From Siphonodentalium dalli (lineage: Eukaryota; Mollusca; Scaphopoda; Gadilida; Siphonodentaliidae), in assembly GCA_032622095.1 (NCBI GenBank), contig CP136061.1, positions 51,781,762 to 51,845,761 of the forward strand: 64,000 bases of DNA, read 5' to 3'. The notes below the pieces were generated by a model, which was given only the letters and a program-made list of their open reading frames with translations, had not been told where the DNA came from and made no database searches. This document shows, one piece after another, positions 1-64,000 of the stretch; position 1 is the first letter of the stretch; each line of letters starts with the position of its first letter. Made by a program: the position numbers and the translations under genes.

Positions 1-157
1 CGTTCTTCTTTCCGAAACTGATGACGTTTCGATGTAATTATGAGGCTGCAGTTATGAGCTGTCGCGCGTTCACTGAGAAATAATTGCAACTAGCCACGTG
101 GGCGCCGACCAATCGGAATGCTGGATTTAGTGATGACCACACTTAGTATGTAAAAAT

Positions 158-805
158 ACATATATAAACCGGAAAATAACGAACCGTCATACATATATAA
201 ACCGTAGAATAACGAGTCATCATACATATATAAACCGGAAAATAACCAACCGTCATACATATATAAACCGGAAAATAACGAACAATCGTACATATATAAA
301 CCGTAGCATAACGAGTCATGATACATATATAAACCGTAGAATAACGAGTCATCATACATATATAAACCGTAGCATAACGAGTCATCATACATATATAAAC
401 CGTAGAATAACGAGTCATCATACATATATAAACAGTAAAATAACCAACCGTCATACATATATAAACCGGAAAATAACGAACAATCGTCCATATATAAACC
501 GTATATTAACGAGTCATGATACATATATAAACCGTAGAATAACGAGTCATCATACATATATAAACCGGAAAACAACCAACCGTCATACATATATAAACCG
601 GAAAATAACGAACAATCGTACATATATAAACCGTAGAATAACGAGTCATCATACATATATAAACCGGAAAATAACGAACCGTCATACATATATAAACCGG
701 AAAATAACGAACAATCGTACATATATAAACAGTAGAATAACGAACCATCATACATATACAAACCAGAAAAGAACGAAGCATCATACATAATAAACCGTAA
801 AATAT
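158..805. repeat. 33-bp minisatellite with TATATAAA in each unit
   Basis: About 20 tandem units of 33 bp. Each contains the stretch CATACATATATAAACCG followed by a more variable AAAATAACGA part. The unit length is a multiple of three and has no stop on the minus strand, so long minus-strand reading frames (for example 90-815, an 11-residue repeat of the type MYDxSLFxGLY) are open in more than one frame. That is expected from the repeat and is not good evidence for a protein. The array lies upstream of the first visible exon of gene 1, so it is probably intronic. Confidence 0.9.
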
Positions 806-1088
806 GTCTGTGCACAATTCATCGATTATATTTAATTTATAAATTAGTATACATGTAGACTGCGCAATGTGATATTGCCAGCCATAGTACGATACAATGC
901 GATCACTCAAATCAGCTTACATATTGAACTTAGCATCCATCGGACGCCTAAATACAGAACCATTTCCCCACTTATACGAACGTTCCAATTATTTCTTTCG
1001 ACTGGATTCTGCCCTAACAACGAAGGCCCAAATGATCGCAAAAAAACACATGTTTTCTGTCTTCATATTTAAGCAACTTCTCTTGTAG
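806..1088 (+). other. Intron remainder of gene 1 upstream of exon a
   Basis: No exon was recognised here. The stretch ends in a pyrimidine-rich acceptor, CAACTTCTCTTGTAG, at 1074-1088, directly before the SDR exon. The preceding exon, which should carry the NNAG and catalytic serine region of a 15-PGDH, is not visible in 1-1088 and must lie upstream of the window. Confidence 0.5.
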
Positions 1089-1165
1089 GTTATACACCAT
1101 TTTTGGAGTTTCCGGTTTATTCAGCTACCAAGGCTGGTGTTATAGGATTTACCCGATCGCTAGCT
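1089..1165 (+). CDS. HPGD-like: Gene 1, exon a: 15-PGDH-like SDR, catalytic Tyr-Lys exon (partial gene)
   Basis: This 77-nt exon lies between a TTGTAG acceptor and a GTAAGTATTC donor. After two bases that finish a split codon it reads YTPFLEFPVYSATKAG and then VIGFTRSLA. YSATK is the catalytic Tyr-x3-Lys of classical SDRs (Tyr codon 1118-1120, Lys codon 1130-1132). The following GFTRSLA matches the conserved GFTRS stretch of 15-hydroxyprostaglandin dehydrogenase, an NAD-dependent cytosolic enzyme that oxidises the 15-hydroxyl of prostaglandins. The exon ends in phase 0, matching the next exon at 17707. Upstream exons with the nucleotide-binding domain are outside the window. The substrate of this paralogue is unknown. 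The last 18 nt of this exon are copied into every unit of the adjoining minisatellite. Confidence 0.88.
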
Positions 1166-1853
1166 GTAAGTATTCGATATACATTGACATACGTTTACCC
1201 GGTCGCTAGCTGTAAGTATTCGATATACATGGACATACGTTTACCCGGTCGCTAGCTGTAAGTATTCAATATACATGGACATACGTTTACCCGGTCGCTA
1301 GCTGTAAGTATTCGATATACATGGACATACGTTTACCCGGTCGCTAGCTGTAAGTATTCGATATACATGGACATACGATACGTTTACCCGGTCGCTAGCT
1401 GTAAGTATTCGATATACATGGACATACGTTTACCCGGTCGCTAGCTGTAAGTATTCGATATACATGGACATACGTTTACCAGGTCGCTAGCTGTGAGTAT
1501 TCAATATACATGGACATATGTTTACCCGGTCGCTAGCTGTGAGTATTCGATATACATGAACATACGTTTACCCGGTCGCTAGCTGTAAGTATTCGATATA
1601 CATGGACATATGTTTACCCGGTCGCTAGCTGTAAGTGTTCGATATACATGGACATACGTTTACCCGGTCGCTAGCTGTAAGTATTTGATATACATGGACA
1701 TACGTTTACCAGGTCGCTAGCTGTAAGTATTCGATATACATGGACATACGTTTACCCGGTCGCTAGCTGTAAGTGTTCGATATACATGGACATACGTTTA
1801 CCCGGTCGCTAGCTGTAAGTATTCGATATACATGGACATACGTTTACCCGGTA
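1148..1853 (+). repeat. 46-bp splice-donor minisatellite, block A
   Basis: About 15 units. The unit is TTTACCCGGTCGCTAGCT (exon-derived) followed by GTAAGTATTCGATATACATG and GACATACG (intron-derived). The first copy is the real exon end and donor of gene 1 at 1148-1193, with two base differences in the exon part (ATTTACCCGATC against GTTTACCCGGTC). At least one unit has a 5-bp ATACG insertion (near 1375). Confidence 0.95.
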
Positions 1854-2990
1854 TTCGTTTTATGGTTTATGGCAATTATGCCAAAGGGGATGTCAGGAAT
1901 GATAACTTATTGGCAAGGTCCGCAAGCACCACACCGACACACCGAGCAGGCAGATAAAAACCCGCGTGATGCATCGACTGGTAACCGGAAGGCGTGAACC
2001 CACGGCTATCTAAAAGTCAACAAAAACAGTTAGGATAGTAGAACGGTTGATTATTCATCGGTTATGTGAAGTTTTAATTATGCGATAATAGTATAAGGCA
2101 TATACATGTATATATTGAGTATACAGAGAAGTTACACACCCACAGTTACACAAATATAGATAAAGGTCATCGTAGCATGCATTGGATGAGTATATATACC
2201 TGTAGTTCCCGATAAATATAGCTAAAGGTCATCGTAGTGTGCATTAGATGAGAATATATACATGTATAGTTCCTGATAACTATAGTTAAAGGTCATCGTA
2301 GTATATTAGATGTATGGATATTGTTTGCAAATTCCCAAATATATGTTTATGCCGTATATTACCACATTTCCATCCATAGTTATGATGCATAGTCACCCTC
2401 CCCATTTATGTATGATGTATACGACGCCCATCTTACAGTTATCATGTATATCACTCCTTTCCCATTTCATAGTTAAGTTCTATGCCAACATGTTAACGTG
2501 TATGTCAGATATGATAATTTGGGCAAACTATATATAGTTGAAGGTTATCGTCTCTTATTGGACGAGCAGTTACTCATAATATCGTTAAGGGTTATCGTTG
2601 CCCATAGGATTGAAATTGTTAGTAAATTCATAAATATATGGATAGAGTTAAATGGTTTCCATAGATGCATACATACAGCAACAGTTTATCACTGTCAGAT
2701 ATTATATATTTTGATTTTATAAACCTTATTATAAATGGCACACCTTTTCTGGTGGTATGTTTATGTATATGTTTATTGTTATGCAGTGTTTGACTATCAG
2801 TATATCCTGATGGTTTTGGAGGACAAATAATTAACCCATTTTGGAAAATGTTTACTAAGACCATGTCCAAAAGATAGCATTTATAAAGTTGGGATCGAAA
2901 AAACTATACCAGCAAAGAGTTCTCAAGAGCGTAACTCTGGTATAACAGACATCAAATACAGCCTGTTTGTGTGATAGGTTTCGGTATGGA
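1854..2990. repeat. 1.1-kb unique spacer inside the array, copy 1
   Basis: This non-minisatellite segment interrupts the 46-bp array. It has no convincing coding region; the short frames in it are not SDR-like. It contains three imperfect copies of a unit of about 65 bp built around AAAGGTCATCGTAG (2160-2310). An almost identical copy lies at 9005-10140. Confidence 0.9.
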
Positions 2991-5900
2991 CATAAGATAC
3001 GTTTACCCGGTCGCTAGCTGTAAGTATTCGATATACATGGACATACGTTTACCCGGTCGCTAGCTGTGAGTATTGAATACACATGGACATACGTTTACCC
3101 GGTCGCTAGCTGTAAGTGTTCGATATACATGGACATGTGTTTACCCGGTCGCTAGATGCAAGTATTCGATATACATGGACATACGTTTACCCGGTCGCTA
3201 GATGCAAGTATTCGATATACATGGACATGCGTTTACCCGGTCGCTAGCTGTAAGTGTTCGATATACATGGACATACGTTTACCCGGTCGCTAGCTGTAAG
3301 TATTCAATATACATGGACATACGTTTACCAGGTCGCTAGCTGTAAGTATTCAATATACATGGACATACGTTTACCCGGTCGCTAGTTGTAAGTATTCGAT
3401 ATACATTGACATACGTTTACCCGGTCGCTAGCTGTAAGTATTCGATATACATGGACATACGTTTAACCGGTCGCTAGCTGTGAGTATTCGATATACATGG
3501 ACATACGTTTACCCGGTCGCTAGCTGTAAGTATTCGATATACATGGACATACGTTTACCCGGTCGTTAGCTGTAAGTATTCGATATACATGGACATACGT
3601 TTACCCGGTCGCTAGCTGTAAGTATTCGATATACATGGACATACGTTTACCCGGTCGCTAGCTGTAAGTATTCGATATATATGGACATACGTTTACCCAG
3701 TCGCTAGCTGTAAGTATTCGATATACATGGTCATGCATTTATCCGTTCGCTAGCTGTAAGTATTCGATATACATGGACATACGTTTACCCGGTCGCTAGC
3801 TGTAAGTATTCGATATACATGGACATACGTTTACCCGGTCGCTAGCTGTAAGTATTCGATATACATGGACATGTGTTTACCCGGTCGCTAGCTGCACGTA
3901 TTCGATATACATGGACATACGTTTACCCGGTCGCTAGCTGTAAGTATTCGATATACATTGTCATACGTTTACCCGGTCGCTAGATGTAAGTATTCGATAT
4001 ACATGGACATACGTTTACCCGGTCGCTAGCTGCAAGTATTCGATATACATGGTCATACGTTTACCCGGTCGCTAGCTGCAAGTATTCAATATACATGGAC
4101 ATACGTTTACCCGGTCGCTAGCTGTAAGTATTCGATATACATGGACATACGTTTACCCGGTCGCTAGCTGTAAGTATTCGATATACATGGACATACGTTT
4201 ACCCGGTCGCTAGCTGTAAGTATTCGATATATATGGACATACGTTTACCCGGACGCTAGCTGTAAGTATTCGATATACATGGACATACGTTTACCAGGTC
4301 GCTAGCTGCACGTATTCGATATACATGGACATACGTTTACCCGGTCGCTAGCTGTAAGTATTCGATATACATGGACATACGTTTACCCGGTCGCTAGCTG
4401 TAAGTATTCGATATACATGGACATTCGTTTACCCGGTCGCTAGCTGCACGTATTCGATATACATGGACATACGTTTACCCGGTCGCTAGCTGTAAGTATT
4501 CGATATACATGGACATACGTTTACCCGGTCGCTAGCTGTAAGTATTCGATATACATGGACATACGTTTACCCGGTCGCTAGCTGTAAGTATTCGATATAC
4601 ATGGACATACGTTTACCCGGTCGCTAGCTCTAAGTATTCGATATTCATGGACATACGTTTACCCGGTCGCTAGCGTAAGTATTCGATATACATGGACATA
4701 CGTGTACCAGGTCGCTAGCTGTAAGTATTCGATATACATGGACATACGTTTACCCGGTCGCTAGCTGTGAGTATTCGATATACATGGACATACGTTTACC
4801 CGGTCGCTAGCTGTGAGTATTGAATACACATGGACATACGTTTACCCGGTCGCTAGCTGTACGTGTTCGATATACATGGACATGCGTTTACCCGGTCGCT
4901 AGATGCAAGTATTCGATATACATGGACATACGTTTACCCGGTCGCTAGATGCAAGTATTCGATATACATGGACATGCGTTTACCCGGTCGCTAGCTGTAA
5001 GTGTTCGATATACATGGACATACGTTTACCCGGTCGCTAGCTGTAAGTATTCAATATACATGGACATACGATACGTTTATCCGGTCGCTAGCTGTAAGTA
5101 TTCAATATACATGGACATACGTTTACCCGGTCGCTAGCTGTAAGTATTCGATATACATTGACATACGTTTACCCGGTCGCTAGCTGTAAGTATTCGATAT
5201 ACATGGACATACGTTTAACCGGTCGCTAGCTGTGAGTATTCGATATACATGGACATACGTTTACCCGGTCGCTAGCTGTAAGTATTCGATATACATGGAC
5301 ATACGTTTACCCGGTCGTTAGCTGTAAGTATTCGATATACATGGACATAAGTTTACCCGGTCGCTAGCTGTAAGTATTCGATATACATGGACATACGTTT
5401 AACCGGTCGCTAGCTGTGAGTATTCGATATACATGGACATACGTTTACCCGGTCGCTAGCGTAAGTATTCGATATACATGGACATACGTGTACCAGGTCG
5501 CTAGCTGTAAGTATTCGATATACATGGACATACGTTTACCCGGTCGCTAGCTGTGAGTATTCGATATACATGGACATACGTTTACCCGGTCGCTAGCTGT
5601 GAGTATTGAATACACATGGACATACGTTTACCCGGTCGCTAGCTGTACGTGTTCGATATACATGGACATGCGTTTACCCGGTCGCTAGATGCAAGTATTC
5701 GATATACATGGACATACGTTTACCCGGTCGCTAGATGCAAGTATTCGATATACATGGACATGCGTTTACCCGGTCGCTAGCTGTAAGTGTTCGATATACA
5801 TGGACATACGTTTACCCGGTCGCTAGCTGTAAGTATTCAATATACATGGACATACGATACGTTTATCCGGTCGCTAGCTGTAAGTATTCAATATACATGG

Positions 5901-8900
5901 ACATACGTTTACCCGGTCGCTAGCTGTAAGTATTCGATATACATTGACATACGTTTACCCGGTCGCTAGCTGTAAGTATTCGATATACATGGACATACGT
6001 TTAACCGGTCGCTAGCTGTGAGTATTCGATATACATGGACATACGTTTACCCGGTCGCTAGCTGTAAGTATTCGATATACATGGACATACGTTTACCCGG
6101 TCGTTAGCTGTAAGTATTCGATATACATGGACATAAGTTTACCCGGTCGCTAGCTGTAAGTATTCGATATACACGGACATACGTTTACCCGGTCGCTAGC
6201 TGTAAGTATTCGATATACATTGACATACGTTTACCCGGTCGCTAGCTGTAAGTATTGAATACACATGGACATGCGTTTACCCGGTCGCTAGCTGTAAGTA
6301 TTCGATATACATGGACATACGTTTACCCGGTCGCTAGCTGTAAGTATTCGATATATATGGACATACGTTTACCCAGTCGCTAGCTGTAAGTATTCGATAT
6401 ACATGGTCATGCGTTTATCCGTTCGCTAGCTGTAAGTATTCGATATACATGGACTTACGTTTACCCGGTCGCTAGCTGTAAGTATTCGATATACATGGAC
6501 ATACGTTTACCCGGTCGCTAGCTGTAAGTATTCGATATACATGGACATGTGTTTACCCGGTCGCTAGCTGTAAGTATTCGATATACATGGACATACGTTT
6601 ACCCGGTCGCTAGCTGTGAGTATTCGATATACATGGAAATACGTTTAACCGGTCGCTAGATGTAAGTATTCGATATACATGGACATACGTTTACGCGGTC
6701 GCTAGCTGTAAGTATTCGATATACATTGTCATACGTTTACCCGGTCGCTAGATGTAAGTATTCGATATACATGGACATACGTTTACCCGGTCGCTAGCTG
6801 CAAGTATTCGATATACATGGTCATACGTTTACCCGGTCGCTAGCTGCAAGTATTCAATATACATGGACATACGTTTACCCGGTCGCTAGCTGTAAGTATT
6901 CGATATACATGGACATACGTTTACCCGGTCGCTAGCTGTAAGTATTCGATATACATGGACATACGTTTACCCGGTCGCTAGCTGTAAGTATTCGATATAT
7001 ATGGACATACGTTTACCCGGACGCTAGCTGTAAGTATTCGATATACATGGACATACGTTTACCAGGTCGCTAGCTGCACGTATTCGATATACATGGACAT
7101 ACGTTTACCCGGTCGCTAGCTGTAAGTATTCGATATACATGGACATACGTTTACCCGGTCGCTAGCTGTAAGTATTCGATATACATGGACATACGTTTAC
7201 CCGGTCGCTAGCTGCACGTATTCGATATACATGGACATACGTTTACCCGGTCGCTAGCTGTAAGTATTCGATATACATGGACATACGTTTACCCGGTCGC
7301 TAGCTGTAAGTATTCGATATACATGGACATACGTTTACCCGGTCGCTAGCTCTAAGTATTCGATATTCATGGACATACGTTTACCCGGTCGCTAGCGTAA
7401 GTATTCGATATACATGGACATACGTGTACCAGGTCGCTAGCTGTAAGTATTCGATATACATGGACATACGTTTACCCGGTCGCTAGCTGTGAGTATTCGA
7501 TATACATGGACATACGTTTACCCGGTCGCTAGCTGTGAGTATTGAATACACATGGACATACGTTTACCCGGTCGCTAGCTGTACGTGTTCGATATACATG
7601 GACATGCGTTTACCCGGTCGCTAGATGCAAGTATTCGATATACATGGACATACGTTTACCCGGTCGCTAGATGCAAGTATTCGATATACATGGACATGCG
7701 TTTACCCGGTCGCTAGCTGTAAGTGTTCGATATACATGGACATACGATACGTTTATCCGGTCGCTAGCTGTAAGTATTCAATATACATGGACATACGTTT
7801 ACCCGGTCGCTAGCTGTAAGTATTCGATATACATGGACATACGTTTACCCGGTCGCTAGCTGTAAGTATTCGATATACATGGACATACGTTTAACCGGTC
7901 GCTAGCTGTGAGTATTCGATATACATGGACATACGTTTACCCGGTCGCTAGCTGTAAGTATTCGATATACATGGACATACGTTTACCCGGTCGTTAGCTG
8001 TAAGTATTCGATATACATGGACATAAGTTTACCCGGTCGCTAGCTGTAAGTATTCGATATACACGGACATACGTTTACCCGGTCGCTAGCTGTAAGTATT
8101 CGATATACATTGACATACGTTTACCCGGTCGCTAGCTGTAAGTATTGAATACACATGGACATGCGTTTACCCGGTCGCTAGCTGTAAGTATTCGATATAC
8201 ATGGACATACGTTTACCCGGTCGCTAGCTGTAAGTATTCGATATATATGGACATACGTTTACCCAGTCGCTAGCTGTAAGTATTCGATATACATGGTCAT
8301 GCGTTTATCCGTTCGCTAGCTGTAAGTATTCGATATACATGGACTTACGTTTACCCGGTCGCTAGCTGTAAGTATTCGATATACATGGACATACGTTTAC
8401 CCGGTCGCTAGCTGTAAGTATTCGATATACATGGACATGTGTTTACCCGGTCGCTAGCTGTAAGTATTCGATATACATGGACATACGTTTACCCGGTCGC
8501 TAGCTGTGAGTATTCGATATACATGGAAATACGTTTAACCGGTCGCTAGATGTAAGTATTCGATATACATGGACATACGTTTACCCGGTCGCTAGCTGTA
8601 AGTATTCGATATACATTGTCATACGTTTACCCGGTCGCTAGATGTAAGTATTCGATATACATGGACATACGTTTACCCGGTCGCTAGCTGCAAGTATTCG
8701 ATATACATGGTCATACGTTTACCCGGTCGCTAGCTGCAAGTATTCAATATACATGGACATACGTTTACCCGGTCGCTAGCTGTAAGTATTCGATATACAT
8801 GGACATACGTTTACCCGGTCGCTAGCTGTAAGTATTCGATATACATGGACATACGTTTACCCGGTCGCTAGCTGTAAGTATTCGATATATATGGACATAC

Positions 8901-9001
8901 GTTTACCCGGTCGCTAGCTGTAAGTGTTCGATATACATGGACATACGTTTACCCGGTCGCTAGCTGTAAGTATTCGATATACATGGACATACGTTTACCC
9001 G
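2991..9001 (+). repeat. 46-bp splice-donor minisatellite, block B
   Basis: About 130 units of the same 46-bp repeat in the same orientation. Most carry CTGTAAGTATTC. Variants with GTGAGT, GCAAGT, GCACGT and the donor-killing CTCTAAGT recur in the same order at several places. For example, the block at 4949-5183 is repeated at 5735-5969, 786 bp away. Marker variants such as ATCCGTTCGCTAG recur near 3740, 6420 and 8305. This shows higher-order duplication of multi-unit segments. Confidence 0.95.
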
Positions 9002-10137
9002 GTATTCGTTTTATGGTTTATGGCAATTATGCCAAAGGGGATGTCAGGAATGATAACTTATTGGCAAGGTCCGCAAGCACCACACCGACACACCGAGCAG
9101 GCAGATAAAAACCCGCGTGATGCATCGACTGGTAACCGGAAGGCGTGAACCCACGGCTATCTAAAAGTCAACAAAAACAGTTAGGATAGTAGAACGGTTG
9201 ATTATTCATCGGTTATGTGAAGTTTTAATTATGCGATAATAGTATAAGGCATATACATGTATATATTGAGTATACAGAGAAGTTACACACCCACAGTTAC
9301 ACAAATATAGATAAAGGTCATCGTAGCATGCATTGGATGAGTATATATACCTGTAGTTCCCGATAAATATAGATAAAGGTCATCGTAGTGTGCATTAGAT
9401 GAGAATATATACATGTATAGTTCCTGATAAATATAGTTAAAGGTCATCGTAGTATATTAGATGTATGGATATTGTTTGCAAATTCCCAAATATATGTTTA
9501 TGCCGTATATTACCACATTTCCATCCATAGTTATGATGCATAGTCACCCTCCCCATTTATGTATGATGTATACGACGCCCATCTTACAGTTATCATGTAT
9601 ATCACTCCTTTCCCATTTCATAGTTAAGTTCTATGCCAACATGTTAACGTGTATGTCAGATATGATAATTTGGGCAAACTATATATAGTTGAAGGTTATC
9701 GTCTCTTATTGGACGAGCAGTTACTCATAATATCGTTAAGGGTTATCGTTGCCCATAGGATGAAAATTGTTAGTAAATTCATAAATATATGGATAGAGTT
9801 AAATGGTTTCCATAGATGCATACATACAGCAACAGTTTATCGCTGTCAGATATTATATATTTTGATTTTATAAACCTTATTATAAATGGCACACCTTTTC
9901 TGGTGGTATGTTTATGTATATGTTTATTGTTATGCAGTGTTTGACTATCAGTATATCCTGATGGTTTTGGAGGACAAATAATTAACCCATTTTGGAAAAT
10001 GTTTACTAAGACCATGTCCAAAAGATAGCATTTATAAAGTTGGGATCGAAAAAACTATACCAGCAAAGAGTTCTCAAGAGCGTAACTCTGGTATAACAGA
10101 CATCAAATACAGCCTGTTTGTGTGATAGGTTTCGGTA
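9002..10137. repeat. 1.1-kb unique spacer inside the array, copy 2
   Basis: Near-identical to 1854-2990, with only a handful of substitutions seen by eye (for example GATTGAAATT against GATGAAAATT, and ATCACTGTC against ATCGCTGTC). The offset is 7151 bp, so one event duplicated at least the spacer with an array segment. No gene is recognised in it. Confidence 0.9.
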
Positions 10138-13100
10138 TGGACATACGATACGTTTACCCGGTCGCTAGCTGTAAGTATTCGATATACATGGACATACGTT
10201 TACCCGGTCGCTAGCTGTGAGTATTGAATACACATGGACATACGTTTACCCGGTCGCTAGCTGTAAGTGTTCGATATACATGGACATGCGTTTACCCGGT
10301 CGCTAGATGCAAGTATTCGATATACATGGACATACGTTTACCCGGTCGCTAGATGCAAGTATTCGATATACATGGACATGCGTTTACCCGGTCGCTAGCT
10401 GTAAGTGTTCGATATACATGGACATACGTTTACCCGGTCGCTAGCTGTAAGTATTCAATATACATGGACATACGTTTACCAGGTCGCTAGCTGTAAGTAT
10501 TCAATATACATGGACATACGTTTACCCGGTCGCTAGCTGTAAGTATTCGATATACATTGACATACGTTTACCCGGTCGCTAGCTGTAAGTATTCGATATA
10601 CATGGACATACGTTTAACCGGTCGCTAGCTGTGAGTATTCGATATACATGGACATACGTTTACCCGGTCGCTAGCTGTAAGTATTCGATATACATGGACA
10701 TACGTTTACCCTGTCGTTAGCTGTAAGTATTCGATATACATGGACATACGTTTACCGGGTCGCTAGCTGTAAGTATTCGATATACACGGACATACGTTTA
10801 CCCGGTCGCTAGCTGTAATTATTCGATATACATTGACATACGTTTACCCGGTCGCTAGCTGTAAGTATTGAATACACATGGACATGCGTTTACCCGGTCG
10901 CTAGCTGTAAGTATTCGATATACATGGACATACGTTTACCCGGTCGCTAGCTGTAAGTATTCGATATATATGGACATATGTTTACCCAGTCGCTAGCTGT
11001 AAGTATTCGATATACATGGTCATGCGTTTATCCGTTCGCTAGCTGTAAGTATTCGATATACATGGACATACGTTTACCCGGTCGCTAGCTGTAAGTATTC
11101 GATATACATGGACATACGTTTACCCGGTCGCTAGCTGTAAGTATTCGATATACATGGACATGTGTTTACCCGGTCGCTAGCTGTAAGTATTCGATATACA
11201 TGGACATACGTTTACCCGGTCGCTAGCTGTGAGTATTCGATATACATGGAAATACGTTTAACCGGTCGCTAGCTGCACGTATTCGATATACATGGACATA
11301 CGTTTACCCGGTCGCTAGCTGTAAGTATTCGATATACATGGACATACGTTTACCCGGTCGCTAGCTGAAAGTATTCGATATACATGGACATACGTTTACC
11401 CGGTCGCTAGCTGCACGTATTCGATATACATGGACATACGTTTACCCGGTCGCTAGCTGTAAGTATTCGATATACATGGACATACGTTTACCCGGTCGCT
11501 AGCTGTAAGTATTCGATATACATGGACATACGTTTACCCGGTCGCTAGCTCTAAGTATTCGATATTCATGGACATACGTTTACCCGGTCGCTAGCGTAAG
11601 TATTCGATATACATGGACATACGTGTACCAGGTCGCTAGCTGTAAGTATTCGATATACATGGACATACGTTTACCCGGTCGCTAGCTGTGAGTATTCGAT
11701 ATACATGGACATACCTTTACCCGGTCGCTAGCTGTGAGTATTGAATACACATGGACATACGTTTACCCGGTCGCTAGCTGTAAGTATTCGATATACATGG
11801 ACATACGTTTACCCGGTCGCTAGATGCAAGTATTCGATATACATGGACATGCGTTTACCCGGTCGCTAGCTGTAAGTGTTCGATATACATGGACATACGT
11901 TTACCCGGTCGCTAGCTGTAAGTATTCGATATACATTGACATACGTTTACCCGGTCGCTAGCTGTAAGTATTCAATATACATGGACATACGTTTACCAGG
12001 TCGCTAGCTGTAAGTATTCAATATACATGGACATACGTTTACCCGGTCGCTAGCTGTAAGTATTCGATATACATTGACATACGTTTACCCGGTCGCTAGC
12101 TGTAAGTATTCGATATACATGGACATACGTTTAACCGGTCGCTAGCTGTGAGTATTCGATATACATGGACATACGTTTACCCGGTCGCTAGCTGTAAGTA
12201 TTCGATATACATGGACATACGTTTACCCGGTCGTTAGCTGTAAGTATTCGATATACATGGACATACGTTTACCCGGTCGCTAGCTGTAAGTATTCGATAT
12301 ACACGGACATACGTTTACCCGGTCGCTAGCTGTAAGTATTCGATATACATTGACATACGTTTACCCGGTCGCTAGCTGTAAGTATTGAATACACATGGAC
12401 ATGCGTTTACCCGGTCGCTAGCTGTAAGTATTCGATATACATGGACATACGTTTACCCGGTCGCTAGCTGTAAGTATTCGATATATATGGACATACGTTT
12501 ACCCAGTCGCTAGCTGTAAGTATTCGATATACATGGTCATGCGTTTATCCGTTCGCTAGCTGTAAGTATTCGATATACATGGACATACGTTTACCCGGTC
12601 GCTAGCTGTAAGTATTCGATATACATGGACATACGTTTACCCGGTCGCTAGCTGTAAGTATTCGATATACATGGACATGTGTTTACCCGGTCGCTAGCTG
12701 TAAGTATTCGATATACATGGACATACGTTTACCCGGTCGCTAGCTGTGAGTATTCGATATACATGGAAATACGTTTAACCGGTCGCTAGATGTAAGTATT
12801 CGATATACATGGACATACGTTTACCCGGTCGCTAGCTGTAAGTATTCGATATACATTGTCATACGTTTACCCGGTCGCTAGATGTAAGTATTCGATATAC
12901 ATGGACATACGTTTACCCGGTCGCTAGCTGCAAGTATTCGATATACATGGTCATACGTTTACCCGGTCGCTAGCTGCAAGTATTCAATATACATGGACAT
13001 ACGTTTACCCGGTCGCTAGCTGTAAGTATTCGATATACATGGACATACGTTTACCCGGTCGCTAGCTGTAAGTATTCGATATACATGGACATACGTTTAC

Positions 13101-16100
13101 CCGGTCGCTAGCTGTAATTATTCGATATATATGGACATACGTTTACCCGGACGCTAGCTGTAAGTATTCGATATACATGGACATACGTTTACCAGGTCGC
13201 TAGCTGCACGTATTCGATATACATGGACATACGTTTACCCGGTCGCTAGCTGTAAGTATTCGATATACATGGACATACGTTTACCCGGTCGCTAGCCGTA
13301 AGTATTCGATATACATGGACATACGTTTACCGGGTCGCTAGCTGCACGTATTCGATATACATGGACATACGTTTACCAGGTCGCTAGCTGTAAGTATTCG
13401 ATATACATGGGCATACGTTTACCCGGTCGCTAGCTGTAAGTATTCGATATACATTGACATACGTTTACCCGGTTGCTAGCTGTAAGTATTCGATATACAT
13501 GGACATACGTTTACCCGATCGCTAGCTGTAAGTATTCGATATACATGGACATACGTTTACCCGGTCGCTAGCTCTAAGTATTCGATATTCATGGACATGC
13601 GTTTACCCGGTCGATAGCTGTGAGTATTCGATATACATGGACATACGTTTACCCGGTCGCTAGCTGTAAGTATTCGATATACATGGACATACGTTTAACC
13701 GGTCGCTAGATGTAAGTATTCGACATACATGGACATACGTTTACCCGGTCGCTGGCTGTAAGTATTCCATATACATTGTCATACGTTTACCCGGTCGCTA
13801 GATGTAAGTATTCGATATACATGGACATACGTTTACCCGGTCGCTAGCTGCAAATATTCGATATACATGGTCATACGTTTACCCGGTCGCTAGCTGCAAG
13901 TATTCAATATACATGGACATACGTTTACCCGGTCGCTAGCTGTAAGTATTCGATATACATGGACATACGTTTACCCGGTCGCTAGCTGTAAGTATTCGAT
14001 ATACATGGACATACGTTTACCCGGTCGCTAGCTGTAAGTATTCGATATATATGGACATACGTTTACCCGGACGCTAGCTGTAAGTATTCGATATACATGG
14101 ACATACGTTTACCAGGTCGCTAGCTGCACGTATTCGATATACATGGACATACGTTTACCCGGTCGCTAGCTGTAAGTATTCGATATACATGGACATACGT
14201 TTACCCGGTCGCTAGCTGAAAGTATTCGATATACATGGACATACGTTTACCCGGTCGCTAGCTGCACGTATTCGATATACATGGACATACGTTTACCCGG
14301 TCGCTAGCTGTAAGTATTCGATATACATGGACATACGTTTACCCGGTCGCTAGCTGTAAGTATTCGATATACATGGACATACGTTTACCCGGTCGCTAGC
14401 TCTAAGTATTCGATATTCATGGACATACGTTTACCCGGTCGCTAGCGTAAGTATTCGATATACATGGACATACGTGTACCAGGTCGCTAGCTGTAAGTAT
14501 TCGATATACATGGACATACGTTTACCCGGTCGCTAGCTGTGAGTATTCGATATACATGGACATACCTTTACCCGGTCGCTAGCTGTAAGTGTTCGATATA
14601 CATGGACATACGTTTACCCGGTCGCTAGATGCAAGTATTCGATATACATGGACATACGTTTACCCGGTCGCTAGATGCAAGTATTCGATATACATGGACA
14701 TGCGTTTACCCGGTCGCTAGCTGTAAGTGTTCGATATACATGGACATACGTTTACCCGGTCGCTAGCTGTAAGTATTCAATATACATGGACATACGTTTA
14801 CCAGGTCGCTAGCTGTAAGTATTCAATATACATGGACATACGTTTACCCGGTCGCTAGCTGTAAGTATTCGATATACATTGACATACGTTTACCCGGTCG
14901 CTAGCTGTAAGTATTCGATATACATGGACATACGTTTAACCGGTCGCTAGCTGTGAGTATTCGATATACATGGACATACGTTTACCCGGTAGCTAGCTGT
15001 AAGTATTCGATATACATGGACATACGTTTACCCGGTCGTTAGCTGTAAGTATTCGATATACATGGACATACGTTTACCCGGTCGCTAGCTGTAAGTATTC
15101 GATATACACGGACATACGTTTACCCGGTGGCTAGCTGTAAGTATTCGATATACATTGACATACGTTTACCCGGTCGCTAGCTGTAAGTATTGAATACACA
15201 TGGACATGCGTTTACCCGGTCGCTAGCTGTAAGTATTCGATATACATGGACATACGTTTACCCGGTCGCTAGCTGTAAGTATTCGATATATATGGACATA
15301 CGTTTACCCAGTCGCTAGCTGTAAGTATTCGATATACATGGTCATGCGTTTATCCGTTCGCTAGCTGTAAGTATTCGATATACATGGACATACGTTTACC
15401 CGGTCGCTAGCTGTAAGTATTCGATATACATGGACATACGTTTACCCGGTCGCTAGCTGTAAGTATTCGATATACATGGACATGTGTTTACCCGGTCGCT
15501 AGCTGTAAGTATTCGATATACATGGACATACGTTTACCCGGTCGCTAGCTGTGAGTATTCGATATACATGGAAATACGTTTAACCGGTCGCTAGATGTAA
15601 GTATTCGATATACATGGACATACGTTTACCCGGTCGCTAGCTGTAAGTATTCGATATACATTGTCATACGTTTACCCGGTCGCTAGTTGTAAGTATTCGA
15701 TATACATGGACATACGTTTACCCGGTCGCTAGCTGCAATTATTCGATATACATGGTCATACGTTTACCCGGTCGCTAGCTGCAAGTATTCAATATACATG
15801 GACATACGTTTACCCGGTCGCTAGCTGTAAGTATTCGATATACATGGACATACGTTTACCCGGTCGCTAGCTGTAAGTATTCGATATACATGGACATACG
15901 TTTACCCGGTCGCTAGCTGTAATTATTCGATATATATGGACATACGTTTACCCGGACGCTAGCTGTAAGTATTCGATATACATGGACATACGTTTACCAG
16001 GTCGCTAGCTGCACGTATTCGATATACATGGACATACGTTTACCCGGTCGCTAGCTGTAAGTATTCGATATACATGGACATACGTTTACCCGGTCGCTAG

Positions 16101-17330
16101 CCGTAAGTATTCGATATACATGGACATACGTTTACCCGGTCGCTAGCTGCACGTATTCGATATACATGGACATACGTTTACCAGGTCGCTAGCTGTAAGT
16201 ATTCGATATACATGGGCATACGTTTACCCGGTCGCTAGCTGTAAGTATTCGATATACATTGACATACGTTTACCCGGTTGCTAGCTGTAAGTATTCGATA
16301 TACATGGACATACGTTTACCCGGTCGCTAGCTGTAAGTATTCGATATACATGGACATACGTTTACCCGGTCGCTAGCTCTAAGTATTCGATATTCATGGA
16401 CATGCGTTTACCCGGTCGATAGCTGTGAGTATTCGATATACATGGACATACGTTTACCCGGTCGCTAGCTGTAAGTATTCGATATACATGGACATACGTT
16501 TACCCGGTCGCTAGCGTAAGTATTCGATATACATGGACATACGTGTACCAGGTCGCTAGCTGTAAGTATTCGATATACATGGACATACGTTTACCCGGTC
16601 GCTAGCTGTGAGTATTCGATATACATGGACATACGTTTACCAGGTCGCTAGCTGTAAGTATTCGATATACATGGACATACGTTTACCCGGTCGCTAACTG
16701 TAAGTATTCGATATACATGGACATACGTTTACCCGGTCGCTAGCTGTAAGTATTCGATATACATGGACATACGTTTACCCGGTCGCTAGCTGTAAGTATT
16801 CGATATACATGGACATACGTTTACCCGGTCGCTAGCTGTGAGTATTCGATATACATGGACATATGTTTACCCGGTCGCTAGCTGTAAGTATTCGATATAC
16901 ATGGACATATGTTTACCCGGTCGCTAGCTGTAAGTATTCGATATACATGGACATGCGTTTACCCGGTCGCTAGCTGTAAGTATTCGATATACATGGACAT
17001 ATGTTTACCCGGTCGCTAGCTGTAAGTATTCAATATACATGGACATACGTTTACCCAGTCGCTAGCTGTAAGTATTCGATATACATGGACATGCGTTTAC
17101 CCGGTCGCTAGCTGCAAGTATTCGATATACATGGACATGCGTTTACCCGGTCGCTAGCTGCAAGTATTCGATATACATGGACATGCGTTTACCCGGTCGC
17201 TAGCTGTAAGTATTCGATATACATGGACATACGTTTACCCGGTCGCTAGCCGTAAGTATTCGATATACATGGACATACGTTTACCCGGTCGCTAGCTATA
17301 CGTATTCGATATATATGGACATATGTAGTA
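10138..17330 (+). repeat. 46-bp splice-donor minisatellite, block C
   Basis: About 155 further units in the same orientation. Marker variants (CTCTAAGTATTCGATATTC near 11549, 13572, 14400 and 16377; ATCCGTTCGCTAG near 11032, 12546 and 15350) again show large duplicated segments of about 1.5 to 2.8 kb. The last degenerate unit ends near 17330 with GCTATACGTATTCG, where the donor is lost. Confidence 0.95.
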
Positions 17331-17706
17331 CATTTTCAGGTATCATATCAGTAAATATTGCCAAGGGTTAGACAAAGCTGGGGCTGGAATAATTGAAAAC
17401 GAAACCCAACGTATGCTGTCGCTCATAAAGACTAAGCATCATGAAAATCACCTTGATGTATTACCGTATTCGTTACTGCAATGGTTGGACTATTCAACTG
17501 AGAGTAATTTGGGTCAACAAACTTAGTAGAAATTGCCAGCGGTTGTTGTTGTATACATGGACAATTCCATTCGATTCACAGTTTGGGGTGAGGAACACAT
17601 GCGGTCGCGCACACCCCTGCGACTCTGCTTTCCGACTTATGGTTGCTCTGGGAGTTGGATAGAATATGTGGGGTCCTGATTTGAACGACGACTGGTCTCT
17701 TTTCAG
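17331..17706 (+). other. 3' end of the gene 1 16.5-kb intron
   Basis: Unique sequence between the array and the next exon. It ends with GGTCTCTTTTCAG at 17694-17706, a good 3' splice site. No separate gene is seen. The whole intron is 1166-17706. Confidence 0.7.
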
Positions 17707-17852
17707 CTTCGACCGGAACTGAAGAATCATAACATCCGACTGAATGTGTTTTGCCCGTGGTTCACTGCGACCCAATTACTTTCAGACAACAGTAAGGGTC
17801 TTCCGACGGACGCCAGCATATTTAAAGTGATAGAATTATCTGGTGTCATGAG
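17707..17852 (+). CDS. HPGD-like: Gene 1, exon b: 15-PGDH-like SDR, post-catalytic region
   Basis: This 146-nt exon lies between TTTTCAG and GAG|GTAAGTC. It reads LRPELKNHNIRLNVFCPWF and then TATQLLSDNSKGLPTDAS and IFKVIELSGVM in one frame. It begins in phase 0, as required by exon a, and ends with two bases (AG) of a split codon that exon c completes. RLNVFCPWFTAT corresponds to the RLNAICPGFVNT stretch of 15-PGDH, the segment after the catalytic Lys that contacts the nicotinamide side. A Trp replaces the usual Gly after CP, which may alter the pocket. IELSGVM aligns with the KYYGILDPP region of the human enzyme. The joined peptide TRSLA-LRPEL keeps the family spacing, which supports splicing across the 16.5-kb intron. 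Confidence 0.88.
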
Positions 17853-18149
17853 GTAAGTCAGTATACAAACATATACGCAAATCAAACTGTTGATACTTGA
17901 GTAACAATCCCAATGTATGGAAAATGAATTATCCTTCAAAGTCTAACGCCAATAACTCTAGCACATACATATGGGCGAAGACCACTGGATTATCGTATAG
18001 TTCCAGCGATGCTGGTATAATAGTAATTATACAATATATAATCCTTTATGGTCTGAATCATTGATACTGAACTTACAATTCAAAATGTCAGTGTTGTGTG
18101 AAATTGTTGAAGTCCAGCGAGGACCGTAACTCCGTTATAATGAATGGAC
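17853..18149 (+). other. 5' part of gene 1 last intron
   Basis: Starts with the donor GTAAGTCAGT. The rest is AT-rich and shows no gene. Confidence 0.6.
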
Positions 18150-19075
18150 GAGCCCCGTAGTAAGTGTCCCCCCATAAAGGGTCATCAGCACACCGAACCC
18201 CTTGGTAAGTGCCCCCCCCCATAAAGGGTCATCAGCACGCCGAACTCCGTGGTAAGTGTCCCCCCATAAAGGGTCATCAGCACACCGAACCCCGTAGTAA
18301 GTGTCCCCCCCCATAAAGGGTCATCAGCAAACCAAACCCCGTAGTAAGTGTCCTCCCATAAATGGTCATCAGCACACCGAACCCCGTAGTAAGTGTCCCC
18401 CCCATTAAGGGTCATCAGCACACCGAACCCCGTAGTAAGTGTCCCCCCATAAAGGGTCATCAGCACACCGAACCCCGTAGCAAGTGTCCCCCATAAAGGG
18501 TCATCAACACACCGAACCCCGTAGTAAGTGTCCCCCCATAAAGGGTCATCAGCACACCGAACCCCGTAGTAAGTGTCCCCCCATAAAGGGTCATCAGAAC
18601 ACCGAACCCCGTAGTAAGTGTCCCCCCATAAAGGGTCATCAGCACACCGAACCCCGTAGTAAGTGTCCCCCATAAAGGGTCATCAGCACACCGAACCCCG
18701 TAGTAAGTGTCCCCCGTAAAGGGTCATCAGCACACCGAACCCCGTAGTAAGTTCCCCCCCCCCCCATAAAGGGTCATCAGCACACCGAACCCCGTTGTAA
18801 GTGCCCCCCCCCCCCATAAAGGGTCATCAGCACACCGAACCCCGTAGTAAGTGTCCCCCCATAAAGGGTCATCAGCACACCGAACCCCGTAGTAAGTGTC
18901 CCCACATAAAGGGTCATCAGCACACCGAACCCCGTAGTAAGTGTCCCCCCATAAATGGTCATCAGCACACCGAACCCCGTAGTAAGTGTTCCCGCATAAA
19001 GGGTCATCAGCACACCGAACCCCGTGGTAAGTGGGCATCGTATCCCCCATAAAGGGTCATCAGCATACCGAAGCC
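18150..19075. repeat. 45-bp minisatellite in gene 1 last intron
   Basis: About 20 units built from CCGAACCCCGTAGTAAGTGT, a C run of variable length (about 4 to 11), then ATAAAGGGTCATCAGCACA. The C run causes most of the length variation and shifts reading frames, so the minus-strand frames (GDTYYGVRCADDPLW type) are by-products. Each unit also contains AGTAAGTGT, a weaker donor-like sequence. It is not related to the 46-bp unit. Confidence 0.93.
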
Positions 19076-19844
19076 CAACTGAATTCGATGATCAACACCA
19101 CATTTACAACGTTAACTGTTAGTATGGACACGCACTTCACAAATTTACAAGTACAGCAGGAGCCGTAATTCAAATAAACATAAAGAGACGAAATCTATCC
19201 AATATTGTTGAGTCATCTCTTGTTTTTTCGTGGATCTTCATACAAGCCTTAACAGATCTAGCTAAATATTTCTGCAATGCTGAGTTTTCGCTACCGGGTA
19301 AAATATAAAAAGTGCTATAAATGGTTCTTGTCAAAAGTTAGCCGGGATATATTTCATTCTTAGATTCTGGTATTTTGGATAAATCATCACAAATTGGTAC
19401 TCTATGTGCACCCTGTATTTAAACAAGTATAAGCTCGGGATCTTTCTTTATTTTTACTCCGTCTCACAGTAGCGCAGTTTGTGATTTCATGTTCTTACTC
19501 GTAACAGTTCCTGGGATAGGTCACGCGGTAGATTTGTCAAATATGATTCATATTTCATTGTCCGTTTAAAGTTCATGTTTTATTATCGCGAGAGGAGATG
19601 TGCATGTCCCTCCACCACGTCTGAATAAAATTATCTTTGAATGTGCTCCCGATGGCACTTATTTGTTCGAGTGAAAGTTTGTGGCATGTCCATAATAAAC
19701 TTATACCGACGGAATCCAATATGCCTTTAACTGGATTAACGTTTTCACGTTGTTCGTCCTACACACGTACATCTCTCCAAATCTGACAAAAAGGAGATAA
19801 AGTTCCCGCGCTATATACAGGCGAACACACACCGTTTATTATGC
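19076..19844. other. Intronic stretch, no feature seen
   Basis: AT-rich sequence of the gene 1 last intron, with no recognisable coding region or repeat. Confidence 0.5.
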
Positions 19845-20066
19845 GGTTCCAACATTGAAATCATTCTCATCTGGGCATCATCCAATGTTTCCAATACACC
19901 ATGAACGAAGGCTGATTTCCATTTGAAGAATATACTTATAAAATCTGAAGATTACTTTGTCTATTGCTGATGTAATTTCTCTACCCCATATTTCACTTCC
20001 ATATAGAAAAATTGGTTCTATAGTTTTGTCAAAAAGCATTGTTAGTATTAGAGATTGTTTGTGGGC
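19845..20066 (-). pseudogene. LINE reverse transcriptase C-terminal fragment
   Basis: The minus strand from 20066 reads AHKQSLILTMLFDKTIEPI then FLYGSEIWG and continues through AIDKVIFRFYKYILQ, before a stop at 19878-19880. The EPIFLYGSEIWG motif is typical of the region after the reverse transcriptase palm in non-LTR retrotransposons. It sits antisense inside the gene 1 last intron. It is short, has no complete ORF and is surely dead. Confidence 0.7.
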
Positions 20067-20756
20067 ATTCGAATGATCTCGTGATTAATCCTGTTTTGGA
20101 TTTAGACCAGGCTGGCTATGTTAAACTGCATGCTTGGCTGGTTTATTGAACGTGACACAATATTGCTATTGTCATTCTTTTTACTTTCTTATGATGCTTT
20201 TTCTCAACTCTTACCCTCACTTTTTGAAGTTGGAATTAATTAAGAATTGGAACCATACCATGTGGATTTCTCAACAAAATATTTCTTACGGGGTTCTCCT
20301 AAATCAAGATACCTCACATCCGTGACTGGTACATGTATGTATCTGCATGCATGAGTACAGGTCAGATTTCCGTTGCTAAGTAGGTGCCATAAATGTTTAA
20401 AGCATGCCACCAGTATAGTACGTCTTATGTACCAAATATATTTTCAGTTGTTTGCTGTCAATTTTTACCTATACTGCATATTACGAAAATTCGACAAATT
20501 GTTTGCTATCCCTTTCTATGCTAAATTTCATCGATGAGTACTTCCCTTAGGAAATGTTCAGATACTAAGTTCAACAAGTCCGACCATATTTCCCAACACT
20601 TAATATAAACCTTCTACACTTGTAATATCTTTTTGATTGTCTGTTATATGCTTAGATTTTCTCACAACCCCTTCAGATTAAAAAGAATCTACTCCAATGT
20701 ATACTTTCATAACTGAATGGAAGAATCAATTTAGTAAAGAGGGTTTGATCATATAA
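20067..20756. other. Intronic stretch, no feature seen
   Basis: AT-rich intron sequence. The first part may be further decayed LINE sequence but no motif is clear. Confidence 0.4.
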
Positions 20757-20995
20757 TTATTGATACAATACCCCAACATACATGTAAAACATACCCCAAC
20801 ATACATGTAAAACATACCCCAACATACCCCAACATACATGTAAAACATACACCAACACACATGTAAAACATACCACAACACACCCCAACATACACATAAA
20901 ACTTACTCCAACATACCCCAACATACATGTAAAACATACCCCAACATACCCCAACATACATGTAAAACATACCCCAACATACATGTAAAATGAAT
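20757..20995. repeat. CAACATACATGTAAAACATACC minisatellite
   Basis: About ten imperfect units alternating CAACATACATGTAAAACATACC with a short CCCAACATACC element. It ends 35 bp before the last exon of gene 1, just upstream of its acceptor. Confidence 0.9.
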
Positions 20996-21030
20996 CGGTG
21001 TGCTGCATACTTGTGTTCTGTTTGTTTCAG

Positions 21031-21163
21031 TTTGGAGTATGTCGCTGATGCCATGTTGGATATTATTCGGGATGAAGGAGCGCATGGAACGATATTTGAA
21101 GATTCTGAAAAACTCGGTAAAATGCGAAGAGACGACATCTTTAAGGATGTCGTACCCAAGTGA
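21031..21163 (+). CDS. HPGD-like: Gene 1, exon c: C-terminal exon with stop codon
   Basis: After the acceptor TGTTTGTTTCAG, one base completes the split codon AG|T (Ser). The frame then reads LEYVADAMLDIIRDEGAHGT, IFEDSEKLGKMRRDDIF and KDVVPK, ending at TGA 21161-21163. LEYVADAMLDIIRDE fits the helix before the final strand of 15-PGDH (LIANGLITLIEDD in the human enzyme). HGTIF takes the place of the NGAIM motif. The tail is Lys/Asp-rich and differs from the vertebrate one. The phase match with exon b and the position of the stop make this a confident terminal exon. With exons a and b it gives about 117 residues, roughly the last half of a protein of some 260. Confidence 0.87.
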
Positions 21164-21630
21164 TATGGGAACAGCGTGCAGTATAGCATAAAATATACAC
21201 GAGTAGGTCTTATATAATGAACAAGTATCAACGAACATCGAGTTCGAGAAGGATGTGTTGTGCAACCAGTGGCGGTCCGAGGAAACGTTCAGCTCGCATC
21301 TGATGAAAACATTTAGTGCTTGTTTTCCAATCAAACAGCTGATCGTAGACGCGCTGTGACGAAGTTAGATTATACATCATTATGTTCGCGTAACGTTTAG
21401 GGTACTATGTCATCACATTATGCGTCCGTTCTGATAACAACTAATCACGTGCTCTAACGGTAGCCGTGATGTCGTGCATAACCGTAACATGGTATATATA
21501 AATACTGCATTTAAAGATACAGACACTCAGTGTACTAGTTTTGTTCTAGCATAGAGCCATGACGTACGTATTGAGCCCAGGACAACTATTCTTAATTGGT
21601 CAATTAAAGACACTGTGCCAATACATTATC
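21164..21630. other. 3' flank of gene 1
   Basis: Probable 3' UTR and flank. No canonical AATAAA is seen close to the stop; CATAAAAT at 21188 is the nearest A-rich candidate. No gene is recognised. Confidence 0.4.
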
Positions 21631-21635
21631 TTATC

Positions 21636-22671
21636 AATGTATATGCGAGTCGTCTGACATATATAAGAGAATGCATAGGCCTAATAATTTTTTATAATTT
21701 TATTCTTACATTTTTTAACAATTTTTTATAATTTTTTTCTTCTTAACAATTTGTATTATTTTGTATAATTTGTTCTTACAATTTTATCATGTTTTCTTAT
21801 ATTCTTTAACAAATTTACAATTTAAAAAACAAAATTCTTACATTCTTTAACAATTATAAAAAATAATATAAAATTTGTTTCATATTTTATTGAGCATCCC
21901 ATACAATTTTTTAGGCCAAAGCATTCTCTTATATATGCGAGGCGACCTATGGTCGACTCGCATATATAAGAGAATGCATTGGCACAGGGCTTTCGCAAAA
22001 ATTCAGGAAGCTCCAGTCATACATCCATCACGTATGTGTAGGCGTTGTGCTTAACTCTTTCATTGCGGGAGCTGCGCTAGCGCAACATTAAAGATCGTGT
22101 ACCAATGCATTCTCTTATACATGAGATTAGACAATATGCCGCCTTGCATATATAATAGAATGCTTTGGCCTAATATTGTTTTTACATATTTTCTTTCATT
22201 CTTTAACAATATCTATCATTTTGTATAATGTTTTCTTACATTTCTTAACAATTTGTATTATTGTTTATAATTTGTTATTATATTCCATAACAATGAATTC
22301 ATGTTTTCATATATTACTTAACAATTTTGTCTTCTTTTTTTTCGTACTTCCTTTAACAATTATGAAAAATAATTTAAAATTTGTTAGGCCAATGCTTTCT
22401 CTTATTTTAGCGAGGCGACCTATGGTCGGCTCGCATATAAAAGAGAATGCATTGGCACAGGGTTTTCGCAAAAATTCAGGACGCTCCCTTCATGAAAGGG
22501 TTAAACATAAAATTACATTTCAATTGTTATATTCCTTAACAATTTTGTCATTTTTTTCGTACTTCCTTTAACAATTATAAAAAATAATATAAAATGCGTT
22601 ACGTCAATTAATTCTCTTATATAAGCTAGGCGACCTATGGTCGGCTCGCATATATAAGATAATGCATTGGC
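21636..22671. mobile_element. Cluster of five hairpin elements (GCCAATGCATTCTCTTATAT family)
   Basis: Five imperfect palindromes of about 46 to 71 bp lie at 21636-21681, 21914-21983, 22101-22170, 22387-22456 and 22601-22671. The full form has a stem GCCAATGCATTCTCTTATAT and GCGAG, a loop around GCGACCTATGGTCGA, and the reverse complement. One side is followed by ACAGGG and often TTTCGCAAAAATTCAGGAAG. Between them lie AT-rich stretches with repeated TTCTTACATTCTTTAACAAT. More copies occur near 38.1-39.7 kb, 49.8 kb and 55.7-55.9 kb, so this is a dispersed non-coding family. Confidence 0.85.
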
Positions 22672-23925
22672 ACAGGGTTTTCGCAAAAATTCAGGAAGCT
22701 CCCTCCCGTCGTGAAATGGTTAATCATCAAATTACATTTGAATGGCCAATTAATCAGTCTAATTTGATAAAATTGGACAATCTAAATCACATGCTAATAT
22801 ATAAGATAGGATACTGCTTCTACATCTAGAACTGTCCATTATCATTTATGTTAAGAAGGATAAAATATAAAAAAATACGATTCGCCCTCCCGTCCAATTT
22901 TTTCTAAAAAAGTTGGATGTAAATCTAGCAATTTATTTATTTTGACCAAATAACCGAAAGAAAATTCACAAAAGTTGATTTTAAAATCCTAATTATTATG
23001 GACACTTTTTATAATAATTGTTTTATAGAAAAAAAATTTTGGTGAATTTATTTCAGCAATTGTGGTAAAAGATGTATACTTTGGCTGATTAGCTGTATAT
23101 TTACCAAATGATGGCCAAACGCAAAAGATGTTTTATGACATTTGAGACTTAGAAATAGCATTTAATACAACTAGAACAAATATCCCACAAGGGCCTCTGA
23201 TCCAGCCAAAAAGTTAAGTGTAGAGAAAGGATAGGATAATTTATTTATAATACACACATAAATTATACAATGGCAGTAACACATAATAAGGTAATGCTGT
23301 ATATTGTTGGGGGTAGCCTAGCCCTATCCGGCTTTTTTCCTGCTACCCCCGTTGACTGGTGCATTATTTACAATAAGTGTTCCAGGACAGAAGAATAGCA
23401 CTCATATGTACCGAGGAAGGAGGAAACAGACATATAAATACATATGCAATAATATGTGGGCTATAATGTTTTTGTGATACATTATATGGTCAAACATGGA
23501 ATCTGTGTTTAATACTTTCACAAATATCCAGCCTGTGTCTTGAACAATCCGCACATTATCTGATTATAATATGATTTTATTTAGGTATATAATCTGCCTA
23601 GAATTGCCTCATGTTGAGTCGATAATGAACTGAGATGAAATTGGAGCGTTTAGTCGCATTGTCGACTCACAATGACTTCATTGTGCGGATAATGACACAA
23701 AGTAACCAACTCACGACTTGTCAGGTGTGCGCTCTTTAAAATGTGTTTGCATTGTGGCCCGCGCCATAAAACGGAATAAATTATATGAGTTCATTGTCTG
23801 CTTATTTCAGAATCCAATAATCCATTATGAATCTATTTGAACAGTATAGGTCGAGTATGTGCGTATTTGTGAGAGGACATGTTAAACAATCATAAGAAAT
23901 ATTTACACTTACGATTTGTCAACAT
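22672..23925. other. Intergenic stretch with one hairpin
   Basis: AT-rich and without a recognised gene. At 23309-23350 a stem GGGGGTAGC/GCTACCCCC encloses a 24-nt loop. It may be part of an old retroelement 3' end, but no coding remnant is next to it. Confidence 0.45.
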
Positions 23926-24207
23926 ATGCAATGGTGTACCCAACATGAATTGTACGATTACGAACAGCTAAACGTAGTCATGACTCTATTCGTGAGTTGC
24001 AAAACCGTCCCCACTATTGAACAAACACGAATACGATACGCTGTGGTGAATGCGCCCCAGACATATTTGTATTGCTATCTCAATAATCCGGAGGCTGCTT
24101 GTCATGAAATATTGCACGTATATGATCAGTATCATACAAGGCGGTTTTTTGGAGATAATGTTGACACCCCTGAGTTCTTGGGTGAGGAATACTTGAATGG
24201 AGGTTGA
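23926..24207 (+). other. Unidentified 93-codon ORF
   Basis: ATG at 23926, TGA at 24205-24207. The product has 93 residues, starts MQWCTQHELYDYEQLNVV and contains NNPEAACHEILHVYDQYHTR. Its composition is mixed and protein-like, unlike the low-complexity frames around it, and it is not part of a visible repeat. No domain is recognised, and no splice sites or neighbouring coding pieces are clear. It could be a small gene, one exon, a captured fragment or chance. Confidence 0.3.
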
Positions 24208-25329
24208 AATGGAAATTGAATGGAGGTAGTGCTCAGTTCTAAACTATTATCGCAGCCCGAAAATTAGCACGTTCGGGGCTTATGTTAGAATTTGTTTGGA
24301 GTTTTCGTGTTGTTTCTGCAAAATCATATCCCGCTCTTGCCAGTGCTGAAGAATAGTGCTTAAGAATGGTATAGACTGGCTTGGTAGTTTACAAACAGCG
24401 TTTTTGAAGTAATTTTCCCAGACGTTGTGCGATTTCCTCTAAATGGGGACATGTGACCCTTCTTCTAATACGCGATAAACATGTTCCCGGACCCATTATT
24501 ATTATATCACGAGGGAAAACAATCACGAAAAGAATAAATCGGGCCTATTCCTGATATGGTAAACGTAAGGAGCGTTTGCCTCATACATGTCCTGAACTTT
24601 GACATCTGGCGGCTGAAGCTTGAAATTATGTTCGCCTTTGTTTCATCATTATAAAATCTGATCAAGTGAGGTCAGCGCATGCCCTAAATACTCTTCGCCC
24701 GTCGAGAAATATCAGACCATAACTAGATCAATATCTGCCTTAATTATGTTAATTAGGAATTATTTGATCCAGCCTTATAGTTTTAGTATATTTACAAATA
24801 CAAACAATTAACATAATATACAGATGACACATATTTGCAAAATAGAAGAGTTAATGTATGTAAACGAGGACCGGACAACAAGCACTGATGGCTAATATGG
24901 AGTCTTCTTCTCTTTGGCTGCATGTCCCCTTCCAAATAAGTGAGGGAATTGTTGAAAATAATGTTTTAGGAGAAATGGAGATATCTATAACTGGGTATTT
25001 TTACCCGCTCGGGAAACGAAATCAATAGCTTGCTTGTCAATCTAAACCTCTCTAATATTCCGAGGGGCTTGAATGGTAACACAATGCTAACATGTGTTAC
25101 TACCCAATCCGTTTACGAAGATAAAATATGTCGACAAATGGACTCAATACAGTTTTAAAGGGATTGGGTTCTTGCGAAATAACAACAGTATGTCTAACAA
25201 CAAATACACGACACAATGGACTATAGCGTTATTCTTATTGTCCCCCGACATTCCGTCGGAGGATTATAGTATGTCCATATATTTGCAATTGATACCGTAT
25301 GTGGTATTTATGTGTCGAGTGAGGGCTTA
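24208..25329. other. Intergenic stretch, no feature seen
   Basis: No gene, repeat or structured RNA could be supported. Confidence 0.4.
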
Positions 25330-25800
25330 AGTTTGTCCGAGCCTATATTCTGCCATTTGTTTTACGTTCAGCACATATATCAACCAATATGGGAACCTGC
25401 GCACATGCGATTTTGAATTCGGTCGGACTCTTTTTTGGCGGAGTTATTTCCTGGGACGCATCTTTTGTCCGAGCCTGTATTCCGTCAGCTTCCAGTCAAT
25501 TTGTTTTAATTGGCAAAACTGTCAACCATCATGGGAAACTGCGCACCTCCGAGCTTGAGTTCTGTCGGAGTCATTTTGGCGGAGTTATTGCCGTTTGTTT
25601 TACAAAGAATCGTACATCCTGGGACACATCTTTTGTCCGAGCCTGTATTCCGCCATTTTCAGTCAATATGTCTAAAACTTGGCATATATATAAACCATCA
25701 GTGGCACCTGCGATTCTGAACCAGTTTGGCGGAGTTTTTTTTGTTGCCATTTTTTCCGATTGTTTCGTGTTTACCTCAAACTTCAGGACCTGGGTTGGTT
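25330..25800. repeat. Three imperfect repeats around TTGTCCGAGCCTGTATTCCG
   Basis: The block starting TTTGTCCGAGCCTRTATTC occurs near 25332, 25465 and 25631, together with repeated TTTTGGCGGAGTT elements. The 138-codon frame at 25389-25805 follows these repeats and has repeated WDxSFVRACIP segments. It is probably a by-product. Confidence 0.6.
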
Positions 25801-25805
25801 ACTGA

Positions 25806-26699
25806 CGCATTGAAGATGTGAAACATATCAGAGTGAATATGCACGTTGTAACACATTGGACTAATTGGTGTAATCAACTCCTCCCTGCCATCTTTGTCTG
25901 GGGACATGTTGGTCATTATTAATGATGCCCTGTCCGATTTGACCCCAAATTAGTCACACTGTTATATGTTAATGTTCTTCTTACTGGGCAAAACAAAAAA
26001 GAAAATATTTGCAATCACAATTATTCGTATCACACAAACATTGCGAACATGGTGTGAAAGATTTGTGGGAATGACATCATGCACGGAAACCCAACAGGTA
26101 CTAAAAAAATGGTCGAACAACACAATTGTGCTTGCGCATGCGCTATAGCTACCGGTCAGACATTTTAACGTCTCAGAAAATGTCTCAAATATCTATCTAA
26201 AATATGTCTCCATATGTCTAAATATACGACGCATAAACGACGAATGTGTATAGAAGACCCACATTGATATAATTCTGGTAAAAATCGAGTATGGATGCCG
26301 AAACAGTGATAACAAGAGAATCTTACACTTCCACATTCAAAAGAACACGCCATGGACAACTCACCAACAACAATCGATGAGATCATTTCAAATGCAATTC
26401 TAATTGAATCGTTCTTGGGTAAAGAAAAAAACAAGTTCCGTCAGTAACAACCCACCAAGAGTGTACTGTCTATTCTTTTCCACAATCAATAACTTCGTCC
26501 CCGTCATGAAGTGTAACTCTATATAACAAGTATATCTACAAATTTGAGCCAAAGTCTCCAACAATTTGCTCAGTCAGGAACTCCCATATGTTCAAATAGC
26601 GACAAATCTGATCCATAATATACATTTTGCAGCAAATGAACTCTAAACATAATACTTTGGACCAAGTAAATGAGAAAGTAAAGAATTTCGGTTCGCGTC
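25806..26699. other. Intergenic stretch, no feature seen
   Basis: AT-rich, with short frames only. Nothing recognised. Confidence 0.4.
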
Positions 26700-28073
26700 T
26701 TCAGTCGTAAGAATACCTCATTGATACAATGAACATGGATGTGAATGACTTACAAAACGACGTTCATCGTAATTCACGCATTGTCCATGGCAGCACATCG
26801 AAGCAAAACGATCTGTGCCAAATGGTGAACTTTGTGTGCAGACGCGCCGTTAACGCTGTAGTCGACGAGCTGGACACACTAAACTGTATAACTAAATCCA
26901 GAGTAACGCTTAATATATCTTGAGAAGCGGTGCATGAAATTTAATTTAGTGTTTATTTGAATCGCTGAAGAAGATCGGAAGATGTTTTACGCGATTTCAT
27001 TGAAAATACGCTGAACATTGACGACCATATTCAATTAGGAAATGTATATCGGCTTGTGTATAAACGAAACACCCACACAGTAAAAGGCACTTGATTGCCC
27101 GATTGGCCAAAAGGAACTTGTGAAAAAACCATATGTCGCCTGGAACAACCAAATGACTACGGTACGTACGAACAATTCCCCAGAGAGGTCATCGATAACA
27201 CGTGTTGATATACCCATAGCAAAGGGTCCGAGGCAACACGGCAATAATGCGCGCGTAGCCGGTGATAGGTTGTTCGTGAAAAATGCGAGTGTGTACCCTG
27301 ATGAACAACCCCACTATCGATGGCACCAAGATAGACAAATTTACTCAATTCAGAAACTACCTGTGAATATGTTTAGCTTCGTGCAGTCCCGCACAACTCG
27401 GTCGACTGGATTTGGGACCCCCCTTTGGTGATGAATCTGATGGCTTAAATCGCATAGAAGACAGGAAAACCGACGATCTTGATAACATTGATATACCGGG
27501 TTTCCAGTTTCTGATCATCCGAAATCGCCAAGAAATAGCCAGATATAACTCTGGCGGTATATGCGTGTTGATATGTAAACATAAAAGGCTTAATAAAGCC
27601 AATGATCTGTGGCAACCAGTATATCATTTAGTTCCAAATAAAATCAAGCACGAGACCGATCTTCGTCGGAAATACTTACATCTCCCAGAGGGTTCTAAAT
27701 TTAGCTCAAAAGATTGTCTTGATAATTTATTAACCTCAATTGAGACAATAACATAATTTGGAGGAGTTACTCTAATCTTTGGAGGTTTTAAGGCTAGAAC
27801 TGCCAGAATATTAGAGTTCAGCGGGAGATTATATGAACGATGACTCACATTTAAAGTGATGTGAAACACTCCGGTAGGGTGATCAAATAGAAATGGAGAA
27901 TAATCTTGCTCTATGTAGTTATTTTTACAAATATTATATCCAAATTGACAACACATCGTCATTCTTACAAATTAATTAAATGCAGCGATTATCGATGGCC
28001 AAATGTGTTTCGTTAGTTCATCGCTGATGGATGCGTCCGGAATCGAGTAGTCATATTTACAGTTGAGCGTATA
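26700..28073 (+). pseudogene. LINE 5' part: ORF1 remnant and endonuclease N-terminal half
   Basis: Several overlapping broken frames. At 27120-27380 the peptide NARVAGDRLFVKNASVYPDE resembles the end of a LINE ORF1 (VxDKLYVNGxxY type). At 27412-27756 the frame reads DDLDNIDIPGFQFLIIRNR then QEIARYNSGGICVLICKHK, which matches the IDIPGY...GGIxIxIK part of an apurinic-like endonuclease. Beyond a stop, LIFGGFKARTARI at about 27777-27815 is the decayed GDFNART motif. Downstream in-frame stops show it is dead. The element is interrupted by the foldback element at 28076, and the other endonuclease half lies at 34310. Confidence 0.65.
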
Positions 28074-28075
28074 TA

Positions 28076-28694
28076 GTTAGGGAGCCCGCATATGTTCCAT
28101 TTACACTTTTGCGTACAAAAGGTTTGACCCCCTAAAGTTGGTACCAATAATGGAACATTCTGAAAAACCGATTTCTTAAGTTGCGCATTCCTGGGGTTTA
28201 GGGGCTGCTGAACCCCAAAAAGTGCCAAAAATCACTTCTATTTACACTTCCGCGTACATCGATGAATTTTGGTTTGATGATACTACTAAGTGTACTGATT
28301 AAGAAAACACAACTTAAGAAAGGGATTTTCCTGGGGTTTTCAGATAAGAAAGGGGGTCCCATGCTGAACCCCAAAACGTGATTTTTCCCTTTTTTTTACA
28401 CTTTCGCGTACATCCATAATTTTTTGTCTCAAAGTACTTAGATATATACTAATTATAAAAACACAACTTAAGAAGCAACTTTTCCTGGGGTTTTAAGATA
28501 AGAAGGGGGTCATCGGGTCACCCCTCAAAACGTAAAAAATCACTTTTATTTACATGATTGCATTCGTCCAACGTGTGTGTATGTGCGTACACCCCTGGAA
28601 CGTTCCACTATTACAACCAATACATCCCTAAATCGATACGATCAACTTAAGAAATATATATTCATGTCGTTTTCTGATAAGAACGAGACTTGTT

Positions 28695-28729
<35 letters not shown>

Positions 28730-31648
28730 ACACAACACGATCCATTTTCTAGAACTATAAGTGAGCCAGTTTTATGAAAATTATAGCGGGAAAATCTAGT
28801 AAAATGTATACAAATGGATATATTTTCGTGAAGCTAAGACATAATGACACTTTTTTGGGCCAAAATTGAAACTCACCATCCAAGATGGCCGCCAAAATGG
28901 CCGCCGGAAGTTGAAAATATGACATTTTTTCACAAATATCTTCTAGACCAATTCATGCTGCTTGGAACTGGTTGAGTAATGCAACTTTATTTTGTATTTT
29001 GTATATTAAACTGATCATTGGAGCAATTAAATATGCATTTATTGGGGTCCTAACCCCTTCCGATCCCTCAAAAATTTGATTGTACAGAATGCGGTATAAA
29101 ATTTCACACACAAAAATCACAATTGGGATTCTAGTCATATTTCAACAAGAAATGTACAGAACTTTGTAATGTGAGTGAGGCATATCATTGCCTATGCATA
29201 TTCCGAATCACTGGAACCAAAATTCTTACTTTGGCTCAAAATGGCTGCCAATATGGCCGCCAAAATATGGAAAATGGTAAATATTACACCAGCGTGTCCT
29301 GCAATCGCTTACAAGTTGTGTTGATGTATAAAATTGGCCATTCTGCATTCTATACATTGAATAATAACATGTCTGATGCTCCATGGTTAATTGTTACTAT
29401 TTTCACCACTGACATCGTCAAACATATTGGACTTTTCTCTAAAAAAACTTGACATAAATATTGGCAAAAATTCAGTTTTCAGGTTTGGATCATTTTTTCA
29501 GGTAAAATATAACTATCTTTGGATTGAAAGGTGTTTATTGTTTTGGTCTATCTTAAATGTGTCACACTACAGTGTTTATAGACCAAATTGCTCAAGATGG
29601 CTTCCAAAATGGCAACCAAATTTGTAAAATGCTAATTTTTTACATATATCCCGAACATTCTCTGCATTATCCGAAAAGGTAGTAAATTGTGACTCACTTG
29701 GTTATTATACGTGTTAGTTAATTAACTGACAACTACATGTTCTATTCCCAGTTGTCCCAGCTCCGTATGGGGCATGACAAATTCATTTTAATGTATGTAA
29801 TTTTGCCGAGAACCTCTTTTGTGATTTTGGCCATATTTATTGAAAGGAAATGGGCAAACTTTGAGACAGAACTGAGATGGACCATAATCTTTGGCTATTC
29901 TGGTCCATTATGATAAAAAAAATGTCTACAGGATACAGTGTGGATGCCAAGATCGTAGCCAGGGAGTTACTCTGTGATCATATGTGAGGTGAATAGGTCT
30001 GCAGGGAGTTATTGTATGTCATGACTGATGTGAGTAGGTATACAATGAGTGACTATATGGTTATAAGTGGGTTGTCCATGGTAAGATGCATCTATGTATA
30101 CAGGGAGAGGTCATGGTCACGTGTGAGGTGAATCGGTATGCATGGGGTGACTGTATGGTGTATGATTGTGTATATCCAGTACGGGTGCATCCGGTGTGCC
30201 TGTATGGTCATTGGTGTGGTGTATGGATATAGCTACATGGTCATATATGTGTTGATTATGTATATATGGAGTGAATGTAAGGTCATGGGTGGGATGTACA
30301 AGTGTTGTCTGTATGATCATGGATGGGTTGTGTGGATAAATAGGTAGTGATTTTATGGTTACGGGTAATGTGTATAGGTATACATGGAATGACTGTACGG
30401 TCATGATTGAATATGAATACCTGGAGTAAGCTGGGTGGACATTATCGATCGTGTGGGTACATAGGAAGTGTCCTTGTGGTAACGGGTGGGATGTATATTT
30501 ATATATATCGTGGATGTATTACCATTGGTGGGTGTATAGGACTTAGCTGTATTATCATGGATGGCGTGTATGATTATACAGTGAATTGCTGAATTGTCAT
30601 GTGTGAGGTGTATATGCAAGGATGGGTTGTTTGAGTGGTCGTATGTGCGGGTTTTTTTGTATATCTGGAAGGGCTGAATGGCCATTAGTGAGGGTTACAT
30701 GTATACCTGGAGTGAATCTATGGTCTAGGGTGGGCTGCATATGTATATCGAGTGGTTATATGACTATGTGTGTCGAATAGGTATACAGGTAGTGAATGTA
30801 TGGTTAATGGTGAGATGAGTACATGTAGGTATACAAGTAGTGACTGTATGATCATAAATGTAATGAAAATCTATACAGGGGGTGACAGGCGTATGAGTAT
30901 ACATGTACCTGGTGTTCCTGTTTGGTGACTCGTGTCGGTATCGCCATGTGTATACCAGTACACACACGTGTTGCTTTATTGTCATGGGCGAGGGATATGT
31001 GTATATAGCGAGTGGCTATATGGTCATGGATGAGGTGCATATGCATACATGGAGTGACTATACTGACATGGCTGGGTGTATTAGTATATATTGAGTGGCT
31101 ATTCGGATATGGTGTGACAAATAGGGATACAGGGATTGCCATGGCCAATGTTGGGGTGAATATGAATACAAGGATTGACCACGATCGTGTATGAATGTTT
31201 TGAATAGGTACACACGGGGTGACTATATGGCCATAGGTCAGGTGAAGGAATATACCAGGTAACATGTGTGAGGGTATGCGTATGAAGCGAGTGGCTATGT
31301 GGCCATTGGTGATGTGCATATGTATACCGGAATGACTTTATGGTCATTGTTGTGGTGTTGATGTATATATTGATTGTCCATTTGACCATGCGTTTGGAGG
31401 ATAGGTATACAGGGGATGACCTTATGGCCAATGGTGAGATGAATGGGTATACATGGAGTGACTATATGGTTATGGGTCATGTTTAGGAGTATACCCAGTG
31501 TGCCTGCATTGTGACGCGTGGCTGTATGGTCATCAGTGGTCATGGGCCAGGTGTACATGTATACAGTGAGTAACTATATTGTTATGTCTGTGGTGTTTAT
31601 GTATATATGTAATGACTGTGTGATAATGGTTGGCTATCGCTTTCCACG
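28076..31648 (+). repeat. Left arm of the foldback element
   Basis: About 3.57 kb. In order it has four blocks with TTACACTTTTGCGTAC-like sequence, a C34 run (28696-28729), three blocks with AAGATGGCCGCC-like motifs (near 28882, 29236 and 29595), then about 1.7 kb of imperfect repeats around TATACAGGGAGTGACTATATGG (29940-31640). Confidence 0.85.
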
Positions 31649-31692
31649 ATATGACATGACCTCTCTGTTGATTAACATATCCTTGAGTTATT

Positions 31693-34149
31693 GTGGATAG
31701 CGATAGCCACCCAAGGTACACATGTACAACCCACCCATTACCACAGTCACTCCATATGTACATAAACACCACACAAATGACAACATAGTCACCCACTTTA
31801 TACACGTACATGTACTAGTACACCTGATCATACAGCCATACTTGGTTATACCCGTACATACCACAAATGACGATACAGCCACGAGTCATGAACACCAGGT
31901 ATACACATACACCCGACCATATAGTCACTCTATGTATACATATTCACTACATTCACGATCATACAGTCACTCATTGTATACATATTCACATCAACGTGGA
32001 CCATACAGCCACTACATGTATACCTATTTGCCAAACCCATGACCATGGAGTCAATCCAAGTATACATATGCACATCACCAATGGTGAGCCCTTCCAGATA
32101 TACCAATATCCGCACATACGACCACTCATAAGTTCCATACTTGCCATACTCATACACACCATCCATGATACTAAACCTACTCTCCATACACCACCAATGA
32201 TAACACATCCACAACATATATAAATATACGTCCCACCGTTACCAACAGGGAACTCCCTATATACCAACACATCATTCATGACCATAGAATAACTCCCTGT
32301 ATACCTATTATCCTCATCTATGATCATAACTCCCTGGCTACCATCTTGGCTTCCACCCTGTATCCAGTTGATAAATTGTTATCATAATGGGCCAGAATAC
32401 CCACATATCATGGTTCATCTCAGTTCAGTCTCAAAGTTCTGCCCATTTCCTTTCAATGATATGGTTCTCCGCAAAATTCCATACTGCAACTTTAAAATGA
32501 ATTGGTCATGCCCCATACGGAACTGGGACAAACATAATAGAACGTAGTTGTCAGTTAATTACATTGTAACTAACACGTACAATAACCAAGTGAGTCACAA
32601 TTTGCCACTTTTTTCGGATAACGCAGAGAATAATATTCGGGATATGTTAACTTTTAACTTTTTACAAATTTGGTTGCCATTTTGGAAGCCATCTTGAGCA
32701 ATTTAGTCTATAAACACCGTAGTGTGACACATTTAAGATAGACCAAAACAATAAACACCTTTCAATCCAAAGATAGTTACATTTTACTTGAACAAATGGT
32801 CGAACCCTGAAAAGTGAATTCTTGCCGATATTTGTGTCCAATATTTCTGGTAAATGTCAGTGGTGACAATAGTAAAAATGATCCATGGTGCATCAGACAT
32901 GTTAGTATGCAATGTATAGAAAAGATATTAGCCAATTGTGTACATCAACCACAACTTGTAAGCGATTGCAGGACACCCTGGGGCAATATTTACCATTTTC
33001 CATATTTTAGCGGCCATTTTAGCAGCCATTTTGAGCCAAGGTAAGATTTATAGTTCCAGAGATTTGGTATATTCATAGGTAATGATATGCCTCACTTACA
33101 TTACAATGTTCTTTTCATTTCTTGTTGAAATATGACTAGAATCCCAATTGTGATTTTTTGTAAAAGTTTGTACTGCGTTCTGTAAAATCGAATTTTTTAG
33201 GGATTGGAAGGGGTTAGGACCCCAATAAATGCATATTTAATTGCTCCAATGATCAGTTAATATAAAAAACACAAAATAAAGTTGCATTACTCAACCAGTT
33301 CCAAACAGCATGAATTGATCTAGAAGATATTTGTGAAAAAATGTCATATTTTCAACATTCGGCGGCCATTTTGGCGGCCATCTTGGATGGTGAGTTTCAA
33401 TTTTGGCCCAAAAAAGTGTCATTATGTCTTAGCTTCACGAAAATATATACATTTGTATACATTTTAATAGATTTTCGCGCTATAATTTTCATAAAACTGG
33501 CTCACTTACAGTTCTAGAAAATGGATCGTGTTGTGGTTTAGGGGGGGGGGGGGTAACAAGTCTCGTTCTTATCAGAAAACGACATGAATATATATTTCTT
33601 AAGTTGATCGTATCGATTTAGGGATGTATTGGTTGTACGCACATACACACACGTTGGACGAATGCAATCATGTAAATAAAAGTGATTTTTTACGTTTTGA
33701 GGGGTGACCCGATGACCCCCTTCTTATCTTAAAACCCCAGGAAAAGTTGCTTCTTAAGTTGTGTTTTTATAATTAGTATATTTCAAAGTACTTTGAGACC
33801 AAAAATTATGGATGTACGCGAAAGTGTAAAAAAAAGGGAAAAATCACGTTTTGGGGTTCAGCATGGGACCCCCTTTCTTATCTGAAAACCCCAGGAAAAT
33901 CCCTTTCTTAAGTTGTGTTTTCTTAATCAGTACACTTAGGAGTATCATCAAACCAAAATTCATCGATGTACGCGGAAGTGTAAATAGAAGTGATTTTTGG
34001 CACTTTTTGGGGTTCAGCGGCCACTAAACCCCAGGAATGCGCAACTTAAGAAATCGGTTTTTCAGAATGTTCCATTATTGGTACCAACTTTAGGGGGTCA
34101 AACCTTTTGTACGCAAAAGTGTAAATGGAACATATGCGGGCTCCCTAAC
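31693..34149 (-). repeat. Right arm of the foldback element
   Basis: About 2.46 kb and the inverse of the left arm. It has only about 0.65 kb of the inner tandem repeats (31693-32340) and a G13 run at 33541-33553 opposite the left C34. The rest mirrors the left arm, with scattered substitutions and small indels. Confidence 0.85.
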
Positions 34150-34151
34150 TA

Positions 34152-34677
34152 ATAGCTCAGACGATGTTTTCTATGGAATGGAACGGTCGATTTGCTTCAG
34201 ATTTTCGGCTATGTTAGTAGAATGTTAAATTCCTCCAGTTAATTGGCATAGCGCCTGAACACTAACTTATCAGTTTCACGCATCCTCGCAAGTACATAAT
34301 GTGTCTCTATATCCTCACAAGGCCACCAAACAAATAACTTTGGATATCGATTGATCAGTTTGCGCATGTCAATCAAACTCCTCATAGCTAACGGTGGATT
34401 AAGGGCCGACACGGGATTGGATCGACTGACTTGCAAGAAAGCAAGTGTCGTCGATTATCTACTTTCAAATCGAACTATTATGTCACAATTAACCGACTTT
34501 TTCATCGGTGACCATAACGTATTATTATCCGATTGTCACGTGCCAATCGTATGTGAATTGTCATGCGACATTGGACACATGATCTATCGCGCGCGTGTCC
34601 CACATAGTTTACCTACTATCAGTACCACTGCATCTGTGAACAGTTGACGTACAGGGGGAGAAGCCGATTATATTCGA
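34152..34677 (+). pseudogene. LINE endonuclease C-terminal half
   Basis: From about 34331 the frame reads NNFGYRLISLRMSIKLLIAN then GGLRADTGLDRLTCKKASVV and DYLLSNRTIMSQLTDFFIG, with SDCHVPIVCEL later. This matches the endonuclease end (NGR..., SVVDY, SDHxP) of Jockey/CR1-like LINEs. It follows on from the half at 27412-27815, as expected if the foldback element inserted into this LINE. The pieces 27840-28073 and 34152-34330 between the motifs are too decayed to align by eye. The reverse transcriptase palm is missing. Confidence 0.65.
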
Positions 34678-34681
34678 CTTC

Positions 34682-34927
34682 TTGACTCCTCAAAATTTTC
34701 GCACCAACCTGGCATCAAACCACGCAATCCAAATGCTTCAGTTGGTCCAAAACAGGGCCCTGAGAATGGCACCGTATCGCACCCGCATTGTAGATCTGCA
34801 TACCATCGCTGAAGTGGAACCCATCAGAGAGCGCCTGCGCGATCTGGCGGAAAGAACACTTGCGAGAATGGACGGCAGTGACATCATGATGGAGTGTTTA
34901 CAACGCAAACAGCTTCTCTGTAGCTGA
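34682..34927 (+). pseudogene. LINE reverse transcriptase C-terminal remnant
   Basis: Reads NHAIQMLQLVQNRALRMAPY then RTRIVDLHTIAEVEPIRERL and RDLAERTLARMDGSDI, ending at TGA 34925-34927. LQxVQNRALR followed by a short arginine-rich helix is the usual C-terminal region of Jockey-like LINE reverse transcriptases. The palm and fingers are absent, so there is an internal deletion, or this is a second element next to the endonuclease. Confidence 0.65.
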
Positions 34928-34935
34928 AAAGACCC

Positions 34936-35217
34936 GCAGTCTAATATGCGTATTGGACCGTCCCGGATTTAGGATACGCAGTCCAGCAGGCTATGCTAGA
35001 CCGTCCCGTATTCTGTATCAAAAATAAATCCCGCAGTCCAGTAACAGTGCTGGACCGTCCCGGGCAGAAATAGAAGAGAACACGCAATCAAGTGGAATCA
35101 CTGGATGGTCCCGTACTCTCTCAGCAGCCCGCAGTCCAAATAGTTCAATGGATGGTCCCGGGCCAGGACAACCTAGTGGAAATGCGCAATCCAGCATCAC
35201 CGCTGGATCGTCCCGTA
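34936..35217 (+). repeat. Six tandem hairpins, each followed by a CGTCCCG or GGTCCCG box
   Basis: Stem-loops lie at 34939-34958, 34981-35001, 35036-35055, 35087-35106, 35134-35153 and 35189-35208. The first four have 8-bp arms around 4- or 5-nt loops, of the form GTCCAGYA...TGCTGGAC. Arms change together between copies: GTCCAG/CTGGAC in one, ATCCAGC/GCTGGAT in another, GTCTAATA/TATTGGAC in the first. Each follows CGCA and is followed directly by CGTCCCG or GGTCCCG. They form the 3' UTR of the LINE remnant. Confidence 0.75.
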
Positions 35218-35229
35218 TTTTCAAACAGA

Positions 35230-35350
35230 CCACGGCAAGATAAAGATCAAGGCAAAGAACAAAGATCAAAGATCAATGCAAAGAGCAAGACAAGATCAAG
35301 GCAACGATCAATGCAAAGAGCAAGACAAGATCAAGGCAAAGATCAAGAGA
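35230..35350 (+). repeat. Purine-rich short tandem repeat in LINE tail
   Basis: A duplicated unit of about 50 bp around CAATGCAAAGAGCAAGACAA, flanked by AGATCAAGGCAA elements. It lies within the presumed LINE 3' UTR. The 112-codon frame covering it is compositionally biased and is not taken as a gene. Confidence 0.6.
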
Positions 35351-35498
35351 GAGACAAGTTGCAAGAGACCTTCGACGCAGACAGATCCCGATCTCAAGAC
35401 CTCTCTCCACCCGACCCACATCCTGACTGATGGATGATACAGAACAAAAGAAGAAACAAGACGTAAGGACTATCTTCGGGTGGGCCAACTACCGTCCT

Positions 35499-35522
35499 CG
35501 TGCCGCCCTTCGGGCGAGCACG
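35499..35522 (+). other. Stable hairpin with C(TTCG)G loop at LINE 3' end
   Basis: CGTGCCGCCCTTCGGGCG plus AGCACG folds with a one-base bulge (A) into a stem closed by the very stable cUUCGg tetraloop. It lies about 570 bp past the reverse transcriptase stop, where LINE 3' ends often carry the structure read by their own reverse transcriptase. Confidence 0.55.
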
Positions 35523-35545
35523 CAAAAACTTTCACTGACTCAAAC

Positions 35546-37556
35546 CTTTCGGATTTCTGTCACAGATCAAGGTAAGAAGACAATAACACCATGTGACATC
35601 TCAGGGTTCAGAGAGAAACTGAAATCAATATACTCAGATCCTACAATATCGTCATGTTCAACACACACGCGAAAATTTACAGATGAGAAATGAAACGATG
35701 TCACCCAAAACGGTTCAGAAAGTATCAGAGCGCGACTCAACAATGCGTACATTCAATCTGTCAAGTAAGGGCGTGCTAGACTGTACGAGAAAACAGCCTT
35801 TCCTGTCAAGCTATATGGAGTGAATTGTGGGGTTTCTCTTGCAATGTCATCATTGAGCGTCTTGAACTATGGTTTCTGAAATATACTCTTAGATTGAAAA
35901 AAGCAACACCAACCGCTATGAGCAATGAAGAACTTGGCCTCTTCCCCCGTCGGTTCGAAAGTTAAACTCTAAAAGTTATTTGCTCTATTGGACACTTTGT
36001 AGCAAATTCAATACCGGTGATAGACAACCGAACAACAAATTAGCGTGGATTAACTTTGTGTCGAAACTATTGCATGAACCTGGCTTGACTGGAGTGTAGG
36101 ATAAGCACCATGCAGAGTCCTCACGACTACTTAATATAACTATAAAATATCAACTGTAAGACTTATATATTCAGGACTGGCTAGTCGCCATTCATTCGTC
36201 TCCTAAATATAACTTATACCGGGAAATAGAACCCTACTTCAGAGAGGAAGCGTACTTGCAACAATTAAGCACGCCAGAAACTATCCTGCTATTCAAATTC
36301 CGAGATTGAGCCGGTGTCCCCTTGAATGAAAGAAATTGTCCTGTATCTATATATTGTCGATAGCTCCACGCGGTGTTAGAATATGACCAGTTCAAAGATA
36401 TTCGAAGTAGATCCATTGCGAGTACATTTTTGATAATCCCGAGGACCAAGTCATGCTAAATTATTAGCGGAATCAATAAAGCACAATATCGATATTAAGA
36501 GAACGTATAACGCGTATCACTAGTTAAGTTTTCGAACCAGGTTAAGATCCAATGAATCTACCCCCCCCCCCCCCCCCGAAAGTAAGTACAGGCAGTACAT
36601 AATACCGGTTATTGACAAGTCAATTTATATACCATATGTAGTATATGTTTACATAATACATAACAGTAGCTATGCTTATATACGTGTATATACCATACTT
36701 GTTCTATTGTAGGCTAATACCGACATGGGTGGCCAGATACTGGCCAGTACATGTGTTGTATTTTTATTGATTGCCATGTATAATGGTTATAGAAATAAAA
36801 TTGAGTATGGAAATCAAATATAAGCAAAAAATATTGACTGTTGGTATACAATACATACATAACAGCATAGGCATGTGCAGGATGTGAAATTTTCGCACTC
36901 GTCTGTGGCCAGTTACAACTAGACATTGCGCAATCATAATCTGGAGCAATAACATTCACTGCATTCATCAAACTCCACACAGCGGCCTTTATGCTATCGC
37001 TGCGATATATCACTGCCACAATGAGTTTACTTTGCAGACGATAAATCTATTTTTACATATCGTCGCGGAACTGTATTTACTACTATTTAGTCACCTATTA
37101 TCTTGTTTTGACCACAAATTTGTTTTTAAAGTTTTCAATAATGGTAATTCTTTCGGTATTGATAAGAACAATATGAACTGAGCCAGACATAGACAATTTT
37201 AATCCTAAAACATAAGAACTAAAAACACGTACGAATTCCTTACCAATTAATGTCATTATGGCAGTGGTATCTCAGCGGAGCGATGGGAGATAACTCTGCC
37301 TGGAGTTTGTGAATTCACATGCTGTGTTGCGCGACACATTGTTAAAAATTACATCCTGTACGTCAGAAAAAAAAACACGCACAATGAACGGTTTACATAA
37401 TACCGGCGATTCCCGTACGTGCGGGTACAATGTGATGTTTATCGAGCAAACACATTTTCATTCTTCTGGTATTTCATTACAATTTGTGTAACTAAGCACG
37501 GGCCTTAAATAGCAAAACGAACATGATTCTTATGTAAATTAATGTACGATAAGATT
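35546..37556. other. Intergenic stretch upstream of gene 2
   Basis: No gene recognised. A module at 35617-35670 (AACTGAAATCAATATACTCA, then GATCCTACAATATCGTCA) is repeated in inverse orientation at 38990-39043. A C17 run lies at 36561-36577. Confidence 0.5.
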
Positions 37557-37664
37557 CGTACACAATTCTGAATGAATGACATACAAACTTTATTAATATC
37601 CTTGAACTAGTTGTGTGTAGTCAGTGTGTATAATATGCATTGCTTGTATAGTTAGCGAGTAAAG
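37557..37664 (+). promoter_or_regulatory. Probable promoter and 5' UTR of gene 2
   Basis: The sequence just upstream of the gene 2 start holds TATAATATG at 37629-37637 and a favourable start context (A at -3, G at +4). The transcription start cannot be placed from sequence alone, and the TATA-like box is only about 35 bp from the ATG. Confidence 0.25.
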
Positions 37665-37757
37665 ATGGACGTACGAAATAAGGTGGCGGTTATTACAGGC
37701 TCCGCTCAGGGACTAGGGAAGGCGTTCGCGGAGGCATTTCTTCACCAGGGCGGACAC
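37665..37757 (+). CDS. HPGD-like: Gene 2, exon 1: 15-PGDH-like SDR, start and dinucleotide-binding motif
   Basis: ATG at 37665 in a good context (AAGATGG). The 31 codons read MDVRNKVAVITGSAQGLGKA then FAEAFLHQGGH, ending in phase 0 at a GTAAGT donor. VAVITGSAQGLGKAFAEA is beta strand 1, the TGxxxGxG glycine motif and helix alpha A of a classical SDR, and is close to VALVTGAAQGIGRAFAEA of human 15-PGDH. It is the true N-terminus, since SDRs of this family start a few residues before this strand. It lies 16.5 kb downstream of the gene 1 stop in the same orientation, as expected for tandem paralogues. Confidence 0.88.
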
Positions 37758-38508
37758 GTAAGTTTGCTTTGAACAATAATATGAGTGGCTTTATTCCTTC
37801 CTTTACTTAATGAACGGACCCATTCAGATATAAAACATACATTGGAATGGTATATTATTCATTTGGAGATGTGTTAAAACACAGACAGCAATTGCAGCTA
37901 GACGAAACAATAACACTCGTGCAGAATCATTACTATCCAAGCGACGGTAGTTTTGTTGCACTTATTATATGAAACTTTCAGACAAACATGAGCAGACGAC
38001 ACTCTTCTATATGCTTCTATGTATGTGCGGGGCTACCTGCAGGGTAATGGATGTTTTTTTATTTTATGTCCTACAAATTGTAAGAAACATTTATTTAAAA
38101 AAAATGATAACAAATTGTTAGGCCAATGCATTCTCTTATATATGCGAGGCGACCTATGGTCGACATGCATATATAAGAGAATGCATTGGCACAGGGTAAA
38201 AACATATACATAAAATATTCGTCAATGGGTATTCGAACGAAATAAAAATAAATATTAGAAAAGTCTCTAAACAATTATCAAAAACAGGTACATGTATCAA
38301 TAGACCAATGTTGTTGTGAGTTGTGGTTGTTTAAAAAAAAAAACTCAAATAACGAGATTTCGCATATCGAAACAATTATTATGTAGATGTTACTGTTACA
38401 GTGGATGTTTCCTTTACATGTAGTGCAATAAGATACCAACGTGTTATCAAAACATGACGGTAAACATTGGAACTTGGTCAAAACATTGCAAAACTATTCT
38501 GAAAATCA
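37758..38508 (+). other. Start of gene 2 intron 1, with one hairpin element
   Basis: The donor is GTAAGTTTGC and the whole intron is 37758-61705, about 23.9 kb. A full copy of the GCCAATGCATTCTCTTATAT hairpin lies at 38121-38190. It is preceded at 37981-38052 by a GACAAACATGAGCAGACGAC module that recurs near 38711 and, inverted, near 39542. Confidence 0.75.
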
Positions 38509-38510
38509 TA

Positions 38511-38971
38511 TGTGACCCGCCATATCAAATCCAGTCGTAAGTCGGGATTTATTTTACCCTGTGCCAATGCATTATCTTATATATGCGAGTCGACGATAGG
38601 TCGCCTCGCATATATAAGAGAATGCATTGGCCTAACACTTTTTTACAATTTAAAAAAAAATTCTTATATTCTTTAACAATTTTATAATTTCACCCATACA
38701 GAGCCCCAGACAAACATGAGCAGACGACACTCTTCTATATGCTTCTATATATGTGTGGGGCTACCTGCAGGGTAATGGATGTTTTTTGTTATTTTATGTC
38801 CTAAATATTGTAAGAAACATTTATTTAAAAAAAATAATAAAAAATTGTTTGGCCAATGTATTCTCTTATAAATGTGAGGCGACCTATGGTCGACTCGCAT
38901 ATATAAGAGAATGCATTGGCACAGGGTAACAAAATCCCGACTTACGACTGGATTTGATATGGCGGGTCGCA
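38511..38971. mobile_element. TIR element, TGTGACCCGCCATATC family, copy 1
   Basis: The left end TGTGACCCGCCATATCAAAT and the right end ATATGGCGGGTCGCA are inverses, with TA on both outsides (38509-38510 and 38972-38973). Hairpins at 38562-38632 and 38851-38920 lie inside, facing each other around a GAGCAGACGACACTCTTC core. No coding frame is seen. The TA flanks fit a Tc1/mariner-type MITE. Confidence 0.7.
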
Positions 38972-39286
38972 TATTTTGTTTTACCGTCTCGCGTGTGTGT
39001 TCCAAATGACGATATTGCAGGATCTGAGTATATTGATTTCAGTTGCGAGGCGAATCCCGATTTACGACTGGATTTGATATGGCGGGTCACATATTTGATC
39101 TTACTACACGTTTAGCGATGTTTGTTGACAAATCACTTGACAAGTTTTGATACTTAATAATGGTTTTAACGAGCGAAATGTCAATATTGTGGAACTATCA
39201 ATAATGAATATAAGAGCAACGTTTATCTATTTCTCCATATTCATCTTGGTACTGATGTTGTTAAGGACTTGCCTTTTCTGCACATT
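38972..39286. other. Mosaic of repeat pieces between two TIR elements
   Basis: Holds the inverse copy of the 35617-35670 module (38990-39043), a lone TIR end ATATGGCGGGTCACA (to 39091), and a TTTGTTGACAAATCACT dispersed repeat near 39121. Confidence 0.6.
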
Positions 39287-39709
39287 TGTGACCCGCCATA
39301 TCAAATCCAGTCGTAAGTCGGGATTTTTTTTACCCTGTGCCAATGCATTCTCTTATATATGCGAGTCGACCATAGGTCGCCTCGCATATATAAGAGAATG
39401 CATTGGCCTAACAGTTTTTATCATTTTGTTTAAATAAATGTTTCTTACAATTTTTAGGATATAAAATAAAAAACATCCATTACCCTGCAGGGAGCCCCAT
39501 ACATATATAGAAGCATATAAGAGTGTCGTCTGCTCATGTTTGTCTGGGGCTTCGTATGGGTGAAATTATAAAATTGTTAAAGAATACAAGAAAAACTTAT
39601 TAAAATTGTAAAAAGTTGTTATGGTCGACTCGCATATATAAGAGAATGCATTGGCACAGGGTAAAAAAATCCCGACTTACGACTGGATTTGATATGATGG
39701 CGGGTCACA
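39287..39709. mobile_element. TIR element, TGTGACCCGCCATATC family, copy 2
   Basis: Ends TGTGACCCGCCATATC and GATATGATGGCGGGTCACA, with a 3-bp insertion in the right end. The core is inverted relative to copy 1, with a full hairpin at 39339-39408 and a right half-hairpin at 39621-39656. Confidence 0.7.
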
Positions 39710-40719
39710 TTTACCCACTGCGGGTGCCTTGGGTCTCTTTACTTTAATCTTCACTCCTCTGATTTAACATTTTATTATTCGCGTCGGAACAATTTTGACT
39801 AACATCCATTACTCGTTTAGGATCTGTTAACCTCGCAGGGACGGAAGGGTGAGTATGCATCTGTATTAATAAAACACGTCATCATACATGTATCCCAACC
39901 AGAGTTATTTAAGAAAGGAGTGTAGTGCGGTGTGTGTGGTATTGAAGGATACGGCGCTTTGAACGTTGGGGCAAATTGTGTGAACCGCGAAGCAGTTTGA
40001 CACTAACTGTGCCCTATCGATCACAGCGCAGTATATGTATATATAAAAGAGTATGATCTGTCTGTTGGTATGTCTGTCTATTCGCGAGACAAAATCTAAA
40101 CCTTCTGTATAAAATAGAGAACTACCTCCTCCTCATTTAATCTAATTTGGAATGAGCGTCACCCACCTATTTGGTTCGATTGACTAATGCATACCTTCTC
40201 ATAAATGTGCAGAACACACCTTTAAGTCGGACGAACAAGGAGTCCGCGGTATGTATGAGGAGCGATAACTCTATACAACTCCATAACAAAATATTTTAAA
40301 AGGACGTGAGGCATTCGCAGTGGATTCATGGTGTGCAAACAACCATATCAGTCTGTAAGCGCATCAGCACTGAACTGTAGAGCATGTAGAATTATTTTTG
40401 GTTAAATTGCTGAAGTATGATGTTACACGTACACTTGTTGGTGATAGTATCTCACAGACTTTTATAAACTTTATTTTATTTCGTTTGAACCCACGCCGAA
40501 TGACCTTGTGTCCCTTTAACAAAATTCACTTTATATGGTGACACCTCGCTCATCGATGAATCAAGTCAATTGCATGCAATGCCCCTTTTCGATCTGAAAC
40601 ATCGTATACATCAGTGGGGAGTGATACATATCGTGAACGTTTTCACCCGGGATAAACTGAACTATAGCAATTGTACGTGTGTTTGTGATTTTATAATTAT
40701 GAATTTACTCTAATAGTGT

Positions 40720-40721
<2 letters not shown>
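39710..40721. other. Intronic stretch, no feature seen
   Basis: No gene or repeat could be supported here. Confidence 0.4.
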
Positions 40722-40781
<60 letters not shown>

Positions 40782-40797
40782 CCTCTCTCACCCTCTC

Positions 40798-40839
<42 letters not shown>

Positions 40840-41031
40840 CCCCTGTTCTCTTTAAAACATAATATATATGTCGTATAAAACAATGGAGTCGGAAAAATAA
40901 GTTGTCTGAAGTTTTCCCATTATACCAGAAATTTTTTGAAATTATGATTATACCAGCAATAATAAAGTGGATCAATATGATTTTGTTGAAAATTATCAAT
41001 AATAATTCTGTCGTGATGGAATGAATATTGT

Positions 41032-41095
<64 letters not shown>

Positions 41096-41110
41096 GTGAT
41101 GGAATGAATA
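40722..41110. repeat. CT microsatellites and an 83-bp direct duplication
   Basis: Long CT runs lie at 40722-40847 and 41034-41094. CGTGATGGAATGAATATTG occurs at 41012 and again at 41095, on both sides of the second CT run. The minus-strand frame rich in alternating Arg-Glu is a by-product. Confidence 0.9.
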
Positions 41111-41825
41111 TTGTTCTTCTCCAAATATTAGTGTTAATTTACTTTAAACATATTTTATTCGTTCATAAATATACAAAAGGGATCGGGACACGAGTTATTT
41201 CAACGTATGTAGCCCATCTCCCGTACAAAATTGACATTACATTGTTATAAAATGACAATAATGGGATAACAGAAACGTTTGTACCTGGTGAGAAAACAAT
41301 TTGAGTTTCATTATGTCGAATAACATCTTTCAGCGTATATGTCTATGGATTACCAATTAGGACGAGCATAAAACTATACATATTTATATATATTGGGATA
41401 TTTAAGGAAGATGTGAAATATAGATTTCAAGGCTATATATGTATCAAACATTTGACTGTAAAGTTAGTCTGAATATTGGTATATATAGTAGAGAATTAGG
41501 CGATTGGCCCAATGACTCCCTTGACAGTCACGCTGGAAGAAATTATCGATGTGGATGTGGCGACCCGAATGGGGGAGGGGTGTCTAGCAATGTTTGTGTT
41601 TGCTGTATGTTGGGCGATTTGTGGTTGACATTGGATTGTGGCTGTTTGATGTCAGAGCAGCCAGACATTCATTAATCAAAGCGTTTTGTCGTAGCAATAT
41701 ACTGCACTATTTGGAAAACACCTTATATTCTCCAGAATTGAGATGTACCATATCCCGATAATAAATTGGTCAATGTCAGTTATAATGAAGCGATCACGGT
41801 TTAACTTATCGTCAAGTTCCAACCG
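41111..41825. other. Intronic stretch, little seen
   Basis: No repeat recognised. The minus strand at 41700-41815 may hold the tail of the LINE at 42242, but this is weak. Confidence 0.35.
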
Positions 41826-41827
41826 TA

Positions 41828-42234
41828 TTGAGCCCCGGGGGTGACATCCGTTTTTCTTTTATAAAGTCGTGGCCACGAGAATAAGGTCGTGGCCACGAGC
41901 ATAAGGTCGTGGCCACGAGAATAAGGCCGTGGCCACGAGGATATGAAGTCGTGGCCACGAGAATAAGGTCGTGCCCACGATAATATGAAGTCGTGGCCAC
42001 GAGAATAAGGTCGTGGCCACGAGAATATGAAGTCGTGGCCACGCGACTATGAAGTCGTGGCCACGACCTAATTCGTGGCCACGACTTTATTATCGTGGCC
42101 ACGACTTCATATTCTCGTGGCCACGACTTAATTCTCGTGGCCACGACCTTATTCTCGTGGGCACGCTTTATTCTCATGGCCACGACTTCATATTCTCGTG
42201 GCCACGACTTTCGGATGTCACCTCAGGGGCTCCA
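41828..42234. mobile_element. Foldback element of TCGTGGCCACGA units, copy 1
   Basis: Ends TTGAGCCCCGGGGGTGACAT and ATGTCACCTCAGGGGCTCCA are imperfect inverses. The inside is a tandem array of about 17 to 20 bp units, each a 12-bp palindrome TCGTGGCCACGA joined by GAATAAGG-like linkers. The linker orientation flips near 42065, so the whole element is one large foldback. Both ends abut TA. Confidence 0.85.
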
Positions 42235-42241
42235 TACATTT

Positions 42242-42574
42242 TTATATAAAGGACACATCAAAAGAAATGTATGCATCTTCTAAAGGGTTCCCACAACTGC
42301 AAGCAGGACTTTCGAATATGTAGTTTTGATACATATCAGCGCGAAGTTCACTGCACTCGTTTCGAGTTCCGGAATGTATCAAATTATAACGTCTGAAACC
42401 TGAATAGAAGTGGGGGCTCACGGGGTTTGGGGGTTGGTATACGAGTCGTAAATTGAATTTGAAGTCAGAGAAAGGGACAACGTCGGTCATTGTTATTGTT
42501 AATGACTTGTAAATCGAAGTAATAATAGACTCGTAGCAATTGTTATCCATATATATGACTATGTATATATGCAT
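42242..42574 (-). pseudogene. LINE C-terminal zinc-knuckle fragment
   Basis: The minus strand reads RRYNLIHSGTRNECSELRAD then MYQNYIFESPACSCGNPLED with AYISFD after it. LxxGxSxLxxxxxxxxxxxSPxCxCGxxxEDxxH is the typical C-terminal region of many LINE reverse transcriptases. The final His is replaced by Tyr-Ile and the frame ends soon after, next to the foldback element. It is a dead fragment antisense to gene 2. Confidence 0.6.
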
Positions 42575-45500
42575 GTGAATATGTATATATTATATATGTC
42601 CATGTATACCCCGCCTGCTATATTATGTGTTAACCTCAAACACTGTATTTACAGTTTAATGACAAATAAACATATTGAATTGAATCGCTTATTATCCCAG
42701 ACTCATGGACCGATTTCAACCAATTTTGTCTTTGTACTCCGGCAGATGTTACATGTATGACGGCATTATGTTTTCAAAAACTTTGATTTAAAAATTGTTG
42801 TTAAATTGAGCAAGGTGTTCAAACTTAAAAAATAAATCAAAATAAAAGTTGTTTTTTTAAAGCAAATTGTTTAAACGATCAAAATGTGCGATAAGCACAC
42901 CAATAGTAGAGTCGCTTATGTACTTCCGTGGGATTTTTTTTAACAAATGTAGAGACTATGATATTATGATAGGGTATCACTTACTTTGGCGGAAAAAGAT
43001 TGTACAGAACCCAAATTCATGGGAAACTGTTATTCAAGTCAAAGATGGCTGCCAAAATGGCACCAAAAATCAACAATTTTGCAAGTTTCAAGAATCTCAT
43101 GTAAATCGCCTTTCGTTTGGTGATTTGTGACAATTCGGTGTTTACTTGTTGCTTCAGCAATGTAGTGCACCAATTGTATTGTACAAAACATGTTCGATCT
43201 GTCAAAAATCCAATATAGACAACTATTATAGCAGTTTGTCAAAAATCAATTCCGATATTCTAGCAATAAAGAAATGAGCGGAATTTAGTGAGGAGAAAGA
43301 CCTTTTCTAGCCACATACGGAATTATTATCACACTTCAACAGAACTGTTCAATTTCACCCAAGATGGCTACCAGAATGGCGGTCAAAATACAAAGTCACC
43401 CTGGCATTCCATCAGGGGGTATTAGGTTAATCGGCTACTTTTAAATAAATGTGCATAGCTGTAATTTCTTATACAAACTAACGGATGTCATATACTGCAT
43501 ACGTGACGTACATAATTATGTCTTCAAATTTCCTGATATCAACTGAGGAGGGAGTTGTACAGAAAATTCAGCTCTCTATGTGAAATTATAAAGTATTATG
43601 TGTAGACCTCCATCTTAGCTTGAGAGACAAGCGTTACCATTCCAGTGTCTAGCCTGTGTGTTATACTCTAAGTCGGAGTACTAATTGAGAAATATTGGTG
43701 GTTACCATATCAAATGGCAATTGATGATGCAGATAAGCGTTGGTGTTAGTTCGTTGCATGACATCTCCTCAGTAGAAAATGCCTATAGTGTAGCATATAA
43801 GGTAGCAGCACACAGCTGTTTATTGTGATAGATATGGAGTAGGGATTGTATTTCTCAGCTATACCATGATTCTTCTTGGCAAGACAGAAAGAACACATCC
43901 TTGTTTATAAAGCACAAACAGTAGTAGAATTAATTATATGGCTGTCGTTTGGCCCGCTTGTCTCACTGTCAGTTGCGCTGTATCCTTGAATTAAATTTAC
44001 TTGGTAACACCATTTGAACCTCGTTTAGCGGAACTTATCAGGTTTCAATCGTATTGATAACCACGTCAGGTCAAAATAGAATAGACACACATAGGCGGAT
44101 AATATGTTCGTAAAAGGCGTAGCATCCGGTATCAAGATTAAAGTGATATATTGTGCATACCAGGTTCTGAAATCTGGATGCATGATGATATTCTACAAAA
44201 TGGGCCAACCACTTTCATAGCATATGTGGATTCATTTTGTGAAGTTACTATAAGGAAATGTTTATTCAGTTGAAACGAACATTAACATACACAAGGCTAG
44301 ATTCCAGACACCAGGCGAAGTGGTGTGTCTGGTTCTTGACTTTCCTCGTGTTCGGTTAATTGGAGGTAGCCACACAGCGTGCTCGCCCAATATACGAATT
44401 GTGTCTTTGGTATGAACACAGTAGGCTGATAAGGTCCATTGGTAGTATACAACAAAATTATATCCCATATTGATTTATATGTGATAGGCATATGAAGAGT
44501 TTAGTGGGACAATGCATTGCGTTTGTACATCAGTTCAACGGGAAAGTGGTTCTTGACAATGTTTATGATTGTGCTGCCGGTCCCCCTTGATAAATGACTA
44601 TTTTGAAGTTATATAGATACGAGCCAAATATAGAAAGGCGATACTAATTATATTACTTTCCCTCGTTTTGACGAAATGTACGATCACACGGTGGGAGACG
44701 GGTGAAGAATCCATTGGTAATAATGGGTCTTCTGGTGTCGTCGTCAGTTTGATTTATTATGTCCAATATACTCTGGAATCCAGGTTTTGATTACTGAATG
44801 ACATAATGGAGCAACGTAGTCCACTAACTTCTTACAACACAATGTGAAGTAATAGTTGGAGTTAATAACAGCTCATGACGTGCCATGTTGATTCTGGTTA
44901 GAATGTTATCATGAACCAAAGGAAATGCGGATATGAAGGAAGTTGAATTAGCATGCGTAACCATGGAGATGGCCATGGTTCACTATAATAATGTCATCTT
45001 TGAGATCATATTATATAGGCCGAAACAGCTATATCCTAATGCCCCAAACTGTTCTAATTCTGTTCGACTAGGAAGTATCATATCACATACCTTAGTTTAA
45101 ACAGTATTTATTCCATGAATAATACAACAGCAATAACTATTCAACGCGGACCGAATTCGACATCAACTGTGCAGGCTTATGTGAGTCATTTCCGGGAATC
45201 ATTTTATATTCACCCCACCTAACGAGAGCGTGATGGTTCAGAGATACAAATTGGCGCTACTTGCTTGTGAGACAAACTAATTATTTTCATACATGTAATA
45301 ATATAAAAAATATTATACAAGTAAATATATTGCTTGAGTTCTGGTTCAAATTTGTCACGACCCCATCTTGGTTGTCATATTAATGCACACGTGGAAATGT
45401 ACCCGCACTTAGTATGAACTGGTGACATGAAACAGTTTAAGTATAAGGCAATCATCAACATTTCCTCCTACACATATATGTTTGCCATAATGGTAGAAGC

Positions 45501-45885
45501 GGGTGCATGATCACTTTGTATCGATTTTCCAATCCAATAACTAAGAGTACCCATACAAGGATTCATTGTACGAGGACTTTGATGGATACTATGTCAGAAA
45601 ACTTCTGTGTAACTTCGACAGACTATCCAAACTCGTTCATCAACCAAGCCTATAACGGCGGTATGCATGTACCATGATGAAGTTGACAATATTGTAGTAT
45701 ATCTATACTATCTGAACAAGGCCCCGGGTGATCTCCTGGTTTATATTTTCAATTTCAGACTTCAAAGGGCAGTCACTGTTAGCTATATACAGTAATCTGA
45801 TTGCGTTTTAGTATATAAGAGTAGATATACTCAATCGTTATTGATATGTAAGAATGTATGGTGATCACATGCATCATTTGAGCGC
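42575..45885. other. Intronic stretch with scattered AAGATGGC motifs
   Basis: AAGATGGCTGCCAAAATGGC at 43043 and AAGATGGCTACCAGAATGGC near 43362 relate to the blocks in the foldback arms at 28.8-29.6 kb. No gene is recognised. Confidence 0.45.
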
Positions 45886-46200
45886 TGGTAGCTGACAGTG
45901 CACTGCCAAAAATAATTTCTTAATAAGATAAAATATCTTGAAACAAGAAAAACTATTTCCTGAAACAGGAAAATAAATCTTATTTTGGGAAATATACCCC
46001 CCAAGTCTGCTACATCAAGAAAATTTAAGAAACTCACACCAGACAAGAGATAGTTTTCTCAAAAAAGATAGATTTTAGTCTTGAAACAAGAAACAATTTC
46101 CTTACTAAGAAAATGGCTTCAAAAATTAAATATATATTTCCTGTTTCAAGATTTTTTTTCTAAGTTAAGAAATACTTAAAGAAAATATTTCTAAACCAAG
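45886..46200. repeat. AAGAAA-rich degenerate element, copy 1
   Basis: Begins CAGTGCACTGCCAAAAATAA and continues with many TCTTGAAACAAGAAA-like pieces on both strands, which can fold back. A related element in the opposite orientation ends at about 59503. Confidence 0.65.
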
Positions 46201-46620
46201 AATTAATTGTTATGTACAAATTACTGCTGTATTGGAATAACTGTAAAAGTCCAACGAGAGCAAAATTATGATCAAAATTTTATGGTAAACATTGAAAAAG
46301 GTCCAACCTGTTGATTAAATATTCTGAAATTCATATTCATACTTAAATATTTGAACTAAATGTAATACTACAGCTATAGGATTATATAATTGTTGACAAG
46401 TCACTCACTGTAACAGTTTTGTTTACATAACATTGGAAAAGATGCAACCTGTTGATTAAATATTCTGAAAATGTTATTCATAGTTAAATATTTGAACTAA
46501 TAATACAGCTAGAATTATATATTTGTTGACAAATCACTGTAACAGTTTTGTTTACATAACAATAGTTTCAACATATGTAATTTTGGTATTGGCAATCTGT
46601 CAGTAAGTGTTTTTATCTAT
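46201..46620. repeat. Dispersed repeat around TTGACAAATCACTGTAACAG
   Basis: Two tandem copies here (near 46393 and 46526), each ending TTTTGTTTACATAACA. Another copy lies near 56037 and a diverged one near 39121. Confidence 0.7.
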
Positions 46621-46829
46621 TTCTCAATTCTCGTAGGGCTTGCTGACATTTATACAATTTTAATAAAATTTTGTTTGCACAATATAGTGGGTCGCCATTG
46701 AGGAGGCCTCCCTTGAAATCTCCAGTTGGCGGTTTGCCACACCATCCCGAACTAGACAAACCTCTCTGGTGGCCCCCTTGCATTGAACCTATTAATTAAA
46801 CCGGTACTTCAAGCTGGTATATACCTCTC

Positions 46830-49805
46830 TTATAAAAGGATGGAAGATGCTACCAATTTCAAACCGATGGTATTTCTTCAGAGTTGACTCTCTTGTATTA
46901 TGAAAGCAAGCCCAATGAGGCCATGCACCTATTGTATGTTTATAACACACAAAAGACTATATCTTAGCAGAATGCATGTCTCTGATGGTACAAACAATAA
47001 AATATCCAATTTATCCATAGTTGAATTTCATTTGGCTATATAGGAAAGCATACAATGTGGCTTTTGTGTAGTTTACACAAAGTATTTTAAGTAAAATATC
47101 CATCAAGTGATGTATTCTGCCTTGTCCTATATATTAAAATGCATGCAATGGCCATGATAAATGCTTAATTTATTGGTAGAGATATCCATCTGATAAGAAA
47201 TACTGACATTTTAGGTTTGATACACCATTTCAGCTGGCTTGGCATCTTTTAAATTTGAAACCTAAGGGAATTTATTCAGCTTTGACTCTCTAAATTATGG
47301 AAGAAAGCCCAAATGAAGCCACTATTTGCATGTTAATAACATGTATAAGGCTATATCTCAACAGAATACATGTCTCTGATAAAATGCACAATAAAATATC
47401 CATAGTTCAATTGCATTTGGCTATAGAGGGATGCATACAATCTTGCTTTTATGTAGTTTCAACAGACTATTTTAAGTAAAATATCCATCAAATGATGTGT
47501 TCTACATAGCCTTGTATATTAAAATGCATGTCATGACCATGGGAAATGTTTAATTCATTAGTTGATATGTCCATCTGATAAGAAATACTGACATTTGAGG
47601 TTTAAAATACCATTTCATGGGATTATGGGATCATAAATATCAAACTAAGGGAATTTCTTCAGATTTGACTCTCTAAATAATGGAAGAAAGCCCAAATGAA
47701 GCCACTATTTGCACATTAATGACATGTATAAGGCTATATCTCAACAGAATACATGTCTCTGATAAAATACACAATAAAATATCCATAGTTTAATTGCATT
47801 TGGCTATAGAGGGATGCATACAATATTGCTTTTATGTAGTTTCCACAGACTATTTTAAGTAAGATATCCATCAAATAATGTTTTCTACCTTGCCCTATAT
47901 ATCATAATGCATGCAGTGACCATGAGAAATGTTTAATCTATTGGGAGAGATGTCCATCTGATAAGAAATACTGCCATTTAAGGTTTGATACACCATTTCA
48001 GCTTTAAAATAAGGGAATCTCTTCAGGTTTGACTCTCTAAATTATGGAAGCAAGCCCAAATGAAGCCACTATTTGCATGTTTATAACCAACATAAGGCTA
48101 TATCTCAACAGAATACATGTCTCTGATGAAATCAACAATAAAATATCAACAGTTTAATTTGTTTTGGCTATACAGGGATACATACAACATGGCTTTTATG
48201 TTGTTTCCACAGACTATTTTAAGTAAAATATCCATCAAATGATGTGTTCTGCCTTATCCTGTATATTAAAATGCATTCAATGACCATGAATTTTTTTTAA
48301 TTTATTGGTAGAGATGTCCATCTGATAAGAAAAAAAACTGCCATTTGAGGTTTGATACACCATTTCAGCTGGCTTGGCATCTTACAAATTTGAAATAAGG
48401 GAATTTATTCAGCTTTGACCCTCTAAATTATGGAAAAAAGCCTAAATGATGCCATTATTGGCATGTTTATAATATATATAAGGCTATATCTGAACAGAAT
48501 ACATGTCTCAGATGAAATAAACAATACAATATCCATAGTTTAATTTGATTTGGCTATACGGGGATGCATACAATATTGCTTTTATGTAGTTTCCACAGAC
48601 TATTTTAAGTAAAATATCCATCAAATGATGTTTCCTACATTGCCTTGTATATTAAAATGCATGCAATGACCATGAGAAATGTTTAATTTATTGGTAGAGA
48701 TGTCCATCTGATAAGAAATACTGCCATTTAAGGTTTGATACACCATTTCAGCTGGCTTGGCATCTTATAAATTTTAAATAAGGCAATCTCTTCAGCTTTG
48801 ACTCTCTAAATTATGGAAGAAAGCCCAAATGAAGCCACTATTTGCATGTTTATAACATATATAAGGTTATATCTCAACAGAATACATGTCTCTGATGAAA
48901 TAAACAATAACATATCAATAGTTTAATTTTATTTGGCTATACAGGGATGCATACAATATTGCTTTTATGTAGTTTCCACAGACTATTTTAAATAAAATAT
49001 CCATCAAATGATGTTTTCTACATTGCCTTGTATATTAAAATGGATGCAATGACCATGATAAATGTTTAATTTATTGGTAGAGATGTCCATCTGATAAGAA
49101 ATACTGCCATTTGAGGTTTGATACACCATTTCAGCTGGCTTGGCATCTTATAAATTTGAAATAAGGGAATCTATTCAGCTTTGACTCTCTAAATTATGGA
49201 AGAAAGCTCAAATGAGGCCACTATTTGCATGTTTATAACATATATAAGGCTATATCTCAACAGAATACATGTCTCTGATGAAATAAACAATAAAATATCC
49301 ATAGTTGTATTTCATTTGGCTATACATTGATGCATACAATATGGCTTTTAGGTAGTGTCCACAAAATATTTTAAGTAAAATATTCAAAATATAATGTAAT
49401 CTACCTTGTCCTGTACATTAAAATCCATGCAATGATCATGAGAAATGTTTAATTTATTGGCAGAGATATCCATCTAATAAAGAAGTACTAACATTTGATG
49501 TTTGTGACATCAATTCAGCAGGCCAGACATGCTACAACTTTCAAACTAAGAGAATTTCCTCATATTTGACTCTCTAAATGATGGAAGTTAGCCCAAATGA
49601 AGCAACTATTTGCATGTCTATAATGTATAAGGCTATATAAAATAATAACATGTCTATAGTTCATAGTTCAGTTGGCTAGACAGGGTGCATAAAATATGGC
49701 TTTAAGTTAGTTTTCAAAAACTAGAATATCTATCAAATGATGTAATCTACCTTCCCCTGTGTATTAAAAGTGCATGCAATGACCTGAGAAATGTTTAGTT
49801 TATTG
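46830..49805. repeat. 380-bp satellite, about eight tandem copies
   Basis: The landmark TTGACTCTCTAAATTATGGA or a variant occurs near 46886, 47283, 47667, 48031, 48417, 48799, 49182 and 49568, a spacing of 364 to 397 bp. Other constant parts include GGCTATATCTCAACAGAATA and GATGTCCATCTGATAAGAAA. The copies are AT-rich, share no open frame, and are most diverged at the two outer copies. Confidence 0.92.
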
Positions 49806-49819
49806 GCAAGCCTTGTAAA

Positions 49820-50075
49820 CCAGTACATTCTCTTATATATGATGCGAGGCTCCATATGGATGACTCACATATATAAGAGAACGCTCTAGCACATGGTCTT
49901 TAATGCTGCACTGGTCAGCGCAATTCCCGCCATGGGCATATATACATGTATGGGAGGCCCTTTTCACATTTATTATTTATTTACGCTTGAGCGCAAATAT
50001 TTGCGCTTAAGTGCAAATAACCTCTATCATTTGAGCTTAAGCACAAATATATATGCTTAAGCGTAGCGCAAATAA
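49820..50075. repeat. Diverged hairpin element followed by GCGCAAATATTTGCGC palindromes
   Basis: 49820-49890 is a degraded copy of the CATTCTCTTATATATG hairpin family. At 49984-50075 a run of inverted TTTGCGCTTAAGC and GCTTAAGCGCAAA pieces can form several nested stems. Confidence 0.6.
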
Positions 50076-50896
50076 AAATTAATATGCATTGATCCCCCCC
50101 CCCTGAATTAATTTTAAATGGCACAGGCCAAAACACATCACTCAAGTCTATCTATGACCACCATATGAGTAATCCCAGTAATCCCTAGAAACATTTTATG
50201 ACCATGAAAATGGTATAGATCTGTGCAGAAATAACACCAGATACAGAGATGTGTTTAATTTCGTTCCGCGAAAACAACCGTTCCTGATATTTTGTTTACC
50301 GCCACGTCACCAGGTTGGTTGGTCCATTTTGACAAATTTTCAAGGTCGGAAATGAACTCTTCACAGTACACTTGATATGATTATTCAGGTAAGTGAACTA
50401 ATAAGTAAACTGTTGAAGTGTTTTCTCTTTACGACAATGTTGTTACGAGTGATATACTTAATTGAACTACGATTAAAATTGCGTGATTTATTCATATTCT
50501 TCAAATGAAATCAACGTGAATTTTACTGTCCGTGAAATATGTAAAAAAAAATTAGAATACGATGATCGGGTTGTGATATGTTATGATTTGTCATGTTAAA
50601 ATAGTAACATCTGATGGACCATGATTATACGGCATTGATCATTCGTATATCTATGTACCCCTACACAATATTCGTGAAACTTTGCAAAAACGGTTTTTAT
50701 TAAATTATAATTTGTGCTTAATTTCCATGCTGCATAAAAGTAAAGTATTCCGTAAATGGGAATCTTTACTCTAGAAAATCAAATTCTGGCATGAAGCCAT
50801 AATTGCTGTGTATTATCGGTCGAGATTAATATGACAATACTAGTTGGAAAACAAAAAGGTCACATTTATTGAAAATATAACTTGAAAGGCAATTAT
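50076..50896 (+). other. Intronic stretch with a candidate first-exon end
   Basis: Mostly AT-rich. At 50377-50388 an ATG ATT ATT CAG is followed by the strong donor GTAAGTGAAC, in phase with a possible exon at 53102. This is only a suggestion of a nested transcript. Confidence 0.25.
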
Positions 50897-50907
50897 ATAT
50901 AAAGGTA

Positions 50908-51407
50908 TTGAGCCCCGGAGGTGACATCCGAATGTTTTTTAAGTCGTGGCCACGAGAATTAAGGCCACGAGAATAAAGTCGAGGTTACGAGAATATGAAG
51001 TCGTGGCCACGAGAACATGAAGTCGTGGTCACGAGCATATGAAGTCGTGGCCACGAGCATATGAAGTCGTGGCCACGAGAACATGAAGTCGTGGTCACGA
51101 GCATATGAAATCGTGGCCACGAGAATATGAAGTCGTGGCCACGAGAATATTAAGTCGGGGCCATGAGACTATGAAGTCGTGGGCACGACCTTATTCTCGT
51201 GGCCACGACTTTATTCTCGTGGCCACGACCATATTATCGTGGCCACGACCATATTCTCGTGGCCACGACTTTATTCTCGTAGCCACGACTTTATTCTCGT
51301 GGCCACAACTTTTTTCCCGTGGCCACAACCATATTCTCGTAGCCACGACTTCATATTCTCGTGGCCACGACTTAAAAAAAACATTCGGATGTCAGCTCCG
51401 TGGCTCC
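50908..51407. mobile_element. Foldback element of TCGTGGCCACGA units, copy 2
   Basis: Same family as 41828-42234. The ends are TTGAGCCCCGGAGGTGACAT and ATGTCAGCTCCGTGGCTCC. The 11-bp sequence ATATAAAGGTA directly flanks both ends (50897-50907 and 51408-51418) and looks like a target-site duplication. Its length suits Mutator-type transposases. The internal unit orientation flips near 51180. No coding capacity. Confidence 0.85.
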
Positions 51408-51520
51408 ATATAAAGGTACTTCTTCATAGCATTATTTTGAACAAATGTGAACCTGATAATATTTAAATGCCCATGGTATTCACACTCTCGTTATTGTGTG
51501 GCCAATTCAACACTAAGTGT

Positions 51521-52174
51521 ACGTTCAGACGACCATGATTCAATCGTAAGTGGAGGAATCGGGGCCCGACAAGATCATGGATAGTTTGTTCACACAATTG
51601 CGATGTCGTCCTACATGATTATACTGTATGTTGAACATCCTAAAGCATGTGATTGACCACACCGGTAATTTCCAGCTACAAGTTTTACGCACACACGACT
51701 GCGAATCTAGCGTCGCAAGTGGGGGTATCAAACCAAGGATACGCCACAATTTCGCATCTAAAATCAAACAGTGCTTGATATTATTTTTGACCTACGAATT
51801 TCAATCGTGGTCGTCTGAACGTTCAGTAAGTGAATGTTCTGATGATCACGATTCAATCGTAAGTGGAAAGATTTCGTTGTGGGTAGTAACCGGTAGTTGT
51901 ACTACGCATGCTCACGACATGATCGCGAGTGATAAAAAGTAAAATCAAGCACTGTTTGATTTTAGATGCGAAATTGTGGTGTATCCTTCGTTACCTCCAC
52001 TTGTGACTAAATCAGAACTGTGTGTACTTAAAATTCGTACAAAGTAAATGGAAAAAACATAGGGTAGTTAATCACATGGTTAACCGCCTATAATATACTC
52101 ATCTGCGATGACTTCGTAATCGTGTCAACAAACTATCCATGATTTTGTCAGGTGAATCATGGTCATCTGAATTT
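51521..52174. mobile_element. Two small TIR elements side by side in opposite orientation
   Basis: Copy 1 (51521-51822) begins ACGTTCAGACGACCATGATT and ends CAATCGTGGTCGTCTGAACG plus T. Copy 2 (about 51834-52174) has diverged versions of the same ends. Their inner parts are inverse to each other: 51737-51788 (GCCACAATTTCGCATCTAAA) pairs with 51937-51988, and 51570-51597 pairs with 52123-52150. The whole block can fold as one hairpin. Confidence 0.75.
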
Positions 52175-53101
52175 CCGAGGACGCTCACATTGTTGGAAGA
52201 ATGAACTTTACACTTTGTTTATAAATATGTTTGCAAATTATGAAAATACATGTATCCGTATCTCACATACATGTATATGCAGCATATTTTTCTTCCAATT
52301 CCAATAGCCACGGTCACTGTTGTGGAGCTACAGTACCGTGTAGTTATGATACACCAAAAGAAAATTATTACAACCACAAGGATCTCGTTAAATGAACTTA
52401 TATATGCATGTATAAGATGAATCACTATATTGTGTTTCCATGCCTGTTTGTGTAATGCCAATCAATGCGGCCTGACAACAGGCGATGCGTGGAGTTTATA
52501 AATTGATACCAGAAACAATGTCGGCAACTTCAAAGTTCATGGTGTGGTACATTTAACCCCCTACTTGAATAAAAATAAAAATTTTCTATCAAGCGTTCCC
52601 ATGTCCTATAGAAAGTATAGTTGGAAAAATAGACGAAAAATGGCCATATGATCAGGGTGAGGGGGGGGGGGTCAGAAAAAATGTTCGGGAATGTACATGT
52701 ATGCTGATTTTTTCCTTTCGACCCTTGTTGGGACCCACCCACCCCCGCGTCCAAACATCCACCCCTGCCATTTTAACAATAAAACAGATTTGCGGGGGGG
52801 GTGGGAGATTCACTGTAAACAGCTGTATATGAATTTCTGTGCATACTATTTGTCACGGATGTTAACATTGACATGTAAATAGGAACGACTCATTTTGGGG
52901 TCATTCAGCAAAAAAACATGGCTGCCGGTCACCAGTCGGTGGCCATCTTGGATTTCAAATTCAATCCATTTAATAGCATGAGCTACAAGCTATGCTGTTT
53001 GTCTGATCATCATGAAATTTGTCATTTATGTTACCGGTATTTCTCTTATTGTAATGAGTTTTAAGCCAAACTCATTGCAAAAACAGTCAAACGACTTGCA
53101 G
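52175..53101. other. Intronic stretch with G/C runs
   Basis: Contains G runs near 52661 and 52795. A block of CCCACCCCC, then TTTTAACAATAAAACAGA at 52770-52788, is repeated in similar form near 53580-53607. No gene is supported. Confidence 0.4.
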
Positions 53102-53254
53102 GAAAAAAACATTTTAGTTGCGGAAAAAAATGTTTGTTGGTCCCATCAAGTTCAACCACCCATCCACCCCGGCATACGTGCCTCGGAAATCCCCCCTGAT
53201 ATGATGGTGAATATTTTTGAAGAAGTCAATCCGCAGTATAAGTGGTATATACTG
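53102..53254 (+). other. Candidate exon of an unknown nested gene
   Basis: A possible 153-nt exon between CGACTTGCAG and CTG|GTATGTG. It is open in phase 0 and reads EKNILVAEKNVCWSHQVQPP then IHPGIRASEIPPDMMVNIFE and EVNPQYKWYIL. The composition looks protein-like, but no family is recognised. It is in phase with the tiny ATG-bearing donor at 50377-50388. It could be a retrogene piece or chance. Confidence 0.25.
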
Positions 53255-54152
53255 GTATGTGTGATATTTGACATGCAGAAGTACTAGTTTGTGCTGCTAT
53301 CTTCTAGTATACATAATTATGCTTGTATATTATACAGTATAATTTGTTCAATTCCCCAATGATTATGTATAATTGTGTTTACTAGTATATGCACGGAAAT
53401 TGATTATTTGTGAACTCACCTAATTCAAGTAAAGATGATAAAATCAAATGTTATATTGACATTTGGGGTGCCACATTTCAGGCTTTCAAGTGTTAATTAG
53501 TATTTAGAATGCCAATCCCCCCCCCCCCCGCCAGGGGGTCATAAACAAATTTCAGGCACGTACAGGCATTTTTTGACACCCACCCCCCCCGTTTTAACAC
53601 TAAAACAGAGAGTTGCGAGAGAATTTTTTTTTCACCCCCCCCCCCCCCCCCCCCCCCCCCGCCCCCCAAGTATTTGGTCGAGGTACCGGTGTAACACGTC
53701 ATCTCCTCCTGTCTGGATATCTTCCTCCATGGGGGAGTGCTATTTGCGAATGTCCTCAGATATCTCACTCGCACACCCTGGGCATTTTCCCCCATGTATG
53801 ACTAAAAGAAAATTCACTCATTTAATATCGTTTGACCCCGAAATGGCCAGAAAGAAATGTTTTATGAGATTTAAGTTTGTTTTTTTATATTTAATTTTTG
53901 TTTGTTCAAGTAACATATATCAAATCCAGAGTGGGGGATATATCCAGGGGGATATATCTGTTACACTGGTATATGATACATGTATTTGTAGCTGTTTCTG
54001 ACCATCATGCAGCATTTGAATGGATATCATTTACTGTTATAACTCGGGGCCCCCAGGTGATCAATTTGGATGATGTATCTTAATAATATGTATATGATCA
54101 GTCATTCCTCTTTTCTGATGTCATTACAAGCATTCAAATCTTTTTTTTTCAG
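53255..54152. other. Intronic stretch with long C runs
   Basis: C-rich tracts near 53519-53529, 53581-53590 and 53635-53669 make frames unreliable. The Pro- or Gly-rich short frames across them are by-products. Confidence 0.5.
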
Positions 54153-54213
54153 ACAGGAGGAGCTGCTTGACTGGATTGAGACATCCAAATTTCATTCAAG
54201 GCCTGATCTCTGA
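54153..54213 (+). other. Candidate terminal exon of an unknown nested gene
   Basis: Follows a strong acceptor (a T run, then CAG, to 54152). With two bases supplied from upstream it reads QEELLDWIETSKFHSRPDL and stops at TGA 54211-54213. Its phase does not match the candidate exon at 53102-53254, so an intermediate exon would be needed. Not recognised. Confidence 0.22.
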
Positions 54214-55725
54214 TAACCAATCATAGAATCATGTTTGCTGTCAGAGTGCTTCTTGCAGACACTGCATGGTGACCCTTAATACCAATATTATTAATTCTGT
54301 CCAAGACTGGATGAGGAAGGATTTCAAATGTTATTCGGTGTTCATGTAATGGATACATGTACTGTAGATGTTATCGGTATTCGTCCATGCATGACATGTG
54401 TGTTGTTGCTGTGTGACAGTGAGTCCTGAGTCTCCTGGCTATACACATGTACCATATGTATACCTACGGACGGTATGCACTGAATCCAGTACCATGCATG
54501 CCTTGTAACTAGTGCACACTGCAGCGAAGGGGAGGCTTTAATTTATAACCAAATGACGATCAATGTGTTCATCAAAGGCAAAAATGACACATATATGTAT
54601 GCATTCCTTCCTTGATGGAGACCGATCAGTGACCTCTACATTTTATCAGACTTATGTGGTGAAAATCTTGGCAAGTGAAGTTAGTGAATTCAATTCTACA
54701 ACAGACTGTATGCTTCATCGAGTCCACTATGGCATCCAGCGTATGCATAAACTTTTTTATATTTCATACTACATTGACCAGAATTTGGAGGTGTACCAGT
54801 TTCAAATCTCCACACAAAGCACAACAGTACCCATGGAACAGTCTCAAGCCTTGTTTCTGAGCTTATCTGAAGGATATGAACTTTTAAGTGACAAATTATT
54901 GCAGTATGTCAATATAATCAGATTCATGTACACATACAGGCCTTAAAATCCATAACAGAATCAAAATATTCTAATTTCCTTTATCTTTGTCAACCTGCTG
55001 TATCACCAAGTAATCTGTACAAGGAGCTTAAAGTGGCTTATACATGTACCATACATGTACATTTAAAGATAGATAATCCGAGTTCACGTTCCTCAATTAC
55101 CATTTCTTTGGCTTCGGGGGTAAAAATAATTGAATCGAGTCGAGGAACACACCCTTTAAAGTTCTGAGTTATAAAATATAAATTTTTGAAATCTGTTATT
55201 TTTCACCGCCTTGAATATTTCCCGGCCTAGCAAATATTCAACGAGCCGACTGAGTCGACTGTCCTAATCTTGATACCAAGTTGCGATGAACAAAATGTTG
55301 ATATATAACACGTTTTGGAAAATATTACACTAGAGTTGACAGTAGTTAGCATTATGTTTTGGTATTTAATCGATTAAGAAATGTTGTTCTTGGAATCTGA
55401 TGGTATGGAGACCATCAAATCAGAATACCTTTAATTGTCCATATTGACTTTAAAGCATAACATATCATATGTTATGTTTATTTTTTGTATCCCTGCATAA
55501 AATGGGGTGATAAATTTATATTATACTCACATCTGGTCTTTCGATATTCTGTGAGTTAATTAATTTATATGAAAGAATGGCATTGCATGCTAGCAATTCT
55601 GATAAACATCACTGTTACAGTGACATTACCAACCAATGTTGAATAAGTCCAATAAGATGCCAAAGCTTATTAAAAACTTAACCCTTCCATGACTGGAGAT
55701 TCTTGAAATGTTGCTAAAACCCTGC
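54214..55725 (+). other. Intronic stretch with an unidentified 127-codon ORF
   Basis: The frame 54563-54946 starts MCSSKAKMTHICMHSFLDGD and contains PMEQSQALFLSLSEGYELLS. It is not low-complexity, but it has no known domain and no clear splice context. Coding status is unsure. The rest of the stretch shows nothing. Confidence 0.25.
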
Positions 55726-55890
55726 GCCAATGCATTCTCTTATATTTGCGAGTCTCCAAAATGGAGCCTCACATATATAAGAGAATACATGGCCTAACAA
55801 TATTTACCTTGACCTTGTAATCCAGTGCATTCTCTTATGCATGTGAGGCTTCCTATGTGAGACTTGCATATATACAAGAATTCACTGGTA
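55726..55890. mobile_element. Two diverged hairpin elements (GCCAATGCATTCTCTTATAT family)
   Basis: 55726-55794 keeps the stem but has a different loop (TCTCCAAAATGGAGCC). 55820-55890 is more decayed. The flanking text CATCACGAAAGGGTTAAACA after the second matches the flank of the copies near 22.5 kb. Confidence 0.75.
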
Positions 55891-57464
55891 CATGATATTT
55901 AATGCTGTACCAGCGCAGCTCCCATCACGAAAGGGTTAAACATTGCATGGCCAAAGCATTGAAAAATATTCTGAAAATAATATTTTAATAGACTAAAATA
56001 TGTTTAACTTTCTACGCGATTATTAGTAGCAATGTTTGTTGACAAATCACTGTAACAGTTTTGTTTACATAGCAATGGTTCCAACAGGAGAAATTTCGTT
56101 ATTGGAAAACTTTCAATAATTAATATAGGAATCAGTAATTCATGTTTTTCTGAGTGGTGATGTTTTTACGAACTGTTGTATGTTATATGTTTGGCATATT
56201 TACTCAATGTGAGTGCCTTGGGTCCCTTTAAAATGATTTGAAACACTCAATGAAATATCTGCACACCAGTAGATTATTTTGTAGGGATTTTAGTGTGATG
56301 AGAGTCAGAATCATGATTCTTCGTTTGAGTCTGGTAAAAAGCAGCTGATTTGATGTAGAAATGCTATAGTTTGATTCTTGCAAAATTTTAAGGCCTGTTT
56401 ACATTCGCTTTTATCCATCAAATGTGCTCCAGACACTTCATACCGCTATAATCATAGTATGTACATGTACCTTGTTTTACAAACTTTTATGTTATTTTGC
56501 ATGACCGCACTTCAAAGAACTCTAAAGCCGCTCATGCATTTAATGCATCAATTTAAAATTCTGCAACTTAATGCATCAATTTAGAATTCTGCACTTTTAT
56601 CCGCATTTTTATCACAAAAAGTCTGGAAATACTAGCGAGTACTAGTGCTATACTAACATGTAGACTATATACTGTGAAAAGACTTGATAAAGTCTTAATA
56701 AATTTAACAGTTGTTTCCAGTAGAAGATAGACAAAAGCTCTTTAAGTTCCATATTTACAGTGTTTTACACTGATCATTAAGAGCATCTCCTTTTATACTC
56801 CACAGAATATATGCAAACAACATGGTATAAATTATAATGAAAATGATTTTATGACTCCAGCCAATAATTCATTTTCATTATAAATACCATGTTTGCATTG
56901 TTCATAGAGCACACAAGTGTTGCACTTATCCATGGGCCAAATTCATTCATTTGTTGCATATATTCTGTTGAGTATAAAAGGAGATGGTCTCATAAATGGC
57001 CGGATTTAGTGTACCCTTTAAATTGGCTTTAATGCTTGTAATACATGCATGTACTAGTACCTGTTTAGACCAAGTTTTCCCTGTCCACAACTTGTGGTAT
57101 CGGTTGGGTTGATGCTGTTTTGGACCGAGTCCCATCCCGATACTCTTTTATAATGGACTTTACGCCCAGAATTGTGGGTTGAAGTTATCTTGATTGTAGC
57201 ACTATAAATAACATTAAAGTTTCCCAAGAATATACTAATAGTATAGGATGATGTTCATATGAATGCGTTATTATCCACAAAACACACTTTGTGTGCGTCA
57301 ATCGTTTGTTTATATACAGCAGTAAATAGTGAGCGATAAGCAAAACACTCAACACCATTGCGATTGTTTAATTGAGTGATTCATGGTGACCCATTCAACA
57401 CTTCAAAATCTTGAGAGGTTATAGAAGAGTAGCCGGACAGGACTCTATCCAAAACAATTTCAAC
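55891..57464. other. Intronic stretch with one dispersed repeat copy
   Basis: The TTGACAAATCACTGTAACAG repeat occurs near 56038. Nothing else is supported. Confidence 0.45.
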
Positions 57465-57466
57465 TA

Positions 57467-57679
57467 CAGTAATGCTCTAAGTAATCAACTCCTTAACCAC
57501 AGCAGAATTATTGGTAACTTTTCAGGATTTAGTCGGAAATATGGCTTGTTGCCATTCATCGGAAAGCTCTCAGAGAGCTTTCCGATGAATGGCAACAAAC
57601 CATATTTCCGGCTAAATCCTGAAAAGTTACCCATAATTCTACTGTGTTTAAGGAGTCGATTATACTCAGGGCATTACTG
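57467..57679. mobile_element. 213-bp hairpin MITE flanked by TA
   Basis: An almost complete palindrome centred near 57572 (AGCTCTC A GAGAGCT). The outer ends are CAGTAATGC and GCATTACTG, with TA on both outsides (57465-57466 and 57680-57681). The arms are about 105 bp with a few mismatches. The ends and TA fit a Tc1/mariner-type MITE. The low arm divergence suggests a recent origin or repair between the arms. Confidence 0.85.
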
Positions 57680-57681
57680 TA

Positions 57682-58879
57682 TTCGATATCTCAAGCTGTT
57701 GCATACCGAAAAGACTTGGGCTAGTACCTGAACAGTAAACCAGCAATCTGCATGATTCATGAAACAGCTATTGAAACCATGCTGTATATACACATAATTA
57801 CACAATTTTGTTCATGGGTTTGTTGATATGACACGAGTGCTAGCTCACAATGAACAGCACACCCTAGAGTTCTATCTTTCCTCAATGGCACAAGTGCCGT
57901 ATCAACAAATCCATAAATACAAGTGTCTTTCTGTGTTTATTACACATCACCCGTCCTAGAATATGTGCATTTAAAAATACAGGCTTACGATGTTTATTAA
58001 GGCACATACAGTGCTGTTTTGTCATGTGTGATGATTTTTTTTCCTATCTTTTGAACTGGATACTCAAATAACAGAAATTGTTATATTATTTTTTTTGCAA
58101 CCGACAGATTTGAGATAACTCTTTCGATAAATATATTGAAAATCATGTGTCGGGATGTAATTTTTAGCAATCAATATATTTTTTGTTGCGTATATAGGTT
58201 TATACAATTTTAAGAGGCAGAACAAGATACAGGTACTTTGTATAGTTTCATTTCGCGAATGTGCACAGTATCTTGTTTGGCCACTTGCAATTTTAGAAAC
58301 CCATAACTGTAATGAGAAATTGTTGATTGTATATTTAAAGTTTGAAGGTACGGGAGGCCTTGGCGGTGGGTATGCTGTGAAAATATTTCCACCGGTCAAA
58401 AACCGCCACAAACAGAAAGAATATTAAAATGTAGACAGACTTTGTCCGTATACAAATAAGAAATATCGCATAAACAAGTATGTTATTGTCATATGTTTGA
58501 CCATTGTTATGTAAACAAAAGCATAAAAAGTTACTTTCCTGGTGTTTGTTTATATTATGATGGTAAACATAAAGAGCGTTCTTTGTTGCTAAATTTTGAT
58601 ATGGAACGAATAAAGAGCGTTTATATCATTTGTGTGTTTTTAGCCAGTAACACTGTGATGCCTTCTGTAACACAATCAGGCTCTTGCTTATGTAAAATAT
58701 AGTAGGTCTTTATGATAGCATGCTGTTTACGCGATGGTCATGGTATATATGAACAAAACTGTATGCGTTTTAATGTTTTTCTGTTTACGGTTATTGAAAC
58801 AAATATGAATATTTTCGACAACTGAGGCCTCCCGTGCCTTTAAGCCCCCTTATTGTCTCTATTATACATTTAACAATGA
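57682..58879. other. Intronic stretch, no feature seen
   Basis: No repeat or gene recognised. Confidence 0.4.
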
Positions 58880-59505
58880 TATTTACAAAGAAGTTTTTAT
58901 ATTCAGAATAAATGTCAATTGTATATTTTAAAACACAATTGAAATTATATATTAATTTAAAATTAAATGTTTTTCTTAATTAAGAATTGTTTTCTAATAT
59001 CTTTCCTAATTTGGGAAAATATTCCTAGTTAAGAAAACTTGTTTTCCTTACTTAGATTTATTTTCCTGCTTGAGAAAATCTCATTCTAGAAAAAATTGGC
59101 ATCACTTAAGAAAAAATATCTTCACGATATTTCTTACTATAGAAAATATAATTTCTAGTTCTAGATTAATTGTATAGCTTTCTTAAATTTCTAGCTATTC
59201 TCCCAAGATAATCGCAGTATCTTAAACTTATCTTATTTCAAGAAAAATAAACTTATGTGAGAAAAACAATCTTTCCTACATTAAGAAAAAAAATCTATAC
59301 TAAGATTTTTTTACTAGGATTATCTTACTAAGATTACTGCGTTTTCTTAAAGAAATTTTCTCAGAAAAGAAATTTTCCCACCCTTTTATTTCTTGACCTA
59401 GACAATATTATGTGCTTATTTTTCTAGCTATTCTCCCAAGATAATTTCTCATTTCAAGTCTTTTTTTTTCCTGAATTGAGAAAATATTTTTGGCAGTGTG
59501 CCTGA
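58880..59505. repeat. AAGAAA-rich degenerate element, copy 2 (opposite orientation)
   Basis: Many TTTCTTAATTAAGAA and TCTTATTTCAAGAAA-like pieces. It ends AATATTTTTGGCAGTGTGC, the inverse of the start of the element at 45886. Confidence 0.65.
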
Positions 59506-61705
59506 AGTTGGCAACTTCACTATTCTCTCCACGTACCATGTTGGTCTCTATAGACATACTAAATAATATCAGAATCGAGTTTGATATAAGTCCATATATA
59601 GTAAATGGTATGTTCTCACCGAAAGCCCATGTATGATAATGAAATACATATGTGCCATATTTACACGCTGGGATATATTGCAGATATATATGTATTTTAA
59701 TGTCAATTTTCGGACATTTCGGGCATATTGGCGGCCGTATATCTCGGATACAATAAGATATTAAAAACTTCAGATTATATAAATCGGAGTACATTCATTA
59801 ATATATCTAACACCGACAAATCGTTCTCCTGTGGTTGACATGTTATTTGACGTACAAAAACAAATATAATGTTTGGCGAATTTTCACGATGATTATTTGG
59901 AAAATAATTGTCATATGAACTCGAATTTTGAGTAATTGCGGTAAGACAAGTAATGGAAATGCGTCATAACATGGCGATTATTTATTTGAAAGAAGCAAGT
60001 TAGTCTACCACATTCACCTTATACACGACAGAAAGGTAATTGGGTGAAAGATGGTTAAATTTGCGTATTATCCTATCTTGGCCGCCAACTTGGAAGCCAT
60101 CTTGGATTAAGTTGGCAGTTTCTGGATCCAGCTAGATGTAAATAACTTAAGTAATGATCCTACTCATTTACATAACTGATTAATTATAATTTCTTTAAGG
60201 AAATAGTTAGAAAATAAAACAGTATATTTTGGCGAAAATTCATACCACTTCCTTTAAAACATCGCATTTGGAGAATAATATCAAGGTTATGATCCAAGAA
60301 ATCAACTAATATAACGCCTAAGAGATTTGTTATCAAGATTGAAGAGAAGTATTTTCCCTAATCGTCACAAGCTTGATACAATCGGAAATAATGTAGCCGA
60401 CATGTTTGGAAAATCATAAAGTTTTCCACTTCCGGTCGCTATTTTGGCGGCCATCTTTGATCGAGAGGACATACTTCTATATAGAAATATAACATGGCGT
60501 CACACCATCCTCTGTACAAAAGGATTGCCATGTGTTATATATCACAATTATATTTGTATCATGAAATCCAACAATAGCGAACTTAAGAAAATTAGCATGG
60601 TGGCCATCTTTGTGACGTCATCGGACCACCCAGTCGCGACCCCAGGGGGGGGTCTAACAAATTTATTCCTGAAGTAGATATTATATACTGGCCCATGAGC
60701 ATGGTTTCTATATTTGTTCATGATTTTCCCACGGGAGCCCAAAATCGGACATAAGCGACTCTACTGAAAGCGGCCGATGCAATGTCTAAGAGTATCACGT
60801 ATAGCATATTCAATTTCAGTTCGGTCATGATAGTTCGGACATGATTCGGCATTCAAACAGAATGTGGAAGACTTCATACTCGAAATAAATAAACACGCAC
60901 ATTTCTATCTAGATGTAATGATCTCGTACTTGAATCCGCAGACGTTGAAATTTATCTAATTGACTTTTTTGTGAGGAAATGTGCTTATCTGTGGAAATTA
61001 GATGTTGACCGAACAGCAGCTGAGAATGTCTAAGTATAAGTGTATGCGCATCAACAGTATAAAACTGTCGCAAATATACATGACACATACATGTATATTA
61101 TGAGCAGCGCTGACATGAGTGGAATATATCGTATATCGAGGTTTGTGTCAGCCGCAATAGTAAATTGAATTTCATGCTACATATATGCTTTTAACGATAT
61201 TTTGCATATTTATGTTACTATGATCATTGTATGCTGAATGTTTATGGATGCTTGTCATGTTGTATAATTATGTAAAATGTGATAACAATTGGATGTTTTG
61301 TGTGTAAATGTTGAGACGACAGTCTCTATGATTGTTATATATTTTGATATCTTCGAAAACGGAGGAAATAAAGATATATATATAATATTCTTGAGAACTA
61401 ATAAATAGAACAACTGATTGGTCATGTTCCAAGAGAGTAGTATGCTACACGGATTCATATATCTTAGAAATTTTCATTTTGACATGCGACGCCCCACCCG
61501 TCATTACCAAGTTAGCAGCATTTTTGAAACTTATAATAAACGTTTTCTTTCAATTCCAATATTTTGGCAAAGAAAATTGTGGATTAATGCTAAATCTGAA
61601 TATAGCAACAGAACGGTGATTGACCATTTATATTTATTGTGTTTTTCGTATTTATCAGTGTATTTATTTTGCTTTTCGTATTTATCAAAGCTTTTGCATA
61701 TTCAG
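59506..61705 (+). other. 3' part of gene 2 intron 1
   Basis: No gene recognised. It has short AAGATGGC-type pieces near 60078-60105 and 60443-60462. It ends with the acceptor TTTTGCATATTCAG. Confidence 0.5.
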
Positions 61706-61829
61706 GTGTGCTTGGTCGATGTCAACGACGTTAAAGGGAACGAAACACGAACTGAATTTACTAACAAATATGGCGCTGAAGCAGTCGATTTCGTAAAATG
61801 TGATGTCTCGATAACGGAAGAAGTCGAAG
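61706..61829 (+). CDS. HPGD-like: Gene 2, exon 2: 15-PGDH-like SDR, cofactor-selecting region
   Basis: This 124-nt exon reads VCLVDVNDVKGNETRTEFTN then KYGAEAVDFVKCDVSITEEV and E, followed by one base of a split codon before GTTGGT. It begins in phase 0 as exon 1 requires. VCLVDVND is strand beta 2 ending in Asp, which in SDRs favours NAD over NADP. FVKCDVS is strand beta 3 with the CDV motif that contacts adenine, as in FIQCDVA of human 15-PGDH. The joined peptide HQGGH-VCLVDVND keeps the family spacing (LLKGAKVALVDWN). The next exon, expected to hold FG..DILVNNAG, is not seen before 64000. Confidence 0.87.
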
Positions 61830-64000
61830 GTTGGTTGCCGTATCTCAGTATTTATATTCGCTTGGCCCAGAACCGAGAACCTACGCTTAGCTTGCTCGAA
61901 GTTATCATGCCTGGCAATTCATGGTGTTTTATATTTAAATATCAGCAAGCAATTAGACTGACGAGCTACCACAGCAACTCATCTCGGATTCTGCCAAAGA
62001 TATCAGCCATCTACATATTGGACTTATTAGCTCTCACAATAAATCGTCGCGTATAATACTCCAAAAACTGGATATCGAAGAGATTAGTTTTAAGGAGATG
62101 TGTGAGGTAATGAACAGAACACATAGATATCTGTACAAGTCTTTAATACGTTACAAGTCTTTAATACGTCGTGAATACAAGTAGTGTATATAAATGTAAC
62201 AATCAAGTTGCTGCGAAGTAAAGTCCCCGAATGGGTGATGCCGGGTGGGGTGATGCCTGGAGAGGTGTACGAACCTCAAGATGAGATGAGTCTAGTGAAA
62301 GCATGATGTGATGGGATGTGGCTGTTTCTTATATACTATTTGGGATGCATATTAGATGAGGCATTTGGCAATACACATCGGGATTGGTTCTGCCGTAATG
62401 GACATTTCCCATGACCATATTTGGGAGCCATTTTCATTGTGTGTATGTCTTCGCTGGGAGTAAGATGTGTGAGGTTTCTTTAAGGAACCGAACACGAATA
62501 TTTGAGATTGGGGTTCTATATATTGGGACAGTCATATAGTTTGAATCAAGTCGTGGGATTATAATGGGGTTTGGGCAATTGTATATGGGGTTATGTCACA
62601 TATTAGGGGAGTGCAATTGACGCATGAAATACATGTTCTATCTACAGCGTGATGATAATATTGTGTAGTTGTGTTCGGGATTAAGTGTATATTGTGAGCA
62701 TATCATCATGGAGCTTGTGTATGTGGGTATATAAGTGTGATATGTGTGTAGCGTTTTGCGTTAAGGTTGATGTGTATTATATTTCGTGATACACAATGTA
62801 AAAGTGTTGGGACATATGTTGTGATTTACACATACATGCTAGTCAGGTTAATTTTAATCCAGCGCATGTATGAGTTGTTATTGCGCACTATTATGCGTCT
62901 TTGGTTATCTTGGGCGGGGGGTCTGTATGTGGTATAATCGTGTTGAGAATGTATTGTGATTTACACATACATGCTAGTTATGTTAATTTTAGTCCTGTAC
63001 ATGTATATGTGGTTAGTGTGCACTGTCGTGCGTCCTTGGTTATCATGGGCGGAGGTGTATAATGGGTGAACAGCATGTAAAAGGTTATTCGTAAATGTGT
63101 AACACGTTTGTCGTGTGTTGTATGTCACATGTTAATTTAAGTGGGCCTTAATTGGCCATTTAACATGTACGTTATATTTGGAGATATTGTGGAAGTGGGT
63201 TTCGCAAGTAATAAATCATTATGTAAAGTTCACCTATTGGTGTTCATGTCCTAATAATCAGTTTATGTGGGGCGCTTGAGGTTGATATAATGATATACTT
63301 GTGAGGTCGTAAACCTTGGTTAGTTGTTTCATCCAGATAGGGTTATTTGAGTTTGAATGAATAATTATGGATAATTTTGGTTATGTTGTGAGGCAGATAA
63401 ATTTGGTGGATAATGTTTGTTTTGTTTATGTTATTAGTTTATGTTGCAAGATTCCTATTTATTGATAAGATACCTGGTGTAACATATGTTTATTGTATTT
63501 ATTTTACTTTTTTTTGTTGTTGAGAGGAGCAAGTTTTTCGCATGTCGCTGCTGCTATGCGTGTTATGTTTTAAGAGGTGATCAATCTCTTAATATTGAAT
63601 ATAACCCCTTCTGGGCTTTATCTAATACGAAATTCCATGAGTACATTGGCGCCTCGTGTACACTGGGCTTGCTATTATTGGTTTATTATTTGATTCTTAA
63701 ATGATGTTCAGTGTTTTTAATTTATAAGTGCATATTATATGTAAACGCTTCAAAGATATATTTGTACGAGTGATATTAAAGATGGTTTACTATCGAAATT
63801 TGATGGAAGTATTCATATATATTTATAGCCTATGGGTTGATTATATCTGGCGGTTAGTTTGGTGTATATTGCTTGAGAGCGGGTTCCATGTTAACGGAGA
63901 TGTGTCTGTAATATATTACATTATGGGTGTATCAAGACAGAGGGTATGTGGTAGGTCCCTTGGGATTATCCAAGAGTGTTTGCTTCAGTTGGCGTAGCAA
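61830..64000 (+). other. Gene 2 intron 2 (open at window end)
   Basis: T- and GT-rich on the + strand. An imperfect direct duplication of about 115 bp, starting TTGTGATTTACACATACATG, lies at 62819-62935 and again at about 62951-63060. No exon with the NNAG motif was found. Confidence 0.55.

Follow-up and report, generated by a model that had tools for sequence, protein, structure and literature searches.

The 46-bp tandem repeat in the window (the 64,000-nucleotide stretch of Siphonodentalium dalli DNA analyzed here) is an amplified exon-intron junction. The repeat unit is the donor junction of exon A of an SDR (15-PGDH-like) gene, copied into that exon's own intron. Judging from the sequence, the array is quite probably a minisatellite that was born from this splice junction and is tolerated, with the first donor, at position 1166, being the one used. 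The same copying process is widespread in this genome, and we propose the class name 'exon-donor junction array' for its products.

Structure and source of the array

Exon A (1089–1165, + strand, ending in ...TPFLEFPVYSATKAGVIGFTRSLA) lies downstream of the acceptor TTGTAG|, which ends at 1088, is translated from 1094 and is followed by its own donor GTAAGTAT (1166–1173, + strand), as identified by sequence and frame check. Exon B (17707–17852, + strand, starting with LRPELKNHNIRLNVFCPWFT...), identified by translation, comes after the acceptor TTTTCAG. Together, the two exons encode a match to Pfam adh_short; the solved 15-PGDH chains align without a gap across the A|B junction, and the GFTRS segment is conserved in them. 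The repeat unit opens with 18 bp that are identical to the final 18 nt of exon A (...FTRSLA), and its remaining 28 nt are the start of the intron; every unit carries an exon end, a donor and the beginning of an intron, the actual junction being the first of them. Because the unit starts with the end of a coding exon, and this end is a conserved protein segment, the exon preceded the array.

The units are arranged head-to-tail on the + (sense) strand between 1148 and 17325, and the 301 complete ones fill most of the intron between the donor at 1166 and the acceptor ending at 17706. The first-pass annotation had described a sense array of 46-bp units within one intron of this gene, which is confirmed except for its continuity, the array being broken twice by a 1.15-kb spacer. 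Block 1 (1148–1852, 15 full units plus 10 bp), block 2 (2997–9003) and block 3 (10148–17325) surround two non-repetitive spacer copies (about 1853–2996 and about 9004–10147), all on the + strand; the last recognizable unit of block 3 starts at 17280 and has ATACGT at the donor position. When the second spacer copy is aligned to the first, the identity is 99.48% (6 mismatches in 1149 aligned bp). The same annotation took the array for a set of intronic donor sites; the donors are indeed present, but each unit begins with 18 bp of coding exon, and the first of the 'sites' is that exon's regular donor.

In its organization, the array is a minisatellite (head-to-tail units of ~10–100 bp in tens to hundreds of copies). 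There are 76 distinct unit types (insertions counted), arranged in a non-random order, with runs of up to 16 identical units. A coding array is rejected, given that no ORF of at least 100 aa lies within it on either strand. The repeat appears to be unique to this locus: a DNA search of the 2.23-Gb assembly detected at least 133 matches, all of them here and none elsewhere, these counts being lower bounds because the search passes over very common words.

The donor of exon B, ATGAG|GTAAGTCAG, does not recur in the following sequence. The next intron contains a separate array (18149–19076, + strand), for which no exon-end source was traced; its 45-bp unit includes GTAGTAAGTGTCC, and GTAAGT occurs 19 times in its 928 bp.

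Junction arrays at other genes

Copying of exon-donor junctions is not confined to this gene. In the contig-3 paralogues, the intron position is kept and the donor of exon A is ordinary (eight examined), and the donor of exon B founds a different array in 7 of the 7 exon B regions examined, with units of about 41–46 bp (Tandem Repeats Finder, TRF; five examined further).

A broader sample comprised 140 exon hits from four unrelated families, in regions selected from lists of hits while their DNA was still unseen and with the exon ends deduced by means of domain hits, reading frames and GT/AG: 19 of the 135 matches listed for PF00069 (3' end inside the domain, with the C2:149.8–150.6 Mb cluster and near-duplicates left out), 21 of 85 for PF00063 (hand-picked, one per near-identical cluster, with two exons from some genes), the first 60 of 123 for PF00225, passing over four near-identical paralogue hits (with one gene frequently contributing several exons), and 40 of 94 for PF00153, taken in the order of the list (excluding open frames of over 240 aa, second hits per exon and near-duplicates). 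At nine of the 140 donors, each in a different place, a tandem repeat takes in the exon edge (L036, L043, L068, L088, L091, L107, L109 and L115 by script, L139 by eye), in junction arrays of 2 to at least 12 copies; all these are minimum figures because diverged repeats can escape TRF. The later copies diverge in the arrays of L036 and L139. None of the other junction arrays encountered is as long as the 46-bp array; several of them ran past the examined DNA.

At the acceptor side, the exon edge is part of a tandem repeat in only 2 of the 140 hits; at L037, L057 and L107, arrays touch the acceptor but reach into the exon by about 1 nt at most. Donor arrays thus outnumber acceptor arrays (9 vs 2; Fisher p = 0.06; 8 vs 2 with the symmetric script alone), a difference that is suggestive only. 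The coverage at donors falls within the range for other intron positions: tandem repeats cover 3–10 of 140 at offsets of 20–340 bp outside the hits, compared with 0 of 140 in mid-hit. Downstream, the coverage is 8–10 of 140 at +60 to +200 and 3–4 of 140 at +300 to +340, compared with 4–9 of 140 at most upstream offsets. This gradient is compatible with a slight attraction of repeats to donors, but the coverage at the near offsets comes in part from the junction arrays themselves, and a donor-specific mutation bias is therefore not claimed.

Donor competence and possible roles

The first-pass annotation put the number of donor sites at about 300. That figure is close to the number of full units, but only 252 of these have any GT at the donor position, 246 have GTRAGT, 216 GTAAGT and 203 the complete GTAAGTAT; in 40 of the 301 units, GC replaces GT. 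Even so, the + strand of 1148–17330 contains 216 GTAAGT, against ~3 expected by chance (0.20 per kb in 20001–64000). The proposed pairing with U1 at +1 to +8 holds because the 5' end of U1 is AUACUUACCUG in all three U1 loci read in the same genome. According to a simple duplex energy, the U1 match of 246 of the 301 units equals or exceeds in strength that of exon A's own donor. The reading frame tells the donors apart: among the 252 GT donors, only that of exon A, at 1166, leaves an open frame that runs right through exon B, and a computed splice from any of the alternatives to exon B leads to a stop (251 of 251).

The array could thus act as a brake on expression if some transcripts used inner donors, ran into a stop and were channelled to nonsense-mediated decay, in which case the array length would tune the output and vary among individuals. 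The uniform outcome of splicing from the inner donors and their U1 matches, at least as good as that of the first donor in 246 units, are what such a brake would need. We nevertheless consider it unlikely: the frequency of arrays at donors is about that of repeats elsewhere in introns, which suggests little cost or benefit.

A role in bulk recruitment of U1 appears even less probable. A selected platform of this kind would shield the long intron from premature polyadenylation, or else would serve as a decoy or a splicing timer, and hundreds of sense-strand sites complementary to the genome's own U1 are in place. However, the donor positions are not the conserved part of the unit: columns +1 to +6 have 16.8 non-consensus letters per column, compared with a mean of 9.3 over all 46 columns, and the mean of the donor block is equalled or undercut by that of 42 of the 46 circular blocks of six columns, although column variability is an imperfect test of selection for units related by descent. 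No added constraint on the copied donors is visible, and arrays of the same kind reside in unrelated genes, with later copies diverging in two of them; recruitment in bulk, as initially suggested, is left unsupported. Protection from premature polyadenylation fares no better. There is no AATAAA and no ATTAAA in 1166–17323 (AGTAAA occurs twice), compared with 56 and 28, respectively, in 17707–64000, where these are counts of motifs irrespective of their use as polyadenylation signals; the array thus offers sites complementary to the U1 5' end, but no canonical signals nearby to be suppressed. Moreover, the intron without the array would be short and would need little protection. The notion of a decoy likewise finds no support. 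In the genome at large, the tandem occurrence of the donor 8-mer AGGTAAGT (2151 matches) shows no excess over the reversed pattern (2127).

It is highly improbable that the array is an artefact of assembly, with repeat copies inflated or collapsed. Long arrays are difficult to assemble, and the 99.48% identical spacers could reflect a misjoin; against this stand the 76 unit types in non-random order and the independent, shorter junction arrays at other genes. Recursive splicing, with the units as ratchet points for the stepwise removal of a long intron through which donors are indeed repeated, merits the least credence and is rejected on the sequence: 1166–17323 contains no AGGTAAGT (AGGT alone occurs 32 times), a simple but strict pattern (1 match in 20001–64000) detects no strong pyrimidine-tract acceptor in the array and hence no AG|GT with an upstream pyrimidine tract, and in the unit, AGCT|GTAAGT, the AG sits 2 nt upstream of the GT, so that no AG|GT is available as both donor and acceptor.

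Origin, persistence and related systems

A minisatellite derived from the splice junction would have started with a tandem duplication of 46 bp straddling the junction (18 nt of exon and 28 nt of intron), followed by many rounds of expansion and by one multi-kilobase duplication that copied the 1.15-kb spacer as well; this last event appears to be recent because the spacer copies are 99.5% identical. The array probably persists because exon A and the original donor are intact at its upstream edge: splicing from 1166 to exon B would yield the normal protein, and the downstream copies would be just extra intron. Use of the first donor would most plausibly be explained by its being the earliest transcribed and caught by U1 carried by Pol II, and by its adjoining a defined exon. 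In some donor-competition systems, the intron-proximal donor is reported to be used, which would predict trouble for the gene with this array. In human cells, capture of an upstream donor by U1 tethered to Pol II has been reported (PMC8316553). The inner copies may bind U1 without consequence or may divert a minority of transcripts to nonsense-mediated decay. The match to U1, as good as that of the first donor in 246 of the 301 units, weighs against a tolerated minisatellite inasmuch as a selected array would show it too.

Splice sites have reportedly been linked to tandem arrays in evolution, in work on human introns from tandem arrays attributed to Zhuo et al. (PNAS, 2007). Several systems share features with the 46-bp array. 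Among the 792 human introns within 262 tandem repeats (Duan et al. 2024, PMC10809524), the dual-specific (AG|GT) introns, such as those of UBC and VCX3A, likewise have splice sites inside tandem units, but there the intron spans a multiple of the unit, with a single motif acting as donor and acceptor, whereas the 46-bp unit lacks AG|GT, supplies a donor only and forms an array that lies entirely on the downstream side of an ordinary exon. PMC2891723 (2010) describes exonic sequence that was duplicated in tandem together with a splice motif; here, by contrast, no new intron is made, and an existing donor junction is copied into its own intron in a high copy number. Intronic minisatellites, such as that in intron 1 of earthworm metallothionein (PMC12783039), are likewise long arrays with units in the minisatellite size range, but the 46-bp unit differs in straddling an exon edge and carrying a donor. 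U1 telescripting (PMC5499120, PMC8316553) likewise involves many U1-complementary sites within an intron; the present array differs in the lack of canonical polyadenylation signals and of conservation at the donor positions. In the open-licence PubMed Central literature, no title among the matches listed concerns donor-junction arrays. Overall, the array has the look of a neutral DNA repeat of an extreme kind, one that incidentally offers hundreds of equal donors, not of a purpose-built U1 device.

The choice among equal donors by the spliceosome is a classic question, usually addressed in reporters that offer just a few sites. In the present case, a single gene presents 252 GT donors of near-identical local sequence, one acceptor and one productive outcome, i.e. 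a natural test of donor competition, to which the sampled exons add arrays of 2 to at least 12 copies. If transcripts were spliced almost exclusively from the first donor, this would be direct evidence that the donor chosen is the one transcribed first, tethered to the polymerase or adjacent to the exon; any other pattern would show how a gene copes with mis-splicing on a massive scale. Should 9 in 140 prove to be the general frequency, gene annotation and splice-site predictors would often be misled in this genome. More speculatively, and with considerable doubt on our part, about 1 donor in 16 might now be an array (2 to ~300 copies) whose gene survives by an upstream-first rule, so that the genome would amount to a titration of equal donors for one acceptor in which the first transcribed wins, with the weak surplus of donor arrays (9, vs 2 at acceptors) as the evolutionary footprint of that rule.

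Origin and structure of the array

In the eukaryotic assembly surrounding the window (2.23 Gb, nine contigs), the 46-bp repeat occupies positions 1148-1852 and 2997-17323 (Tandem Repeats Finder), and a DNA search of the assembly matched it solely at this locus (133 matches, a lower bound with very common words skipped). The first part of the unit, TTTACCCGGTCGCTAGCT|GTAAGTATTCGATATACATGGACATACG, is the final 18 nt of the coding exon A, immediately upstream of the array intron (TTTACCCGATCGCTAGCT, Phe-Thr-Arg-Ser-Leu-Ala), with a silent A-to-G difference in the Arg codon. Joined to exon B (17707 onward; exon ends are predicted, here and in the sampled loci), exon A forms a short-chain dehydrogenase (SDR) segment (Pfam PF00106, E 2.2e-10) that aligns without gaps over the junction with chains of 15-hydroxyprostaglandin dehydrogenase of known structure (best E 6.6e-10). 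This gapless alignment indicates that the end of exon A is old protein sequence and that the array is derived from it.

Wrap-around alignment splits the array into 301 complete units (copy number as assembled), each departing from the consensus in 0-4 columns, leaving aside 20 inserted bases; 76 of the 301 match it in every column. A 1.15-kb spacer is present in two copies with 99.48% identity, and 16 successive unit types reappear, identical, 41 units away, marking duplications of large parts of the array, recent ones judging by the identity. The mean divergence is level along the array, at 1.3-1.5 differences per unit in each tenth.

Donor content and proposed functions

The first-pass annotation had claimed about 300 tandem donor sites. 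The number of units and the sense orientation stand, all donor-like sites being on the gene's own strand, but GT is kept in just 252 of the 301 units, with GC in 40; GTRAGT is found in 246, GTAAGT in 216 and GTAAGTAT in 203. Over 20001-64000, taken as background, either strand carries GTAAGT at 0.20 per kb. The claimed pairing of the unit donor with U1 is right, given that the U1 5' end is AUACUUACCUG at the three U1 loci examined in this genome (42 U1 matches were scored, a lower bound). Nothing intrinsic favours the first donor over its copies, since the duplex energy is the same or better in 246 of the 301 units. Donor 1166 alone among the 252 GT donors leaves the frame open after joining to exon B; the other 251 produce a stop codon.

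Recruitment of U1 by the array, as had been suggested, fares poorly: non-consensus letters amount to 16.8 per column at donor positions +1 to +6, compared with 6.8 in the exon-derived part and 9.4 in columns 27-46, the opposite of the prediction from selection for U1 sites, although a formal constraint test is unsafe because the units have common descent. Variation peaks at donor +2, with C in place of T in 40 units, and the order is unchanged when the 73 distinct unit sequences are each weighted once (5.7, 2.4 and 3.25, respectively). The further proposal that the array suppresses premature polyadenylation is not supported: neither AATAAA nor ATTAAA occurs in 1166-17323, even counting the spacers, compared with 84 such signals in 17707-64000; because a signal-less 46-bp unit automatically yields a signal-free array, this absence counts against a need for protection rather than in favour of design. 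Recursive or dual-specific use of the units was rejected, as AGGTAAGT was not found in the array.

Repeats at exon edges across the genome

Exon matches with flanking DNA were sampled from four families (kinase 19, myosin 21, kinesin 60, mitochondrial carrier 40; n=140, some genes contributing several exons). The donor and coding exon edge lie inside a tandem repeat in nine of these, with units of 55 bp (locus L036), 67 bp (L043, two copies), 31 bp (L068, two copies, ~4 nt of exon), 60 (L088), 90 (L091), 30 (L107, at least 12 copies), 34 (L109, at least 11 copies, ATGAACCTAGTAGATTTAGCAG|GTAACTATGACT, at the kinesin MNLVDLAG motif), 47 (L115) and ~43 (L139, diverged, identified by eye). The acceptor and exon edge do so in 2 of 140 (L122, L125), and arrays end at the acceptor in three further loci (L037, L057, L107). 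The difference, 9 versus 2, gives Fisher p = 0.06; a symmetric script, leaving out L139, yields 8 versus 2. In L122 (C5:100911652-100912633), a 44-bp array at 1-359 carries nearly 8 copies of the entire 3' splice region (TACTAAT, pyrimidines, TGCAG and ~11 nt of exon start), an acceptor-side mirror of the donor array.

At 20-340 bp beyond the exon matches, repeats cover 4-9 of the 140 on the upstream side and 3-10 on the downstream side, against 0/140 at mid-match. Donors are thus struck by repeats at roughly the rate seen elsewhere in introns, and exon interiors are protected. Downstream coverage peaks at +60 to +200 (8-10/140), partly because the junction arrays themselves are included. With a single control pattern, there is no excess of the AGGTAAGT donor motif in tandem repeats of this genome: three copies at tandem spacing have 2151 matches genome-wide, compared with 2127 for the reversed pattern, and the matches listed within contig 1's first 84.8 Mb, as grouped by us, form 6 versus 10 loci.

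The simplest explanation is a neutral one: local tandem duplication would fall anywhere, being purged within exons and free within introns, and a duplication over a donor would be tolerated because the upstream copy preserves exon and donor. Gene function would require the first donor to beat 251 other GT donors. In human cells, according to PMC8316553, the nascent upstream donor pairs with RNA polymerase II-tethered U1 and remains attached during intron synthesis, and U1 is with the polymerase also at cryptic intronic sites. Extended to this species, polymerase-tethered U1 together with the adjoining exon would be the likeliest reason for the first donor to win.

Related arrays and other repeats

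The paralogues of gene 1 keep the intron position. In those on contig 3 (C3:71.57-71.76 Mb and 79.5-79.64 Mb; L002-L012, L014-L018), the exon A donor is ordinary (eight displayed) and the exon B donor, e.g. GGCTAG|GTTAGTAAC, starts a separate array in 7/7 exon B regions displayed, with a unit of ~41-46 bp and a length of up to 3.7 kb, extending past the fetched DNA (five 4-kb pieces). The next intron of gene 1 holds a second, GTAAGT-rich array at 18149-19076 (45-bp unit, 19 GTAAGT in 928 bp). A neighbouring paralogue, L013 (C1:51862500-51865500), has a stop codon within the exon B match and a diverged second exon B copy immediately after the first.

Repeated donor arrays had no description among the matches listed from the openly licensed literature. 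Zhuo et al. in 2007 reportedly dealt with human introns from tandem arrays. Among the papers compared, the closest relatives of the junction array are human introns within tandem repeats with dual-specific splice sites (PMC10809524) and Drosophila intron gain through tandem duplication of proto-splice sites (PMC2891723).

Several other repeats and clusters were seen. A long satellite at C1:231979802-232050252 has a 26-bp unit, GTAAGTCTCGTACATACAACTAACAG, with a donor-like start and an end resembling a branch point plus acceptor. U1 snRNA genes form a tandem cluster at C1:103.84-103.90 Mb (~2.15 kb spacing), and more than 80 stop-free kinase-domain open frames with near-equal scores lie on one strand within 0.77 Mb (C2:149.83-150.60 Mb). 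In the window, an A+T-rich 383-bp tandem repeat spans 46872-49638 (7.2 copies), and palindromic TCGTGGCCACGA forms tandem arrays at 41860-42211 and 50948-51371 (~20-bp spacing), in which the spacer strand apparently flips partway along.
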